A DNA stretch of 64,000 bases from Maricaulis alexandrii. GTDB taxonomy: Bacteria > Pseudomonadota > Alphaproteobacteria > Caulobacterales > Maricaulaceae. The stretch is taken from positions 262,001 to 326,000 of the forward strand of contig NZ_SWKP01000006.1 in the NCBI RefSeq assembly GCF_005871165.1, given 5' to 3'. Both the position numbers and the translations under genes were made by a program. This document shows, in pieces, positions 1-64,000 of the stretch. The notes beneath the pieces are model-generated. The model had not been told where the DNA came from. It searched no databases and saw only the letters and a list, made by a program, of their open reading frames with translations. The number at the start of each line of letters is the position of its first letter. The stretch's first letter is position 1.

Positions 1-19
1 ACCCGCCAAAAACTCATCC

Positions 20-46
20 GGGACAGGTACCAGAGGTACATGTCCC
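20..46. repeat. REP-like palindrome, left copy
   Basis: A 27-base imperfect palindrome. The 12-base arms begin GGGACA and end TGTCCC, with a GTACC/GGTAC inner stem, one mismatch and a three-base loop (AGA). It differs from the copy at 659-685 at only two positions. It overlaps the first base of the transposase stop codon (46-48). Such hairpins flanking a Y1 transposase gene are typical of REP/RAYT units. Confidence 0.8.
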
Positions 47-579
47 TATCCAGCATAGGGGTCGATGGCGTGGAGGTATTCGTTCCAGTCCCCGATGCGA
101 TCCTGCATGGGGGCGACGCGAACCAGGTCATCATCCATCCCGGCGAGATGAGCGTGAACGCTGGACCAGCGCCAATCCTCGGCGCGGGTTACAAGTCCGG
201 CCCGGATCGGGTTGAATTCGATATAGCGACAGGCGGCAAACAGACGCGGCTCGTCCATCGGAGAGGACTTGAAACGTCCTTGCCAGAGCAGGCCGGCACT
301 TTGGGCCCCACGATTGAAGTACTGCGTGTAGAGCCGGTGGGTTCGGCCAACAACCCGCGACAAGCCCAGTTCGTCCTCAGGAACCAGGACCAGATGGACG
401 TGATTGGGCATGAGGCAGTAGGCCCAGCATTGGACGTTCTCTGCCCGGCAGGATTCTGCCAGGAGGGCGAGGTAATGAGCGTAATCGTCATCCGAGAAGA
501 AGACCTGCTGCCGGCGGTTACCGCGCTGCGTCACGTGGTGTGGGGCGCCGGGATGGATGATGCGGGCGGATCTTGGCAT
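46..579 (-). CDS. REP-associated tyrosine transposase (RAYT, Y1_Tnp/IS200-like)
   Basis: A 177-residue single-domain HUH nuclease of the TnpA-REP family. The HUH metal motif is H60-V-H62 in the sequence MPNHVHLV, and the likely catalytic tyrosine is Y119 in RYIEFNPIRAG. Family members cut and join single-stranded REP hairpins, and matching palindromes lie just outside both ends of the gene (20-46, 659-685). I chose the ATG that begins MPRSARI because family similarity starts there. The open frame runs much further upstream, antisense to purB, but that part is not coding. RAYTs are usually domesticated single-copy genes rather than mobile insertion sequences. The gene looks intact. Confidence 0.88.
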   Translation of the reverse strand: MPRSARIIHPGAPHHVTQRGNRRQQVFFSDDDYAHYLALLAESCRAENVQCWAYCLMPNHVHLVLVPEDELGLSRVVGRTHRLYTQYFNRGAQSAGLLWQGRFKSSPMDEPRLFAACRYIEFNPIRAGLVTRAEDWRWSSVHAHLAGMDDDLVRVAPMQDRIGDWNEYLHAIDPYAG

Positions 580-658
580 TAGGACAAGAGGATTGAGCAA
601 CACTCTCTTTATAGGCGCACCAAGCATCAAATACAATTTCAAGTAAATTGCTCTTTCC

Positions 659-685
659 GGGACACGTACCGGAGGTACATGTCCC
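659..685. repeat. REP-like palindrome, right copy
   Basis: The second 27-base hairpin, with arms GGGACAcGTACC and GGTACATGTCCC and loop GGA. It is in the same orientation as the copy at 20-46 and matches it at 25 of 27 bases, including the TCC just before it. It lies 80 bases upstream of the transposase start and about 80 bases upstream of purB. Confidence 0.8.
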
Positions 686-762
686 TCGGCAGGTGCTCTT
701 GACCTTCCGGTGCTTTCAGAGCATCCCCCGCGCTTCATTCCTGTGAAACGCGGAGCCCGCAC

Positions 763-2064
763 ATGATCCCCCGCTATACCCGTCCGGAAATGGCCGCCAT
801 CTGGTCGGACCAGAACAAGTACAAGATCTGGTATCTGATCGAGGCGCACGCGACGGAGAAGCTGGCGGAGCTGGGTGTGGTGCCGCAATCGGCGGTCGAG
901 GCTGTATGGAAAGCCAAGGACGTCGAGTTTGACGTGGCGCGGATCGATGAGATCGAGCGGGAAGTGAAGCATGATGTCATCGCCTTCCTGACCCATCTGG
1001 CCGAGCATGTCGGCGAGGAAAGCCGTTTCGTCCACCAGGGCCTGACCTCGTCGGACGTGCTGGACACCTGCCTCGCCGTGCAGATGAAACAATCCGCCGA
1101 CCTGCTTCTGGTCGGGATGGACCGGGTGCTGGCGGCGCTGAAGAAGCGCGCCGAAGAGCACAAATACACCGCCTGTATCGGCCGCTCGCACGGCATCCAT
1201 GCCGAGCCGACGACGATGGGTTTGAAGTTTGCCCGCTTCTATGCCGAGTTCGACCGCAATCGCGAACGCCTGGTGCGGGCCCGTGACGAGATCGCGACCT
1301 GCGCGATCTCCGGCGCGATCGGCACCTTTGCCAATGTCGACCCGTCCGTGGAAGAGCATGTCGCCGAACAAATGGGTCTCTCGGTGGAGCCGGTCTCCAC
1401 CCAGGTCATCCCGCGCGACCGCCACGCCAATTATTTCGCCGTGCTGGGCCTGATCGCCTCGGCCATCGAGAATATCGCCATTGAAGTGCGCCATCTGCAG
1501 CGCTCCGAAGTCCGTGAGGCCCAGGAGTATTTCTCCCCGGGCCAGAAGGGTTCCTCGGCCATGCCGCACAAGCGCAATCCGATCCTGACGGAAAACCTGA
1601 CCGGCCAGGCGCGCCTGGTGCGCTCCGCCGTCGTGCCGGCGATGGAGAATGTGGCGCTGTGGCATGAGCGGGACATTTCCCACTCCTCCGTCGAGCGCGG
1701 CATCGGCCCGGACGCCAATGTCCATCTCGACTTCGCCCTGCACCGTACGGCCGGAATGATCGAGGGCCTGATCGTGCATGCCGACCGCTGCGCGGAAAAC
1801 CTCAACGCCTATGGCGGCATCCACAATTCCCAGCGTGTCCTTCTGGCCCTGACCCAGGCCGGTGCCTCCCGCGAGGACAGCTATCGCCTGGTCCAGCGCA
1901 ACGGCATGAAGACCTGGGATGAGGGCGGCATGCTGGTCGACCACCTCAAGGCCGATGAGGGTGTCACTGCCCTGCTCTCCAACGAGCAGATCGAGGCCTG
2001 TTTCGACGAGGCCTACCACATGAAGCATGTGGACACGATCTTCCGGCGCGTGTTCGGGGGTTAG
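763..2064 (+). CDS. purB: Adenylosuccinate lyase
   Basis: A 433-residue cytosolic enzyme of the fumarase/aspartase superfamily. It removes fumarate from SAICAR and from adenylosuccinate, serving both IMP and AMP synthesis. The family signature is the flexible catalytic loop GSSAMPHKRNP. The early TSSDV and GRSHGIHAEPTT segments, which build the active site, are also present. The length is normal for a bacterial PurB. The start ATG opens the conserved MIPRYTRPEMA. It stands as a single transcription unit after the RAYT element and about 3 kb before purC. Confidence 0.97.
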   Translation: MIPRYTRPEMAAIWSDQNKYKIWYLIEAHATEKLAELGVVPQSAVEAVWKAKDVEFDVARIDEIEREVKHDVIAFLTHLAEHVGEESRFVHQGLTSSDVLDTCLAVQMKQSADLLLVGMDRVLAALKKRAEEHKYTACIGRSHGIHAEPTTMGLKFARFYAEFDRNRERLVRARDEIATCAISGAIGTFANVDPSVEEHVAEQMGLSVEPVSTQVIPRDRHANYFAVLGLIASAIENIAIEVRHLQRSEVREAQEYFSPGQKGSSAMPHKRNPILTENLTGQARLVRSAVVPAMENVALWHERDISHSSVERGIGPDANVHLDFALHRTAGMIEGLIVHADRCAENLNAYGGIHNSQRVLLALTQAGASREDSYRLVQRNGMKTWDEGGMLVDHLKADEGVTALLSNEQIEACFDEAYHMKHVDTIFRRVFGG

Positions 2065-2092
2065 GGCAACTTCCCCTGCAACCATCCCACTT

Positions 2093-2227
2093 CTTGTCAT
2101 CCCGGATGGACGCCCGGCCTTGAGCCGGGAGAAAGTCCGGGACCCATGCTTGCGCCGAACGCGGCTCTGCCCAATGGGTCCCTGATCTGCTCCCCGCTTT
2201 CGCGGGGCATCCGTCAGGGAGGACAAG
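2093..2227. repeat. Intergenic imperfect palindrome, about 135 bp
   Basis: Non-coding DNA after purB. Its ends are inverted copies (CTTGTCATCCCGGA at the left; the reverse complement of the right end reads CTTGTCCTCCCTGA). Inside are GGGACCCAT and ATGGGTCCC as a second inverted pair, and a CCCCGC-TTTC-GCGGGG hairpin. The layout resembles the dispersed palindromic elements of alphaproteobacterial intergenic regions. No second copy was seen in this window. Confidence 0.6.
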
Positions 2228-2300
2228 AGTTGGGCCGGTAGAGTGTTGGTTTGCCAAAATGTGAGTTGCACTCACCTGCGACGCGCCTACCCTGACCACC

Positions 2301-2858
2301 ATGAAACTCCACCCCCATATCGACGACCGCATCCGGGCCTTCATCGGGAAGCAGAAGATGTTCTTCGTCGCCACGGCCCCGTCCGGAGACGGCGGGCATG
2401 TGAATGTGTCGCCCAAGGGTTATGACAGTTTCCGGATCCTGGGGCCGAATGAGGTCGCTTATCTGGATCTGGGCGGGTCGGGAATCGAGACGCTGGCGCA
2501 TGTGCGCCAGAACGGGCGGATCACCTTCATGTTCTGCGCCTTCGAGGGCGCGCCGAACATTCTGCGCCTGTATGGCCAGGCCGAGGCGGTGTCTTTTGAA
2601 GAAGAGGGTTTCGCCGAGAAAGCCGCCCTCTTCCCGGACTTTCCCAAGGTGCGCACGATTTTCACCGCGAAGATCGACCGTATCCAGGACAGCTGTGGCT
2701 GGGGTGTGCCCTTCTATGACTTCGCCGGCGAACGCGACCAGCTGGTCCGCGTCAATGCGCACCGCACGGACGAGGAGTGGAAGGAAAAGCGCTATGCCGG
2801 CAATGCGGTGAGCATTGATGGCCTGCCCGGGCTGGAAAAGCCGGAAGCGGCAGAATGA
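2301..2858 (+). CDS. Pyridoxamine 5'-phosphate oxidase-family (FMN-binding split barrel) protein
   Basis: A 185-residue protein with the split-barrel flavin fold. The N-terminal pattern is HIDDRIRAFIGKQKMFFVATA, then HVNVSPKG and a barrel strand with ITFMFCAFEGAPNILRLYG. Relatives bind FMN, F420 or haem and act on small molecules; the substrate cannot be read from the sequence. It is not the PdxH type, which has different C-terminal motifs. The stop overlaps the start of the next gene by four bases (ATGA), so the two are co-translated. Confidence 0.8.
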   Translation: MKLHPHIDDRIRAFIGKQKMFFVATAPSGDGGHVNVSPKGYDSFRILGPNEVAYLDLGGSGIETLAHVRQNGRITFMFCAFEGAPNILRLYGQAEAVSFEEEGFAEKAALFPDFPKVRTIFTAKIDRIQDSCGWGVPFYDFAGERDQLVRVNAHRTDEEWKEKRYAGNAVSIDGLPGLEKPEAAE

Positions 2859-3319
2859 GCGACGCCTCGCTGGCGGCCGACAAGGCCGAGATCGAGCAGC
2901 TGATCACCGATTGCTATGCCATGATTTCCGGGCCGGCGGGTCCGCGTGACTGGTCGCGCCAGGCCGAGCTCTTCCATCCGATGAGCCGCCAGATTCGCAC
3001 CGGAGTGGATGAAAACGGCAAGCCCTGGCTGGAAGCCTTTGCGCCGAACGAGTACGCCGCCAATGCCGATGCCGTGCTGCGGACGATGGATTTCCACGAG
3101 ATCGCCCTGGTCAACCGGATCGAGGTGTTCGGAAACATGGCGCAGGCCTGGTCGAGCTATGAGGCCAAGCATCATCCCGATGAAGAGACACCGGAACGGC
3201 GCGGCATCAATGCCTTCCATTTCTACAAGGGCGAGGCCGGGCGCTGGCAGATCATCGCCATGATCTGGGACAATGAGCGCGAGGGATTGAGCCTGCCCGA
3301 AAGCATGACGCAGGCGTGA
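2855..3319 (+). CDS. SnoaL/NTF2-like protein
   Basis: A 154-residue protein of the cone-shaped NTF2 fold. It has an N-terminal helix (DKAEIEQLITDCYAMIS), a middle segment with HPMSRQIRTG, and a C-terminal strand pair ending GRWQIIAMIWDNE, which is typical of SnoaL-like or DUF4440-like proteins. It has no signal peptide. It is coupled by ATGA overlap to the flavin-fold gene before it, so the two may act on one substrate. The family spans isomerases, dehydratases and binding proteins, so no reaction is assigned. Confidence 0.7.
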   Translation: MSDASLAADKAEIEQLITDCYAMISGPAGPRDWSRQAELFHPMSRQIRTGVDENGKPWLEAFAPNEYAANADAVLRTMDFHEIALVNRIEVFGNMAQAWSSYEAKHHPDEETPERRGINAFHFYKGEAGRWQIIAMIWDNEREGLSLPESMTQA

Positions 3320-3387
3320 TCACAAAATGAGCTGACGGCGGGGCCGGAACGCCCTAAATCCTGTCGCCAAATCAAAGAGGTATTCCG

Positions 3388-3852
3388 ATGCGTTTTGCGA
3401 TTGTCGTGCTGGTCGCCCTGACCGCCTTTCTGGGTCCAAACTTTGTCCGCGCCTCCTGGCAGGATGACAGCGCCGTCGCGGCTGAAGTCCCGGCGGAACC
3501 CCGTCTGGTAGCGGCCATGTTCCGCTCCTCCTGGTGCGGTGCCTGCCGCATCCTGGAGCCGCGCATCGAGGATGTCCGCGCGGATCTGGGCGAAAGCGCC
3601 GATGTGGACTGGGTACGCTTCAACTTCACCTGGGGCCAGCGCGACGGCGTGCGCGACCTGGCCGTCGAGGAAGGCATTGAAGATGTCTACGACCAGTTCG
3701 CCGGCGGCACCGGCTTCCTCGTCCTGATGGACCGCGAGACCGGCCAGGTCTTTGAAGTGGTCACCATGCGCTATGGCCGCGAGGACATCCGCGAGGCGGT
3801 GGAGCGCTGGATGATCGTGGTGGATCGCATCGAGGCGGCGGAAGAGGTTTAG
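3388..3852 (+). CDS. Exported thioredoxin-fold protein
   Basis: A 154-residue protein with a Sec signal peptide over about the first 22 residues and a thioredoxin active site WCGAC (C50, C53). After the redox site comes a helix (RILEPRIEDVRADLG), then a GGTGFLVLMDRETG segment where thioredoxins carry the cis-proline loop. The usual Pro before the strand is not obvious there, since the loop reads FAGGTGFLV. It is likely a periplasmic thiol oxidoreductase. A partner (DsbD or cytochrome maturation genes) is not nearby. The RBS AAAGAGG precedes the ATG. Confidence 0.75.
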   Translation: MRFAIVVLVALTAFLGPNFVRASWQDDSAVAAEVPAEPRLVAAMFRSSWCGACRILEPRIEDVRADLGESADVDWVRFNFTWGQRDGVRDLAVEEGIEDVYDQFAGGTGFLVLMDRETGQVFEVVTMRYGREDIREAVERWMIVVDRIEAAEEV

Positions 3853-3953
3853 TCGGAAACACGCCTCCAAGTGCCGAATGCGATTTACAAGCCTAGATAG
3901 CGCTGCCAGGTTCCTCCAAGCACACTGACGCGTCATGGGGGAGACTTGTCTTG

Positions 3954-4682
3954 ATGAGCCCACGCTTGCCTTCCGCAGAGCGCATTGCAGAAATAAAAGC
4001 CGGCATTGTCACGCCCAATCCGCTGGAACGCCGCTATCTGGCCGCGCTGGATCGTGGACTTTCCGAAGCCGACGCAGCTCAAGAGGCGTTTGAAGCCGCG
4101 CCCGTCGCGTCGGCACGTTCGCCCCTCTCTGTCGATGAGACACCACGAGTATCCGTCCCCGCAAAGCTTCCAAAAGCCGAGCAGCAGCAAGAAGCGCCGG
4201 CTCCACCAGCCGTGCAGTCGTTGGTCCCGCCGTTGGATACAACGCGTCCCTGGTACCGTCCGGACCCACGCCACCTCACAAGTGCCCGCCGCGCCGTTAT
4301 GCCGGCCATCTGGCTAACAATCGCCGTATTAGCCTTTCAAGGAAGCCTTGCGGCCTTCGGCCTTTTAACCCCAACAGAAGTGCTGTCTGTGCAAGTGCAA
4401 GTCGCGATCGTCGCTGCGGTCACACTCGTGATGGGCCTTCTGATGTGGAGTGCCTATCGAGGCTCGTACATAGCCGCATTTATCGCGCTGGCTTTGCATG
4501 GCAGCCCGGCAGGGCGCGCAATATTGGAAGGTTTCGAGAACTTCACGATAAGTCTGGCGTTCGTCATTGCCCTGAACATAATTCTGGTTGCGTTCTGGGC
4601 CATCGCCGCCACAACACTGCAGCAATACAGAAAATTTCTGAAGGAAGCCGCCGCACACTCAGACGCAACCAGCCCGGCCTGA
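3954..4682 (+). CDS. Predicted membrane protein, function unknown
   Basis: A 242-residue protein that I do not recognise. The first 105 residues are soluble, with a charged helical start (ERIAEIKAGI) and a Pro/Ala/Gln-rich linker. The C-terminal half has about four hydrophobic segments: near MPAIWLTIAVLAFQ, VAIVAAVTLVMGLLMW, IAAFIALALHG and FVIALNIILVAFWAI. A short polar tail follows. A TTG lies just before the chosen ATG, and the GGGGGAGA ribosome site fits the ATG. Base use is less GC-rich than in neighbouring genes, which suggests recent acquisition. A strong terminator follows at 4691-4719. Confidence 0.6.
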   Translation: MSPRLPSAERIAEIKAGIVTPNPLERRYLAALDRGLSEADAAQEAFEAAPVASARSPLSVDETPRVSVPAKLPKAEQQQEAPAPPAVQSLVPPLDTTRPWYRPDPRHLTSARRAVMPAIWLTIAVLAFQGSLAAFGLLTPTEVLSVQVQVAIVAAVTLVMGLLMWSAYRGSYIAAFIALALHGSPAGRAILEGFENFTISLAFVIALNIILVAFWAIAATTLQQYRKFLKEAAAHSDATSPA

Positions 4683-4690
4683 ACCCAACA

Positions 4691-4719
4691 AAAAAGCCCC
4701 GGCGAGGCCGGGGCTTTTT
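4691..4719. terminator. Bidirectional Rho-independent terminator
   Basis: AAAAAGCCCCGGC-GAG-GCCGGGGCTTTTT. An 8-bp GC stem has A and T runs on its two sides, so it can end both the membrane-protein gene (+) and the DUF1476 gene (-), which converge here. Confidence 0.9.
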
Positions 4720-4740
4720 CGTATCGTATATCCGTCAATC

Positions 4741-5064
4741 CTAGCCTTCGGACTGGATCTGCTGGCGGGCCTTGGCGAGGAGTTCGTCCATTTCCTTGCG
4801 CAGGAGATGGTCGGACAGATCGACGCCCTTGGCATCGAAATCGCCGCGGATCTTGCGGAACACGTCTTCGTCGCCGGCTTCCTCGAAATCCGCGATCACA
4901 ACGGACTTGGCGTATTCAGCGGCGGCTTCACCGTCCAGGCCCATCTGCTCGGCGGCCCAGAGACCCAGCAGCTTGTTGCGGCGCGCATTCGCCTTGAACT
5001 CGATCTCCTGATCGTGCGCGTACTTGTTCTCATAGCCTTTTTCGCGATCGTCCAGACCCGACAT
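4741..5064 (-). CDS. DUF1476 protein, probable F1-ATPase inhibitor zeta subunit
   Basis: A 107-residue helical protein of the DUF1476 family, restricted to alphaproteobacteria. The Paracoccus member is the zeta subunit, which binds F1 and blocks ATP hydrolysis. Typical features seen are the N-terminal FDxREKGxExKYAHD-type segment (LDDREKGYENKYAHDQEIEF), then ARRNKLLGLWAAEQMG and a C-terminal charged helix. It is a lone cytosolic gene; the ATP synthase operon is not in this window. The RBS GGAGGC lies before the start. The inhibitor role here rests on family knowledge. Confidence 0.85.
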   Translation of the reverse strand: MSGLDDREKGYENKYAHDQEIEFKANARRNKLLGLWAAEQMGLDGEAAAEYAKSVVIADFEEAGDEDVFRKIRGDFDAKGVDLSDHLLRKEMDELLAKARQQIQSEG

Positions 5065-5142
5065 GGGTGCCTCCTTGGCGATGTTTGTCTGTTGGTGTGA
5101 CTAGCTTGCCCGACGGGCTAAATCAATCTTTCACGCTGATCA

Positions 5143-5186
5143 GTGTGCCGCACCGCCGCAAAGCGTTGCAGAGGGACGCGGCACAC
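5143..5186. repeat. Inverted repeat in the purC upstream region
   Basis: Nine-base perfect arms, GTGTGCCGC and GCGGCACAC, separated by 26 bases, in the 229-bp gap between the divergent DUF1476 and purC genes. There is no T-run, so it is not an obvious terminator. It could be a leader structure or protein-binding site for purC; the function is unknown. Confidence 0.4.
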
Positions 5187-5293
5187 CGTATTTTCCCCCT
5201 TCGATGCGCGGTCCGGAATTCGATTCGGGCCGCGCCGCGCTTTTTACCGGCCTGAGGCCCCGAACGCCCCAGGCCCTGCCGGAGCATCCGCCC

Positions 5294-6055
5294 ATGTCCC
5301 GCCGCAAGATGATCTATGAAGGCAAGGCCAAGATCCTTTACGAGGGTCCCGAGCCGGGAACCATCGTCCAGTATTTCAAGGACGACGCCACCGCCTTCAA
5401 CGCCCAGAAAAAGGCGACGCTGGAAGGCAAGGGTGTGCTGAACAACCGGATCTCCGAGTACATCATGCTCGGCCTCGGCCGGATCGGCATTCCGACGCAT
5501 TTCATCAAACGCCTGAACATGCGCGAACAGCTCGTGCGCCAGGTCGACATCATTCCGCTGGAAGTCGTGGTGCGCAATGTCGCCGCCGGTTCGATCTCCA
5601 AGCGTCTCGGCATCGAGGAAGGCGAGCAACTGCCGCGCTCCATCGTCGAGTATTATTACAAGAAGGACGAGCTGGGCGATCCGATGGTGTCGGAAGAGCA
5701 CATCACGGCGTTCAACTGGGCTTCGACCCAGGAGATCGACGACATGATGGCCATGGCGCTGCGGATCAATGATTTCCTGTCGGGCCTGTTCTCGGCCGCC
5801 GGCATCCGCCTGGTCGACTTCAAGCTGGAATTCGGCCGCTATTACGAGGGCGACATGGTGCGCACTGTGCTGGCTGACGAGATCAGCCCGGACAGTTGCC
5901 GCCTGTGGGACATGGACAGCAATGAGAAGATGGACAAGGACCGCTTTCGCCAGGATCTGGGCAATGTCACCGAGGCCTATGCCGAAGTCGCCAAACGCCT
6001 GGGCATCATGAAGGAAAGCGGCCAGGCCCCGGCCAAGGACGAGGTCGGCAAGTAG
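5294..6055 (+). CDS. purC: Phosphoribosylaminoimidazole-succinocarboxamide synthase (SAICAR synthetase)
   Basis: A 253-residue cytosolic ligase that joins CAIR and aspartate with ATP to make SAICAR, the substrate of PurB. The family start [14 protein letters not shown], the conserved FKDDATAFN, and the signature [12 protein letters not shown]-type segment ([18 protein letters not shown]) are present. So is the late DFKLEFGR, followed by [13 protein letters not shown] chose the ATG at MSRRKM, since upstream residues of the longer frame are not conserved. It is followed by a terminator, then purS, purQ and purL. Confidence 0.97.
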
Positions 6056-6078
6056 GCTGGCTGCCAGTCATTGAAGAA

Positions 6079-6106
6079 GGCGCTGCCGGAGGGTGGCGCC
6101 TTTTTT
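6079..6106 (+). terminator. Rho-independent terminator after purC
   Basis: AAGGCGCTGCC-GGAGG-GTGGCGCC followed by six T. It sits 23 bases after the purC stop, which suggests that purSQL has its own promoter in the following 110 bases or depends on readthrough. Confidence 0.75.
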
Positions 6107-6218
6107 GTTGCCCCCACCGCAAGCCTGCCCTGCTGATAATCAGGGCGCGGTCAATTGCGTGAAAGCCCCCTTGGCTTTATGCAGGGCGAAATCCACGTCC
6201 AGACAGCGAGTCGAGCCC

Positions 6219-6458
6219 GTGAAAGCCAAGATCCACGTCTATCTGAAACCCGGTGTTCTTGATCCCCAGGGGGCGGCCGTTGCCGGTGCCCTGCACAATA
6301 TGGGGTATGACGAAGTCACCGCGGCCCGCCAGGGCAAGCTGATCGAGCTGGACCTGACCGGCGATGACGCCGACACCGCCCGCAAGCGCGTCGACGAGAT
6401 GTGCAGCAAACTCCTCTCCAACCCGGTGATCGAGAGCTACTCGATCGAGCTGGAATAG
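6219..6458 (+). CDS. purS: FGAM synthase subunit PurS
   Basis: A 79-residue subunit that bridges PurQ and PurL in the three-part formylglycinamidine synthase used by alphaproteobacteria and Gram-positives. It reads [20 protein letters not shown], then NMGYDEV and the ending [12 protein letters not shown], all typical. The start is a GTG; no ATG in frame fits the family N-terminus. It lies 17 bases before purQ. The longer upstream frame (from 6093) crosses the purC terminator and is rejected. Confidence 0.95.
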
Positions 6459-6475
6459 AGCGGAGATCCGCCGAC

Positions 6476-7138
6476 ATGAAATCTGCCGTCATCGTCTTCC
6501 CGGGCTCCAATTGCGATCGTGATGCCCACGACGCGATCGAGAAGGTCACGGGTCACAAGCCGGCCATGGTCTGGCACCAGGAAAGCGACCTGCCCGAGGG
6601 CACCGAATTCATCATGGTGCCGGGCGGGTTTTCCTATGGCGACTATCTGCGCTGCGGCGCCATGGCCTCGCGCTCGGCAATCATGCCGGCGATCGTGGCC
6701 CATGCCGCGACGGGCGCACCGGTGCTGGGCGTGTGCAATGGCTTCCAGATCCTCACCGAGAGCGGTCTCCTGCCGGGGGCTCTGATGCGCAATGCGGGCC
6801 TGAAATTCGTCTGCGAGAAGGCCAAGCTGAAGGTCGAGAACGCCAATACGCGCTTCACCTCGCATTATGAGGGCGGCGCCGAGCTGATCGTGCCGATCGC
6901 CCACCATGACGGCAATTACTTTGCCGATGCCGACACGCTCGACCGGATCGAGGGCGAAGGCCAGGTGGTCTTCCGCTATGGCAACAACCCGAACGGCTCG
7001 GCTCGCGACATTGCCGGCATCACGAATGAGCAGGGCAATGTCATGGGCATGATGCCCCACCCGGAACGCGCCGTGGACGCCAATCATGGCGGCACGGACG
7101 GGCTGAAACTGTTTGAGAGCCTGCTGGGGAGTGCATAG
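6476..7138 (+). CDS. purQ: FGAM synthase glutaminase subunit PurQ
   Basis: A 220-residue class I glutamine amidotransferase. It hydrolyses glutamine and channels ammonia to PurL. The catalytic cysteine is C87 in the nucleophile elbow GVCNGFQ. The His/Glu pair lies in the C-terminal MPHPERA segment. The start ATG opens [16 protein letters not shown], the standard N-terminus. Its stop TAG directly touches the GTG of the following unrecognised gene. Confidence 0.97.
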
Positions 7139-7762
7139 GTGACCTCTGCTGCGGTTTTCGTGATGGCCCTGCTGGCAACCACTTCACACGCTGTCGATGT
7201 GTGTGAAGCGCCCTGCACGCTGATCGAAATCGCAGATGACGGCAGCTATAGCGTGACCATGTTGGGGCAGGACAGCCGTTCAACACCCAGCATCAACGCC
7301 AATATTGTGGATGGACAGGTCTTCGACATAGACGGCGACGGTTCCGATGAGCGCGTCATCATCGATGATCGTGAATCGGCATTTGGCTCCGTAACCGCTG
7401 TGTTTGTTGATATCTCGACGGGCGAACCTTTCATTGCCTTTCAGTGCCAGGCCACGACCGTCGATGCTGTGCAGGAAGAATGCACCAGCTGGTACAACGG
7501 CTTGGAAGCGTCACAACTCGCTGACGCGCTGGACCGGGTACACGCATCCACTCGCGTCGAGGGCGCGTTGGATTGGGAAACGCAGTACCTCCTCATTCCC
7601 AATATCACCACTCAAAGCTCGATGATGCTGGCTATTCAAGCTGTTGAGCTTGCCCGAGCCCAACGCACAATCACAAACGGATCGACCGAAGCATTAGAAA
7701 TGCTTCGCGAGGCCTCTCTTTTCCGAGAGCAACGCGCTCTCCGCTTCACTTTTGCGGACTGA
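7139..7762 (+). CDS. Exported protein of unknown function inside the purine operon
   Basis: A 207-residue protein that I do not recognise. The first 18 residues form a signal peptide (hydrophobic [12 protein letters not shown], cleavage after SHA). Two cysteines follow (VCEAPC). Residues 63-71 read DIDGDGSDE, an acidic loop like the calcium loops of FG-GAP or dockerin-like repeats, although position 12 of an EF-hand is not acidic. The GTG start follows the purQ stop without a gap and has GGGGAG as its ribosome site, so it is co-transcribed with purQ; purL begins five bases after its stop. Its base use is less GC-rich than that of its neighbours, which suggests an insertion. Confidence 0.65.
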
Positions 7763-7766
7763 ACCC

Positions 7767-9998
7767 ATGACCCAATACGCCGAAGGCATCACCGCCGAGA
7801 TCGTCAAGGAACACGGCATCAATGACGAGGAATATGCTGTCATTCTCGAGCGTCTGGGGCGTGCCCCGAACATGGTCGAGCTGGGCATTTTCTCGGTCAT
7901 GTGGTCGGAGCATTGTTCCTACAAATCCTCGCGCGCGCATCTGGGCAAATTCCCGACCTCGGGCGAGAAGGTGATCCAGGGGCCGGGCGAGAATGCCGGT
8001 GTGATCGATATCGGTGATGGCCAGGCCTGTATCTTCAAGATGGAGAGCCATAACCACCCGTCTTACATCGAGCCCTATCAGGGTGCGGCGACGGGTGTGG
8101 GCGGTATCCTGCGCGACGTCTTCACCATGGGCGCGCGCCCGGTGGCGCTGATGAATGCGCTGCGCTTTGGGGCGCCGGACCATGCCAAGACCACGCACCT
8201 GGTCTCCGGCGTGGTGGCCGGGATCGGCGGATACGGCAATTGCGTCGGTGTGCCCACAGTGGGCGGCGAGACCAATTTCCACGCCGGCTATAATGGCAAT
8301 ATCCTGGTCAATGCGATGGCCGTCGGCCTCGCGGACACGGACAATATCTTCTATGCGCGCGGCGCCGAGCCGGGCCAGCCGATCGTCTATGTCGGCTCCA
8401 AGACCGGACGTGACGGCATCCATGGCGCGACCATGGCTTCGGCCGAGTTCGACGACCAGTCGGAAGAAAAGCGCCCGACCGTGCAGGTGGGTGACCCCTT
8501 CGTCGAGAAGAAGCTGATCGAAGCCTGTCTGGAACTGATGGCGACCGATGCAATCGCCGCCATCCAGGACATGGGCGCGGCCGGCCTGACCTCCTCCTCC
8601 GTGGAGATGGCGGACAAGGGCGGGATCGGCATCCATCTGGACATGGACAAGGTGCCCCAGCGCGAATCCCACATGACGGCCTATGAAATGATGCTCTCGG
8701 AAAGCCAGGAGCGCATGCTGGTCATCATGAAGCCGGGCCGCGAGGACGTCGCCTACGACATCTTCAAGAAATGGGAACTGGACGTCGCGGTGATCGGCGA
8801 GACCACGGACAGTGGCCGCATGGTGCTGACGCACAAGGGCGAGACCGTGTGCGACATCCCGGTCGCCCCGCTGGCCGATGATGCGCCGAAATATGAGCGC
8901 CCCTATTTCCCGCCGGAAGCGCGCGCCCAGCTCAATGCCAAGGACATCGCCAAGCCGGACCATATGGGCGACATCCTGCTGAAGCTGATGTCCAGCCCGG
9001 ACATGGCGTCGAAGGCCTGGATCTGGAAACAGTATGACCGCCACGTGATGGCCGATACGGCGGCCTCCTCGGAGGATCCGTCGGACGCCGCCATCGTGCG
9101 TGTGCACGGCACCAAGAAGGCCCTGGCCATCACCACGGACTGCACGCCGCGCTATTGCTTTGCCGACCCGTATGAAGGTGGCAAGCAGGCCGTGGCGGAA
9201 GCCTGGCGGAACCTCACCGCCACCGGCGCCGATCCGATCGCCATCACCGACTGCCTCAACTTCGGCAATCCGGAACGCGAAGAGATCATGGGCCAGTTCG
9301 TCGGCTGTATCGAAGGCATGGCGGAAGCCTGTGATGTGCTCTCCTTCCCGGTCGTGTCGGGCAATGTGAGCCTCTATAACGAGACCAATGGCGTCGCCAT
9401 TCCGCCGACCCCGGCCGTGGGCGGTGTCGGCCTGATCCCGGACATGGACCAGCGCGCCGGTTTCGGCGGCATGAAGGAGGGCAATATCCTCCTCGTGGTC
9501 GGTGAGACGAATGGTGCCATGGGCGCTTCGGTCTATCTCAAGGAGATCGAGGGTCGCGAAGATGGCGGCGCGCCGCTGGTCGACCTCAAGACGGAAAAGC
9601 TGCACGGCGATTTCGTCCGCGGCCAGATCCGCGCCGGCCGCCTGACAGCCTGTCACGACCTGTCCGATGGCGGTCTGGCCTGTGGTGCTGCCGACATGGC
9701 ACTGGCCTCCGATTGCGGCATCAAGCTGGCCCATGAACCGGAATCCACCGTGCCGATGCACGGTTTCCTGTTCGGCGAAGATCAGGCCCGCTACCTGCTC
9801 GCGGCGGAGAAGGAAGATGCCATCGCCATCCTGCAGGATGCCAAAGCGGAAGAGGTCCCGGTCCAGGTCGTCGGCCTCGCCGGCGGCACGGCGATCACCG
9901 TCAATGGCGCCCATCCGCTGGAACTGGACCGCCTGCGCGCGGCCTGGGAAGGCTGGATGCCCGGTCTGATGGACAAGCTGGTGGAAGCGGCCGAATAG
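7767..9998 (+). CDS. purL: FGAM synthase large subunit PurL (small form)
   Basis: A 743-residue ATP-dependent amidotransferase subunit that turns FGAR into FGAM. It is the short PurL that needs PurS and PurQ, both encoded just upstream. Typical motifs are [13 protein letters not shown], then [24 protein letters not shown], the duplicated AIRS-type domain with [13 protein letters not shown], and [15 protein letters not shown] near the end. The start at ATG (MTQYAEG) is preferred over an in-frame TTG 15 bases earlier, because the family N-terminus begins there. Confidence 0.97.
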
Positions 9999-10111
9999 GC
10001 CCGGCATCGGGTCTCCGGGCCCGCTTTCATTGCACCGACTTTCGACACACCCTAAGGTCCTGTGTGGATCAGCAACCAAGAGATTGCTGACCACTGCAAA
10101 AGGGGAGACGG

Positions 10112-11836
10112 GTGGCGAATATCGGATCATCGCAGGACGTGCCGAACCGGCGCACGGCCAAGGCCGCGCGCAACGACAACAGGCCTGTGACCGATCCGGC
10201 CCCGGTCGATGACGCTACTCTCGCCGCCTTCCTGGAGCAGATCCGGTCTGCGGACAGCTGGAGCGAGGCCGATGCCCGGCTGCGATCCTTCAAACCGCAA
10301 CTGGATACGCCGACCTTCATCCAGCTTCTGCGCCTCTGCACGGACCAGTTTCCCAAGGCGCACGGTCCGGCCTTCCGCCTCGCGCTTCTGCTCGCGGAAC
10401 AGGGCGAGGCCGATGCGGCGCGGACCGCCTATGACGATGCCTGCGCTCGCGGCCTGCCCCACACCCAGTCAGACCGCTTTTTCCTGGCGCTTCACTGGAC
10501 CCGCCGGGACTGGGAAAAGCTCGCCACGCTGACACCGGAGCTGCAGGCCTTTCCCGGGGCGCTTGAGGCAGCCCCCTGGCTGCGCGTGGCCTTCGCGCGA
10601 TTCATGTGTGGCGAGCTGAGCGGCGGCATCAAGGCGCTGCAGATCCATGCCGAGCTTCATCCCGGTCCGGCCGCACACATTCCGCTGATCACGCGCTGGC
10701 TGATCGAAGCCGAGGCCTGCCGCACCGCGCGCCATATGCTGGCTGCGCTGGAGTCGCTGACACCGGACCTGCCGGAGCTGACCGTGGCGGGTCACGCCCT
10801 GGACGTGTTCGCCCCCAACACACGCAGGGACCGGCCGATATCCGCCACGCCAGCCCCGGACACCACGCCGGTCGCGGAGGCAGATCCGGACAGGGCCGCA
10901 GCCCGGGACTGGGCGCTGAAACTCCTGCGTCCGGAGCGCAAGGCCCCCAAGCACGACCCGCTCGCTCCAGACGAGATGACCCAGCTGGAACAGGCCCTGT
11001 GGAGCGCTCTGAAAGGTGAATACGACACCGCCGCCGACGGGCTGACAGCCTTTCTCGACCGGCCCCGCCCGGAAACAGTGACCGGACGGGTCAGCGAGAC
11101 CCTCGACCTGATCCGTGCCCTCTCGCCCCTGCCCGCGCCCCGGCGCGCCCTGCTGCAGGATCAGCGCGGCGACTGCCTCGTCTCCGAACGCGACCCGTCC
11201 GGACGGGTCGCCCTCGTCTTTTCCAGCCTGGCCGACCGCGCAGCCGGCATGCCGGTGCGCTTTCTGGACGGTATCCTGGCCCGTCAGGGCTTCCAGATGA
11301 TCTTCCTGCGCGATTACAGCCGCTGCGCCTTCACTTGCGGGATCAAGTCACTGGGCGCGACGGCCGACGCAACAGTCGCCGCGCTTCGCGATCTGCTGGC
11401 ACAGGAAGAGGCCCGCCAGCTTGTCACGATCGGCATGTCCGGCGGCGGCTATGCCAGCCTTCGCTATGGGCTCGCCCTGGGCGCGGACGCCCTGTTCTCC
11501 TTTTCTGGCGGCACGGTTGCCCGACCGGCCGACATGCAAGCCCTCGGCGACCAACGGGTACCGGTCGTCGCGCGCCTGACCGAGCGCCGGGCCACCGAGG
11601 CCGACTTCACCCGCCCGGTGCGGGAGGTGCTGGCCGAACTGACCGGCGCGCCGCGTCTCAATTTGTATTTCAGCGAAGACAGCCGGGAGGACCGTGCTCA
11701 CGCCGAGGACCTGGCCGGTTTTGCCACCGTGTGCCTCAACCCGGTCTCAGACCATGGCCGCCATGATGTCTTCACCACCCTGCTGAGCCAGGGCTTCTCC
11801 TTCACCGCCCAGCTGGAACCGGAACCCGCGTCATGA
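10112..11836 (+). CDS. TPR-like protein with C-terminal alpha/beta-hydrolase-like domain
   Basis: A 574-residue cytosolic protein (no signal). Residues of about 45-240 are helical and look like degenerate tetratricopeptide repeats (for example FRLALLLAEQGEADAARTAYDDACARG). A Pro-rich linker follows. The C-terminal 220 residues carry a serine-hydrolase elbow GMSGGGYA with S443, and a late histidine (H551 in SDHGRHDV) that could complete a triad. The start is GTG after AAGGGGAGA. It overlaps the next gene, a radical SAM enzyme, by ATGA, so the two are made together. No family name is assigned; a tailoring or carrier-release function is a guess. Confidence 0.65.
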   Translation: MANIGSSQDVPNRRTAKAARNDNRPVTDPAPVDDATLAAFLEQIRSADSWSEADARLRSFKPQLDTPTFIQLLRLCTDQFPKAHGPAFRLALLLAEQGEADAARTAYDDACARGLPHTQSDRFFLALHWTRRDWEKLATLTPELQAFPGALEAAPWLRVAFARFMCGELSGGIKALQIHAELHPGPAAHIPLITRWLIEAEACRTARHMLAALESLTPDLPELTVAGHALDVFAPNTRRDRPISATPAPDTTPVAEADPDRAAARDWALKLLRPERKAPKHDPLAPDEMTQLEQALWSALKGEYDTAADGLTAFLDRPRPETVTGRVSETLDLIRALSPLPAPRRALLQDQRGDCLVSERDPSGRVALVFSSLADRAAGMPVRFLDGILARQGFQMIFLRDYSRCAFTCGIKSLGATADATVAALRDLLAQEEARQLVTIGMSGGGYASLRYGLALGADALFSFSGGTVARPADMQALGDQRVPVVARLTERRATEADFTRPVREVLAELTGAPRLNLYFSEDSREDRAHAEDLAGFATVCLNPVSDHGRHDVFTTLLSQGFSFTAQLEPEPAS

Positions 11837-12909
11837 CTGTCACCCTGTCCGTCCAGCCGGCCTCCCGGCAGCCCACCGATTATCGCCGCGACATGATCGG
11901 CCTGCTGCGCCTGGCCCGCAGCCTGCGCACGACCGGCTATGACATTTCCTCGACCTGCAATCTCAATTGCGAGGGCTGTTTCTATTTCTCCGGCGACCGC
12001 TCGAACATCCAGGAAGACCGGAGCGAGCTGGGTGATTGGGAGGCCTTCTTCCGGGGCCAGGCCGAGGACGGGATCAACTACGCCTATCTGGCCGGCGCGG
12101 AACCCTCCCTGGTGCCCGAGCGCCTGCGCCTGGCCACCCGCCATATCCCCTATGGCATGATCTTTTCGAACGGGACGCGGCGCATTCCCGAGGACATCCG
12201 CTATCGCATCCATATTTCCATGTGGGGGGCGGATGAGAGTTCCGGCCTGGCCCGCGGCGCCAATGTGAATGCCAAGGCCCTGCGCAATTATGCCGGGGAT
12301 GGCCGGGCGCTCTTCGTCTACACGATCCACCGCCGCAATATCGGCGAGATCGAGCAGGCGGTGCAGGCCTGCCACGAGGCCGGGGTCCGGATCACCTTCA
12401 ACTATTTCAGCGCGACCAGCGATTATCTGAAAAAGCTGCAGGAAGCGGCCTCCAATGATGACGCCTATTTCCGCTTCTCCAATGCCGATGACAATCTGAT
12501 GCTGGAGGCATCGGACTTCGCGGCAGCGCGCGCCGAGCTGATCCGGCTGATGCAGGCCTACCCGGACACGGTGCTCTATTCACTCGACTATGACCGCTGG
12601 GTCACCGGACCGACCAGCCCCTACACGCTGGATGCGGACGGGATTGCCGAGGATTGCTCCTTCCGCACCGATCCCTGGCACCGGCATTTCCAGATCGGCC
12701 GTGAGGCCAGTCCGGAAAAGTGCGGCAATCCGAATGTGGATTGCAGCCAGTGCCGCACCTATGCCGCCGGCATGACCTCCTGGACCCGCCATGTCGCTGC
12801 CCATGCCCCGGCGGAGAGCGCGAAAGCAGACTGGACGCAGGCTTTCCTGACCTGGAAGGAGATCTTCCTGGGTGACCAGGTTGACCATTTGGCCGTGGCG
12901 AAAACCTGA
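11833..12909 (+). CDS. Radical SAM protein with probable auxiliary Fe-S cluster
   Basis: A 358-residue protein. The radical SAM cluster motif is CNLNCEGC (C42, C46, C49; CX3CX2C). It is followed by the GAEPSL segment in the GGE position and a TIM-barrel-like core. Four more cysteines lie near the end (C275, C297, C304, C307), spaced like a SPASM/Twitch-type site for a second 4Fe-4S cluster. Such enzymes often modify peptides or proteins. No precursor peptide gene is evident beside it. It is co-translated with the hydrolase-like gene before it. Confidence 0.8.
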   Translation: MTVTLSVQPASRQPTDYRRDMIGLLRLARSLRTTGYDISSTCNLNCEGCFYFSGDRSNIQEDRSELGDWEAFFRGQAEDGINYAYLAGAEPSLVPERLRLATRHIPYGMIFSNGTRRIPEDIRYRIHISMWGADESSGLARGANVNAKALRNYAGDGRALFVYTIHRRNIGEIEQAVQACHEAGVRITFNYFSATSDYLKKLQEAASNDDAYFRFSNADDNLMLEASDFAAARAELIRLMQAYPDTVLYSLDYDRWVTGPTSPYTLDADGIAEDCSFRTDPWHRHFQIGREASPEKCGNPNVDCSQCRTYAAGMTSWTRHVAAHAPAESAKADWTQAFLTWKEIFLGDQVDHLAVAKT

Positions 12910-12931
12910 CACCCGGTGGCCCTGCGAAAGC

Positions 12932-13153
12932 TCAGGCTGACGCGTCACCGTCCGGCAAGGAAAACACTTGTTCAACCGGGACGTTGAAGAAGCGGGCCAG
13001 CTTCAAGGCGATAATGGTGGACGGCACAAAACGGCCGACCTCGATCGTCGAGATCGTTTTGCGCGAAACTTCGATCGCTTCCGCCAGCTGCGACTGGCTG
13101 AGCTGATGTTCGGCCCGTAGAACGCGGATCCGGTTGTTCAGGGCAGCACTCAT
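12932..13153 (-). CDS. Xre-family helix-turn-helix regulator (short)
   Basis: A 73-residue DNA-binding protein consisting of one HTH_3 domain: NNRIRVLRAEHQLSQSQLAEAIEVSR, recognition helix RKTISTIEVGRFVPS, and the common end ALKLARFFNVPVEQVFSL. Its start overlaps the stop of the membrane-protein gene upstream (ATGA). This two-gene layout, a small four-helix membrane protein plus a YozG-like regulator, is widespread. It probably represses its own operon through the repeats at 13634-13682. Confidence 0.88.
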   Translation of the reverse strand: MSAALNNRIRVLRAEHQLSQSQLAEAIEVSRKTISTIEVGRFVPSTIIALKLARFFNVPVEQVFSLPDGDASA

Positions 13154-13620
13154 GCGGTGTCGCAGCCCTCTCCCATGTCTCGTCCAAGCAGGAAGAAACT
13201 GGCGGAAAACCCGATTAGAGCGAGGGCAATCAGCGCATCGAGCAGGACCTCGGGCGTGACATTGGCCAGCACAAGGCGGTCCATCGTCGTCAGGATGATC
13301 ATGCTCATCAGAACAAGGCCGAACGCCGCCAGGCCGGCGCGCTTCAGCACGGTGCCGAAGAAGCTGTCACTTTTCCAGGGACTGACCGTTGTCCCGCCAA
13401 ACCGGGTCTTGAGGAAGTAGAAGAGAGGCAGGAAGACGAGAAGGACAAGCACCCCACCCACCAGCTGCACAATATCCAGCCAGCTAGCCAAACCGCTGCT
13501 GGCGTAAGCTTCTGCAACCTTGAACGCATAGATCAGCGCCACCAGGCCGGTACCGCAAGCCGTAAGCAAAGCCAGACTGTCGCTCGCCTCGGCCCGTGAA
13601 CTCGGATTGAGAAAAGACAT
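13150..13620 (-). CDS. Four-helix membrane protein paired with Xre regulator (DUF2975-like)
   Basis: A 156-residue integral membrane protein with four predicted helices, near ALLTACGTGLVALIYAFKV, VQLVGGVLVLLVFLPLFYFL, AAFGLVLMSMIILTTM and LLDALIALALIGFSASFFLL. The layout and its fused HTH partner fit the DUF2975 group, whose function is not established; the assignment is by pattern and neighbourhood. I prefer the ATG at MSFLNPSS over an upstream in-frame start, because the earlier one lies inside the operator repeats. Confidence 0.7.
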   Translation of the reverse strand: MSFLNPSSRAEASDSLALLTACGTGLVALIYAFKVAEAYASSGLASWLDIVQLVGGVLVLLVFLPLFYFLKTRFGGTTVSPWKSDSFFGTVLKRAGLAAFGLVLMSMIILTTMDRLVLANVTPEVLLDALIALALIGFSASFFLLGRDMGEGCDTA

Positions 13621-13633
13621 GTTGAACCCCTTG

Positions 13634-13682
13634 GGTGTCAATTTGATACCCAAGGGTTACATTTGATACCTCAAGGTGTCAA
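13634..13682. promoter_or_regulatory. Repeated operator upstream of the membrane protein/Xre operon
   Basis: Four half-sites: GGTGTCAA at 13634 and 13675, and TTGATACC at 13643 and 13663. They form two inverted pairs (spacers of 1 and 4 bases). The ten-mer ATTTGATACC is repeated exactly 20 bases apart. On the minus strand a TTGACA -35-like hexamer lies within the array. This fits binding of Xre dimers and autoregulation (inference). Confidence 0.65.
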
Positions 13683-14647
13683 TGGCGGTGCTTGACCTGA
13701 CGCGACGCGGCGTCCGCAATCACGGGCAGACGGACAACTGCCGTGCGCGCGAAATCGACAGAAGCCCGCACAGCATCGACGTAGAAATCCAGCGTCATGT
13801 TCTCATAGGTATCGGTCGGCTGGTGGTAGTGGGGATGAAAATCCACGCCGAGATAGATAAAGGGGATACCGACAGCGTGGAACGCGCCACTGTCGGTCAG
13901 ATTGGTCCAGTCCCCGCCCGGGACACTGGTGGGTTCGTCATAACCCATCGGCATGGAGACAGAGGCGCGGGACGCCACATCTTCGACGATCGGAATCAGC
14001 GCCGGATAGTGATAGGTGCCGACCACCCAGAGAAGGCGCTCCTCGGACATGGCGAGCATGTCCAGATTGAGATTGAAGGCGATGTTCTCCAGCGGGACGG
14101 GCGGGTTGGCGACAAAGGCGCGGGCGCCCTGCAGGCCTTTTTCCTCGGCATCCACGATGGCGATGATCACGTCATGGTCCGGCGGATTGTGCGTGAAGGC
14201 TTCGGCAATGGCGAGCGCACCGGCGACACCGGACGCATTGTCGTCCGCACCGTTCCAAACCTGCCCGCCCCGCATGCCCTCATGGTCATAGTGCGCGGTG
14301 ACCACCATGGTGCGTTCGCTGCGCATCGTGCCGGGAATGCGGGCCAGGATGTTTACGCCGGTCATTTCGGCGCCGCCATCCCCGCGCGAGGTAAAGGTGA
14401 AGCTGTGCTCATAGCTTTCACCGACGGGTTCGATATTCAGCGCCTCGAGACGCTCGATGATATAGGCGCGGGCGCGGGCATTGCCCTCGGTTCCGGTTTC
14501 GCGGCCTTCCATGTCATCCGCTGCAAGGACGCGCAGGTCCTCCAGAACCTGGGCCTCATCCAATCCCGGATCGGGCCGGGGCATGGTGGCGCAGGCCGTG
14601 GCCCCGAGCGAGGTGGCCAGAACGAAAGACAGAATGATGGAACGCAT
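13679..14647 (-). CDS. M28-family zinc metallopeptidase, exported
   Basis: A 322-residue aminopeptidase-like protein. The signal peptide has a cysteine at C19 (GATACATM), which may be a weak lipobox or part of an AxA cleavage site. Zinc ligands expected for M28 are visible: H in VTAHYDHEG, D in NGADDNASG, the Glu pair in VDAEEKGLQGA, D in NLDMLAMS, and H in HYHQPTDTYENM. It probably trims peptides in the periplasm. I chose the ATG at MRSIIL, which gives a proper signal sequence. The stop codon overlaps the operator repeats of the next operon. Confidence 0.9.
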   Translation of the reverse strand: MRSIILSFVLATSLGATACATMPRPDPGLDEAQVLEDLRVLAADDMEGRETGTEGNARARAYIIERLEALNIEPVGESYEHSFTFTSRGDGGAEMTGVNILARIPGTMRSERTMVVTAHYDHEGMRGGQVWNGADDNASGVAGALAIAEAFTHNPPDHDVIIAIVDAEEKGLQGARAFVANPPVPLENIAFNLNLDMLAMSEERLLWVVGTYHYPALIPIVEDVASRASVSMPMGYDEPTSVPGGDWTNLTDSGAFHAVGIPFIYLGVDFHPHYHQPTDTYENMTLDFYVDAVRASVDFARTAVVRLPVIADAASRQVKHRH

Positions 14648-14728
14648 GGTCACCCCCGATGAAATGAGGGGCGAGAGTGCCATTTTAACCGGCAAAACCC
14701 AATGAAATTTCGGTCACTTGTGGCGTCG

Positions 14729-15247
14729 TCAGAACCATCCGCCCCGGGGGCGGGCCGCCGGCTCGGCTTCCAGTTCGGGCCACAGCGCTTCGGACTGTTC
14801 CAGATAGCCGGGAATATCGGCCTCCCAGCGCCGCTGGATGCGCGGCGAGAAATTCATGTAGAGCACGCCATCGACGACGCGGTAGGCCAGCGGGTCGGTT
14901 CGCACCTTGCGGCCATCGGCCAGCGCCCAGGCGCAATGCCCGTCATAGGCGGGGACATAGCGCTGCGGATGCGCCAGAAAGGCGTCCCGGTTGGCCTCGC
15001 TGGCAAAATACCAGGTCACGCCATTGTAGTCGGCGCGGATATCCGGATCGCCCATCACGGGCGCGTCTTGGGTGTGGTAGGAGACGACATCATACCCGCC
15101 GACGGGACGCCCCTCCCCGTCCACGAACTGCTCGCCGGCAAGGGCCGTCGGGGCGAAGAGGATGAAGGCCGCAGCCAGACAGGCGAAGGTCCAAGCCCGG
15201 ACGCCTCCCCGGACAGGCGCGGATTTGGCAGCAATGACAGTGTTCAT
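14729..15247 (-). CDS. Exported YHS-domain protein
   Basis: A 172-residue protein with a signal peptide (hydrophobic FACLAAAFILFAPTALA, cleavage after ALA) and one YHS domain: VGGYDVVSYHTQDAPVMGDPD, then GVTWYFASEANRDAFLAHPQRYVPAYDGHCAWAL. YHS proteins of this type are periplasmic and possibly bind metal or copper; no activity is proven. It is transcribed in the same direction as the M28 peptidase with an 81-base gap. The start at MNTVIAAKS is chosen for the signal sequence. Confidence 0.85.
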   Translation of the reverse strand: MNTVIAAKSAPVRGGVRAWTFACLAAAFILFAPTALAGEQFVDGEGRPVGGYDVVSYHTQDAPVMGDPDIRADYNGVTWYFASEANRDAFLAHPQRYVPAYDGHCAWALADGRKVRTDPLAYRVVDGVLYMNFSPRIQRRWEADIPGYLEQSEALWPELEAEPAARPRGGWF

Positions 15248-15369
15248 GGGCTTTTCCCGAGCGTCGCGGATGATTAGCTTGGCACGATATGAGACCGGGC
15301 CCGCCCGGCATTCAAGACAAGGCTCGAACACACCGGCTCACAGTGTGTTGAGCGGACCAGGAGAACGCC

Positions 15370-15606
15370 ATGCCCATGCCCGCCGAGGATATCGTCGCCC
15401 TGATCAAGGCCGGAATTCCCGATGCCGAGGTCGAGATGACCGATCTGGCCGGGGATAATGACCACTGGAAGGCCGTCGTCACCTCGCCGAGCTTCAAGGG
15501 TCTGCTGCGCGTGAAACAGCACCAGATGGTCTATGCCGCCCTGGGCGAAAAAATGGGCGGTGAGCTGCACGCCCTCGCCCTGGAAACCCGCACGCCGGAC
15601 GCGTGA
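15370..15606 (+). CDS. BolA/IbaG-family protein
   Basis: A 78-residue BolA-like protein with a class II KH-like fold. It reads DIVALIKAGIPDAEVEMTDLAGDNDHWKA, then the helix FKGLLRVKQHQMVYAALGE with the conserved His used with CGFS glutaredoxins to hold a [2Fe-2S] cluster. A monothiol glutaredoxin gene lies 0.9 kb downstream in the same orientation, as in many alphaproteobacteria. It likely takes part in Fe-S trafficking or iron signalling. Confidence 0.92.
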   Translation: MPMPAEDIVALIKAGIPDAEVEMTDLAGDNDHWKAVVTSPSFKGLLRVKQHQMVYAALGEKMGGELHALALETRTPDA

Positions 15607-15607
15607 G

Positions 15608-16417
15608 GTGATCGAGGACGCCGCCTTTTCCCGTCTGGGCTTCGGGGTCACCGGCCCCCATGCCGGTCTGGGCCTGTCGCGCAACCGGACCGAAACCCTG
15701 ATCCGCAAGGCCGTGGAACTGGGGGTGACCCTGTTCGACACGGGACCGGCCTATGGGCGGGGCGAGGCGGAGAAACGGTTGGGCCACGCTCTGAAATCCG
15801 TGCCGCGCGACCGCGTCTTTGTCACCACCAAGGCCGGCATCCATCCCGGCAAGAAACGAGACTTCTCGCCCGGCGCCGTGGAAATGTCCTTCAAGGACTC
15901 GCTGAGCCGGATGGGCTGCGGGCATATCGATCTTCTCCTGCTCCACGGTCCCTCGGCAGCGGAAATGGATGAGCGCCTGATCCGGCGGCTGCAGGCCTTC
16001 AAGGAGCACGGTGTGCTGCGCCATATCGGCGTGTGCGGCCGGGGCGCCGAACTCGACCATGCCATCGGTCTGGACGTGTTCGATGCAATCATGGCCCCGG
16101 TCAATGACGGGCTCGACGATGCGGCGCGCAACCGCCTCCGGCGGGCCCGCGAACAGGGTCTCAGCGTGATCGGGATCGAGGTGATGGCCGGCGCCGCCAC
16201 GGTGGCGCGCCTGCCGCTCACCCGCGGGGATTGGTGGTATGCGGCCCGACGCCTGAAACAGGGCCTTACCGGCACCCGGCCGGATGGTCGCGGACAGCCC
16301 GCCCCCGATGCGCTGCACTGGGCGCTGGAAAGCGGTCTGGCCGACGCGCTGGTCTGTCTGACCACGCGCCCCGGAAATCTTGAGACCAATGCCCGCCTGG
16401 CCGGATTGCCGGCCTGA
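15608..16417 (+). CDS. Aldo/keto reductase-family protein
   Basis: A 269-residue TIM-barrel oxidoreductase. Catalytic tetrad residues can be placed: D and Y in LFDTGPAYGRGEAEKRLG, K in VTTKAGI, and H in LLLHGP. It starts at a GTG one base after the BolA stop; the family N-terminus (FSRLGFGV) lies just inside. It sits between the Fe-S partners BolA and glutaredoxin, probably in one operon. The substrate is unknown, and the C-terminal NADPH-binding segment (around GLADALVCLTTRPGNLETN) is atypical. Confidence 0.8.
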   Translation: MIEDAAFSRLGFGVTGPHAGLGLSRNRTETLIRKAVELGVTLFDTGPAYGRGEAEKRLGHALKSVPRDRVFVTTKAGIHPGKKRDFSPGAVEMSFKDSLSRMGCGHIDLLLLHGPSAAEMDERLIRRLQAFKEHGVLRHIGVCGRGAELDHAIGLDVFDAIMAPVNDGLDDAARNRLRRAREQGLSVIGIEVMAGAATVARLPLTRGDWWYAARRLKQGLTGTRPDGRGQPAPDALHWALESGLADALVCLTTRPGNLETNARLAGLPA

Positions 16418-16490
16418 CCGGCAGTGCCCACTTGAAGAGTGAGGCGCGGCGTCCTAGCTAGGCAGTCAGGATCCAATCAGGAGAAACGCC

Positions 16491-16817
16491 ATGTCGGCCC
16501 AGGACACGATCAAGACCACCATCGACACCAATGATGTGGTGCTGTTCATGAAGGGTACGCCGGTCTTCCCGCAGTGCGGGTTTTCCTCGGTCGTGGCCCG
16601 CGTTCTGGACCATCTCCAAGTGGATTTCGAGAGCGTCAATGTGCTCGAGGACGACGGTATCCGCCAGGAAATCAAGGAGTTCTCCAACTGGCCGACCATT
16701 CCCCAACTCTACATCAAGGGCGAGTTTGTGGGCGGATGCGACATCGTCAAGGAAATGTTCGAGACGGGTGAATTGCAGGCCTATCTGAAAGACAAGGGCC
16801 TGATCGCAGCGGCCTGA
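16491..16817 (+). CDS. grxD: Monothiol glutaredoxin (Grx4/GrxD type)
   Basis: A 108-residue cytosolic protein with the CGFS active site (C29) in [18 protein letters not shown], then [20 protein letters not shown] for glutathione binding. Such proteins transfer [2Fe-2S] clusters with BolA partners, and a BolA gene lies nearby. The usual length is matched. The RBS AGGAGAA precedes the ATG. Confidence 0.95.
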
Positions 16818-17023
16818 TCCGCCGGGCGACGCCCAGCCCACCACCTGTCCCGTCATGGTCAAGCCAGACCGGAGAAATCCGGCTGGGCGGACTGCGATTG
16901 CCCATATCGGAGCAAACCAGCCTGTCCGACTGGCGGCGGCCCGTCCGCGTCCGGGAAGCCGAGCCCGCTGGCTTGCCTTCCCCCCGGCGGTCGTGAAACA
17001 CAACCCCTATCAAGGGAGACAGG

Positions 17024-18391
17024 ATGGGCCGGCTTATCGCGATTTCGAACCGTACGGCGGCTGACCCGAAGGCGCGCGCCGGAGGTCTGGCCGTCGCCGT
17101 CTGGGAATCGCTCAAGGAGACTGGCGGCAGCTGGTTCGGCTGGAGCGGCAATCTGGTCGACGACGTTCCGCGCGGCGCCAATGTCTTCCGCGATGAGGGG
17201 GTGGAATTCGTCCTCACCGACCTCACCCATGAGGAACACGAGAATTATTATCTCAACTACGCCAACCGGGTGATCTGGCCGGTCTTCCATTACCGGCTCG
17301 ACCTGGCCCATTTCAATGGCGAGGCCTTCAAGACCTATTCCGACGTCAATCAGCGCATTGCCGGCATAGTCGCCAACCGTCTGCAGCGTGACGATACGGT
17401 CTGGGTGCATGATTATCATTTCCTGCTGATGGGCGATGCCCTGCGCCATGCCGGCTGGGAAGGCCCGACCGGCTTTTTCCTGCACATCCCCTTTCCGCCG
17501 CCGGAAATGTTCCGCGCCATTCCCGAGCATCACTGGATTGCCCGGGCGATGTGCGCCTATGACGTGATCGGCTTCCAGTCCTCCCATGACCGCGCCAATT
17601 TCGTGCGCTATCTGGTCGACCAGTTCGACGGGGAAGAGCTGGGCGAGGATTTGATCCGCGTCTTCGGATCGACGACACGGGTGGCCGCCTATCCGATCGG
17701 GATCGATCCGGACGGGTTCCGCGATGCCGCCCAGACTGCGAAGGCCGACCGGGCTGCGGAACGGATCAGCCGCTTCCTCGGCGACCGGCATCTGGTGATC
17801 GGTGTCGACCGGATGGATTATTCCAAGGGGCTGCCACAGCGCTTCGAGGCGGTCGGGCAATTGTTCGACGCCCACCCGGAAATGGACGGCAAGGTCTCGG
17901 TGACGCAGATCGCACCGCCCTCGCGCTCCAAGGTGGAAGAATACCAGGAATTGCGGACCCAGCTGGACCAGCTGGCCGGGCGCATCAATGGCGATCACGG
18001 CGATCTGGACTGGATTCCGCTGCGCTATCTGGCGCGTTCCTATTCGCGCGAGGAGCTGGCCGGCCTGTTCCGGATCGCCCGGGTCGGACTGGTCACCCCG
18101 CTTCGCGACGGGATGAATCTGGTCGCCAAGGAATTCATCATGGCGCAGCCGGAGGAGGATCCCGGCGTGCTGGTCCTGTCCGAATTTGCCGGCGCGGCCG
18201 AGCAATTGCGCGATGCGCTGATCGTGAACCCGCACGACAAGTTCAAGGTGGCCGACGCCATCTACCAGGCCCTGACCATGCCGCTGGAAGAGCGCCAGGC
18301 CCGTTGGCGCAAGCTCAAGGCCGTGGTGGAGGAACAGGATATCGGCTGGTGGCGCAATCGTTTCCTCAAAGACCTGACCCCTGCCGACTAA
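17024..18391 (+). CDS. otsA: Trehalose-6-phosphate synthase
   Basis: A 455-residue GT20 glycosyltransferase joining glucose from a nucleotide sugar to glucose-6-phosphate. Seen motifs are the N-terminal [18 protein letters not shown] and WFGWSGN, then [12 protein letters not shown], the [11 protein letters not shown] loop, and [15 protein letters not shown]. Near the end comes [15 protein letters not shown] with [12 protein letters not shown]. Length and order fit a full enzyme. It forms an operon with otsB (3-base gap) and a GH15 gene. The 206 bases upstream of it contain no gene. Confidence 0.96.
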
Positions 18392-18394
18392 TCC

Positions 18395-19159
18395 ATGATG
18401 ATGCTGGAACCGGACATGACAACACACGCCCCGGACGGATTTGCCGCTCCCTTTCCGTTGGACCTGGGCGGGCATGCCCTGTTCCTGGATTTCGACGGCA
18501 CGCTGGCCGGTCTGCAATCCAATCCTGATACGGTCTTTTTGTCGCCGGAACGGATCAGCCTGTTGCAGTCGCTGGCCGCACGGATGAATTCCGCCCTCGC
18601 CGTGGTGAGCGGCCGGGATGTCCGCGATCTGGACCGCCGCATTCCCGGGGATATCTGGCGGGTCGGCGGGCACGGATCCGATATCTGCGCGCCGGGCCAG
18701 CGTCCCCGCGCCTACGCGCCGGCCGCGCCGGACAGTCTGCACCGGGCCCTGTTCGAACTGACAAATGAGCATCCGGGGACGCGGCTGGAAGTGAAGGGGC
18801 CGGTCCTGGCCCTGCACTACCGGCAGGTGCCCGAGGCGCGTGAAGCCCTGAACCGGAAACTCGGCGAAATCCTGGATCACCAGCCGGGCTATGCACTGCA
18901 GGCCGGCAAGATGGTGTTCGAGGCCAAGCCCGACGGCGCCAACAAGGCGCGCGCGATTGCCCGCCTGATGCAGATGCCGCCCTTCCGCGGCCGCAAGCCG
19001 GTCATGGTGGGCGATGATGTCACCGATGAGGACGGCATGCGCGAAGCCATCGATCGCGGCGGACGGGCCATCAAGGTCGGTGACGGCAATACGGTGGCCG
19101 ATGATCGGCTGGCGGATCCGCAACAGGTCTGGGCCTGGCTGGAGGACGCACTGGGATGA
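18395..19159 (+). CDS. otsB: Trehalose-6-phosphate phosphatase
   Basis: A 254-residue HAD-superfamily phosphatase. The DxDGT motif is in LFLDFDGTLAG, and the late acidic motif is in PVMVGDDVTDEDGMREA. It dephosphorylates trehalose-6-phosphate made by OtsA. Several close ATGs allow start shifts; MTTHAPDG at 18416 is an alternative. The stop overlaps the GH15 start by ATGA, so all three genes are co-expressed. Confidence 0.94.
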   Translation: MMMLEPDMTTHAPDGFAAPFPLDLGGHALFLDFDGTLAGLQSNPDTVFLSPERISLLQSLAARMNSALAVVSGRDVRDLDRRIPGDIWRVGGHGSDICAPGQRPRAYAPAAPDSLHRALFELTNEHPGTRLEVKGPVLALHYRQVPEAREALNRKLGEILDHQPGYALQAGKMVFEAKPDGANKARAIARLMQMPPFRGRKPVMVGDDVTDEDGMREAIDRGGRAIKVGDGNTVADDRLADPQQVWAWLEDALG

Positions 19160-20925
19160 GCTCACTGGAACTGGGAATCATCGGCAATGGGACGATTGCC
19201 GGGCTGATCGGCGAACTGGGTGAGGTGACCTGGCTCTGCCTGCCGCGGCTGGATGGCGAACCGGTTTTCAATTCGCTGGTCGGGGGATCGGGAGAGTTCT
19301 CGGTCGAACTGGTCGGCCAGTGCCGCGCCCGTCAGCGCTATATCCACAACACCGCCGTGCTGGAAACCGAGTTGGAGGCGGAAGACGGTTCCGCCATCCT
19401 GATCACGGATTTCGCGCCCCGCTTCATGGACAAGGGCCGCATGTTCCGCCCGGCCTCCATGGTCCGCCGCATCCAGCCGGTCCGGGGCATGCCGCGAATC
19501 CGCATCACGCTGCAGGCCAGTTGCCGGGAAGGGGCATGCGACATGCCCCTGCGACGCGGCGTGTCCCATGTCAGCTTCCTGGATGATGAGGCCGGCTTCC
19601 GGATCACCACGGATGCGCCGCTCTCCTATGTGATGGACCAGCGTGAATTCGTGCTGGACCACGCCCTGGCCTTCCTGCTGGGACCGGATGAGAGCCTGTC
19701 GGACGCGGTCGGCGCCATGGCGCTGGACTGGCAGGAGCGCACTTGCGAGCACTGGGTGTCCTGGACCCGCCGCCTGGCGACACCACCGGAATGGCAGGAG
19801 GCGGTGATCCGCGCGGCTATCACGCTCAAACTCTGCGTCTATGAAGAAACCGGCGGCATCGTGGCCGCCCTCACCACCAGCATTCCAGAGCATGCCGACA
19901 GCGAACGCAATTGGGATTACCGCTTCTGCTGGCTGCGCGATGCCTATTTCACCGTTACCGCGCTGAACCGCCTGTCGGCCGTCGGCACGCTGGAAACCTA
20001 TATGGCCTTCCTGCGAAACACGGTGGCCCATACCCAGGGTGGACACATCCAGCCCGTGTTCGGGATCGCGCTGGAAGACGATCTCACCGAGACCATTGCA
20101 GAAGCCCTGCCCGGCTATCGCGGCATGGGACCGGTGCGCTTCGGCAATCAGGCCGCCGAACACATCCAGCATGATGTGTACGGACATGTCATTCTGGGGG
20201 CGTCACAGGCCTTCTTTGACGAACGCCTGCAATCGAAGGCGGGACAGCTGGAATTCGAACATTTTGAGGTCGTGGGAGAACGGGCCTACGCGGTCTACAA
20301 CACGCCGGATGCCGGGATCTGGGAGTATCGCGGCCGGGCGCATGTCCACACCTCCTCCGCCATCATGTGCTGGGCGGCCTGCGACCGGCTGGCCAAGATT
20401 GCCACGCGCCTGGGTCTTGATGACCGCGCCGACTATTGGAGGCTGCGCGCCAACGAAATCCGCGAAACCGTTCTGCGGGATGCCTGGAATGAGGACCGTC
20501 AGGCCTTCACCGGCGCCTTCGGCGGTGAAGCGCTGGACGCCTCTGTCCTGCTGATGGCGGAGATCGGCTTCATCGCGCCAAATGATCCACGCTATGTCGC
20601 CACGGTCGACCGGATCGACGAGGAATTGCGCGACGGCTATCACGTGTATCGCTACCGGGTCGCGGATGATTTCGGCAAGCCGAAGACAGCCTTCACGGCC
20701 TGCACCTTCTGGCATATCGACGCGCTGGCCCGGATCGGCCGGCTCGACGAGGCCCGCGCCATGTTCGAGGACGTGCTGGCCCACCGCACCCAGCTGGGCA
20801 TCCTGTCGGAAGACATCGACACGGAGACGGGTGAACTGTGGGGGAATTTCCCGCAGACCTATTCGATGGTCGGCATCATCAATGCCGCCAACCGTCTCTC
20901 GGTGAACTGGGAATCCGTGGTCTGA
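19156..20925 (+). CDS. GH15 glycosidase, probable trehalase or glucoamylase-like enzyme
   Basis: A 589-residue cytosolic protein of glycoside hydrolase family 15. An N-terminal sandwich domain precedes the (alpha/alpha)6 barrel. The barrel holds WDYRFCWLRDAYFTVTALNR, which is the usual catalytic-cleft motif, then DAGIWEYRG for the first acid and LSEDIDTETGELWGNFPQTYSMVG for the second. GH15 proteins beside otsAB are often trehalases (known in mycobacteria). It would return trehalose to glucose. No signal peptide is seen. Confidence 0.88.
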   Translation: MSSLELGIIGNGTIAGLIGELGEVTWLCLPRLDGEPVFNSLVGGSGEFSVELVGQCRARQRYIHNTAVLETELEAEDGSAILITDFAPRFMDKGRMFRPASMVRRIQPVRGMPRIRITLQASCREGACDMPLRRGVSHVSFLDDEAGFRITTDAPLSYVMDQREFVLDHALAFLLGPDESLSDAVGAMALDWQERTCEHWVSWTRRLATPPEWQEAVIRAAITLKLCVYEETGGIVAALTTSIPEHADSERNWDYRFCWLRDAYFTVTALNRLSAVGTLETYMAFLRNTVAHTQGGHIQPVFGIALEDDLTETIAEALPGYRGMGPVRFGNQAAEHIQHDVYGHVILGASQAFFDERLQSKAGQLEFEHFEVVGERAYAVYNTPDAGIWEYRGRAHVHTSSAIMCWAACDRLAKIATRLGLDDRADYWRLRANEIRETVLRDAWNEDRQAFTGAFGGEALDASVLLMAEIGFIAPNDPRYVATVDRIDEELRDGYHVYRYRVADDFGKPKTAFTACTFWHIDALARIGRLDEARAMFEDVLAHRTQLGILSEDIDTETGELWGNFPQTYSMVGIINAANRLSVNWESVV

Positions 20926-20928
20926 CCG

Positions 20929-21450
20929 CTAGCGGCGCGCCGCCATGATGGTGCGTTCCTCATACCAGTCCCAGGGCCGGTCATCGACCGGGTTGAGAAG
21001 CACGACCTCGCCGCCCGTCGGCACGCCCAGCTCCTCGAAGCCGAAGCCGAGTTGCACGCCCCAGGGCACATCATCGCTGCACACGTCCGGCGCCTGGCGC
21101 TCCAGGGACACGGTGTAGATGTCCTCGTGATACTGGGTCACCCGCACCAGGAAGTCGGAGCGCAGCGTGCAGCCATTCGTGTCGGCATGGACGATCAGGA
21201 TGTCGTCCTCGATCACGCGCCAATAGATGATGGATTCAAGATCCGGATCCACGACCGGGGCCTGGCGAAAAGTGCCCGGCACGCGCAGGTCGGAGATCCG
21301 GATCGTTGGAAGCGATGGCATGTCCGGCATCGGCGGCAGAGCCGCCAGCATTCCGGAACGCGCCCCCTCACGCGCCGCCATCTCTTCCGCTGTTGAACAG
21401 GCGGACACCAGCAGTGCCGCACAGGCGAAAGCACCCCAAACAGCTTTCAC
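20929..21450 (-). CDS. Lipoprotein of unknown function
   Basis: A 173-residue protein with a clear lipobox, LVSAC, after a hydrophobic stretch (AFACAALLVSAC). The mature part starts with a Met/Pro-rich segment (MLAALPPMPDMPSLPTIRISDLRVPG) and continues with strands such as VIEDDILIVHADTNGC. No family was recognised. It converges with the trehalose operon with only three bases between the stops. A CtrA-like box lies about 90 bases upstream (21540-21555). Confidence 0.75.
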   Translation of the reverse strand: MKAVWGAFACAALLVSACSTAEEMAAREGARSGMLAALPPMPDMPSLPTIRISDLRVPGTFRQAPVVDPDLESIIYWRVIEDDILIVHADTNGCTLRSDFLVRVTQYHEDIYTVSLERQAPDVCSDDVPWGVQLGFGFEELGVPTGGEVVLLNPVDDRPWDWYEERTIMAARR

Positions 21451-21638
21451 ACTTGCCCCCTAGAACAGCCCCATACAAGCGCCTGATCGGTCCACTTCAG
21501 CCCCGGGTCCGATCAGGGTCCGGGCATGAAAGTCGTCCCTTAACACTTGATCAACCAAGGACTCGTGAGACGCGAGTTGCAGTGCGGAATCTGCCCGCCC
21601 TTGAAGCAGGCCTGCTGAGGCTTCTGGCAAACGCCCAG

Positions 21639-21675
21639 AAAAAAGCCCGCCCCGGCTGACCGGAGCGGGCTTTTC
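21639..21675 (-). terminator. Terminator of rpsD
   Basis: A stem of AAAAGCCCGC and GCGGGCTTTT with an imperfect GC extension and a short loop. On the minus strand it is followed by TTTTTT. It lies 22 bases after the rpsD stop. Confidence 0.8.
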
Positions 21676-21696
21676 GAAATCGAATATCCCCGAAAA

Positions 21697-22314
21697 TTAC
21701 GAGGAGTAGAATTCGACCACGAGGTTCGGTTCCATCTGCACCGGATACGGCACTTCAGAGAATTCCGGGATGCGCACGAAGGTGGCCTTCATGGCTTTCG
21801 GGTCGAGGTCGATGTAATCCGGGATATCGCGTTCCGGGCTTTCCAGGGCTTCCAGCACCAGGGCCATCGAGCGCGAACGGTCGCGGACTTCGATCACGTC
21901 GCCCGGCTTCACGCGGTAGGACGGGATGTTGACCTTCGTGCCGTTCACCTTGACGTGGCCGTGGTTCACGAACTGACGGGCCGCGAACACGGTCGGAACG
22001 AATTTGGAACGGTAGACGATGGCGTCCAGACGGCTTTCCAGCAGACCGACCAGGTTTTCCGTGGTCGCGCCCTTGCGGCGGGCCGCTTCGTCATAGGTGC
22101 GGCGGAACTGCTTCTCGGTCATGTTGCCGTAATAGCCCTTCAGCTTCTGCTTGGCGCGGAGCTGGAGGCCGAAATCGGACAGCTTGCCCTTGCGGCGCTG
22201 GCCGTGCTGGCCGGGGCCGTAGGAGCGGGAATTGACCGGGGACTTCGGACGGCCCCACAGGTTTTCACCCATGCGGCGGTCGATCTTGTACTTCTGAGAA
22301 TGACGCTTCGACAT
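21697..22314 (-). CDS. rpsD: 30S ribosomal protein S4
   Basis: A 205-residue 16S rRNA-binding protein. The N-terminal part reads [24 protein letters not shown] and [29 protein letters not shown]. The S4 RNA-binding domain has [30 protein letters not shown]. It stands alone rather than in the alpha operon, which is usual for alphaproteobacteria. The 231-base gap to the next gene should contain divergent promoters, but none is clear enough to mark. Confidence 0.98.
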
Positions 22315-22545
22315 TCTGGTCTCTCTTTGTAGTCGACGCGGACCGGCAACCCCACGATTGAGATTGCGTTTGCAACGGCGGTGCTCGCATCACCCGTCAT
22401 GTATTCCCCGGCCCAGGCGCACCTGTTCCGCGGAAAGCGGGGTTTCTACAGGCACAGCAGGGAATGTCAATGCTTGTGGCTGCAGGGACAGCACCCCTGC
22501 TTCGTCCCGCTTGCACGCCCTTGCGGCGCGCCGTAGCAAGGCGCC

Positions 22546-23658
22546 ATGCGTATCCTGATTGCTCTTGTCCTGAGTTTGGCTCTGGCCCCCGCCTGGGCGC
22601 AACCGTCGCCATCCGCCCGCTCCGCCCTGCAAACAGCCGTCGATGACGCGGTCGCAAGCGGTCAAACGCCCGGCCTGTCCGTCACCGCCATCCTGCCGGA
22701 TGGCCGGCGCGTGCAGGTGTTTGCCGGCGAATCCAGCCGGCGGGGTCATGCGCCTGTCGATGCGGAAACACGCTTCCTGTCCGGAAGCACCGGCAAGACC
22801 ATCACGGCCCTGTTGGCGGTCCAGCTGGTCAATGAGGGCGTCCTGTCACTCGACACACCACTCGATGAGCAACTGTCAGGGCAGGACTGGTGGGACGGAC
22901 TGCGCAACCATGAGAGCCTGACCCTGCGCATGCTGCTCAACCATTCGGCCGGCGTTCCGGACTATCTGGAGGATGTCGGTTTCTTCTTTTCCAGCCGCCT
23001 GCGCGGCACGGCGCGCCTCTCCCACGCTGACCTGGTCGGGTTCGTGGCCCGCGATACGCCAAAGGGTGTCCCCGGCGCGCACTATGCCTATTCCGACACG
23101 GACTACATCCTGGTCGGACTGGTGATCGAAACGGTCACGGGCGAAGACTTCTATGACCTCGCCCAGACCCGCATCCTGGATCCGCTGGCGCTGACCGCGA
23201 CAGAGCCCCAACGCGGCCGCGAGTTCGAGCATCTGGCAGACGGCCATGTGGACGGGCTGTTCGGGCTCAGCGCCACGTCGCGTCATGGACGGCTGAACAC
23301 CTCGCTCGATCATGAGTGGACCGCCGGCGGCTGGGTCACCACGCCGGATGATCTGGTCACGCTCTACCGCGCCTTGGGCGAGGACGGGATGTTCGCAGCG
23401 GAAAGCCGGATCATGAGGGCGAACTTCAATGCTTTCCAGCCGGACGGCCCCTCCGGCTACGGGCTGGGAGTGTTCGTGCGGAAAACCGGCGATGGTCATT
23501 TCCGCATTGCCCATGGCGGTGATTTCGGCGGGTTCCGGTCAGCAGTCCTTCACGACAGCGCCAGTGGAGTCACGCTGGCAGTCCAGGCCAATTCCAAGGC
23601 CTTCGAGGCGCCGGACTTCAATTTCGAATTGCTCGACGTCCTGACGACCCTGGACTGA
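22546..23658 (+). CDS. Exported serine hydrolase of the beta-lactamase/PBP-like class C family
   Basis: A 370-residue protein with a signal peptide (LIALVLSLALAPAWA). The catalytic SxxK lies in GSTGKTITALL. The second motif, YxN/YSN-like, reads YAYSDTDY. The third (KTG/HxG) is HGGDFGGF near the end. Family members hydrolyse esters or D-amino acid peptides, and few are true beta-lactamases. No partner gene suggests a specific substrate. Confidence 0.87.
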   Translation: MRILIALVLSLALAPAWAQPSPSARSALQTAVDDAVASGQTPGLSVTAILPDGRRVQVFAGESSRRGHAPVDAETRFLSGSTGKTITALLAVQLVNEGVLSLDTPLDEQLSGQDWWDGLRNHESLTLRMLLNHSAGVPDYLEDVGFFFSSRLRGTARLSHADLVGFVARDTPKGVPGAHYAYSDTDYILVGLVIETVTGEDFYDLAQTRILDPLALTATEPQRGREFEHLADGHVDGLFGLSATSRHGRLNTSLDHEWTAGGWVTTPDDLVTLYRALGEDGMFAAESRIMRANFNAFQPDGPSGYGLGVFVRKTGDGHFRIAHGGDFGGFRSAVLHDSASGVTLAVQANSKAFEAPDFNFELLDVLTTLD

Positions 23659-23675
23659 TCCGGGTCAACGCCGAA

Positions 23676-24416
23676 CTAGTCTTCCCGCACCACGCGCGCC
23701 TTGCCGCGACCGAGGGCGAGCGCTTTTACCGCGCCGCGGAAAGTGCGGACTTCCTGTTCGGTCCAGCGGCCGCGAATGAAGGCATTGCGCAAATTCTGGG
23801 TCATGAGCGGGGTCTTTGAGGGCGGGTAGAAATAGCCGGCCCGTTCCAGCTCGTATTCGAAATGCTCGAACATGCCCTCCAGGTCTTCCCGCCTGGCAAT
23901 GTCGGAGACAGGCTCGAACTCGGCCGGCGTGCCCTCTTCCGCTTTCCACTCATAGGCAATCACGGCAACAGCCTGGGCCAGATTGAGCGAGGAAAAACTG
24001 CGGTCGACCGGCAGGGTGATGATGGCATCGGCCATCGTGACCGCCTCATTGGGCAGGCCGGCCTTTTCACCACCGAACATCACGGCGACACGCTCGCCCG
24101 CGGCGATGGCCGCCCGCATGTCCGCCACGGCCTCACGCGCCGTCATGACCGGTTTCTCCATTCCCCTGGGACGGGCCGTGGTGGCATAGATCCGGTTCAC
24201 ATCATGCAGGGCGTCGGAGAGGCGGTATTCGACCCGGGCATTGTCATGCACCGGTGAGCCGGCCGACATGGTGATTGCCTTGTCCTGCGGCCAACCATCC
24301 CGTGGATCGACGACGATGAGTTCCGGCAGGCCGAAATTGGCCATCACCCGGCAGGCCGCGCCGATATTCTCGCCCAGCTGGGGCGTGTGGAGAATGAAGG
24401 CGGGCGTGTCGGTCAT
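23676..24416 (-). CDS. trmJ: tRNA/rRNA 2'-O-methyltransferase, TrmJ-like (SPOUT)
   Basis: A 246-residue protein of the SpoU/TrmH class. Motif 1 is HTPQLGENIGAACRVMANFGL with the usual N-E-N-G-A-R-like residues. Motif 2 is VAVMFGGEKAGLPNEAV, and motif 3 is ITLPVDRSFSSLNLAQAVAVIAYEW, the SAM-binding knot. E. coli TrmJ methylates position 32 of tRNAs. The C-terminal extension supports TrmJ over TrmL, but the exact target is an inference. Confidence 0.88.
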   Translation of the reverse strand: MTDTPAFILHTPQLGENIGAACRVMANFGLPELIVVDPRDGWPQDKAITMSAGSPVHDNARVEYRLSDALHDVNRIYATTARPRGMEKPVMTAREAVADMRAAIAAGERVAVMFGGEKAGLPNEAVTMADAIITLPVDRSFSSLNLAQAVAVIAYEWKAEEGTPAEFEPVSDIARREDLEGMFEHFEYELERAGYFYPPSKTPLMTQNLRNAFIRGRWTEQEVRTFRGAVKALALGRGKARVVRED

Positions 24417-24684
24417 GGCGGGTCCTGCGAGTTGGGCGGCGGTGTGGGCCTGATTTGTTCAACCGGACCCGGCCTGTCCATATCGGTCAGCAGTGTCACC
24501 GGTTTCCAGTCTGGAGAGGCTGGAGCAGTAAACACGGGCCGGATGCAGGACAAAACCCTCCAAGGCTTTTTCAGGCCGGGCCTTCCTTGGCGCACCGACC
24601 GATGCTAGAGAGCGCCCGAATTTCCGCGCGCGGCGCGCGCACACGCACGTCCGAACGATAATCCGAACAGAAAGCAGAACACCC

Positions 24685-25908
24685 ATGGCGAAGATCAAAG
24701 TCGATACCCCGGTCGTCGAGCTCGACGGCGACGAGATGACCCGCATCATCTGGCAGATGATCAAGGACAAGCTGATCCTGCCCTATCTCGACATTGATCT
24801 GGAATATTACGACCTCTCCGTCACCAAGCGTGACGAGACGGACGACCAGATCACGGTCGACGCTGCCAACGCGATCAAGAAGTACGGCGTTGGCGTGAAA
24901 TGCGCCACGATCACGCCGGACGAAGCCCGCGTGGAAGAGTTCGGCCTGAAGAAGATGTGGCGCTCGCCGAACGGCACGATCCGCAACATCCTCGGCGGCG
25001 TCGTCTTCCGTGAGCCGATCGTGATTTCCAACATTCCGCGCCTGGTTCCGGGCTGGCAGCAGCCGATGGTGATCGGCCGTCACGCCTTTGGTGACCAGTA
25101 TCGCGCCACCGACTTCCTGGTCCCGGGCAAGGGCACGCTGACCATGACCTACACGCCGGAAGATGGCGGTGAGCCGGTCGAGTATGAAGTGTTCAAATTC
25201 CCGAGCGCCGGTGTGGCCATGGGCATGTACAATCTGGATGACTCCATCCGCGATTTTGCCCGGGCTTCCTTCAATTACGGCCTGCAGCGCGGCTGGCCGG
25301 TCTACCTGTCGACCAAGAACACGATCCTGAAAGCCTATGATGGCCGTTTCAAGGACCTGTTCCAGGAAGTCTTCGACGCCGAGTTCAAGGACGCCTTCCA
25401 GTCCAAGGGCATCTCCTACGAGCACCGCCTGATCGACGACATGGTTGCAGCCGCCATGAAATGGTCCGGCGGCTTCGTCTGGGCCTGCAAGAACTATGAT
25501 GGCGACGTGCAGTCCGACACCGTGGCCCAGGGCTTCGGTTCGCTCGGCCTGATGACCTCCGTGCTGATGTCCCCGGACGGCAAGACGGTGGAAGCGGAAG
25601 CCGCCCACGGCACCGTGACCCGTCACTATCGCCAGCATCAGCGTGGCGAGCAGACCTCGACCAACTCCATCGCCTCCATCTTCGCCTGGACGCAGGGCCT
25701 GACCCATCGCGGCCGCATGGATGGCAATGAAGACCTGCAGAAGTTCGCCAAGACGCTGGAACAGACCATCATCGAGACGGTGGAAGCCGGCTACATGACC
25801 AAGGACCTGGCGCTGCTCGTCGGCGACGAACAGGGCTGGCTGTCCACGGAAGGCTTCCTCGACAAGGTCGACGAGAACTTCCAGAAGGCCATGGCCAACT
25901 GGGGCTAG
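24685..25908 (+). CDS. icd: NADP-dependent isocitrate dehydrogenase
   Basis: A 407-residue TCA-cycle enzyme of the dimeric, eukaryote-like type common in alphaproteobacteria. Early residues [20 protein letters not shown] and the substrate site [14 protein letters not shown] are characteristic. Late in the protein come [18 protein letters not shown] and [16 protein letters not shown]. The metal aspartates are in [11 protein letters not shown]. It is followed by a strong terminator. The 268 bases upstream hold its promoter but no gene. Confidence 0.97.
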
Positions 25909-25938
25909 TCCGCAAGCGGATCAGCTAAACGCAGACAA

Positions 25939-25968
25939 GGGGCGGGCCGGCAGGTCCGCCCTTTTTCT
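25939..25968 (+). terminator. Terminator of icd
   Basis: Stem GGGCGGGCC/GGTCCGCCC with a four-base loop GGCA, followed by TTTTTCTTT. It begins 31 bases after the icd stop. Confidence 0.88.
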
Positions 25969-26095
25969 TTGCGCTGCAGCATATAGTTTTTGTTCAATAC
26001 TGCTTGTCACCCCGTGACCGGTTGAGTAGATTCACAGAAGGGACTGCAGGGGCTTCGAGGAAGCTGGAGACGCGTTTCGGGCAACGAGGAACGCC

Positions 26096-26506
26096 ATGCA
26101 GGCATGTTACAAATTCGAACCGGTCAACCGGCTCTGCGTGTACCGAATTTCCGGGGCCGTCACGGCCAAGGGGCTGTTGAAGCTGTTCCGGTCGGCCCGT
26201 GACGATGCGGGCTGGGCCGAGGAGATGCGCTTCCTGACCGTGTTGGAGAACGCCTCCCTCGCCCACATGGACACGCATGCCATCAATGAGCTCATGATCG
26301 GCATGCAGGATGAGTCCCTGGGCCCGCAGAAGCGACCGCAGGCCGCCATTGTGTGCAATGACCAGCTCTCGCGCGGCTTGCTGGCCTTCTGGGTCGCTGC
26401 ATCCGCCAATCTCCTGGGCACGCAGGAAAAAGTCTTCGATACCGAGGAAGAGGCGCGGAGCTGGCTGGCAGCCGACGAGGCGGTCATTCCCCTGCCCGCG
26501 CGATGA
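26096..26506 (+). CDS. SpoIIAA/STAS-like small protein, function unknown
   Basis: A 136-residue cytosolic protein. The pattern is KFEPVNRLCVYRISGAVTAKGLLKLF, then RFLTVLENASLAHMDTHAINELMIGM and FDTEEEARSWLA at the end. It resembles the SpoIIAA-like/STAS fold proteins that often carry FxxxEEAxxWL at the C-terminus. No anti-sigma partner is near. It converges with the gene on the other strand, with no gap between the stops. A second, only distantly similar protein is at 50163-50531. Confidence 0.55.
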   Translation: MQACYKFEPVNRLCVYRISGAVTAKGLLKLFRSARDDAGWAEEMRFLTVLENASLAHMDTHAINELMIGMQDESLGPQKRPQAAIVCNDQLSRGLLAFWVAASANLLGTQEKVFDTEEEARSWLAADEAVIPLPAR

Positions 26507-26953
26507 TCAGACCGGACCGCCCGCCCGCTTCAGGGTGACGAAGGTCTCGGCCTCGATCTGCCAGGCGGCGGCGTCAAAGCGCCATTTGGCGAAGTAGCGG
26601 CCGGAATAGCGGATCTGCATCCCATCCATCGACCAGGCCCCGGTCCAGCGTCCGGTCTCAGCCGCCAGACCGCCGCACTCCCCGATCTCGATGCGCGACG
26701 GCGTACGGACATAGGCCACATCAGGCATTTGTTCGAAAATGCCCTGCCAGGCCTGCAACTGGGCCTGGCGGCCCTGGATCAGCTGGGCCTCGTCGCCCGG
26801 CACCAGGATGACATCTTCGGCAAGGCAAGCCTCAATGGCGCGCAGGGCCCGCGTCTCCAGCGCCTCATTGAAGGCCTGGCGCGCGGACAGGACCGAGCGC
26901 GCGGCAAACTTGTCGCCGACGAGCTGGATATCCGATTTGACCTTGCGGGCCAT
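26507..26953 (-). CDS. SnoaL/DUF4440-like protein
   Basis: A 148-residue NTF2-fold protein. It has an N-terminal helix (FNEALETRALRAIEACLAEDVILVPG), then WQGIFEQMPDV and the paired strands WSMDGMQIRYSGRYFAKWRFDAAAWQIEAETFV. Its start shares one base with the alaS stop (TGATG), so it is co-translated with alaS on the minus strand. The function is unknown. The physical link to alanyl-tRNA synthetase may be only a shared transcript. Confidence 0.75.
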   Translation of the reverse strand: MARKVKSDIQLVGDKFAARSVLSARQAFNEALETRALRAIEACLAEDVILVPGDEAQLIQGRQAQLQAWQGIFEQMPDVAYVRTPSRIEIGECGGLAAETGRWTGAWSMDGMQIRYSGRYFAKWRFDAAAWQIEAETFVTLKRAGGPV

Positions 26954-29607
26954 CAGCCGGCCAGGGCGGACTTGATCGCTTCCAGACCGTCCGCGGCCTT
27001 CGACCCGTCCGGACCGCCGGCCTGGGCGAAGTCGGGACGGCCACCGCCGCCCTTGCCGCCCACGGCCGCTGAACCGGCCCGCACAAGTTCCACAGCACTG
27101 TGCGACCCGACCAGATCATCCGTGACGCCGACCGCCAGGGCGGCCTTGCCATCATTGACGCCGATAAAGGCCGCGATGCCGGAGCCCATCTGGGACTTGG
27201 CTTCGTCGATCAGGGCGCGAAGATCCTTGCCGCCCACACCCTCAACCACACGGCCGATGAATTTGACGCCGCCGATCTCTTCCGGCCCGGCCGGTGCGGC
27301 ACCGCCGCCCCCGCCCATGGCGAGCTGTTTCTTGGCCTCGGCCAGCTGGCGTTCCAGCTTCTTGCGCTCGTCCAGCAGGGAGGCGACACGCGCCGGCAGA
27401 TCGGACGTGGTCACCTTGAGGATATCGGCCGCCGCGCGGCCATAGCCCATTTGCTGCTCGACATGGCGGCGGGCGCCCTCGCCGGTCAGCGCCTCGATGC
27501 GGCGCACGCCCGAGGAGACTGCGCTCTCGGAGACGATCTTGAACAGGGCGATATCGCCGGTGCGCTCGACATGGGTGCCGCCGCACAGCTCGACCGAATA
27601 ATCCGTATCCACATCGGCCAGATCATGCCCCATGGACAGGACCCGGACCTTGTCGCCGTATTTCTCGCCGAACAGGGCCAGGGCACCGGCCGCGATGGCG
27701 GCATCGGGCGTCATGGTCTGCGTGGCCACGCCGGCATTCTGGCGGATCACTTCATTGACCTGGGTCTCGATGGCGGCCAGCTCTTCCGCCGACACGGCCT
27801 TGTTATGGCTGAAATCGAAGCGGAGACGGTCCGGACCGACATAGGAACCCTTCTGGGTCACGTGCGGGCCGAGCACATCGCGCAGCGCCTTGTGCACGAG
27901 GTGGGTGGCCGAGTGGTTGGACTTGGTCGCGGCACGGCGCTTGGCGTCAACGACCAGCAAGGCGGTATCGCCAGGGACAATTTCCCCAGCCTCCATCACG
28001 CCGATATGGGCATGCAGGTCGCCAGCCCGCTTCTGGGTGTCCTCGACCTTGAAGACCGCCCCATTGGTGAAGCGGATCTCGCCGGTATCCCCGCATTGAC
28101 CGCCGCTTTCGCCATAGAAGGGCGTGCGGTCAAACACCAGCTCACCGGCCTGACCGGCCCCGAGCGCGCCGGCCTCGGCACCACCGGACACGATGGCGAC
28201 CAAACGTCCCTCATCCTGCGTGCCGTAATAGCCCAGGAACTCGCTGGCCCCGACCTTGTCGCGCACGGAGAACCAGACCGCATCCGGTGCGGCATCGCCC
28301 GAGGAGAATTTCTGGGCCCGCGCATCGGCACGCTGCTTGTCCATGGCCTTGTCGAAACCGGCCTCATCCACCGTCATGCCCTTGGCGCGCAGGGCGTCCT
28401 GGGTGAGATCGAGTGGGAAGCCATAGGTGTCATAGAGCTTGAAGGCCGTCTCGCCCGGCAGGGCATCGCCTTCCGCCAGACCGGAGGTGGCCTCTTCCAG
28501 CAGGCTGAGCCCGCGGCCCAGCGTGCGCTGGAAGCGTTCTTCCTCGACCTTGAGCGTATCCTCGAGCAGGGCACCGGCCCGGACCAGTTCGGGATAGGCG
28601 TCACCCATTTCGGTCTGCAGCGCCGAGACCAGCTTCCACATGACCGGCTCGCTGGCACCGAGAAGGTGGGCATGCCGCATGGCCCGGCGCATGATGCGGC
28701 GCAGGACATAGCCGCGACCTTCATTGGACGGCGAGACACCGTCCGCCATCATGAAACAGGTGGACCGCAAATGGTCGGCAATGACGCGATGGCTGGCCAG
28801 GGCTTCGCCTTCGGCCTTCACGCCCAGCGTGTCCTCACCGGCGCGGATCAGATTGGCGAACAGGTCGACATCATAATTGTTGTGCTTGCCCTGCAGGATG
28901 GCGGCGATGCGCTCCAGCCCCATCCCGGTATCGATCGAGGGTTTGGGCAGGTTGATGCGCTCATCCGGACCGAGCTGTTCGAACTGCATGAAGACGAGAT
29001 TCCAGATCTCGATGAAACGGTCGCCATCCTCGTCCGGGGATCCCGGCGGGCCACCCGCAATCTCGGGACCATGGTCAAAGAAGATTTCCGAACACGGACC
29101 GCACGGACCGGTATCGCCCATGGACCAGAAATTGTCCGAGGTGGAGATGCCGATGATTTTCTCGTCGGGCAGGCCGGCAATCTTGCGCCAAAGCGCCCGT
29201 GCTTCGTCATCCTCGGAGAAGACCGTAACCAGGAGTTTGTCCTTGGGCAGGGCGAATTCTTTCGTCACCAGCTGCCAGGCATGGCTGATTGCCTCTTCCT
29301 TGAAATAGTCGCCAAAGGAAAAATTCCCCAGCATTTCGAAGAAGGTATGGTGACGCGCCGTATAGCCGACATTGTCCAGATCATTGTGCTTGCCGCCGGC
29401 CCGCACGCATTTCTGCGAGGAGGTGGCCCGCGGAGTGGCGCGCTTTTCCTTGCCGGTGAAGGCATTCTTGAACGGCACCATGCCCGCATTCACGAAGAGG
29501 AGGGTCGGGTCGTCCTGCGGGACGAGCGGAGCCGATTGAACCACTTCGTGCTCATTCTGGGCGAAGTAGTCGAGGAAGGTGGCACGGATGTCGCGCAGGC
29601 TGGCCAT
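26953..29607 (-). CDS. alaS: Alanine-tRNA ligase
   Basis: An 884-residue class II synthetase. Catalytic-domain motifs are [33 protein letters not shown] and [22 protein letters not shown]. The editing domain has the metal site with H in [17 protein letters not shown] and the C/H pair in [12 protein letters not shown]. The C-Ala domain ends the protein, with the Gly-rich [18 protein letters not shown]. The start ATG at [15 protein letters not shown] is chosen; 34 extra residues in the open frame upstream are not conserved. Confidence 0.97.
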
Positions 29608-29682
29608 GGGGTCAGGTCCGTCGGGTTGCTGGTGCGGGCCGGATTGATCCGTCCACGCGAGTAAATTCGGATGACCATATAG

Positions 29683-29715
29683 AAACGGGTGCCCGGCCTC
29701 GCCAAGCACCCGTTT
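29683..29715 (-). terminator. Inverted repeat between recA and alaS, probable recA terminator
   Basis: Perfect 10-base arms AAACGGGTGC and GCACCCGTTT around a 13-base loop, 82 bases after the recA stop. The T-run is only three bases, so termination would be weak and partial readthrough into alaS is possible. Confidence 0.45.
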
Positions 29716-29796
29716 GCAATTCAGCTGCGATTGGGCGGCGGGTCATGTCCTCGCAGACACAGGCCCCGACCGCCAAATCGGACGCGAAGACGTGAC

Positions 29797-30885
29797 CTAG
29801 CCGGCGGCGGCCTCATCATCCTCGGCATCCGGGCCGGTCAGCATCTCATCGGCGATCAGGCCGGCATTGGCCCGAACCTTCTGCTCGATTTCGGCCGACA
29901 CATCCGGATTGGTGAGCAGGAATTGGCGGGCGTTTTCACGACCCTGGCCAATGCGCTCGGAATTATAGGAATACCAGGAGCCGGACTTCTCGATCACATC
30001 GCCCTTGACGCCGAGATCGATCAGCTCGCCCATTTTGGAGATACCCTCGCCGTAGAGAATGTCGAATTCGACCTCCCGGAAGGGCGGTGCCACCTTGTTC
30101 TTCACGACTTTCACGCGCGTCTGGTTACCGATGACCTCGTCACGGTTCTTGATCGCGCCGATGCGGCGAATATCCAGGCGGACCGAGGAGTAGAATTTCA
30201 GCGCATTACCGCCGGTCGTGGTTTCAGGCGAGCCGAACATGACCCCGATCTTCATGCGGATCTGGTTGATGAAGATCACCAGGCAGTTCGACTTGGAGAT
30301 GGAGGCGGTCAGCTTGCGGAGCGCCTGGCTCATCAGGCGGGCCTGCAGACCCGGCAGGCTGTCGCCCATCTCGCCTTCCAGTTCGGCTCGCGGCGTCAGC
30401 GCGGCCACGGAGTCGATCACGAGAATGTCGACCGCCCCGGACCGGACCAGCGTGTCCGCGATCTCCAGAGCCTGCTCACCGGCATCCGGCTGGGAGACGA
30501 GGAGTTCGCCCACATCCACACCCAGCTTGCCGGCATAGACCGGGTCCAGCGCGTGTTCGGCATCGACGAAAGCCGCGACACCGCCGGCCTTCTGCGCTTC
30601 CGCCACCGTATGCAGGGCGAGTGTGGTCTTGCCCGAACTTTCCGGACCATAAATCTCGATGATGCGGCCCTTCGGCAGGCCGCCAATACCCAGGGCAATA
30701 TCCAGCCCCAGCGAACCGGTGGAAATCGCTTCGATATCCATGTGCGGACGCTGGCCGAGCTTCATCACGGAGCCCTTGCCGAATGCCTTGTCGATCTGGC
30801 TCAACGCGGCCTCAATGGCCTTTTGCTTGTCCGTGTTCACGTCATCTTTCACGAGTCGAATCGCGCCCTTGCTCATAGCCTTCAT
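29797..30885 (-). CDS. recA: Recombinase RecA
   Basis: A 362-residue DNA recombination ATPase and SOS co-protease. Walker A is [12 protein letters not shown]. The signature [14 protein letters not shown], the [42 protein letters not shown] segment in parts, and the acidic C-terminal tail ([12 protein letters not shown]) are standard. A LexA box lies 62 bases upstream of the ATG, so SOS control is expected. Confidence 0.98.
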
Positions 30886-30946
30886 CCCTTATTTCACGCC
30901 CCTGAGGTGCGGGCAACCAAGCTCAGTCGTACTAGTTTTGTTCCCG

Positions 30947-30961
30947 GAACACAAGCGGAAC
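30947..30961 (-). promoter_or_regulatory. LexA (SOS) box upstream of recA
   Basis: On the minus strand it reads GTTCCGCTTGTGTTC, an exact GTTC-N7-GTTC, which is the known alphaproteobacterial LexA operator. It is 62-76 bases upstream of the recA start. Nearby GTTCCCGGAAC and GTTCCGTTTTGTTAAC are partial repeats. Confidence 0.85.
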
Positions 30962-31063
30962 ATTTTATGGTTAACAAAACGGAACAAAATCAGATCACTG
31001 CCACGAAACGCCCAGGAAAACCCCCGCATTGATCGCGATGGATTTCGCGCTAGAGTCCTCCGT

Positions 31064-32434
31064 ATGGGACGTATCCGGACTGCCATTATTCCGCGGCTCG
31101 CGATTCTCGGCCTGGCCATCGGCCTGGTGCGGTGTGCACCGGCAGAGACCGGCCTGGGGGATGCGAGCCTGGCCGACATCGAAGCGCGCGGCGAACTTGT
31201 CGTCCTCACCCTGGACGGCCCCACCACCTATTCCCGGGAGGATGCGGGACCCCAAGGGTATGAAGTGGACCTGGCGACCGCATTCGCCGAGTCCCTCGGG
31301 CTGGAGATCCGTTTCGAGACCCGCCGCGATATCGATGCCCTGCTCAGCGCACTGGACCGGGGTGAGGCCCATCTGGCTGCCGCCAATCTCACGGTCACGC
31401 CGGCGCGCCGGGCCCGGGTCAATTTCGGCCCGGCTTACAAGGCGGTGACGGAGCAGCTCGTCTGCCGGCGGGGCGGTCCGGCCCCGACGCGGCTGGAGGA
31501 CCTGCCCGGCACCCGGATCCGGGTGCTGGCCGGATCCAGCTATGAGGAAACACTGGAGGCGATCGGTGAAGCCCTGCCGGAGCTGACCTGGTCAGCCCGC
31601 ACGGCCGGATCGGCCATGCCCCTGCTGGATTCCGTGGATGCCGGCACGATCGACTGCACGATCGCTGACAGTCACCTGGCCGATTTCGCCCGCCGCCGCC
31701 ATCCCGAGCTGGTCGTGGCCATGAACCTCACCGAGGAACGCCCCTTGGCCTGGGCGCATTCAGGGGAGGTCGAGGGGCTGCAGGGCGCACTGGCCAGCTG
31801 GTTCGCCGAAGCCCATGGCGAAGGCTTCCTTGAAGAGCTGGACACGCGATGGTTCGGCCGTTTCGGCGAGTTCGACTATGTCGACGTCGCCCGTTTCGTG
31901 CGCCGCGTGCAGAGCCGCCTGCCTGAATACCGCAATGCTTTCGAGGATGCGGCCGAGAGCCTGCCCTTTGACTGGGAAATGCTGGCGGCCCAGGCCTACC
32001 AGGAATCCCATTGGGACCCGGATGCGGTGTCCGCCACCGGAGTCCGCGGCCTGATGATGCTGACCCTCTCGACGGCCGAGCGCGTGGGCATCGAGGACCG
32101 GCGGGACCCGTTCCAGTCCATTGAGGGGGGCGCCATCTATCTGGCGGATCTTTATGATCGCGTCCCCGAGGATGTAAGGGGCGAAGACCGGATCTGGTTC
32201 ACCCTGGCCGCCTACAATATCGGCATGGGCCACATGTATGATGCGCGCGCCCTGGCCGAACGCCTGGGCCGTGACAAGAATTCCTGGGCCGACCTCGCCG
32301 CCACCCTGCCCCTGCTCTCGGACCCGCAGTATTACGAGACCCTGCGCTATGGCTATGCCCGGGGCCTGGAACCGGTGCGCTATGTCGAGAAGATCCGCGA
32401 ATACCGGGCCATGCTGGATGCCCAGGGGCTGTAG
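31064..32434 (+). CDS. mltF: Membrane-bound lytic murein transglycosylase F
   Basis: A 456-residue envelope protein. The N-terminal signal reads LAILGLAIGLVRC, a possible lipobox although Arg before Cys is unusual. A solute-binding-like domain follows (ARGELVVLTLDGPTTYSR onward, about residues 40-270). The C-terminal SLT/lysozyme-like domain has the catalytic E314 in QAYQESHWDPDAVSATGVRG and then AAYNIGMGHMYDA. It cleaves peptidoglycan with 1,6-anhydro products. I rejected the much longer upstream frame because it runs through recA. Confidence 0.93.
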   Translation: MGRIRTAIIPRLAILGLAIGLVRCAPAETGLGDASLADIEARGELVVLTLDGPTTYSREDAGPQGYEVDLATAFAESLGLEIRFETRRDIDALLSALDRGEAHLAAANLTVTPARRARVNFGPAYKAVTEQLVCRRGGPAPTRLEDLPGTRIRVLAGSSYEETLEAIGEALPELTWSARTAGSAMPLLDSVDAGTIDCTIADSHLADFARRRHPELVVAMNLTEERPLAWAHSGEVEGLQGALASWFAEAHGEGFLEELDTRWFGRFGEFDYVDVARFVRRVQSRLPEYRNAFEDAAESLPFDWEMLAAQAYQESHWDPDAVSATGVRGLMMLTLSTAERVGIEDRRDPFQSIEGGAIYLADLYDRVPEDVRGEDRIWFTLAAYNIGMGHMYDARALAERLGRDKNSWADLAATLPLLSDPQYYETLRYGYARGLEPVRYVEKIREYRAMLDAQGL

Positions 32435-32497
32435 GGCCCCGGGCGGCCGGAAAGCGGCGGTGACGCTGTTACCACAACCCGCGCCACCGCCGATCCG

Positions 32498-35400
32498 CTA
32501 GAAGCGCCAGCTGAGGGCCAGGCTTGCGGAATTCCGGTCACCGTCCGCGCGGTCGAAATCACCCTGAAAGCGGGCTTCCACCGACAGGTTGTCACGCGCA
32601 TCGAAAGCCAGGCCGACCGCGAGGCTGGCAAAGCCGTTCTCGCGTTGCGGGCCCACCACGGCAAAGGCCGAGTCCGGAGCAGAGTGGAGACTCGCCCATC
32701 CAGCCCCTTCTCCGGCCGACACGTCCTGTTGCCAGGTCAGCTGGGCATCGGCATGGACTTGCCCGCCGGCAAAGGATTGCCGCGTGGCCGCGCGCGCACC
32801 CAGACCGAGGAAAGTCCGGTCATCGCCGCGGGCAGCCATGTCCGCGCCGAGCAGGCTGGTCGTGTCTTCGCGATAGGCATCGATTTCGCTCTCGCCATGC
32901 CGCACCGTCAGCACGGGCCCGGCGGCCAACGCCCCCAGATCGAACCCGGCCCCGATATCCAGACCGGCGTGCCAGTCATCCGAGCCGGTTTCGCCGTACA
33001 GCGTCTGCACGGCCGCACCGGCGGCCACGGTCCGCGCCAGGTCGAAATCGGCTTGGCTGTAGCCCAGATAGCCCGACCCGTACCAGGGGCCTTCAACAAA
33101 CCCGCCATAGCCGGTCAGGGCAAAGCCTTCGCCCTCGATCCGCAGGCCGGCGCGCTCCGACGTGTAATCCGTCAGGGTGAGATTGGCCCCGAGCATGCGC
33201 CCCGGTGCAATCTCATGATCAAGCCCGACAATCAGGTCGGAGCGGTCCAGATCAGCCCGGCCATTGGGCAGGACGGTATCACCCCAGGCGTACTCGCCAG
33301 CGACATAAATTGCGGTACGGTCGTTGATCCCGGGGTCTGTCTCACCGCCATGGATATCGGTCGCCGCCTTCAGGGCCGAGCGAATCCGGCGGTTGTCACG
33401 ACTGTTTGCCGCGAGCTGATAGCCTTGCAAGCGGGCCGTTTCGAGGCCGCCATGACGTCCGGACTGAAGCAGGACGAGGCGGTTGGCGACCGTGTCACCC
33501 AGGCGCCGCGTCAAGTCTTCACCCAGACGGTCCGCCCCGTAGGCATCGCTGGGATTGAGCGATTGCAGGGCCGAGCGGAGTTCACCCGCAGACGGGAGAT
33601 AGTCCAGGGTCATCGCCAAATCACGCAAGGCTCCGGTCGGCACCTCATCGCCATAGGCCGTCATCAGGGCCGACGCGACGGCGCGTTGCTGGTCGGTCTC
33701 GGCGATATCCCCATAATCAGCCCCGACAACGCGCAGGGCGGCGGAGGTCTCGTCACTGACAATGTCGAACCCGATGAAGGGCGAATAGTCTGAGGCCAGA
33801 ATGTCCAGGTCAAGGAAGGCAATCCCGTCCTGCGCGTTCAGGAAGACGTGCTCTTCATTGCGCAGCGGGGCCGTGTAGAAATTGACGTGGAGATAGCCCT
33901 CAAGCCCGGCTTCACCCGTGACATTGAGGTGATTGGTGCCGGTCTCCCCGATCAGGGTCGATAAGGCGCCGTCCATCAGATAATAGTCGCCATCAATGGT
34001 CAGGCTGTCGCCCGGCATTCCCCCGGCCCGCAGGCCGGGCGCCATCATGCCGCCGAGCTGGTAGACGCCGAGCGGGGCCAGGATCTCGCCATTGCCGTGA
34101 AGGGTCGCATCCAGCGCAAAGAGCTCCAGCGTGTCCAGCACGCCGTCGACCTGGAGAATGGAGTCGACGATCTGGGTATCGCCTTCGAAGTCGTAGAGCG
34201 TGCCGGTCTCGCGGACGAAGGTCGTGCCGCCCGTTTGCAGGAATCCGGCCGTATCGAACACGCCGTCGATGACGACATCACCGCCCTCGATCAGTGCGCC
34301 ATTCCAGTCAAAATAGACCCCGGTCTCTGCGACATAGGTGAGGCCATCCGTCTGGTGAAGCCAGTCGGTCATGAAATCGCCGCGGATTTCCAGCTGGGCA
34401 CCCGAATTCACCGTGCCGCCGCTGCCGAAGGGCGAGAAGTCGTAGTAGAGCCCGGTCTCACCCACTGTGAAGCGTCCGGACTGGAGTTGCAGGGTCTGAC
34501 CGATCAGAAACCCATCCACCTGCACCGCCCCGCCGGACAGTCCCAGACCTGTATCGAGGAACAGGCTGCCAGCCTCCTCGATCTCCAGGGTTGCGCCTTC
34601 AAAGACATAGACTGCATCGGCATGCTCGTCCTGTTGAACGATCGTCGTGCCGGCAGCATCTAGATGGACTTCATACAGTTCCGGGACGACCTGAAAATCC
34701 GTGACGATGACGGTGCCGTCCGGTGCGTCATTCTCGGGGATGTCGCCAACTACCCAATGGGTGTCGTCATGCCAATACCCGTCGCCGGCCAGGGCATGCC
34801 GTTCCACGAACGGGTCCAGGCTGTCGATCCAGTCCGCCTCATCGCCATAGAAGCCGGTATCGTCCTCATCGACCTCGGTCCACAACTGGCTGGTCGCCAG
34901 GGTGACCAGGGCGAGATTGTTCTCGAAGGTGAAATTGTCGTAGCCGGGGTGCACCGTCACCGACATGGCCGGGAAGGCAATACTGGCGTCCAAGTCATCC
35001 AGCAGCACCGTGACAGACGCGACATCCGCGCCCTCGAAACAAACGGCCGAGGTCACGATCTGGCGTCGGTTCACCAGGGTACCCGCGCAATAGAAAGTGC
35101 CGCCACCGGTATCCTCGACCAACAATGACACGAATGTGGACTGGGCAGCCGGAGGCGGCGCACCGTCCGGCGCGCCCGCCAGGTCGGCGATGACATCGGT
35201 CATGGTCTGGACCGGCAGACGGTGCGGTGTGACCGTCACCGGGGCCTGGCGCGAGCCACAGCCGGGGATGCTGAACAGGCCGCAGAACCAGCTGACGACG
35301 TCCCCGCCAGTGTCGCCCTCGTCATCATTCTTGCCTTCATGACCATCGAGAATGGCGCCCAGACCGCTATCGTCGGACGACACCATGTCGGAGGCCGGCC

Positions 35401-35800
35401 GGCTTTCGGTATGGTCGGACTGGACCTCGATCGTGGTCGTCCGGTCCCAGGGCGCGCGTCCCGGCGTATAGGTGCCAAAATCATCGCGGTTGCAGAAACT
35501 ATTGGGCTGCAAGCGCTGCGAGCCCCGCGCTTCAGGCGTGTTGGCATCATTGAAGGTGCTGAAGCTCTGGGACACACAGATCCCGTTCGCATCGCTGCCA
35601 CCCTCGGGGACATACCAGTAGAAATCCCGCCAGAGCCGGTCGCCCTCATCCCAGGTCGTGTAGACCTTGTCGTGATGCTCCGGCGCGTCCACGGGCGAGC
35701 TGACGTCCGTCTGCGCCAGGGCCATGGACGGGACCGCCAGGGCGAGCGCCATGGCGACAACAGAGACACTTGATTGAACAGACAAAATACCAGTCCGCAT
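32498..35800 (-). CDS. Autotransporter with degenerate trypsin-like domain
   Basis: A 1100-residue secreted protein. The signal peptide ends PSMALA. Residues of about 215-310 resemble a trypsin-fold protease: YCAGTLVNRRQIVTSAVCF aligns with the CGGTLI..VLTAAHC block, but the catalytic His is Val253. ENNLALVTL aligns with the Asp motif, but Asp is Asn295. No GDSGG is present. A beta-rich passenger follows with three ETGxxYDF-type repeats near 447, 490 and 529. The C-terminal 270 residues form an autotransporter barrel ending SLALSWRF. RBS GGGGGGAG fits the chosen ATG. Its role is probably surface display without proteolysis. Confidence 0.85.
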   Translation of the reverse strand: MRTGILSVQSSVSVVAMALALAVPSMALAQTDVSSPVDAPEHHDKVYTTWDEGDRLWRDFYWYVPEGGSDANGICVSQSFSTFNDANTPEARGSQRLQPNSFCNRDDFGTYTPGRAPWDRTTTIEVQSDHTESRPASDMVSSDDSGLGAILDGHEGKNDDEGDTGGDVVSWFCGLFSIPGCGSRQAPVTVTPHRLPVQTMTDVIADLAGAPDGAPPPAAQSTFVSLLVEDTGGGTFYCAGTLVNRRQIVTSAVCFEGADVASVTVLLDDLDASIAFPAMSVTVHPGYDNFTFENNLALVTLATSQLWTEVDEDDTGFYGDEADWIDSLDPFVERHALAGDGYWHDDTHWVVGDIPENDAPDGTVIVTDFQVVPELYEVHLDAAGTTIVQQDEHADAVYVFEGATLEIEEAGSLFLDTGLGLSGGAVQVDGFLIGQTLQLQSGRFTVGETGLYYDFSPFGSGGTVNSGAQLEIRGDFMTDWLHQTDGLTYVAETGVYFDWNGALIEGGDVVIDGVFDTAGFLQTGGTTFVRETGTLYDFEGDTQIVDSILQVDGVLDTLELFALDATLHGNGEILAPLGVYQLGGMMAPGLRAGGMPGDSLTIDGDYYLMDGALSTLIGETGTNHLNVTGEAGLEGYLHVNFYTAPLRNEEHVFLNAQDGIAFLDLDILASDYSPFIGFDIVSDETSAALRVVGADYGDIAETDQQRAVASALMTAYGDEVPTGALRDLAMTLDYLPSAGELRSALQSLNPSDAYGADRLGEDLTRRLGDTVANRLVLLQSGRHGGLETARLQGYQLAANSRDNRRIRSALKAATDIHGGETDPGINDRTAIYVAGEYAWGDTVLPNGRADLDRSDLIVGLDHEIAPGRMLGANLTLTDYTSERAGLRIEGEGFALTGYGGFVEGPWYGSGYLGYSQADFDLARTVAAGAAVQTLYGETGSDDWHAGLDIGAGFDLGALAAGPVLTVRHGESEIDAYREDTTSLLGADMAARGDDRTFLGLGARAATRQSFAGGQVHADAQLTWQQDVSAGEGAGWASLHSAPDSAFAVVGPQRENGFASLAVGLAFDARDNLSVEARFQGDFDRADGDRNSASLALSWRF

Positions 35801-35907
35801 AACTCCCCCCGGTCGATTTCGGAGGAAATTGCCCAAGCTCTCATGGCTTGTCAGTCGGGTGGAATTTGCAGAATGTCCGCAATGCTTGACCGGGCGTTCC
35901 GCGAAGG

Positions 35908-36948
35908 TCAGGCGAGCGTTTCGATCCAGGTTTCATAGCGCCGGTCGCCAACAGGCAGCGACATCAGCATGTTGCGTTGCCTTGTATGGCGCAGCCCCTG
36001 CTCTCGCGCCTCCCCCGGTGTCACACCGAAGCGCGCCTTGAAAGCCCGGTTGAACTGGGCCAGTCCGCGATAACCCCAGCGATAGGCGATCTGGGAAATC
36101 TGGAGATGGGCGTTGGAGGCTGCGATCAGGTCGGTCAGGCTGCGCTTGAGGCGCAGTTCGCGCACCACCTGCATGACACCGCCTGCCTCGGCAAACAGGC
36201 TGTACAGACGGGTGCGTGACAATCCCATCAAGCCAGCCAGGGTGTGCGCGTCCAGATCCGGATCGCCCAAATGGTCGACGATCAGCTTGCGCGCCTGCAT
36301 CTGCAGGGCCTGGTCGGCCCAGTCCGGCGGATCGGACAGGTCAACCGGCACAGCATTGAAAGCCGCCGCCAACAGTTCGATCAGGGCCCGGCCGGCGGCA
36401 ACCGCTTCGGCCTGCTCCATGCCACCCCCGACCGCATAGAGCGTCTTCAGGAAATCCGCCAGCAGGCGCCCGGCGCCCTGCGTCGAATCCACGACAAGCC
36501 CCTGCACGGCCTCCGGGTGGATGAGGCGCGGCGCCAGCCGGGTCCGCGGCACCATGACGGTGAGCACGTCGAAATCATCATTCACGGAATCCAGCACATC
36601 GCCCAGGTCAAAGCTGACGATTGCCCCGCGCGGCCCGCGCAAGGCCCGGCGGCCGACCTGGATATCCACCTGCCCCGCCTCGAACAACTGGAACATGTAA
36701 TGATCGATGCCGTCAGCGAGAATGCGGGAGACCGGACGGTCGAACTTCTGGGCACCGGTCGTGCAGCGGGTGAACATGATGCCGTCGAGCAGGACGCTCT
36801 CCACACGGGCATTGAAATGCCCCGGGTCCAGCGTGTCCGGCAGACGGCTCTCGAACACGACATTGATGCTGTCGCGCCAGGCACTGAACCGGTCACCCGG
36901 CGCCAGTCGCGCTGTACTGAACAAGGATGTCTCAACCGAAGACGACAC
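35908..36948 (-). CDS. AraC-family transcriptional regulator
   Basis: A 346-residue regulator. The N-terminal domain (about 1-220) is of the AraC-binding-like type (RLAPGDRFSAWRDSINVVFESR onward), with segments like GIDHYMFQLFEAGQVDIQVG. The C-terminal two-HTH AraC/XylS domain has DAHTLAGLMGLSRTRLYSLF and ISQIAYRWGYRGLAQFNRAFKARFGVTPGEAR. It is encoded 108 bases upstream of the autotransporter on the same strand and may control it; no binding site is identified. Confidence 0.9.
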   Translation of the reverse strand: MSSSVETSLFSTARLAPGDRFSAWRDSINVVFESRLPDTLDPGHFNARVESVLLDGIMFTRCTTGAQKFDRPVSRILADGIDHYMFQLFEAGQVDIQVGRRALRGPRGAIVSFDLGDVLDSVNDDFDVLTVMVPRTRLAPRLIHPEAVQGLVVDSTQGAGRLLADFLKTLYAVGGGMEQAEAVAAGRALIELLAAAFNAVPVDLSDPPDWADQALQMQARKLIVDHLGDPDLDAHTLAGLMGLSRTRLYSLFAEAGGVMQVVRELRLKRSLTDLIAASNAHLQISQIAYRWGYRGLAQFNRAFKARFGVTPGEAREQGLRHTRQRNMLMSLPVGDRRYETWIETLA

Positions 36949-37036
36949 TGAACTTCCCCCACCTCCTTTCAGGATTAGGCGAAATATTCATGTCTTTCCA
37001 GAGGCTTCCTTGTTGCTTTGCGCGACTGCCGCGACC

Positions 37037-39574
37037 TCAGTTCTCTTTGGCGCTGAGCTCTTCCTTCACCTTTTCCGCCAGCTGGGTCAGGGTGAACGGC
37101 TTGGGCAGGAAGGAGATTTCCTGTTCCTTGGAGAGCGTGTCGGAGAATTGTTCGGCCGCGTAGCCGGAGATGAAGACGATGCGGGTGTCTTCCAGAAGAT
37201 GGCGCGCCTTCTCCAGCAGGCCCGGCCCGTCCAGCCCCGGCATGACCACATCGGAAATGACCAGATCGAAGCCCTCTGTCTCGTCCTCGAGGATTTCATA
37301 GGCTTCCTCGCCATCGCAGGCTTCCATGACGTCATAGCCCCGCTTGGCCAGCGTCTTGGCCGCGATCTGGCGAACGGCATCCTCGTCCTCGACCAGAAGG
37401 ATGCGGCCCCGGCCGGACAGGTCTTCCGGTGCCTTCTCAACCGTCTTTTCGACCTCGGCCTGCTTCAGCTCGACGGTCTCTTCCTCGGTCGGCTGATGGC
37501 CCGGCAGATAGATGGTGAAGGTTGTGCCCTTGCCCACTTCACTGTCCGCGAACAGGAAGCCGCCGGACTGTTTGACGATGCCGTAGACGGTCGCCAGACC
37601 CAGACCGGTGCCCTTGCCGGCCTCCTTGGTGGTGAAGAAGGGTTCGAAAATCTTCTCCAGCGTCGCCTTGTCCATGCCATGGCCCTCATCGGTCACGGCG
37701 ATGGCGAGCCAATCGCCTTCGCGCGGATTGGGGGCGCCGGCATTGCGCACGACTTCGTCGGACACTTTGGCGGTCTTCACCACCAGGGAGCCACCGCCCT
37801 GGTCGCGCATGGCGTCGCGGGCGTTGGCGGCCAGATTGATGATGGCGGTTTCCAATTGGCCCTTGTCAGCCTTGATCATCGGCAGGTCGCGGCCATGGAC
37901 GATATCCAGCCGCACCGTCTCCTCGACGATCTGGCGCAGCAGGACCGACACATCCGAGAGAAGATCGCCGATATCCAGCGTTTCCATGCGGAAAGTCTGC
38001 TTGCGCGAGAAGGCGAGCAGTTTGCGCACCAGGCCCGCGGCCCGGGCCACGGTCTGGTTGATCGACTGAAGCTCGGAATAGTCCGGATCCCCGACCGGGT
38101 GACGGTTCAGGAGTTCGTCGCAATTGAGGCGGACGGCGGTGAGCAGATTGTTGAAGTCGTGGGCCACGCCCCCGGCCAGCTGGCCGACCGCCTGCATCTT
38201 GTTGGATTGGGAGAACTGGCGCTCCAGCTCTTTCCAGGCCGTGACGTCAATGACATAGGCAACACGCTTGCCGCCACGGGCCGGCGCAAAGGCCAGGTGG
38301 GCATAGACCGGGGTTTCACCGCTTTCGAGGCGGGCTTCGGCGGGTTCGCCACTGCCGGCCATGGCGGCCGCAAACGCCTCGTCCGGCGAGCGACCATCAT
38401 CCCAATTGAACAGGTCGCAGAATTTGATGCCGGGAATGGCCTTGCCGCCGGTCAGCTGGACCAGGGCGGGATTCACATCCTCGATGATGGCGGTTTCCGG
38501 ATCGGCGCCGTCCAAGCGCACCACGCCGAAGGGCGCATTGGCGAACATGTCGTCCAGCGTCCGGCCCGTCGTCTGCGGCGCATCGGCGGCCATGGCCTGG
38601 CTGACACCCGGCGGCGTGCCGGTGGCGGACAGGCCATACATGACGACCCGGCCCATGCCGCTATCGCCCGGCGTCCATTCCACAGCCAGCGTGACCGGGC
38701 TCTCGATCCCGTCGCGCGCCTTCAGCCGCGCATCGATCCGGGCCACGCCCTCGCCACCGCGGGATTGCTGAACCGCCTTGGCGCCGTCACCGGCCAAAAT
38801 GTCCTTGAGCGGCGGGAAGGGCATGCCTTCGCCCAGGCCAAGCCAGTCGCGGAAGGTGGCATTGCCATTCGCGATCTCGCCATTGACGCGCAGGGAGAAA
38901 AGACCGACCGGCGCATGCAGGCACCAGTCCGCAAGCGCCAGGGCCGAGCCGGCATCACGCGGTGCGGAATCCTTGAGGCGCCAGAGGATGAGACCGCCCT
39001 CTTGCGGGCTGGCCTCCAGGTGGAAGCGCTCCACCCGCCCCTCGCCCATGTCGAGCGGCGGCAGGAGTTCACAAGCGCCCTCCCCGCGGGCCGCAGCCCG
39101 GGCCAGACGATAGACCACGCCATCGCCGCCGCCGGAACTGGCCCAGATCCGATCGATCGTCGGCAGGCCGAAACTCTGGCCGAACCCACCGGTCTGGCGG
39201 GCAAGACTCTGATAGGCTTGGTTGGCCCAGCGAGGGCCGCCGCGCTGATCGGTGATCAGGACAGGCTCGCTGAGCGTATCCAGTGCCTGGAAGGCGAGCT
39301 GATTGGCCGTCGGCGCCCGATTGCTCTCCACCTTGCGACGCATATTGCGGCCCGCCGTTTCGCCCGCGGCGATCGCGTAGAGCACAAGGAAGCCCACAGC
39401 CGCCAGGCCGGACAGGTAGACAAAACCCTGCCAGCCATCCGCGCCAGCCGCCAGCACGGCGGCACCGAAGGCGATCACGGCAATGACCCCGCAGACCCAG
39501 AAGGCCACTTTGCCGATCGGGCGTGACCAGAGGGATTTACGGGGTTTCGGATCGGGGGCGGCAGTCTCGGCCAT
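37037..39574 (-). CDS. cckA: Hybrid histidine kinase CckA
   Basis: An 845-residue membrane kinase that in Caulobacter feeds phosphate through ChpT to CtrA and CpdR, setting the cell cycle. Two transmembrane helices lie in residues 20-66, then PAS domains. HisKA has H472 in [17 protein letters not shown]. HATPase motifs are [19 protein letters not shown] and [13 protein letters not shown]. The receiver has phospho-acceptor D775 in [14 protein letters not shown]. The length is larger than in Caulobacter. It lies 41 bases after flhB, so it may be co-transcribed with fliQRflhB. Confidence 0.95.
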
Positions 39575-39615
39575 GGCGACGCTCCGGGCGCGAATCAGAA
39601 GAGTTCGGACACAGC

Positions 39616-40707
39616 TTACTCGCTCGGGCGGTACCGCGCGCGTTGTCCCTGTGCCAGCGAGAGGACGTAGCCGATCACCTTGGCCACGGCCTGGAAGTGG
39701 TCGGTCGGAATTTCAGCATCCAGATCCGCCGTCGCCCACAGTGCCCGCGCCAGCGGCGGGTCCTCGACGATCGGCACGCTGTGCTCACTGGCCAGCTCCC
39801 GGATGCGCAGGGCCACCTCATCGACGCCCTTGGCCACACAGACCGGGGCCGGGGTCTCGCCCTGCTCGTAGTACAGTGCGATGGCATAGTGGGTCGGGTT
39901 GGTGACGACCACCGTCGCATCGGGCACCTGGGTCATCATCCGCTTCTGGGCCCGCTCCTGGCGAAGCTGACGCAGCTTGGCGCGGACCATCGGGTCGCCT
40001 TCGGACTGTTTCAGCTCGTCCTTGACCTCACGGCGCGACATGCGGTTGCGCTTCATGAAGCTTTGGCGCTGGAAGATGTAGTCGAGGCCGGCGATGATCG
40101 CGTAGACGATCAGCGAGGCCATCAGGAGTTCGATGGCCGACTGCTTGATGATGCCCAGCACATGGGCCAGGTCCAGCGCCGGCAGGCCGGCCAGGATTTC
40201 ACGTTTGGGATAAAGCACCAGGAAGGCCGCCGCCGCGACCAGGGCCATCTTGCCCAGCCCCTTGAGAAAGTTGGCCAGGCCCTGGGGCCCGAAATTCCGC
40301 TTGAACCCGTCGATCGGGTTCAGCTTGGAGAGTTTCGGCTGGATCTTCTCGGTGGTGAACAGCATGCCCTGCTGGACATAGTGACCCGCAAATCCGGCCA
40401 CCGCGAGGAAGAGGACGGGCAGTCCAACTACGGCAGCCACTTCCCAGGCCGTGCTCTGCATCATCTGCATCATGCCATTGGGATCGACCGAGAAATTATG
40501 GGCTTCGGAAAAAAAGATCTCCAGATCGGCCGCCATCACCCGCGCGACGGTCGGGAAGACAAAGGCCAGAAGGGCCAGGCCCGTCGCCAGAATGAACCAG
40601 CCCGGAATCTCCTGGGATTTGGCGACATCGCCTTTCTCGCGCGCGTCATCCAGCCGCCGCTGTGTCGGTTCCTCTGTTTTCTGGGAGTCGTCTTCGCCTT
40701 CAGCCAC
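39616..40707 (-). CDS. flhB: Flagellar export protein FlhB
   Basis: A 363-residue membrane component of the flagellar type III export gate that switches substrate specificity. The N-terminus EDDSQKTEEPTQRRLDDAREKGDVAKSQEI is typical. The self-cleaving NPTH motif (N270-H273) is in VVTNPTHYAIAL. Four transmembrane helices precede it. It is ten bases after fliR, in the order fliQ, fliR, flhB, cckA. Confidence 0.97.
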   Translation of the reverse strand: MAEGEDDSQKTEEPTQRRLDDAREKGDVAKSQEIPGWFILATGLALLAFVFPTVARVMAADLEIFFSEAHNFSVDPNGMMQMMQSTAWEVAAVVGLPVLFLAVAGFAGHYVQQGMLFTTEKIQPKLSKLNPIDGFKRNFGPQGLANFLKGLGKMALVAAAAFLVLYPKREILAGLPALDLAHVLGIIKQSAIELLMASLIVYAIIAGLDYIFQRQSFMKRNRMSRREVKDELKQSEGDPMVRAKLRQLRQERAQKRMMTQVPDATVVVTNPTHYAIALYYEQGETPAPVCVAKGVDEVALRIRELASEHSVPIVEDPPLARALWATADLDAEIPTDHFQAVAKVIGYVLSLAQGQRARYRPSE

Positions 40708-40717
40708 AGCGCGCTCC

Positions 40718-41470
40718 CTAGTTCATATCCAGCGCGAAGCGCTGCATGCGCTCCAGCCAGACCGCGCTCATCGCACCGAGCGAGATCGCGAGAATGAAAA
40801 GACCGATCATGATGTTGGACGGCATGGCGATGAAGAAGATCTGTGCCTGCGGCATCAGGCGCGAGAGCACGCCGAGCGCCAGGTAGAAAGTCAGACCGAA
40901 CACGATGAGCGGCGCGGCCAGTTGCACGCCGATCCGGAAGGCGTCGACGAAGGCATTGAGCGCCCATTGCGCCGCATCGCCCAGATCCGGCACCTGGCCG
41001 ACATCGAAGACGGCATAGGAGTTCACGGTCGTCTGCAACAGCATGTGGTGCGTATTGGTCGCGAACAGGAGCAGGAGAAAAGTCAGATTGAGGAAGGTCG
41101 CGATCAAGGCACCCTGCTGGCCCTGGGACGGGTCGAAGCTCTGCGCCATGGCCAGCGAGGTCTGCATGCCAATGACCTGACCGGCAATCGCCGCCGCCGC
41201 CATGAAGATCCGCGCCACGGCGCCGATCATCAGGCCGATAATGACCTCCCCCATGACCAGGCCGGCCATGGCCAGCGGCTGGGCCGGCATGGCGGGCAGG
41301 TTCGGCGCCACCAGCGGACCGAGGATGAGACAGGTCAGTAGCGCAAAGGCCAGGCGGATCCGCACCGGGATGGACGGCTCGCCGAAACCCGGCAGTAGCA
41401 TCAGGATCGCCCCGATCCGGGCAAATACCATTCCGGCCGCAAAGATGAGCTCGGGTGCCTGCGGGATCAT
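40718..41470 (-). CDS. fliR: Flagellar export protein FliR
   Basis: A 250-residue membrane protein of the export gate. Conserved parts are FARIGAILMLLPGFGEPSIPVRIRLAFALL, then MGEVIIGLMIGAVARIFMAAAAIAGQVIGMQ and FSLGLTFYLALGVLSRLMPQAQIFFIAMP in part. It overlaps the fliQ stop by four bases, so the two are translationally coupled. The length is usual. Confidence 0.96.
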   Translation of the reverse strand: MIPQAPELIFAAGMVFARIGAILMLLPGFGEPSIPVRIRLAFALLTCLILGPLVAPNLPAMPAQPLAMAGLVMGEVIIGLMIGAVARIFMAAAAIAGQVIGMQTSLAMAQSFDPSQGQQGALIATFLNLTFLLLLFATNTHHMLLQTTVNSYAVFDVGQVPDLGDAAQWALNAFVDAFRIGVQLAAPLIVFGLTFYLALGVLSRLMPQAQIFFIAMPSNIMIGLFILAISLGAMSAVWLERMQRFALDMN

Positions 41471-41730
41471 GGCGTGGAGATCCGGTCGAAAATGATGGTC
41501 ATGAAGCCCGACATGAGGGCGCCCATCAGCGGCAGGAAAATCAGCAATGCAATGAAGATGGCGATGATCTTCGGCACGAAGACCAGGGTCATTTCCTGCA
41601 CCTGGGTGAGCGCCTGGAACAAGGCAATCGTCACCCCGACCGCCAGTCCGACCAGCATGATCGGGGCGGACATGGCCAGCATCAACCAGATGGCTTCGCG
41701 GGCAAAATCGAGGACTTCAGCGCCTGTCAC
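41467..41730 (-). CDS. fliQ: Flagellar export protein FliQ
   Basis: An 87-residue two-helix export-gate protein. It reads VLDFAREAIWLMLAMSAPIMLVGLAVGVTIALFQALTQVQEMTLVFVPKI in short segments that match FliQ closely. It is the first gene of the fliQ-fliR-flhB-cckA run. A CtrA-type box lies 71 bases upstream of its start. Confidence 0.96.
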   Translation of the reverse strand: MTGAEVLDFAREAIWLMLAMSAPIMLVGLAVGVTIALFQALTQVQEMTLVFVPKIIAIFIALLIFLPLMGALMSGFMTIIFDRISTP

Positions 41731-41800
41731 GGGTCTCGCCTCACTTTCTGCGGGGAGAATCGGTCTTACGGTTAATTATGTTTACGGATGCGTGTTCCGC

Positions 41801-41816
41801 GTTAAGAAAGAGTCAA
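41801..41816 (-). promoter_or_regulatory. CtrA-type box upstream of fliQ
   Basis: On the minus strand, TTGACTCTTTCTTAAC. This is TTAA-N7-TTAAC with one mismatch (TTGA). Position and direction fit a CtrA-dependent fliQ promoter, as known in Caulobacter. The first DUF885 gene starts 30 bases away on the other side, so the box could act on both. Confidence 0.65.
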
Positions 41817-41845
41817 TTCTGGTAAACGTTCGGGAGTCATCCATT

Positions 41846-43741
41846 ATGCGCCTTCGCCGCTTTCTCATTGGTACGTCGAGCCTGGCCCTGCTGGCCGCCT
41901 GCAGCCCCGCCGACGAAGCCGCGGCTCCGGTCGAGCAGGTCGAGAACGCTGCCCAGCCGGCGGCCGAGACCGCCAGCGAACAGACCGAGACCGAACGCCT
42001 CTACGCCTGGTTCGACGAACAGTTCAACGCGGAGATGGAGCGCTCCCCGATCAGCAAGACCTATCTGGGCATGCTGGACGATCTGGAAGCCTATGGTGAA
42101 TGGGATGATCCGTCCGAACAGGCCTTCATGGACAGCCTGGCCCGCAGCGCCGAACGCCTGCGCTACATGCGCGAAAACTTCGATTTCGATGCGCTGACCC
42201 CGGAAGCCCAGGTTTCCTATCGCTTCGCCGAGTTCATCGAGACCAACACGGCCGAACAGGGCGAGTTCTGGGATCACGGCTACATCTTCACCCAGTTCTT
42301 CGGCCCGCACACCCAGCTGCCGACCACGATGATCGGCTATCACCGCATCGACACTGTCGAGCATGCCGAAGCCTATATTTCCCGCCTGAACGGGCTGGGC
42401 GACGTGCTCAACACGCGGACGGCCCAGGCCGATGAGCGCGCCCAGGCCGGCGTACTGGCTCCGGCCTTCGCCTATCCGATCGTGATCAGCGCCGCCGAGC
42501 GCTTCATTACCGGTGCCCCGTTTGACGATAGTGGCGAGGACAGCCCGCTGCTGGCCGACTTCCGCGGCAAGGTCGACGCGCTGGACATCGAGCAAGCTGA
42601 AAAGGATGCGCTGATCGCGCAGGCCGAAGAGGCCCTGCTGACCTCGGTCGGTCCGGCCTACACGCAGCTGATCGCGACCATGGAAAGCCATGCCGAGATG
42701 GCCGATGGCCGCATTGAAGGTGTCTGGTCGCTGCCGGAAGGTGAGTCCTTCTACCAGACCCAGGTCAACAACTACACGACCCGCTATGACATGACCGCCG
42801 ACCAGATCCACCAGATCGGTCTGGACGAGGTCGAACGCATTCATGGCGAAATGCGCGAGATCATGGAAGAGGTGAATTTCGAAGGCTCGCTGCAGGACTT
42901 CTTCGCCTATCTGCGCGAGGACGACCAGTTCTACTATCCCGATACCGAGGAAGGCCGTCAGCGCTATCTCGATGAAGCCACCGCCATGGTGGAGCACATC
43001 ATGGAGATCGCACCGCAATACTTCGACACCCTGCCGCGCGCCGACCTGGAAGTCCGCGCGGTGGAGGAATACCGGATCGAGACCGCGACCGGCGCCTTCT
43101 ATGAACAAGGCGCGCTCGATGGCAGCCGTCCCGGCGCCTATTACGTCAACCTGGCCAATATGCGGGACAATCCCACCTATCTGATGGAGACCCTCTCCTA
43201 TCACGAGGGCGCCCCGGGCCACCATTTCCAGATCGCCCTCGCCCAGGAACTGACCGGCGTGCCGATGTTCCAACGCTTGCAGGGCTATTCGGCCTTCTGG
43301 GAAGGCTGGGGCCTCTATGCCGAAAACCTCGGCAAGACGATGGGCGGCTTCACCGATCCCTACCAGGACTTCGGCCGCCTTTCCTATGAGGTCTTCCGGG
43401 CGGCCCGCCTGGTGGTCGATACCGGCGTGCACTCCCAGCAATGGACCGAGGAAGAGGCCGTCCAGTACATGCTGGCCAACACCCCGATGCCGGAAGGCGA
43501 TATCCGCAATGAAGTGCGCCGCTACATGGTGTGGCCGGGCCAGGCCCTGTCCTACAAGATCGGCATGCTGACCATTCTCGACCTGCGCCAGCGGGCCATG
43601 GATGCCCTGGGTGACGACTTCACCTATGGCGCCTTCCACGATGTGGTCCTGACCAATGGGTCCGTGCCGCTCACCCTGCTGGAACAGCAGGTGGATGCCT
43701 GGATCGCGGAAACGCTGGCAGCCCGGGAAACCGAGCAATAA
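41846..43741 (+). CDS. DUF885-family lipoprotein, probable metallopeptidase (copy 1)
   Basis: A 631-residue protein with lipobox LLAAC near residue 20. The DUF885 core carries HEGAPGHHFQ (H453, E454, H458, H459), a zinc-binding-like motif, then FWEGWGLYAENLG, which supplies a likely third ligand Glu. It is probably an outer- or inner-membrane-anchored peptidase of the periplasm. The start MRLRRFLIG is chosen for the signal. Two close paralogues follow in tandem. The acidic Ala/Glu-rich linker after the lipid Cys is common to all three. Confidence 0.88.
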   Translation: MRLRRFLIGTSSLALLAACSPADEAAAPVEQVENAAQPAAETASEQTETERLYAWFDEQFNAEMERSPISKTYLGMLDDLEAYGEWDDPSEQAFMDSLARSAERLRYMRENFDFDALTPEAQVSYRFAEFIETNTAEQGEFWDHGYIFTQFFGPHTQLPTTMIGYHRIDTVEHAEAYISRLNGLGDVLNTRTAQADERAQAGVLAPAFAYPIVISAAERFITGAPFDDSGEDSPLLADFRGKVDALDIEQAEKDALIAQAEEALLTSVGPAYTQLIATMESHAEMADGRIEGVWSLPEGESFYQTQVNNYTTRYDMTADQIHQIGLDEVERIHGEMREIMEEVNFEGSLQDFFAYLREDDQFYYPDTEEGRQRYLDEATAMVEHIMEIAPQYFDTLPRADLEVRAVEEYRIETATGAFYEQGALDGSRPGAYYVNLANMRDNPTYLMETLSYHEGAPGHHFQIALAQELTGVPMFQRLQGYSAFWEGWGLYAENLGKTMGGFTDPYQDFGRLSYEVFRAARLVVDTGVHSQQWTEEEAVQYMLANTPMPEGDIRNEVRRYMVWPGQALSYKIGMLTILDLRQRAMDALGDDFTYGAFHDVVLTNGSVPLTLLEQQVDAWIAETLAARETEQ

Positions 43742-43891
43742 CCGTCTTGCACATTTGACAGGCCAGCCCTGCTAAAGGGTATCCTGCCAGACTATATCAG
43801 GAGGACAGCCGCTGCCGGCCGGTAGCGGCTGCCGTCCGTTCTGAGGCGCTCGACCTGTGGGAGGAGAGAGCGCCGGGTGGGGAGACCGAAA

Positions 43892-45772
43892 ATGATCCGA
43901 TCCGTACGCACGCCGCTGGCCGTGTCGATGCTGGCCCTAGTGGCCGCCTGTTCGCAGCCGGAAGCCGGCAACACGAACGCGCCTGAAGCCCCGATCAGCG
44001 AGGCCCAGCGCCCGGTCGAACAGACCGAGACCGAGCAGCTCTATGCCTGGTTCAACCTGTTGTTCGAAGCCGACCTGTCGCGCTCGCCCCAGGGCATGAC
44101 CTCGTTGGGACGGCTGGACGATCTGGAGGCCTATGGCCAGTGGGATGATGTGTCCGACGCCGCAGCCCAGGCCGACCAGCAACGCCGGATCGACCGCCTC
44201 GCCCATCTCCATGACGCCTTCAATTTCGAAGCGCTCGACGAGCAGGGCCAGGTCTCCTACCGGGTGTTCGAGTATCTGCAGGAAACCGGAATTCGCCAGT
44301 ACGAGTTTCGCGACCAGACGTATGTCTTTACGCAGATGTTCGGCCCGCACACCGGCATGCCGACCTTCCTGATCAATACCCATCGGGTCGACAATACCGA
44401 CCATGCCGAGGCCTATATCTCGCGACTGGCCGGCTTCAGCGACGTGTTCGACACGCTGATCGAACGGGCGGACACGCGGGCAGAGGCCGGCGTCATGCCG
44501 CCGCGCTTCGCCTTCGACTATCTGATCGGCAATACACGCGCCGTGATTACCGGCGCGCCGTTCGATGACAGCGAGACCGACAGCCCGCTGCTCGCGGATT
44601 TTCGTGCCAAGGTGAATGCGCTGGAGATCGACCAGGCCGCCAAGGATGACCTGATCGCCCGCGCGATCCAGGTCATGCAGACGCAGACCGGCCCGGCCTA
44701 TGAGCGCCTGATCGCGATGTTCGAACGCCACCAGGAAATGTCCGACACCCGCGACGGGGCCTGGAAGCTGCCGCGCGGCGAAGCCTATTACCAGAGCCAG
44801 CTGGCCGGTTTCACCACCATGCCCGACCTTTCCCCCCAGGAGATCCACGATATCGGCCTGTCCGAGATCGAGCGCATCCATGGCGAGATGCGCGGCATCA
44901 TGGAGCAGGTCGGATTCGAGGGAACGCTGGGCGAATTCTTCGAATTCATGCGGACCGATGAGCAGTTCTACTATCCCAATACCCCGGAAGGCCGTGAGCG
45001 CTATCTCAACGAGGTGGATGCCGTGTTCGACCGGGTGCGGGATGTCATTCCGGACTATTTCGACACCACACCGCAGGCGCCGATGGTCGTGCGTGAAGTG
45101 GAGGCCTTCCGCGCCGCCGGTTCACCAACCGCCTTCTACAATTCACCGGCGATGGACGGGTCCCGCCCCGGAATCTACTACGCCAACACGTCGAACATGC
45201 GGAACCTGCCGACCTACCAGATGGAGACCCTCGCCTATCATGAGGGCATTCCCGGTCACCATTTCCAACTCGCCCTGACCCAGGAGCTGGAAGGCCAGCC
45301 CATGTTCCAGCGCCAGCTCTACCTGTCCGCCTTCGGCGAAGGCTGGGCGCTCTATGCAGAGAGCTTGGGCAAGGATATGGGCCTTTTCACCGACCCGTAT
45401 CAGGACTTCGGCCGCCTCGCCTACGAGCTGTGGCGCGCCGGCCGCCTGGTGGTCGATACCGGCATCCACGCCCTGCGCTGGAGCCGCGAGGACGCCATCG
45501 AATACCTGCTGGAGAACACCTCCTTCACCGAGGAGGAAGTCACGCGGGAAGTCGAGCGCTACATCGTCTGGCCGGGCCAGGCGACCTCCTACAAGATCGG
45601 CCAGATGCGGATCCGCGATCTGCGCGACTATGCCCAGGCCGAACTGGGCGAGGCTTTCGACTGGGGTGAGTTCCATGATGTCGTGCTGACAAATGGCTCC
45701 CTGCCGCTGCCGGTCCTGACCGAGCTGGTCAATGATTATGTCGCGGCCAACCGGCCGCAGGGTTCCGAGTAA
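43892..45772 (+). CDS. DUF885-family lipoprotein, probable metallopeptidase (copy 2)
   Basis: A 626-residue paralogue of the gene before it. The lipobox is LVAAC. The motif is HEGIPGHHFQ (first His 450) with FGEGWALYAESLG. The shared block TETEQLYAWFNLLFEADLSRSP follows the linker. It is preceded by a 150-base gap. The start ATG at MIRSVRTPLAV is chosen; a GTG five codons earlier would only add charged residues. Eleven bases separate it from copy 3. Confidence 0.88.
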   Translation: MIRSVRTPLAVSMLALVAACSQPEAGNTNAPEAPISEAQRPVEQTETEQLYAWFNLLFEADLSRSPQGMTSLGRLDDLEAYGQWDDVSDAAAQADQQRRIDRLAHLHDAFNFEALDEQGQVSYRVFEYLQETGIRQYEFRDQTYVFTQMFGPHTGMPTFLINTHRVDNTDHAEAYISRLAGFSDVFDTLIERADTRAEAGVMPPRFAFDYLIGNTRAVITGAPFDDSETDSPLLADFRAKVNALEIDQAAKDDLIARAIQVMQTQTGPAYERLIAMFERHQEMSDTRDGAWKLPRGEAYYQSQLAGFTTMPDLSPQEIHDIGLSEIERIHGEMRGIMEQVGFEGTLGEFFEFMRTDEQFYYPNTPEGRERYLNEVDAVFDRVRDVIPDYFDTTPQAPMVVREVEAFRAAGSPTAFYNSPAMDGSRPGIYYANTSNMRNLPTYQMETLAYHEGIPGHHFQLALTQELEGQPMFQRQLYLSAFGEGWALYAESLGKDMGLFTDPYQDFGRLAYELWRAGRLVVDTGIHALRWSREDAIEYLLENTSFTEEEVTREVERYIVWPGQATSYKIGQMRIRDLRDYAQAELGEAFDWGEFHDVVLTNGSLPLPVLTELVNDYVAANRPQGSE

Positions 45773-45783
45773 AGGGGAAAACG

Positions 45784-47685
45784 ATGTCCAAATTCACACC
45801 CGCCTCCTGGCTGGCCGGGGTTTCCGCCCTGGCGCTGCTGGCCGCTTGCTCGCCCACCGGTGATGAGGGCGAGGATGTCGCCCCGACGACGTCGTCCGAG
45901 ACATCTGCAGAAGCTTCGGCTGCCGTAACGGATGCGGCCGAGGCCGCAGAGACGGAAAGCGACCGCCTGAACGCCTGGTTCGACCAGGTCTTCGAGGAAG
46001 GGCTCAACCGATATCCGCAATTCCAGACCTATCTCGGCCGCAAGACGAATTACGGCGCCTGGAACGACAATTCGCCGGCCTTCCAGGAAGAGACCTACCG
46101 GATCGGCCAGGACAATCTGGCCTATATGCGGGCCAATTTCGATTACGACGCGCTGGACGAAAACGCCCAGCTGTCCTGGCGCCTGTTCGAGTATGATGCG
46201 GAACGCGACGCACAGTCCTGGCGCTGGCGTGACCATGGCTACACCTTCACGCCGCGCTCCGGTCCGCACATGAACACGCCGACCTTCCTGATCAACAATC
46301 ACCGGGTCGACACGCTGGACGATGCCGAGGCCTATATCGAGCGCCTCAACGGCATGGGCGATTATCTCGACCAGGCCATCGCGAACTCCCGCCGTTCCTT
46401 CGAACTGGGCGTGTTCACCCCGCTGTGGACCTATGCCCCGATGATCGAGACCTCGCAGAACGTCATCACGGGTGCGCCCTTTGATGACAGCGGCGAGGAC
46501 AGCCCGCTGATGGCGGACTTCCGCGGCAAGGTCGAGGCGCTGGAGCTGGATCCGGCCGAGGCGGAACGCCTGATCGGTGAAGCCGAGACGGCGCTCACCG
46601 CAGTCGTCGAGCCGGCCTATCAGCGCATCATCGCCCTGTTCGAGGAACAGGCTGCGCAAGCCACCGAGGATGACGGCATCTGGAAGCATCCCGATGGCGG
46701 CGAGTACTACAACCATCTGCTCAACGGCTATACGACGATGGACCTCTCCGCCGAGGAGATCCACCAGCTCGGCCTGCAGGAAGTCGCCCGCATCCATGAC
46801 GAAATGCGCGCCATCATGGACCAGGTCGGTTTCGAGGGCTCACTGCAGGACTTCTTCGAGTTCATGCGCACGGACGAGCAATTCTACTACCCGAACACGG
46901 ATGAGGGACGTGACGCCTATCTGGCCGACGCGACCGCGCTGATCGACACGATGCGCGAGACCCTGCCGCAAATGTTCAACACCTTCCCGGAAGCCGATCT
47001 GGTCGTGCGCCGCGTCGAACCCTTCCGCGAGGCGTCCGCCGGCAAGGCCTTCTACCAGCGCCCGGCCCCGAACGGCTCGCGCCCGGGTGTGTACTACGCC
47101 AATCTGCGCGACATGGCCGACATGCCGACCTACCAGATGGAAGCCCTCGCCTATCATGAAGGCCTTCCGGGTCACCACATGCAGCTGGCCATCATGCAGG
47201 AGCTGCAGGACGTGCCGGCCTTCCGCCGCTTCGGCGGTTACACGGCCTATACCGAAGGCTGGGGTCTCTACACGGAATACCTGCCGGTCGAGTACGGCTT
47301 CTATTCCGACCCGTATTCGGACTTCGGCCGTCTGGCGATGGAGCTGTGGCGGGCCTGCCGCCTCGTCGTGGACACCGGCCTGCACTATCACCAGTGGGAC
47401 CGCGAGCAGGCGGTCCAGTACCTGCTGGAGAACACGCCGAACCCGGAAGGTGACAGCCGCAATGCGATCGACCGCTACATCGTTTATCCGGGCCAGGCGA
47501 CGGCCTACAAGGTGGGCATGCTGGAAATCCTGCGGCTGCGCGGGATGGCGGAAGAGGCCCTCGGCGAGGCCTATGACATCCGCGACTTCCACGATGTCGT
47601 CCTGACCCAGGGCGCCATGCCGATGGCGGTGCTGGAGGAACAGGTCCAGGCCTGGATCGAGGAAGAGACCGGGTCGGAGCAATAA
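45784..47685 (+). CDS. DUF885-family lipoprotein, probable metallopeptidase (copy 3)
   Basis: A 633-residue paralogue. The lipobox is LLAAC in a longer signal sequence. A Ser/Ala/Glu-rich linker follows the Cys. The metal motif is HEGLPGHHMQ (first His 458) with YTEGWGLYTEYLP. It differs more from copies 1 and 2 than they do from each other in the substrate-side segments (for example RWRDHGYTFTPRSGPHMN). A bidirectional terminator lies 17 bases after its stop. Confidence 0.88.
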   Translation: MSKFTPASWLAGVSALALLAACSPTGDEGEDVAPTTSSETSAEASAAVTDAAEAAETESDRLNAWFDQVFEEGLNRYPQFQTYLGRKTNYGAWNDNSPAFQEETYRIGQDNLAYMRANFDYDALDENAQLSWRLFEYDAERDAQSWRWRDHGYTFTPRSGPHMNTPTFLINNHRVDTLDDAEAYIERLNGMGDYLDQAIANSRRSFELGVFTPLWTYAPMIETSQNVITGAPFDDSGEDSPLMADFRGKVEALELDPAEAERLIGEAETALTAVVEPAYQRIIALFEEQAAQATEDDGIWKHPDGGEYYNHLLNGYTTMDLSAEEIHQLGLQEVARIHDEMRAIMDQVGFEGSLQDFFEFMRTDEQFYYPNTDEGRDAYLADATALIDTMRETLPQMFNTFPEADLVVRRVEPFREASAGKAFYQRPAPNGSRPGVYYANLRDMADMPTYQMEALAYHEGLPGHHMQLAIMQELQDVPAFRRFGGYTAYTEGWGLYTEYLPVEYGFYSDPYSDFGRLAMELWRACRLVVDTGLHYHQWDREQAVQYLLENTPNPEGDSRNAIDRYIVYPGQATAYKVGMLEILRLRGMAEEALGEAYDIRDFHDVVLTQGAMPMAVLEEQVQAWIEEETGSEQ

Positions 47686-47702
47686 GCCGGACCCAGCGCA
47701 TG

Positions 47703-47731
47703 AAAAAGGCCCCGCAAGCGGGGCCTTTTTT
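47703..47731. terminator. Bidirectional terminator between DUF885 copy 3 and fliE
   Basis: AAAAAGGCCCCGC-AA-GCGGGGCCTTTTTTT. A 9-bp stem with A and T runs on both sides serves the converging DUF885 and flgBC-fliE units. Confidence 0.9.
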
Positions 47732-47754
47732 GTGTCCGAACGGTACCGAAACAA

Positions 47755-48063
47755 TCAGATCGGCATGCGCAGGATTTCCTGGTAGGCGCGGACCACCTCG
47801 TCGCGGACGGCGACGACGGTTTCCAGCGAGATCTCGGCGGCAGAGACGGCCGTCACCACGTCGAGCAATTCAGCTTCACCGGCAGCAGCGGCCGCAGACA
47901 TCTGTTCGGCATTGGCCACGGCACCGGTCGTATCGGCAATGGCACTGGTGACCATATTCCCGAAATCGAGCCCGGAGGTCGGTTCGGGCTGAGTCCCCAT
48001 ATTGGATTGCTGGGCGGCACGGACCGCGGCCTGGTAGGCCTGGACGGCGGCAAGATCAGCCAT
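47755..48063 (-). CDS. fliE: Flagellar hook-basal body protein FliE
   Basis: A 102-residue protein joining the MS ring and rod. The C-terminal part ELLDVVTAVSAAEISLETVVAVRDEVVRAYQEILRMPI matches the FliE end (VRDKVVxAYQEIMxMQI). It is last in flgB-flgC-fliE. A 38-base gap separates it from flgC. Confidence 0.93.
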   Translation of the reverse strand: MADLAAVQAYQAAVRAAQQSNMGTQPEPTSGLDFGNMVTSAIADTTGAVANAEQMSAAAAAGEAELLDVVTAVSAAEISLETVVAVRDEVVRAYQEILRMPI

Positions 48064-48101
48064 GTCTAACTATCCTCGTTTCTCAAGGCGGCGCGCGCGT
48101 T

Positions 48102-48515
48102 CTAGCGGCGCAGCAGGTCCAGCGTGCTTTGCTGCATGCGGCGCGAATTCTCGATCATGTTGAGATTGGCCTCATAGGTGCGCATCGCTTCACGCATATC
48201 CATCATCTCGACCAGCATCTGCACATTCGATGTGCTGACATAGCCTTCCGCATTGGCCGCCGGGTGACCGGGGTCGTATTCCAGTGTGAACTCGCTCTCG
48301 TCCGGCGCGACATCGGTCATGCGGACCATGTTGAGCCCGGTGGCGCGGTCCAGCTCGGCCTCGAAAACCGGGATCTGGCGGCGATAGGGATCACCGCCCG
48401 GTTCCCGCGCCGTCGATTCGGCGTTGGCGATGTTTTCCGAAATGATGCGCATGCGCGCAGCCTGCGCCCGGAGGCCGGCTGCAGAGATCGACATGGAGTC
48501 GTTTGCGTCACCCAT
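48102..48515 (-). CDS. flgC: Flagellar rod protein FlgC
   Basis: A 137-residue proximal-rod protein. N-terminal SISAAGLRAQAARMRIISENIANAEST and C-terminal TSNVQMLVEMMDMREAMRTYEANLNMI match the rod family. It starts 14 bases after flgB ends. The protein is exported through the FliPQR-FlhB gate. Confidence 0.96.
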   Translation of the reverse strand: MGDANDSMSISAAGLRAQAARMRIISENIANAESTAREPGGDPYRRQIPVFEAELDRATGLNMVRMTDVAPDESEFTLEYDPGHPAANAEGYVSTSNVQMLVEMMDMREAMRTYEANLNMIENSRRMQQSTLDLLRR

Positions 48516-48529
48516 TTTGAGTCACCTTC

Positions 48530-48970
48530 CTATCGGGCCACCGGACGGATCGCCGTCCGGATGAGCCCCAGATTCTTCTGGTAGAGGGTCAGTGCGGTTT
48601 CGTACTGCATGCGGACTTCCTGGGCACGAACCATCTGTTCTTCCAGGACGACCGAATTGCCATTGATCGTGGTTTCAGAGTCCGGCGCATCCTGGCTGCT
48701 CCAGGAGCGGGACGCCGAGCCACCGCCCGATCCGGACATGTGACCGGCCTCGGCGGTTTCCAGACGCACGCCCGATGTTCCGCCAGCGACGCCCTGGCCG
48801 CGCAGCTGACGCTGCAGCGCGCTCTGGAAGTCGGCGACGTCGAGGTCCTTGGCCGTGTAGCCAGGCGTATTCGCATGAGCGACGTTTTCCGAGATCACAC
48901 GCTGGCGCTCGGCATTGAAGCTCATCGATTGGCGAAGCATGGCCAGGACGGACACGTCATCGGGTCGCAT
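48530..48970 (-). CDS. flgB: Flagellar rod protein FlgB
   Basis: A 146-residue proximal-rod protein. It begins with a rod helix (LRQSMSFNAERQRVISENVAHANTPGYTAKDLDVADF) and ends with VLEEQMVRAQEVRMQYETALTLYQ. A Gly/Ser-rich insert (GSGGGSASRSWSS) lies in the middle. It leads the flgB-flgC-fliE operon, about 46 bases from the shared CtrA box. Confidence 0.95.
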   Translation of the reverse strand: MRPDDVSVLAMLRQSMSFNAERQRVISENVAHANTPGYTAKDLDVADFQSALQRQLRGQGVAGGTSGVRLETAEAGHMSGSGGGSASRSWSSQDAPDSETTINGNSVVLEEQMVRAQEVRMQYETALTLYQKNLGLIRTAIRPVAR

Positions 48971-49015
48971 GCGCGAATCCCCTTCTCTACGTCTTAACGA
49001 ACCTGCTCCCGCACA

Positions 49016-49032
49016 GTTAATGCCGCCTTAAC
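49016..49032. promoter_or_regulatory. Symmetric CtrA box between flgB and fliO
   Basis: GTTAATGCCGCCTTAAC, an exact TTAA-N7-TTAAC on both strands, in the 108-base gap between the divergent flgB and fliO genes. A single TTAAC half-site lies at 48994-48998, and a GAATC (GANTC methylation) site near 48975. One box may drive both operons. CtrA binding is inferred from the Caulobacter consensus. Confidence 0.82.
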
Positions 49033-49078
49033 CGCATCACCCCACACCGGGGTAATCTCTTATGAGGCAGGGTCTTCC

Positions 49079-49399
49079 ATGACCGAGATCGACTGGACGC
49101 ATTATTTCTTCGCCATCGCCATCCTGGCCATGCTGCTGGGCGGGCTGGGCCTGTTCTCCCATGCCGTCAGAAAAGGCTGGATTCTCCAGAACATGACCGG
49201 TTTGCGCGCCCTCACCCAGGGCCATCGCCGGCGCTTGGCGTTGAAGGAAACCCTGGTCATCGATCCGCGCCGCCGTCTGGTGATTCTCCAGGCCGATGAC
49301 ATGGAGCATGTCGTGCTCCTCGGCGCCGAAGCGGAAACCATCCTGTCCAGCCAGGCCGCACCGGCCGAACCCGCCGAACTGCAGGAGACGGCATCATGA
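49079..49399 (+). CDS. fliO: Flagellar biosynthesis protein FliO
   Basis: A 106-residue bitopic membrane protein. One helix (YFFAIAILAMLLGGLGLFSHAV) is followed by a short soluble part with RRLALKETLVIDPRRRLVILQADDMEHVVLLG, typical of FliO/FliZ. It helps FliP assemble. It overlaps fliP by ATGA. The family is divergent, so the call leans on its place before fliP. Confidence 0.86.
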   Translation: MTEIDWTHYFFAIAILAMLLGGLGLFSHAVRKGWILQNMTGLRALTQGHRRRLALKETLVIDPRRRLVILQADDMEHVVLLGAEAETILSSQAAPAEPAELQETAS

Positions 49400-50160
49400 A
49401 GAAGGGCTTCTGGACCTGTGCGGTTCTCTTCCTTCTGGGCCTGCTCACGCTGGCCGGGGCCGGCGTGGCCGACGCACAGAGCATTACCATCGATACCGGC
49501 ACCCAGGGCGAGCTGACCGAGCGCGTCCTGCAGCTGGTCGCCCTGCTCACCGTCCTCTCCCTGGCCCCGTCGATCATCATCATGACGACGAGTTTCGTGC
49601 GGATCATCGTGGTGCTTTCCCTGCTGCGCACCGGTCTGGGCTTGCAGCAGAGTCCGCCGAACGCCGTCCTGGTCTCGCTGGCCATCTTCCTGACCGGCTT
49701 CATCATGGCGCCGGTCTTCACCCAGTCCTATGACGAAGGGATCCAGCCCCTGCTGGAGGAAGAGATCGAGCTTACCGAAGCCTTCGACCGCTCAACGGCA
49801 CCGCTGAAAACCTTCATGCTCGCCCACACGCGCGAGGATGATCTGGCCCTGTTCATCGAAATGTCCGAACAGCCGCTGCCGGACAGCCCGGAAGCCACGT
49901 CGTTCTGGATCGTCGCGCCCGCCTTCATGATCTCCGAACTGCGGCGGGCCTTCGAGATCGGCTTCCTGCTCTTCATCCCCTTCCTGATCATCGACCTGGT
50001 GGTCGCCTCAATCCTCATGTCCATGGGCATGATGATGCTGCCACCGATCGTGATCTCACTCCCGTTCAAGCTGATCTTCTTCGTCCTCGTCGATGGCTGG
50101 CGGCTCGTGACGGGGTCCCTGATGCAGAGCTTCGGGACGATCGGGCCGGCCAGCGGCTGA
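49396..50160 (+). CDS. fliP: Flagellar export protein FliP
   Basis: A 254-residue export-gate membrane protein with a cleavable signal (GLLTLAGAGVADAQS). Typical blocks are TVLSLAPSIIIMTTSFVRIIVVLSLLR, GLQQSPPNAVLVSLAIFLTGFIMAP and AFMISELRRAFEIGFLLFIPFLIIDLVVASILMSMGMMMLPP in part. It works with FliQ and FliR, encoded 8 kb away. Its stop is two bases from the converging gene's stop. Confidence 0.97.
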   Translation: MKKGFWTCAVLFLLGLLTLAGAGVADAQSITIDTGTQGELTERVLQLVALLTVLSLAPSIIIMTTSFVRIIVVLSLLRTGLGLQQSPPNAVLVSLAIFLTGFIMAPVFTQSYDEGIQPLLEEEIELTEAFDRSTAPLKTFMLAHTREDDLALFIEMSEQPLPDSPEATSFWIVAPAFMISELRRAFEIGFLLFIPFLIIDLVVASILMSMGMMMLPPIVISLPFKLIFFVLVDGWRLVTGSLMQSFGTIGPASG

Positions 50161-50162
50161 CC

Positions 50163-50531
50163 TCAGTCCCCGCCGACCAGCCAGGCGTTTGCCGCGCCGA
50201 TCTTGTCATCGTCGAAGACCCGTACCGGCATGGGCATGAAGATCGACACGCCGGTCACCATGGCGGAGATGGCCGCATTGTCTGTCACCACGGCAATACG
50301 CGAGATATCCGTCATGTGCTGGAGGCCGACCCGCGCATCCGCCCACATGGCTCCGGGCGAAAAGCCGTCAAACTCCGGACCGAACCAGTACAGCATGCGT
50401 ACCGGACCGTGAGCCTCGATCGCGGCCTCCAGCCCCGGGACCAGCGCCTGCTCATAGTCTTTCGCGGTCACTTCACCGACCGCCTTGGCCACGACCAGAC
50501 CGGCTTCGGCATCAATATCAACGAGGATCAT
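50163..50531 (-). CDS. SpoIIAA-like (DUF3478-type) protein
   Basis: A 122-residue soluble protein. It reads LVVAKAVGEVTAKDYEQALVPGLEAAIEAHGPVRMLYWFG, then ADARVGLQHMTDISRIAVVTDNA and PMPVRVFDDDKIGAANAWLVG, matching the SpoIIAA-like family of STAS-fold proteins. I chose the ATG at MILVDIDAEAG because a good AGGAGA ribosome site precedes it. It sits between fliP and the large TPR gene; a link to motility is not shown. Confidence 0.8.
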   Translation of the reverse strand: MILVDIDAEAGLVVAKAVGEVTAKDYEQALVPGLEAAIEAHGPVRMLYWFGPEFDGFSPGAMWADARVGLQHMTDISRIAVVTDNAAISAMVTGVSIFMPMPVRVFDDDKIGAANAWLVGGD

Positions 50532-50595
50532 GGCTGTATCTCCTGTAACCCGACAGGAGTGTGCGCTCTTCGCCCAAGGCAATCAAAGCGACGAA

Positions 50596-53500
50596 TTAAC
50601 TCGGCCCACCGCCATTGTTGAAACGGTCGCGGAAGGGCTCGATGAAGGCTTCCAGCGTGTCAATGCTGGCAATCCGGGTGGCCAGATCCGAGAAGCGGGC
50701 ACTGCCGGCGCGGGCATCATCATCGGTGAGAAGCGCAAAAGCGGCCGCTTGGTCCGTCTGGTCCATGGCCGGCCCATAGCGCTCACCCAGCCGGCGGGCG
50801 CCGGTCATGTCCCGGGCCAGGGAATAGCTGATGGCCGCCCGCATCACATCGGCCTGCTCGGACAGGTCGAGCGGCTCATCGGCGGCGTAGCGATTGCCCA
50901 GAATACCTTCCAGGCGACGGCCGGCCGTGGCCCAGTCGCGGCGGGTCCAGGCGACATCAGCCCGCAGCCGATTGGCCGCCTCGGACTGGTCCGCGGAAAT
51001 CAGTTCCAGCGCCTGATCATGGCGGCCCAGCTCGGACAGGGCCCGGGCTTCCAGCAAATAACGCTCATCCACAACGGCCTCCGGAAGACCGGCGACGCGG
51101 GAGGTGCGGATGGCATTCAGCGCATCCTCGTAGCGCCGGTCCATCAGGTAGACGATGGCCAGATCGGTCGCGACACGCGCCCGTGCCAGCGGCTCGCGCA
51201 GACGCGAACTGACCTGGTGTTGCAGGAGTTCGGCGGCCGGGTCGAGGAGATCAAAGGCAATCAGGCGGTCCGCGAGGCGACGGATCATGCGGTCGCCATC
51301 CGCTCCGATGGGGGCGAGGTGCTGGTACTGATAGAAAATCGCCACGGCCTCGACGGGATCCATGCGGTCCGCCTCGCCTTCCAGGAAAAGGCGCCGGAAG
51401 ATCGTCGTCATGTCCTCGCCGATCCGGCGGCCGGCCTCGGTATTGGGGAATCGCGCCTGGGCCGTGTCCATCGTCTCCAGGCCACGCGCATACTCGCCCG
51501 AGCCAACATAAAGCTCGCCCAGCATGCGAACGGTTTCCAGCTCGATCGTGTCACCGCGCCAGCGAAAGCGGAGGTTTTCGAGATTCTCGATCGCCTCTTC
51601 ACGGCTGATCTGGCCCACAGCGAGCTGCAGGCGATAGAGATCGAACAGGGATTGGGCTTCCATCAGGCCGTCGCCGGACTCGGCCAGCGCCTGCAGGCCG
51701 AGAATGGCGGCTTCGGAGTCGCCATCGGCTTCCGCCAGGCGCGCCTGGATGTAATCGGCTTCCATCCGGGTCTGCTCATCCGGCTCGCCGCCCTCAAGCA
51801 GATAGAGATGGTCCTGGGCCGCTGCGAAATCGCCCAGTTCCAGCGCGGCCCGGGCATGGGCCGCGTGGAAGCGCGCCTGCCAGACCGGCGGGTAATAATA
51901 GATGGTCGTCCCGCCAGAGGAGAAACGGCGGCGGGCATCCTGCCAGCGCTCCTCACCGACGGCGGCCATGGCCCGCCAGAGATCTGCGGCAGGATCCATC
52001 GCCAGCGAGGCGTGGGAGAGATACTCCTCGGCCTCGTCGAGGCGGTTCAGCATGTAGCTCGCCACACCCTGCATGGCGCGGACATGCGCATCATTGGCCA
52101 GGGCGGGTTCGGTTTCCAGTGCCAGGTCGAGCATGCCAAGGGCTTCCGGTGCCAATTCATTGGCCAACAGAAAGCGCGCCAGCGCGACCTGCCCATCCGT
52201 GCCGTCTTCCAGCGCGGCCCGGCGCAGGCGGGCGCGCCATTCTTCCGGGAAGTAGCCATCCCCGGCCCAGGCATCAAAATACATCAGGGCCGGCGAGGAA
52301 ATATTGGCCAGGACGGAATTGTCGGGGCGACCGCTATCCCCGCCAGCCGGCGTCAGATTGAGACCACCGGGGCGCGATACCACGACACCGGACCCGATCA
52401 ATTCGACATGGATGTCATCGGCCAGCACTTCGACCGCCGCGCCCTGGGCGCTGGGCAGGATGGAGCCTCCGACAAACTCGCTGCGCGCCGTCACGCCCTG
52501 CACGGGGGCGGCCGCGGTCACCACGGCAACCCGGTCACCTACGACAGGGTCCGTGACCCAGCGGATTTCACGCGGTTCCGCCATGTCCAGCAGAATGCGC
52601 CCCGGACGGGCCCGGCGGGCATCACGGCGCACCTGGATCGGGCGCGGCGGCGCATCAATGCTCTCGGAAAAGACAACGGTCCAACGGCTGCCATCAACCC
52701 GGGCCTCGGCCTGGGAGGCCGCCGGGACAACGATCCGGGCCGCCGTCCAGTCTTCACCCTGCACCGCTTCGAAATTCCGCACATGGCGCCGGTTGGTCGT
52801 ATCCAGCTCGCGCAAATCGAGGCGGGCGGCCGCATCGAAAACGATCCAGATCGCATCACCCCGGCGGAAGACGGATGCGCCCGGAGCTGCGGCCCAATCA
52901 AACTCGATCCGCAAATCACCGTTGAATTCCGACATGTTGGCGCGAACCACGCCGCCTTCCGGCACCGGGTTGGCGCGCAATTCGGTCGGGGCTTGCGTAT
53001 TGGCTTCGGTGTTCTCAGCCTCCAACCAAGACGGCGGTGCGACCGGCTCCTGCGTATCAATCGGAGCTTCCGATACCGGCTGTTCCGTCGTTTCAGCAGG
53101 TGCAGTTTCCGGCGTTTCTGAGACAGGCTCACCCGCTTCCGCGTCGAGCTGGTCGCCCAGCGTGGCGAGCAATGTCGCCGCGTCGGCGAAGTCCGGATCG
53201 GGCAAGTCGACGACGATCCGTCCATCCTCGCCCCAAGCCCGCACCTGCACGCCGGGGTCCACGGTCAGACGCAGGACGTACTCATCGCCCTCACGACTGG
53301 CGCGAAGACGTTCCAGGAAACGCGGCGGCGAGCCCGCCAGCCGGTCCAGATTGACCTCGGCCGGCTGCGCAAAACGCACTTCGGCCTCGCGGCCCTCCTG
53401 GCTCAGGGTGAAGTCGACATCACGCGGCCAAAGAAACTCGATTCGCGTATATTCCGTGGCCTGCCCGACGCGATAGCGCACCGGCAAGGCTTCGGCCGGC

Positions 53501-53991
53501 GGCGGAGGCGGCGGCGGCAGGGCGGCCAGTTCAGCGGCGCGGCGGGCCTCTTCGCGTTCACGGGCCTCGCGCGGCGAGACCACAGCGTCCGGGGCATCAG
53601 CCCCCTGCGGGACGAGATCGATTGCCACTTGGTCATAGCTTGAGGACACATGCGCATCGGCCGGGCGGTTAAGGGCCACACGCAGGGTGCGCCCGTCCGG
53701 GTCAAGACGCGCGCGGGCCGCCAGGTCACCCAACTGGGCCGCAAGATCATCCGTGTCGGCGTCGAGCGGTTCGCTCAGACGGGCAATGAGAACCGTGTGT
53801 TCAACGGAGGCTTCAGCCGTGGGACGGCTGTCCCCGACGCGATCATCATAATCGATCAGGATCCGCGCACCTGCCGGGGACCGCTCAACGACAAACACCC
53901 CGGCCGATTGGGCCAGGGCTGTCGATCCGAGCAGGGCCAACGCCAGGGCGTGACCGGTCAGACGCAGGATATGACTAGCCTTCGTCGGCAA
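50596..53991 (-). CDS. Large exported TPR protein, probably motility-associated
   Basis: A 1131-residue protein. It has a signal peptide (ALALALLGSTALA), then an AMIN-like beta region (about 25-300). A Pro run (PPPPPPPAEALP) and a Glu/Pro/Thr linker interrupt it. A second beta segment follows, then about 500 residues of tetratricopeptide-like helices (for example YILNRLDEAEEYLSHASLAMDPAADL-like repeats). It is last in fliL-fliM-DUF6468-MotE-like-TPR and overlaps the MotE-like gene by 17 bases. No enzyme motif is seen. It may be a periplasmic scaffold for the motor or cell wall. Confidence 0.7.
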   Translation of the reverse strand: MPTKASHILRLTGHALALALLGSTALAQSAGVFVVERSPAGARILIDYDDRVGDSRPTAEASVEHTVLIARLSEPLDADTDDLAAQLGDLAARARLDPDGRTLRVALNRPADAHVSSSYDQVAIDLVPQGADAPDAVVSPREAREREEARRAAELAALPPPPPPPAEALPVRYRVGQATEYTRIEFLWPRDVDFTLSQEGREAEVRFAQPAEVNLDRLAGSPPRFLERLRASREGDEYVLRLTVDPGVQVRAWGEDGRIVVDLPDPDFADAATLLATLGDQLDAEAGEPVSETPETAPAETTEQPVSEAPIDTQEPVAPPSWLEAENTEANTQAPTELRANPVPEGGVVRANMSEFNGDLRIEFDWAAAPGASVFRRGDAIWIVFDAAARLDLRELDTTNRRHVRNFEAVQGEDWTAARIVVPAASQAEARVDGSRWTVVFSESIDAPPRPIQVRRDARRARPGRILLDMAEPREIRWVTDPVVGDRVAVVTAAAPVQGVTARSEFVGGSILPSAQGAAVEVLADDIHVELIGSGVVVSRPGGLNLTPAGGDSGRPDNSVLANISSPALMYFDAWAGDGYFPEEWRARLRRAALEDGTDGQVALARFLLANELAPEALGMLDLALETEPALANDAHVRAMQGVASYMLNRLDEAEEYLSHASLAMDPAADLWRAMAAVGEERWQDARRRFSSGGTTIYYYPPVWQARFHAAHARAALELGDFAAAQDHLYLLEGGEPDEQTRMEADYIQARLAEADGDSEAAILGLQALAESGDGLMEAQSLFDLYRLQLAVGQISREEAIENLENLRFRWRGDTIELETVRMLGELYVGSGEYARGLETMDTAQARFPNTEAGRRIGEDMTTIFRRLFLEGEADRMDPVEAVAIFYQYQHLAPIGADGDRMIRRLADRLIAFDLLDPAAELLQHQVSSRLREPLARARVATDLAIVYLMDRRYEDALNAIRTSRVAGLPEAVVDERYLLEARALSELGRHDQALELISADQSEAANRLRADVAWTRRDWATAGRRLEGILGNRYAADEPLDLSEQADVMRAAISYSLARDMTGARRLGERYGPAMDQTDQAAAFALLTDDDARAGSARFSDLATRIASIDTLEAFIEPFRDRFNNGGGPS

Positions 53992-54718
53992 GCCGCGCCT
54001 CCAGCTCCGTCACGGTGTCCGGCAAATCGCTCCGGGCCGCCATGCGCTGGGTCAGCTGGGCAGCATCCGGCGGCGTCATTTCCGCCAGGATCGGCCCGAA
54101 CTGGCGGTTCGACATGCGCGCCGCAATCTGGATCTGGGTATCCAGGTCCAGAGTGGCGATGCGCTCGGCGGCGTCGCGGGCATCCATGGCGGCATACCAC
54201 GCAACGATCACCTGCATGTCTTCGCTCTCGCGTTCGGACAGGGAATTGGTCAGTTCCATGATCTGGTCGCGCAGGGAGTTGAGCTCGTCGATCTTGCCGT
54301 CGACACGCTGTTCCATGGCCAGCATCAGGGCTTCGCGGGTTTCCAGCTCGGATTCGCGGGCATCCAGTTCGGCCGAGCGTTCGCGCAGCCGATAGATGAC
54401 ACGCTCTTCCTCGGCCGTGCGCACGCCATTGGCAATCCGTTCGGCAAAGGCCGCCGAGACTTCACCGGCCGGAGGCGGCGTGGTGCGCGCCGGAGCCGGC
54501 GCGGCCTCCTCGGCGTCGTCAGCGGTCTCGGCCTGATCGTCTGCCGGCGGCACATCCCCTTCGGCCGTGTCCTGCTCCGACGCCTCAACAGACAGCATTG
54601 TGGCCGCATGGGCGCTCCACCAATCGGCGGCGCCATTGGCGACAGACAGGGCTTTCAGGCCAAACAGACCGCCCATCAGGACGGCCAGAACGGAGAGGAG
54701 GCGAACGGAATCACGCAT
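53975..54718 (-). CDS. MotE-like protein (MgtE-N domain, coiled coil)
   Basis: A 247-residue bitopic protein. A signal anchor at residues 5-30 is followed by an acidic Ala/Pro-rich linker, then a coiled coil (LRERSAELDARESELETREALMLAMEQRVDGKI). The C-terminal helical MgtE-N-like domain has VAWYAAMDARDAAERIATLDLDTQIQIAARM. MotE in Rhizobium helps the MotC motor protein fold in the periplasm. The gene follows DUF6468 with a 4-base gap and overlaps the TPR gene. Confidence 0.75.
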   Translation of the reverse strand: MRDSVRLLSVLAVLMGGLFGLKALSVANGAADWWSAHAATMLSVEASEQDTAEGDVPPADDQAETADDAEEAAPAPARTTPPPAGEVSAAFAERIANGVRTAEEERVIYRLRERSAELDARESELETREALMLAMEQRVDGKIDELNSLRDQIMELTNSLSERESEDMQVIVAWYAAMDARDAAERIATLDLDTQIQIAARMSNRQFGPILAEMTPPDAAQLTQRMAARSDLPDTVTELEARLADEG

Positions 54719-54722
54719 GGAT

Positions 54723-55121
54723 CTAGCGGACGTCCTTCAGGTCGTTGATGACGCGCGAACCGGCGCCTTCAGGAAAGAAATCGGCAGCGCGGCGACGCGG
54801 CGCCGTGCGCGGACGGTTGGCCAGGCTGTCAGCGGTGCGGTCGGCCTTGCCCGTGATCAGGCTCAGCTCGTCGGTCAGCTTGCGAGCTTCGGCGACCCGC
54901 GCTTCCAGCTCCTTGCCGGACAGGGTCGTGGCGCGTTCAAGCGCCGCCAGGCTGGCGCGGGCCCGGTCCGTCGCCTCATTGAGCGCGATGACCGAAGACT
55001 GCACGCCGTCCTGCCCTTTCTTGAGGGCAGACAGGCGACGATCCACACGCCAGCACGAGATGACGGCGACCAGAAGAAGGGCGGCCACCAGGCCTTCGAA
55101 AACCAGGGCTGCGAGCGTCAT
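54723..55121 (-). CDS. DUF6468-type bitopic protein, candidate PflI homologue
   Basis: A 132-residue protein with an N-terminal membrane helix (LVFEGLVAALLLVAVISCW) and a cytoplasmic coiled region (RRLSALKKGQDGVQSSVIALNEATDRARASLAAL). Its start overlaps the fliM stop (ATGA). In Caulobacter the gene at this place, pflI, helps place the flagellum at the pole. Whether this short protein is its true counterpart is inferred from position and topology; it lacks a long Pro-rich tail but ends with Arg/Pro-rich residues. Confidence 0.6.
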   Translation of the reverse strand: MTLAALVFEGLVAALLLVAVISCWRVDRRLSALKKGQDGVQSSVIALNEATDRARASLAALERATTLSGKELEARVAEARKLTDELSLITGKADRTADSLANRPRTAPRRRAADFFPEGAGSRVINDLKDVR

Positions 55122-56251
55122 GCGAACCTCATCATCGCTTTTTTGGCGCCCGGCGAGAGCGGTCCGCTCAGGCGCAGGGCGACATTGTGTCCAATCCGGC
55201 CCATACGGCCGCGCGTCAGGGGCACCTGCCCGCAACGCAATTCAACTTCACTGTGGGGTGTGGCGTCGAGGAAGAGCGTGTCGCCGACCTTGAGATCTGC
55301 GACCTTGCCGAGCGGCAAGCGCTGTTCGTCGAGTACGGCGTGCACTTCCATATTGGTCGACCACAACTCGGTCGCCAGGTGGCCTTCCCAGATATTGTCG
55401 CGACCGAACTTCTCACCCATGAATTGCTGAAGCAGCATTTTCCGGATGGGTTCCAGCGTCGCATAGGGCAGCAGGAGTTCGATCCGGCCGCCGCGATCTT
55501 CCATGTCGATGCGCAGCTTGACCAGGATGGCCGCGTTCGCCGGACGGGCAATCGCCGCGAAGCGCGGGTTGGTCTCGACGCGCTCCAGATCGAAATCGAC
55601 CTCGGTCAGCGGTGCGAATGCCTGCTTGGCGTCGCCGAGGACGACTTCAATCATCCGCTGGACCAGCATGCGTTCGATCGTGGTGTAGGGACGGCCCTCG
55701 ATCCGCATCGCCGAGGTGCCGCGGCGACCGCCGAGCAGAACGTCCACGATCGAGTAGATCAGGTTCGAGTCCACCGTCAGCAGGCCGTAATTGTCCAGCT
55801 GCTGCGCCCGGAACACGGCCAGGATGGCCGGCAGCGGGATCGAGTTCAGATAGTCGCCGAAACGGATCGAGGAGATGTTGTCCAGCGAAACCTCGACATT
55901 GTCCGAGGTGAAATTGCGCAACGAAGTCGTCATCAGGCGCACAAGGCGGTCGAAGACGATCTCCAGCATCGGCAGGCGCTCATAGGAGACCAGCGCGGAG
56001 TTGATGATGGCGCGGATGCCCGACTTGTCGGCCGCATCATCATCACTCAGCGAGAAGCCGAGCAGACTGTCGATTTCGTCCTGGTTGAGGATGCGTTCGG
56101 GGCCACCACCAACAGTCGGCAAGTCCTGTTCGTCGTCGTCACCGCCGCCAACCATGGCCTCCCATTCGGACGCCAGGTCGAGGTCGTCACCGTCCTCGGC
56201 CATGGCCTCCCATTCGGCGGCAAGGGCATCCTGGTCCATATCGTCAGACAT
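55118..56251 (-). CDS. fliM: Flagellar motor switch protein FliM
   Basis: A 377-residue C-ring protein that binds CheY-P and sets rotation direction. The CheY-binding motif ILNQDEIDSLLG lies at residues 54-65, after an acidic extension holding two LAxEWEAM copies (10-17 and 26-33). The middle domain has YERLPMLEIVFDRLVRLMTTSLRNFT, and the C-terminal SpoA domain ends the protein. I chose the ATG at MSDDMDQ, with an AAGGACGAG ribosome site. A TTG ten codons earlier overlaps fliL. Confidence 0.95.
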   Translation of the reverse strand: MSDDMDQDALAAEWEAMAEDGDDLDLASEWEAMVGGGDDDEQDLPTVGGGPERILNQDEIDSLLGFSLSDDDAADKSGIRAIINSALVSYERLPMLEIVFDRLVRLMTTSLRNFTSDNVEVSLDNISSIRFGDYLNSIPLPAILAVFRAQQLDNYGLLTVDSNLIYSIVDVLLGGRRGTSAMRIEGRPYTTIERMLVQRMIEVVLGDAKQAFAPLTEVDFDLERVETNPRFAAIARPANAAILVKLRIDMEDRGGRIELLLPYATLEPIRKMLLQQFMGEKFGRDNIWEGHLATELWSTNMEVHAVLDEQRLPLGKVADLKVGDTLFLDATPHSEVELRCGQVPLTRGRMGRIGHNVALRLSGPLSPGAKKAMMRFA

Positions 56252-56270
56252 CGGGCTCTCGTCCTTGGGG

Positions 56271-56837
56271 TTAGTCGACAATCATGAACTGCTGGATGAG
56301 CACGGCATCCACCTGGGCGGGTTCGATCGCCAGGTTCACACGGCGCAGCAATTCCAGGCGAACCCGGTGCATGCCGGCCGAGCCGTACAGATCATCCTCA
56401 CGCAGTTCGCGCAGGAACATGATGAACTGGTCCATGATGGAATCGACATTCGCTTCCAGAATGGCGCCCAGTTCGGGATTGGAAGATTCAAAGGAGACCT
56501 GCAGCTGCAGGATCACCGGCCGTCCATCGGTCGAACGGATGTTCGTGGTGATGGTCTCGGACTCACCCTCGCCCTCCGTCAGGTCATAATAAAAGACCTC
56601 GTCACCGTGCGTATCATGCACTTCGGCGACCTCGTGGCCGTCGCTCTCGCCATGCGAGTCGTCGGCATGCGCGGCCTCGTCATCTCCGCCGCCGGAGAAG
56701 AGCAGGAAACCGCCCACGCCCGCGAGCAAGAGAATAAGAACGGGCAAGCCTATGAAAAGAGCCAGTTTTATCGGGCTCTTCTTCGGCTTTTCCTCGCCTT
56801 CGGTCTCGTCTTCGATGTCGTCGTTTTCGTCGGCCAT
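56271..56837 (-). CDS. fliL: Flagellar basal body-associated protein FliL
   Basis: A 188-residue inner-membrane protein near the stator. A charged N-terminus precedes one helix (LALFIGLPVLILLLAGVGGFLLF). Then comes an acidic His-rich linker (DDEAAHADDSHGESDGHEVAEVHD). The C-terminal FliL domain has RPVILQLQVSFES and ends RVNLAIEPAQVDAVLIQQFMIVD. It leads the fliL-fliM operon, divergent from flgF. Confidence 0.93.
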   Translation of the reverse strand: MADENDDIEDETEGEEKPKKSPIKLALFIGLPVLILLLAGVGGFLLFSGGGDDEAAHADDSHGESDGHEVAEVHDTHGDEVFYYDLTEGEGESETITTNIRSTDGRPVILQLQVSFESSNPELGAILEANVDSIMDQFIMFLRELREDDLYGSAGMHRVRLELLRRVNLAIEPAQVDAVLIQQFMIVD

Positions 56838-57019
56838 GCCGCCAGCTCCAAACGGAAGAATCGTCTGAAACCATTAACGGCGGACGCGGTTAACGTTTCG
56901 TAGTAATCGGAGCAAACCCGGCAAATTGTTCCCACCCGCCCGGACTCCTTTGCCGCAAGGGAAACCCCTTCCCCCCGGCCTCCCCACCCCAAGTTATTGA
57001 TAACCATGGAAATTAACCT

Positions 57020-57035
57020 TGGCACGCTGCGTGCA
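57020..57035 (+). promoter_or_regulatory. Sigma-54-type promoter upstream of flgF
   Basis: TGGCACGCTGCGTGCA matches TGGCAC-N5-TTGC with one mismatch. The GC of the -12 element is at 57033-57034, which predicts a start near 57046, about 53 bases before the flgF ATG. Caulobacter rod and ring operons use sigma-54 with FlbD; an FlbD site was not located with confidence. Confidence 0.72.
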
Positions 57036-57098
57036 ACTTGTCGGGCAACCGCTGCGATATGACGGCGGACCCCAGGTATCCAGAAAGGAAACCGCCCG

Positions 57099-57851
57099 AT
57101 GGACAACGCAATCATGATCGGCCTCACGCGCCAGATGACCCTTCGCCGGGGCATGGACGTGATCGCCAACAACATCGCCAACGCAGAAACGGCCGGCTTC
57201 AAGGCCGAATCGCTTCTGCTCGAGAATCAGCCCGCCCGGACCGCCGAACACACGGACGGTCCGTCCGACCTCCAGTATGTGAATACGTGGGGCATGGGCC
57301 GTGACTTCTCCCAGGGCGCGATGGAATTCACCGGCCGCCCCTTCGATGTCGCCATCGAGGGTGACGGCTTTTTCGCCGTCGAATCGAACGGTCGCGAACA
57401 ATACACCCGCGATGGCCGCTTCCACACCGACGCGGAAGGCCAGCTGGTTGCCGCCGATGGCGCCCTCGTTCTCGATGCCGACACGCGCGGCCCGATCCTG
57501 CTGAACACCAATGCCGAGAGCACGACGATCGTCGATGGCGGCGCGGTGATGCAGGACGGGATCCAGGTCGGTCGCATCGGCGTGTTCGAAATCGCCAACC
57601 GGTCCGAGATGACCAAGGAAGGCAATGGCCGTTACACCATTCCGGCTTCCGACAATCCGGATGAAGAGCCGCAGGCCATGTTCGACCCGGTCGTCCGCCA
57701 GGGCTTCGTGGAAAGCTCCAACGTCCAGTCCATCGTCGAAATCACCGACATGATGTCGATCATGCGGTCCTACCAATCCGTCTCGAAATTCCTGAAAGAC
57801 GCCGAAGACCTGAACCAGCGCGCCATCGAGCGCCTCGGTCGCGTCAGCTAA
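57099..57851 (+). CDS. flgF: Flagellar rod protein FlgF
   Basis: A 250-residue proximal-rod protein. The start reads MIGLTRQMTLRRGMDVIANNIANAETAGFKAE, and the end SNVQSIVEITDMMSIMRSYQSVSKFLK shows the paired rod helices. The GDGFFAVE and YTRDGRFHTDAEGQLV blocks are standard. It opens flgF-flgG-flgA-flgH, with 14 bases to flgG. Confidence 0.96.
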   Translation: MDNAIMIGLTRQMTLRRGMDVIANNIANAETAGFKAESLLLENQPARTAEHTDGPSDLQYVNTWGMGRDFSQGAMEFTGRPFDVAIEGDGFFAVESNGREQYTRDGRFHTDAEGQLVAADGALVLDADTRGPILLNTNAESTTIVDGGAVMQDGIQVGRIGVFEIANRSEMTKEGNGRYTIPASDNPDEEPQAMFDPVVRQGFVESSNVQSIVEITDMMSIMRSYQSVSKFLKDAEDLNQRAIERLGRVS

Positions 57852-57865
57852 GGAGGAGTTGAACC

Positions 57866-58651
57866 ATGCGTGCACTCACCACCGCCGCTTCGGGCATGCA
57901 AGCCCAGCAGATGAATGTCGAAGTGATCTCGAACAACCTGGCCAACATGAACACCACGGGGTTCAAACGCCAGCGGGCCGAGTTCCAGGACCTCATCTAC
58001 CAGAACGTCCAGGCCATGGGCATGAACTCCTCTGATGCCGGCACGATCGTGCCGACCGGTGTCCAGGTCGGCCTGGGTGTCCAGGCCTCCTCCATCTACC
58101 GGATCACGGAACAGGGCTCGCTGAACAATACCGGCAACCCGTTTGACCTGGCGATTTCCGGCCGCGGCTTCTTCCGCATCCAGATGCCGGACGGTTCCGA
58201 CGCCTTCACCCGCGCCGGCAATTTCGCCATCAGCGCGGAAGGCCAGATCGTCACCGCCGACGGTTATCCCGTCGCGCCGGGCATCGCGATCCCGCAGGAC
58301 AGCCGCGAAGTCTCGATCAACTCGCAAGGCCAGGTCCAGGCGCTCATCGACGGCCAGACCGAACCCCAGACCGTGGGTCAGCTGGAACTGGCCACCTTCT
58401 TCAATGAAGGCGGGCTGGAAGCCATCGGTGACAATCTCTACCTGGAAAGCGCCGCCTCCGGTGCTGCCAATGTCGGCACGCCGGACAGCCCCGGCTATGG
58501 CGCCGTCATGCAGGGCTATGTCGAAAGCGCGAACGTCAACGCAGTCTCCGAAATCACCGCCCTCATCCAGGCCCAGCGGGCCTATGAGATGAATGCCCGC
58601 GTGATCACGGCTGCCGACGAGATGCTCGCTGCCTCCTCGAACCTGCGCTAA
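57866..58651 (+). CDS. flgG: Flagellar distal-rod protein FlgG
   Basis: A 261-residue distal-rod protein. It opens with MRALTTAASGMQAQQMNVEVISNNLANMNTTGFKRQRAEF, of which ISNNLANMNTTGFK is the rod signature. It ends VNAVSEITALIQAQRAYEMNARVI. The length is exactly usual. RBS AGGAGG precedes the ATG. Confidence 0.98.
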   Translation: MRALTTAASGMQAQQMNVEVISNNLANMNTTGFKRQRAEFQDLIYQNVQAMGMNSSDAGTIVPTGVQVGLGVQASSIYRITEQGSLNNTGNPFDLAISGRGFFRIQMPDGSDAFTRAGNFAISAEGQIVTADGYPVAPGIAIPQDSREVSINSQGQVQALIDGQTEPQTVGQLELATFFNEGGLEAIGDNLYLESAASGAANVGTPDSPGYGAVMQGYVESANVNAVSEITALIQAQRAYEMNARVITAADEMLAASSNLR

Positions 58652-58665
58652 CGGAGGGCTAGTTG

Positions 58666-59610
58666 ATGACCCGCCAATCCGTCTTTGCTCTCGCCTGCCT
58701 CACCACGGCTCTGGCCACGGCTCCGGCCCTGGCCGGCGAGACGGTCGTCCTGCGCGAAACCCTCAATGTCGAGGGCGCACATGTCACGCTGGGCGATCTT
58801 TTCACCGATGCCGGCGCCAGCGCCGACATCGTCGTCGCCCGCGCTCCGGCGCCGGGCAGCCGCACCTCGCTGGATGTCGGTTACATCCAGCGCATCGCGG
58901 CGGAAAACGATCTGGACTGGGCCAATGCCGGCGGCATCCGCCGCGTCACGGTGGCCCGGGCTAGCCGCTCGGTCGATGCCGACATCCTGACCGACATGAT
59001 CGAGGGCGAACTGATGGCTCGCGAAGGTCAGGTCCATGATGTCCGCCTGGCCAATAACGGCCTCGTGCTTCATGCCCCCGTCGAAAGCGTGGGCGGTCCG
59101 CAGATCGTGTCGCTGAACTATGACATCCGCTCCGGCATGCTGTCCGCAGAGGTCGCCGCCTATGACGGGGCCGAACCGGTCCGTGTCACCGGCCGGGCCT
59201 ATGCCACGGTCGAGGTTCCGGTCCTGGCCCGCGCGATGCCGGCCGGCAGCGAGATCAGCGGCGATGACATTGACTGGCTCTCGGTCCGGGCTGATCGCCT
59301 CCGTCCCGACGCCGTTCTCGACCCGATGGACCTGATCGGCTTCGAGACCCGCCGCACCCTGCGTCCGGGCGAAGCCCTGCGCAGCTATGACATCCAGCGG
59401 CCGATGGTCGTGGAACGCGGCGAACTCATCACACTTCTGTTCGAAGCTCCCGGCATCCAGCTCTCCGTCCGGGCCCGCGCCCTTGAGGATGCGGCCGACG
59501 GTGAACTCGCCCGCTTCGTCAATCTTCAGTCCAACCGCACGGTGGAGGCCCTCGTCGACGGGCCGGGCCGCGCCCGCGTCGGCTTCTCGCCGGCCACCAC
59601 CAGCTTCTAA
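58666..59610 (+). CDS. flgA: Flagellar P-ring chaperone FlgA
   Basis: A 314-residue periplasmic protein that assists P-ring (FlgI) assembly. It has a signal peptide ending ALAGE. The N-terminal part is longer than enteric FlgA. The C-terminal SAF-like region has VPVLARAMPAGSEISGDDIDWL, RTLRPGEALRSYDIQRPMVVERGELITLLFE and the ending ARVGFS. The ATG is preferred over an in-frame TTG just before it, by spacing from CGGAGGG. Confidence 0.92.
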   Translation: MTRQSVFALACLTTALATAPALAGETVVLRETLNVEGAHVTLGDLFTDAGASADIVVARAPAPGSRTSLDVGYIQRIAAENDLDWANAGGIRRVTVARASRSVDADILTDMIEGELMAREGQVHDVRLANNGLVLHAPVESVGGPQIVSLNYDIRSGMLSAEVAAYDGAEPVRVTGRAYATVEVPVLARAMPAGSEISGDDIDWLSVRADRLRPDAVLDPMDLIGFETRRTLRPGEALRSYDIQRPMVVERGELITLLFEAPGIQLSVRARALEDAADGELARFVNLQSNRTVEALVDGPGRARVGFSPATTSF

Positions 59611-59626
59611 GCCCAGGGAGTCCCCC

Positions 59627-60373
59627 ATGATCCGCAAGCTCGCTCTTCTCGTCATCGGTGCGGCCGCCCTGCAGGCCTGTGCTGCCACTGACCGTCTGTC
59701 CTATGTCGGCCAGACCCCGCCGATGACGCCGCTGGAAAGCCCGGCGCCGCTGGCCGGAAACGGTCCGTCGCAAATCCCGATGCCGACCTATGCCATGCCG
59801 CAACAGCGCGTTGTCGGCACGTCCAATTCGCTGTGGAACGCCAATTCGCCGACCTTCTTCGGTGATCCGCGAGCGGCCCGCATCGGCGACATCCTGACGG
59901 TCAATATCGACATTTCCGACAGCGCCCAGCTGCAGAATTCCACCGCCCGCTCGCGGGCTTCGGCGGAAGACAGCAATCTGGCCAGCTTCCTCGGCGCCGA
60001 CCTGACCGGCTTCTTCAACGACAATATCGATCCGAACAATCTGACCGATTTCGGCTCGAACTCCTCGCAGACCGGCACCGGCTCGGTGAACCGCAATGAG
60101 AGCATTTCTCTGACGGTGGCCGCCCTGGTGACCCAGGTTCTGCCCAATGGCAATCTGGTGATCGCCGGACGTCAGGAAGTGCGCGTGAACAATGAGGTTC
60201 GCGAGCTCCTGATCACCGGGATCGCCCGCCCGCAAGACATTGCTTCGGACAATACGATCGCCCACACGCAAATCGCCGAAGCCCGGATTTCCTATGGCGG
60301 CCGCGGTCATCTGACCGACATGCAGCGCCCGCGCTACGGCCAGGAGCTCTATGACCTCCTGATGCCGTTCTAG
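59627..60373 (+). CDS. flgH: Flagellar L-ring lipoprotein FlgH
   Basis: A 248-residue outer-membrane ring protein. The lipobox is LQAC. Typical FlgH blocks are NSLWNANSPTFFGDPRAARIGDILTVNIDISDSAQ and VAALVTQVLPNGNLVIAGRQEVRVNNE, then the end GRGHLTDMQRPRYGQELYD. It ends the operon; a terminator follows. The P-ring gene flgI is not in this window. Confidence 0.97.
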   Translation: MIRKLALLVIGAAALQACAATDRLSYVGQTPPMTPLESPAPLAGNGPSQIPMPTYAMPQQRVVGTSNSLWNANSPTFFGDPRAARIGDILTVNIDISDSAQLQNSTARSRASAEDSNLASFLGADLTGFFNDNIDPNNLTDFGSNSSQTGTGSVNRNESISLTVAALVTQVLPNGNLVIAGRQEVRVNNEVRELLITGIARPQDIASDNTIAHTQIAEARISYGGRGHLTDMQRPRYGQELYDLLMPF

Positions 60374-60408
60374 GACTTAAGACACCCCACCACCATCGGG
60401 TTCACTTG

Positions 60409-60438
60409 GGCCGTCACCTCGCGTGACGGCCTTTTTTT
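60409..60438. terminator. Terminator between flgH and ligA
   Basis: GGCCGTCAC-CTC-GCGTGACGGCC-type hairpin followed by seven T on the plus strand. It ends flgH. The minus-strand side lacks an equal T-run, so it is mainly for the plus strand. Confidence 0.82.
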
Positions 60439-60441
60439 GGG

Positions 60442-62956
<2,515 letters not shown>

Positions 62957-64000
62957 TCAGGCCTCGACGGCCATCAGCGCATCAGCCTGGGCCCGCGCGG
63001 CATCCGTGACTTCGGCCCCCGACAGCATGCGGGCGATCTCTTCGCGGCGTTCGGCGCCTTCCAGGCGGATGAGCGTGGCGCGCATGCCGCCCTGCCCGTC
63101 CTCATCCTTGACGATCTTCCAGTGATGATCGGCGACGGCAGCGACCTGCGGCGAGTGGGTAACCACGAGTGTCTGGCCCTGCTCTGCCAGGCGCTTGAGA
63201 CGGCGGCCGACCGCATCCGCGACAGCGCCGCCCACACCCTGGTCGACCTCGTCAAAGACCAGGACCAGGCCCTCATCCTCACCGGCCAGGGCGACCTTCA
63301 GCGCCAGACCGAAACGCGACAGCTCGCCGCCCGAGGCGATCTTGTCCAGCGGGCCGAAAGGTGCGCCCGGATTGGTCGCGACTTCGAAAACGATCTGGTC
63401 GCGCCCGTCCGGACCGGCCTTCTCATCATCGGACTGGATGGACACGCGGAAGCGCGCCCGTTCCATCTTCAGCGGCGGCAATTCGGTGGCCACAGCCTCG
63501 GCCAGGTTTTCGGCGGCGCGGGTCCGGCTGCGGCTCAGCGCATGGGCGGCGTCATCATAGCGCGCCCGGGCGGCCGACATGGCGCGTTCAGCCTCGGCGA
63601 TCCGGTCTGCAGCATTCTCAATCGCGTCCAACTGCTCGGCGAGCCGACCATGCAAGGCCGCCAGGTCATCGACATCGACATTGTGCTTGCGCGCCAGCCC
63701 GCGCAGGGCGAAGAGGCGTTCCTCGACCGCGTCCAGCTGGCCCGGTTCGACATCAAAGGCCTGCGCCGCATCAGACAGGGCGTCTTCGGCCTCGGTAAAC
63801 TCGATCAGCGCCCGGTCAATGGCACCGGAAGCGCGTTCCAGCGCTTCACCGGCCGCGCCGCCGCCATCGCCGATATGAGAGCGCACCCGTTCCAGCCCGC
63901 GCAGGGCCGCATTGAGCCGGCCTTCCAGACCGCCACCATCGCCGGCCAGGGCGTCCTGGGCTTCCTGGAGATCGCCCAGCGCGCGCTCGGCGCCTTGCAG
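62957..64000 (-). CDS. recN: DNA repair ATPase RecN, 3' part only
   Basis: The C-terminal 347 residues of RecN; the gene runs past the right edge of the window. The coiled coil (LDAIENAADRIAEAERAMSAARARYDDA) is followed by the ATPase lobe: IASGGELSRFGLALKVAL is the ABC signature, VLVFDEVDQGVGG is Walker B, and TLVVTHSPQVAAVADHH is the H-loop. RecN tethers broken DNA ends. It is often SOS-controlled, but its promoter is outside the window. Confidence 0.95.
   Translation of the reverse strand: MQGAERALGDLQEAQDALAGDGGGLEGRLNAALRGLERVRSHIGDGGGAAGEALERASGAIDRALIEFTEAEDALSDAAQAFDVEPGQLDAVEERLFALRGLARKHNVDVDDLAALHGRLAEQLDAIENAADRIAEAERAMSAARARYDDAAHALSRSRTRAAENLAEAVATELPPLKMERARFRVSIQSDDEKAGPDGRDQIVFEVATNPGAPFGPLDKIASGGELSRFGLALKVALAGEDEGLVLVFDEVDQGVGGAVADAVGRRLKRLAEQGQTLVVTHSPQVAAVADHHWKIVKDEDGQGGMRATLIRLEGAERREEIARMLSGAEVTDAARAQADALMAVEA

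Follow-up and report, generated by a model that had tools for sequence, protein, structure and literature searches.

Which chemistry might join a hydrolase-like protein built on helical repeats to a radical SAM enzyme, when the two genes share their stop and start codons? The question is raised by two genes of Maricaulis alexandrii, here called gene A and gene B, which lie in a 64,000-nucleotide stretch of contig NZ_SWKP01000006.1 (positions 262,001–326,000 of the forward strand; hereafter the window). An earlier note on this DNA had proposed that they form an undescribed two-gene system, in which the repeats of the first protein could hold a peptide or protein for the second to modify. We followed both families through related genomes, aligned their members and surveyed the genes beside them.

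Locus layout and distribution

The two reading frames overlap by ATGA, with the exact coordinates that the earlier note had given (Table 1). Gene A starts with GTG, preceded by a AAAGGGGAG stretch, and the two genes have the same GC3 (0.81), a coding-type composition. The pair is flanked by purL and by an M28 peptidase–YHS–bolA–grxD stretch (gene names assigned by eye). The same purL site carries the pair in another genome of the genus (G183), and no match to the pair was found there in the 7 other genus genomes checked; in two of these 7 pair-less genomes, just ~80–100 bases separate the purL match from the peptidase match. Genes for a small helix-turn-helix (HTH) regulator and a membrane-type protein, facing the pair, accompany it in both pair-bearing genomes of the genus (tblastn, E up to 1e-8). 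They were absent by tblastn from the purL–bolA site of the 7 pair-less genomes of the genus that were checked, and inspection by eye of the reading frames around the other pairs described below showed neither. The regulator and the membrane-type protein are probably passengers of the pair.

Table 1. Features of the gene A–gene B locus, in window coordinates.
Feature	Position	Strand	Basis
Gene A, helical-repeat (TPR-like) protein with C-terminal alpha/beta-hydrolase-like domain, 574 aa	10112..11836	+	ORF, homologues, triad alignment, low-confidence model, VIA-align matches
Gene B, radical SAM protein, 358 aa	11833..12909	+	ORF, Pfam PF04055 (E 3.5e-4), profile match to SkfB
ATGA overlap, gene A stop and gene B start	11833..11836	+	identical overlap in L034 and L140
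Nucleophile elbow G441-M-S443-G-G-G446 (GMSGGG) of gene A	11432..11449	+	S443 in 18/18 rows
D527 codon, candidate catalytic acid of gene A	11690..11692	+	identical in 18/18 rows
H551 codon, candidate catalytic histidine of gene A	11762..11764	+	identical in 18/18 rows
CX3CX2C (C42, C46, C49) of gene B, presumed SAM-binding cluster ligands	11956..11979	+	Cys in 40/40 rows
C275, C297, C304 and C307 of gene B, presumed auxiliary iron-sulphur cluster ligands	12655..12753	+	conserved in 27–40 of 40 rows
Small HTH regulator (12932–13153) and membrane-type protein (13150–13653), facing the pair	12932..13653	-	tblastn, E up to 1e-8, purL–bolA site

Few genomes carry the radical SAM gene, and its distribution is patchy. 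It was found in 2 of 19 genus members, in 5 of 200 genomes of the order (one a partial match), in 7 of 385 genomes of the class at E 1e-30 (3 at full length) and, at E 1e-60, in 3 of 248 genomes of the family to which G221 belongs. Gene A or its domain was about as scarce (7/200 at E 0.001; 9/385 at E 1e-10). The source genome itself gave one match to the radical SAM family (E up to 0.001). Seventeen plasmid records match gene B, only that of Methylomagnum with 80% coverage and the others partially.

Recurrence of the pair

Members of the two families adjoin in seven loci, so that the neighbourhood check that the earlier note had proposed came out in favour of a pairing. Besides the window, these are L013 (the G183 locus), L034 in a Paracoccus MAG, L037 in Cohaesibacter marisflavi (where the order of the pair is reversed), L140 in G221, L167 in G850 and L168 in G795. 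The ATGA overlap is common to three of the pairs (window, L034 and L140). In G221's family, all three genomes found with the radical SAM gene carry the pair. The hydrolase of the G850 pair is divergent, and a stop codon breaks the radical SAM gene of the G795 pair. For the G795 genes, the best matches come from an eighth genome with both genes, that of L050 (74% over 174 aa for the radical SAM piece; 42% over 519 aa for the hydrolase), where the two share a contig but are unlinked and distant from each other. For the radical SAM protein of L050 itself, the score is slightly higher against the full-length protein of L038 than against that of G795.

Linked members do not form a single clade in either tree. 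On the radical SAM tree (42 rows), the hydrolase-linked members, counted for the five pairs then known, require 3 label changes. The seven linked members on the hydrolase tree (18 rows) require 6, of which well-supported branches impose at least 3, and cluster there no better than shuffled labels. The pairing thus arose more than once or was repeatedly lost, a pattern suggestive of a functional tie between the two genes rather than one inherited accident.

Gene A: helical repeats and a hydrolase-like domain

The earlier note had seen the GMSGGG elbow, its serine S443 and a possible histidine H551 in the C-terminal part of gene A, and had left the acid unnamed. Alignment of the family bears out both residues and supplies D527 as the acid: all three were invariant in 9/9 rows and then in 18/18 rows of a wider alignment (both counts include the window protein, and the 18-row set omits the weakest matches, such as those in L019, L020 and L021 and several from the search of the class). 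The triad whose loss would have spoken against a hydrolase is thus conserved. In the alpha/beta-hydrolase fold, the nucleophile follows strand 5, the acid strand 7 and the histidine strand 8. S443, D527 and H551 follow this order of nucleophile, acid and histidine in all 18 rows; in an AlphaFold model of low confidence (mean pLDDT 50.4), a strand ends at the nucleophile and a helix comes after it.

The same low-confidence model is helical over approximately residues 34–337. The helical repeats that had been read before the hydrolase domain find support in homologues, with significant TPR matches in L034 (E 8.7e-7) and L037 (E 8.9e-18); the window protein itself reaches an E of only 0.11 with the Pfam TPR models, which is not significant. 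No Pfam family reached its cut-off for the window protein, its hydrolase domain, searched alone, matched none at E values up to 1, and NCBIfam gave no match for gene A. Across nine members of the family, the best Pfam match of the hydrolase was Hydrolase_4 (1.8e-4, in 3/9 members), Asp2 gave 0.094 at most (1/9 members), and none of the nine had a strong Pfam match to any characterised transferase family. In its Ser–Asp–His order, its strand–nucleophile–helix arrangement (in the low-confidence model) and its fold matches, gene A resembles feruloyl esterases, antigen 85 and Asp2, from which it differs by the long helical-repeat N-terminus. Antigen 85C, a transferase of the alpha/beta-hydrolase fold, is among the VIA-align matches of gene A, so the fold does not decide between esterase and transferase. 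Two further comparisons with the hydrolase profile found no similarity: one to a two-sequence alignment of annotated Burkholderia hydrolases (probability 0.27%, from a thin profile) and one to the TPR+LpxL-like proteins that accompany some relatives of gene B.

Gene B: a radical SAM core with four further cysteines

Conservation was read from an alignment (A6) of the window protein and members from 39 of the 80 named loci in which the radical SAM family was found. The superfamily motif CX3CX2C lies in a conserved core in all 40 rows, and C42, C46, C49, C297, C304 and C307 are cysteine throughout. C275 is cysteine in 27 rows and falls in a gap in the other 13, which are exactly the rows from tandem-type loci, those in which a second radical SAM gene comes next. 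After the core, cysteine occurs in at least 15 of the 40 rows only at the columns of C275, C297, C304 and C307 and at one column beside C297, where window gene B has glycine. The core motif and four auxiliary-type cysteines noted from the window sequence recur in the aligned members, C275 excepted in the tandem-type rows.

SPASM domains have seven C-terminal cysteines that bind two clusters; Twitch-type domains, with a shortened SPASM fold, have four and bind one. Gene B has four auxiliary cysteines, spaced C-x21-C-x6-C-x2-C, and not the SPASM pattern of seven, and it probably holds one extra Fe–S cluster. It shares the core and the cysteine-rich C-terminus with the SPASM/Twitch enzymes SkfB, PqqE and ScmE, yet its scores lie far below the NCBIfam cut-offs (24.5 bits against 400 for the SynChlorMet ScmE model). 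Neither gene B nor five relatives approached any NCBIfam cut-off, with scores of roughly a tenth or less, and the match to Pfam Radical_SAM also stays below the cut-off (21.2 against 29.5 bits). The A6 profile found SkfB as the best PDB relative (2.8e-13) and also matched cytosylglucuronate decarboxylase weakly (0.0055). Neither gene A nor gene B falls in a catalogued family, and our literature search found no described pathway for the pair, in agreement with the earlier note's view of it as undescribed.

Partners of related radical SAM genes

Of the 80 family loci, 52 are tandem-type and 28 are not. We surveyed the partners of the 28 non-tandem loci, together with six from other searches, within a radius of 8 kb (n = 34). 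An MBOAT gene was present in 11 loci, a TPR+LpxL-like gene in 10 and the hydrolase in 5; exactly one of the three types occurred in 26/34 loci, two together in none, and none of the three in 8. Profiles of the three types matched in 0/52 tandem-type loci, a control drawn mostly from other phyla (by record titles). As the MBOAT, LpxL-like and P450 profiles were built from the same loci, their calls locate these genes and are not an independent test, and the independent MBOAT cases are fewer than 11, four of the loci being Janthinobacterium relatives. MBOAT genes are otherwise rare, with 17 matches in 22 whole genomes. Pfam recognised single representatives of MBOAT (2e-27) and of P450 (7.6e-40). 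The LpxL-like identity rests on one match to Lip_A_acyltrans (PF03279, 3e-5 in L044) and on homology within the group; three of four LpxL-like C-termini tested had no match to this model.

The substitution reaches close relatives. L029, the tree sister of window gene B (97/95), has a TPR+LpxL-like gene in place of the hydrolase, with a sulfotransferase and an Asp/Arg-hydroxylase-like gene nearby. P450 genes occur in 13/34 loci, 6 with MBOAT and 7 with LpxL-like partners, and the P450 profile matched in 0/5 hydrolase-type loci. Carbamoyltransferases occur in 4/34 loci (Pfam on three), and a methyltransferase lies near the gene B relative of L054. SGNH/AlgX-like genes stand in 5 of the 11 MBOAT loci, with weak Pfam support (ALGX 4.9e-4 in L015, under the cut-off; none in L141). 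These loci resemble MBOAT–SGNH (AlgX-like) cassettes; the window carries the hydrolase instead of MBOAT. We know of no radical SAM gene in the established alginate or teichoic-acid acylation cassettes, and a literature search found no paper that combines radical SAM and MBOAT. An acyltransferase might equally decorate a molecule whose other half a gene B-type enzyme alters.

More distant relatives lie among fatty-acid-type genes. Ketosynthase-like genes occur within 5 kb of nearly all tandem loci (the 50-locus cluster includes the non-tandem L046), further fatty-acid-type genes were seen by eye in three tandem-type loci, and L093, also tandem-type, has a B12-binding radical SAM gene (Pfam). 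In L022, a distant gene B relative lies between ACP, TauD and NRPS genes. By eye, the immediate neighbours of the window pair and of the other hydrolase-type pairs include no recognisable ACP, ligase, P450 or fatty-acid gene.

The tandem loci recall the FASII clusters of Kuenenia stuttgartiensis and Desulfotalea psychrophila, which are proposed to make ladderanes or polyunsaturated hydrocarbons (PUHC) and which hold radical SAM, phytoene-dehydrogenase-like, polysaccharide-deacetylase and B12-radical SAM genes (PMC2649909). Tandem loci of our wider radical SAM family (31–36% identity) come from Thermodesulfobacteriota, Spirochaetota and Myxococcota. Their likeness to the published clusters, which encode the named proteins Kuste3342/3343 and DP1853/1855, is judged by gene content: by eye, they hold genes resembling those for ketosynthases, thioesterases and polysaccharide deacetylases and, as noted for L093, a B12-binding radical SAM gene. 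Tandem-type members are gapped at C275, whereas window gene B has C275, is a single gene and has no FASII neighbours; the set that would mark a ladderane/PUHC-type cluster, in which radical SAM genes in tandem accompany ketosynthase, ACP and related FASII genes, is not present beside the pair.

The hydrolase family was also found without a radical SAM neighbour, in 11 loci. Four of these have acyl-type neighbours: ACP, fatty acyl-AMP ligase, phytanoyl dioxygenases, P450 and pyruvyl transferases in L026; ACP in L027; AMP-binding+PP-binding, PhyH and pyruvyl transferase genes in L145; and AMP-binding, PhyH and P450 genes in L146. No acyl-type neighbour was recognised by eye or annotation in the other seven (L017, L018, L025, L142, L143, L144 and L147); in L025 the hydrolase lies amid polysaccharide genes. 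Surveyed apart from each other, both families thus keep company with genes that activate or transfer acyl groups, although for the hydrolase this holds in only four of the 11 loci seen.

Proposed function and alternatives

The recurrence of the pair and the place of gene B relatives beside acyltransferase-type enzymes suggest that the pair probably serves to make or attach an unusual acyl group. We give close to an even chance to a minimal acyl-tailoring unit, in which gene B would modify an acyl-containing intermediate by radical chemistry and gene A would transfer or release the acyl group through Ser443. Gene B would act on a carrier- or CoA-bound acyl chain, or on its acceptor, a small molecule or lipid; the helical repeats of gene A would bind its partner or the acyl carrier; the acyl group would be loaded on Ser443 of the putative Ser443–Asp527–His551 triad; and gene A would then pass it to an acceptor or release it. 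We infer that the substrate of gene B is an acyl intermediate and that gene A is a transferase, not an esterase or thioesterase; the assignment of one half of the molecule to gene B, and a contact between the two proteins, are likewise suggested rather than observed. A wider reading, which we regard as doubtful, would make the gene B family a widespread group of acyl-chain radical SAM enzymes, the ladderane/PUHC branch included, whose terminal acyl-transfer enzyme was swapped repeatedly among three unrelated families; gene B would then remodel a carrier-bound or esterified chain by forming a C–C bond, a desaturation or a ring.

The main alternative to the acyl-tailoring unit is that gene B alters the acceptor, a small metabolite of sugar, polyol or amino type, and that the hydrolase, MBOAT or LpxL-like protein merely adds an ordinary acyl group. 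Enzymes of the carbamoyltransferase, sulfotransferase, methyltransferase and Asp/Arg-hydroxylase-like types usually decorate small molecules or sugars, and their genes in the related loci described above favour this reading, as does the weak match to cytosylglucuronate decarboxylase. Distant gene B relatives in FASII-like clusters, one of them beside an ACP, point instead to the acyl side, and we consider modification of the acceptor rather unlikely. Gene A could also act simply as an esterase or thioesterase, editing a product or setting it free without transfer. This too seems unlikely, since it occupies the slot that acyltransferase-type enzymes hold in related loci; the fold, which antigen 85C shares, does not decide the matter.

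The peptide reading of the earlier note fares less well. In a RiPP pathway, the repeats would hold a small peptide for gene B to modify and for the hydrolase to trim; SkfB, the nearest solved relative of the profile, is the maturase of sporulation killing factor, and gene B has weak NCBIfam similarity to peptide maturases. However, the free space around the window pair and L013 showed no small ORF, by eye, that the two have in common. The C-terminal cysteines number four and not seven, the genes overlap in three pairs, and the hydrolase slot is filled by acyltransferase-type genes in related loci; we consider peptide modification highly improbable. A viperin-like antiviral pair would suit the patchy presence in the genus, and gene B does give weak matches to viperin models (18.5 bits with NCBIfam; pVip E 2.1e-5). 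That score is far under the 180-bit cut-off, however, several gene B relatives sit in biosynthetic-type clusters, and phage records held no gene B relative, nor was any confirmed in IMG/VR (a single-sequence query that reaches close relatives only); we hold this to be the least credible of the readings, with hardly any weight. A defence role, considered also through PADLOC, was rejected on scores that were too low, as with viperin.

Significance of the proposed acyl-tailoring pair

A radical enzyme with an exchangeable acyl-type partner would tie a large, uncatalogued radical SAM family to the tailoring of lipids or acyl groups, would make relatives of the genes in ladderane-type clusters, which are still unexplained, accessible to study, and would illustrate how the partner of one enzyme can be replaced by other families in the same slot. 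If the acyl-chain reading of the whole family is true, the window pair would be the smallest model system for such chemistry.

Gene neighbourhoods of the pair and its relatives

At the purL site, genes for an HTH regulator and a membrane-type protein accompany the pair within the genus, and in the window a 207-residue ORF lies between purQ and purL, reaching the purL start. Relatives of both the regulator and the membrane-type protein were also found in genome G160 (L017, 4407–5089), approximately 2 kb from a hydrolase homologue (7188–8927). In L168, the radical SAM gene of the pair is split, reflecting either recent decay or an assembly error, and the adjoining hydrolase ORF stays open. The long hydrolase-domain ORF of L145 has as neighbours a pyruvyl transferase gene and one for an AMP-binding/PP-binding protein.

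Features of the window and of homologous loci.
Feature	Location	Coordinates	Strand
ORF of 207 residues, signal-like start	Window	7139–7762	+
Two genes facing the pair: HTH regulator, membrane-type protein	Window	12932–13653	-
ORF of 1,322 residues with internal hydrolase domain	L145	5363–9331	
Radical SAM gene interrupted by in-frame stop	L168	6250–7345	-
Plasmid-borne radical SAM genes of a more distant group	L023	8150–10505	
Same group	L024	8207–10604	
Resembles this group by eye	L028	3283–8625	

Radical SAM relatives in other clusters

Tandem radical SAM genes occur within fatty-acid-type clusters (L055–L108, except L072 and L105) of Thermodesulfobacteriota, Myxococcota and Spirochaetota. 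In the alignment, the column of the fourth auxiliary cysteine (C275, a presumed Fe–S ligand) is a gap in all 13 tandem-type members. On the plasmids, the radical SAM genes of L023 and L024 are flanked by an annotated phenylacetic acid catabolic protein gene and a MaoC or PaaI gene, an arrangement that L028, which carries no annotation, resembles by eye. Four further radical SAM loci (L040, L041, L048 and L141) contain carbamoyltransferase genes close to P450 and acyltransferase-type genes, and look like a larger uncharacterised tailoring cluster.
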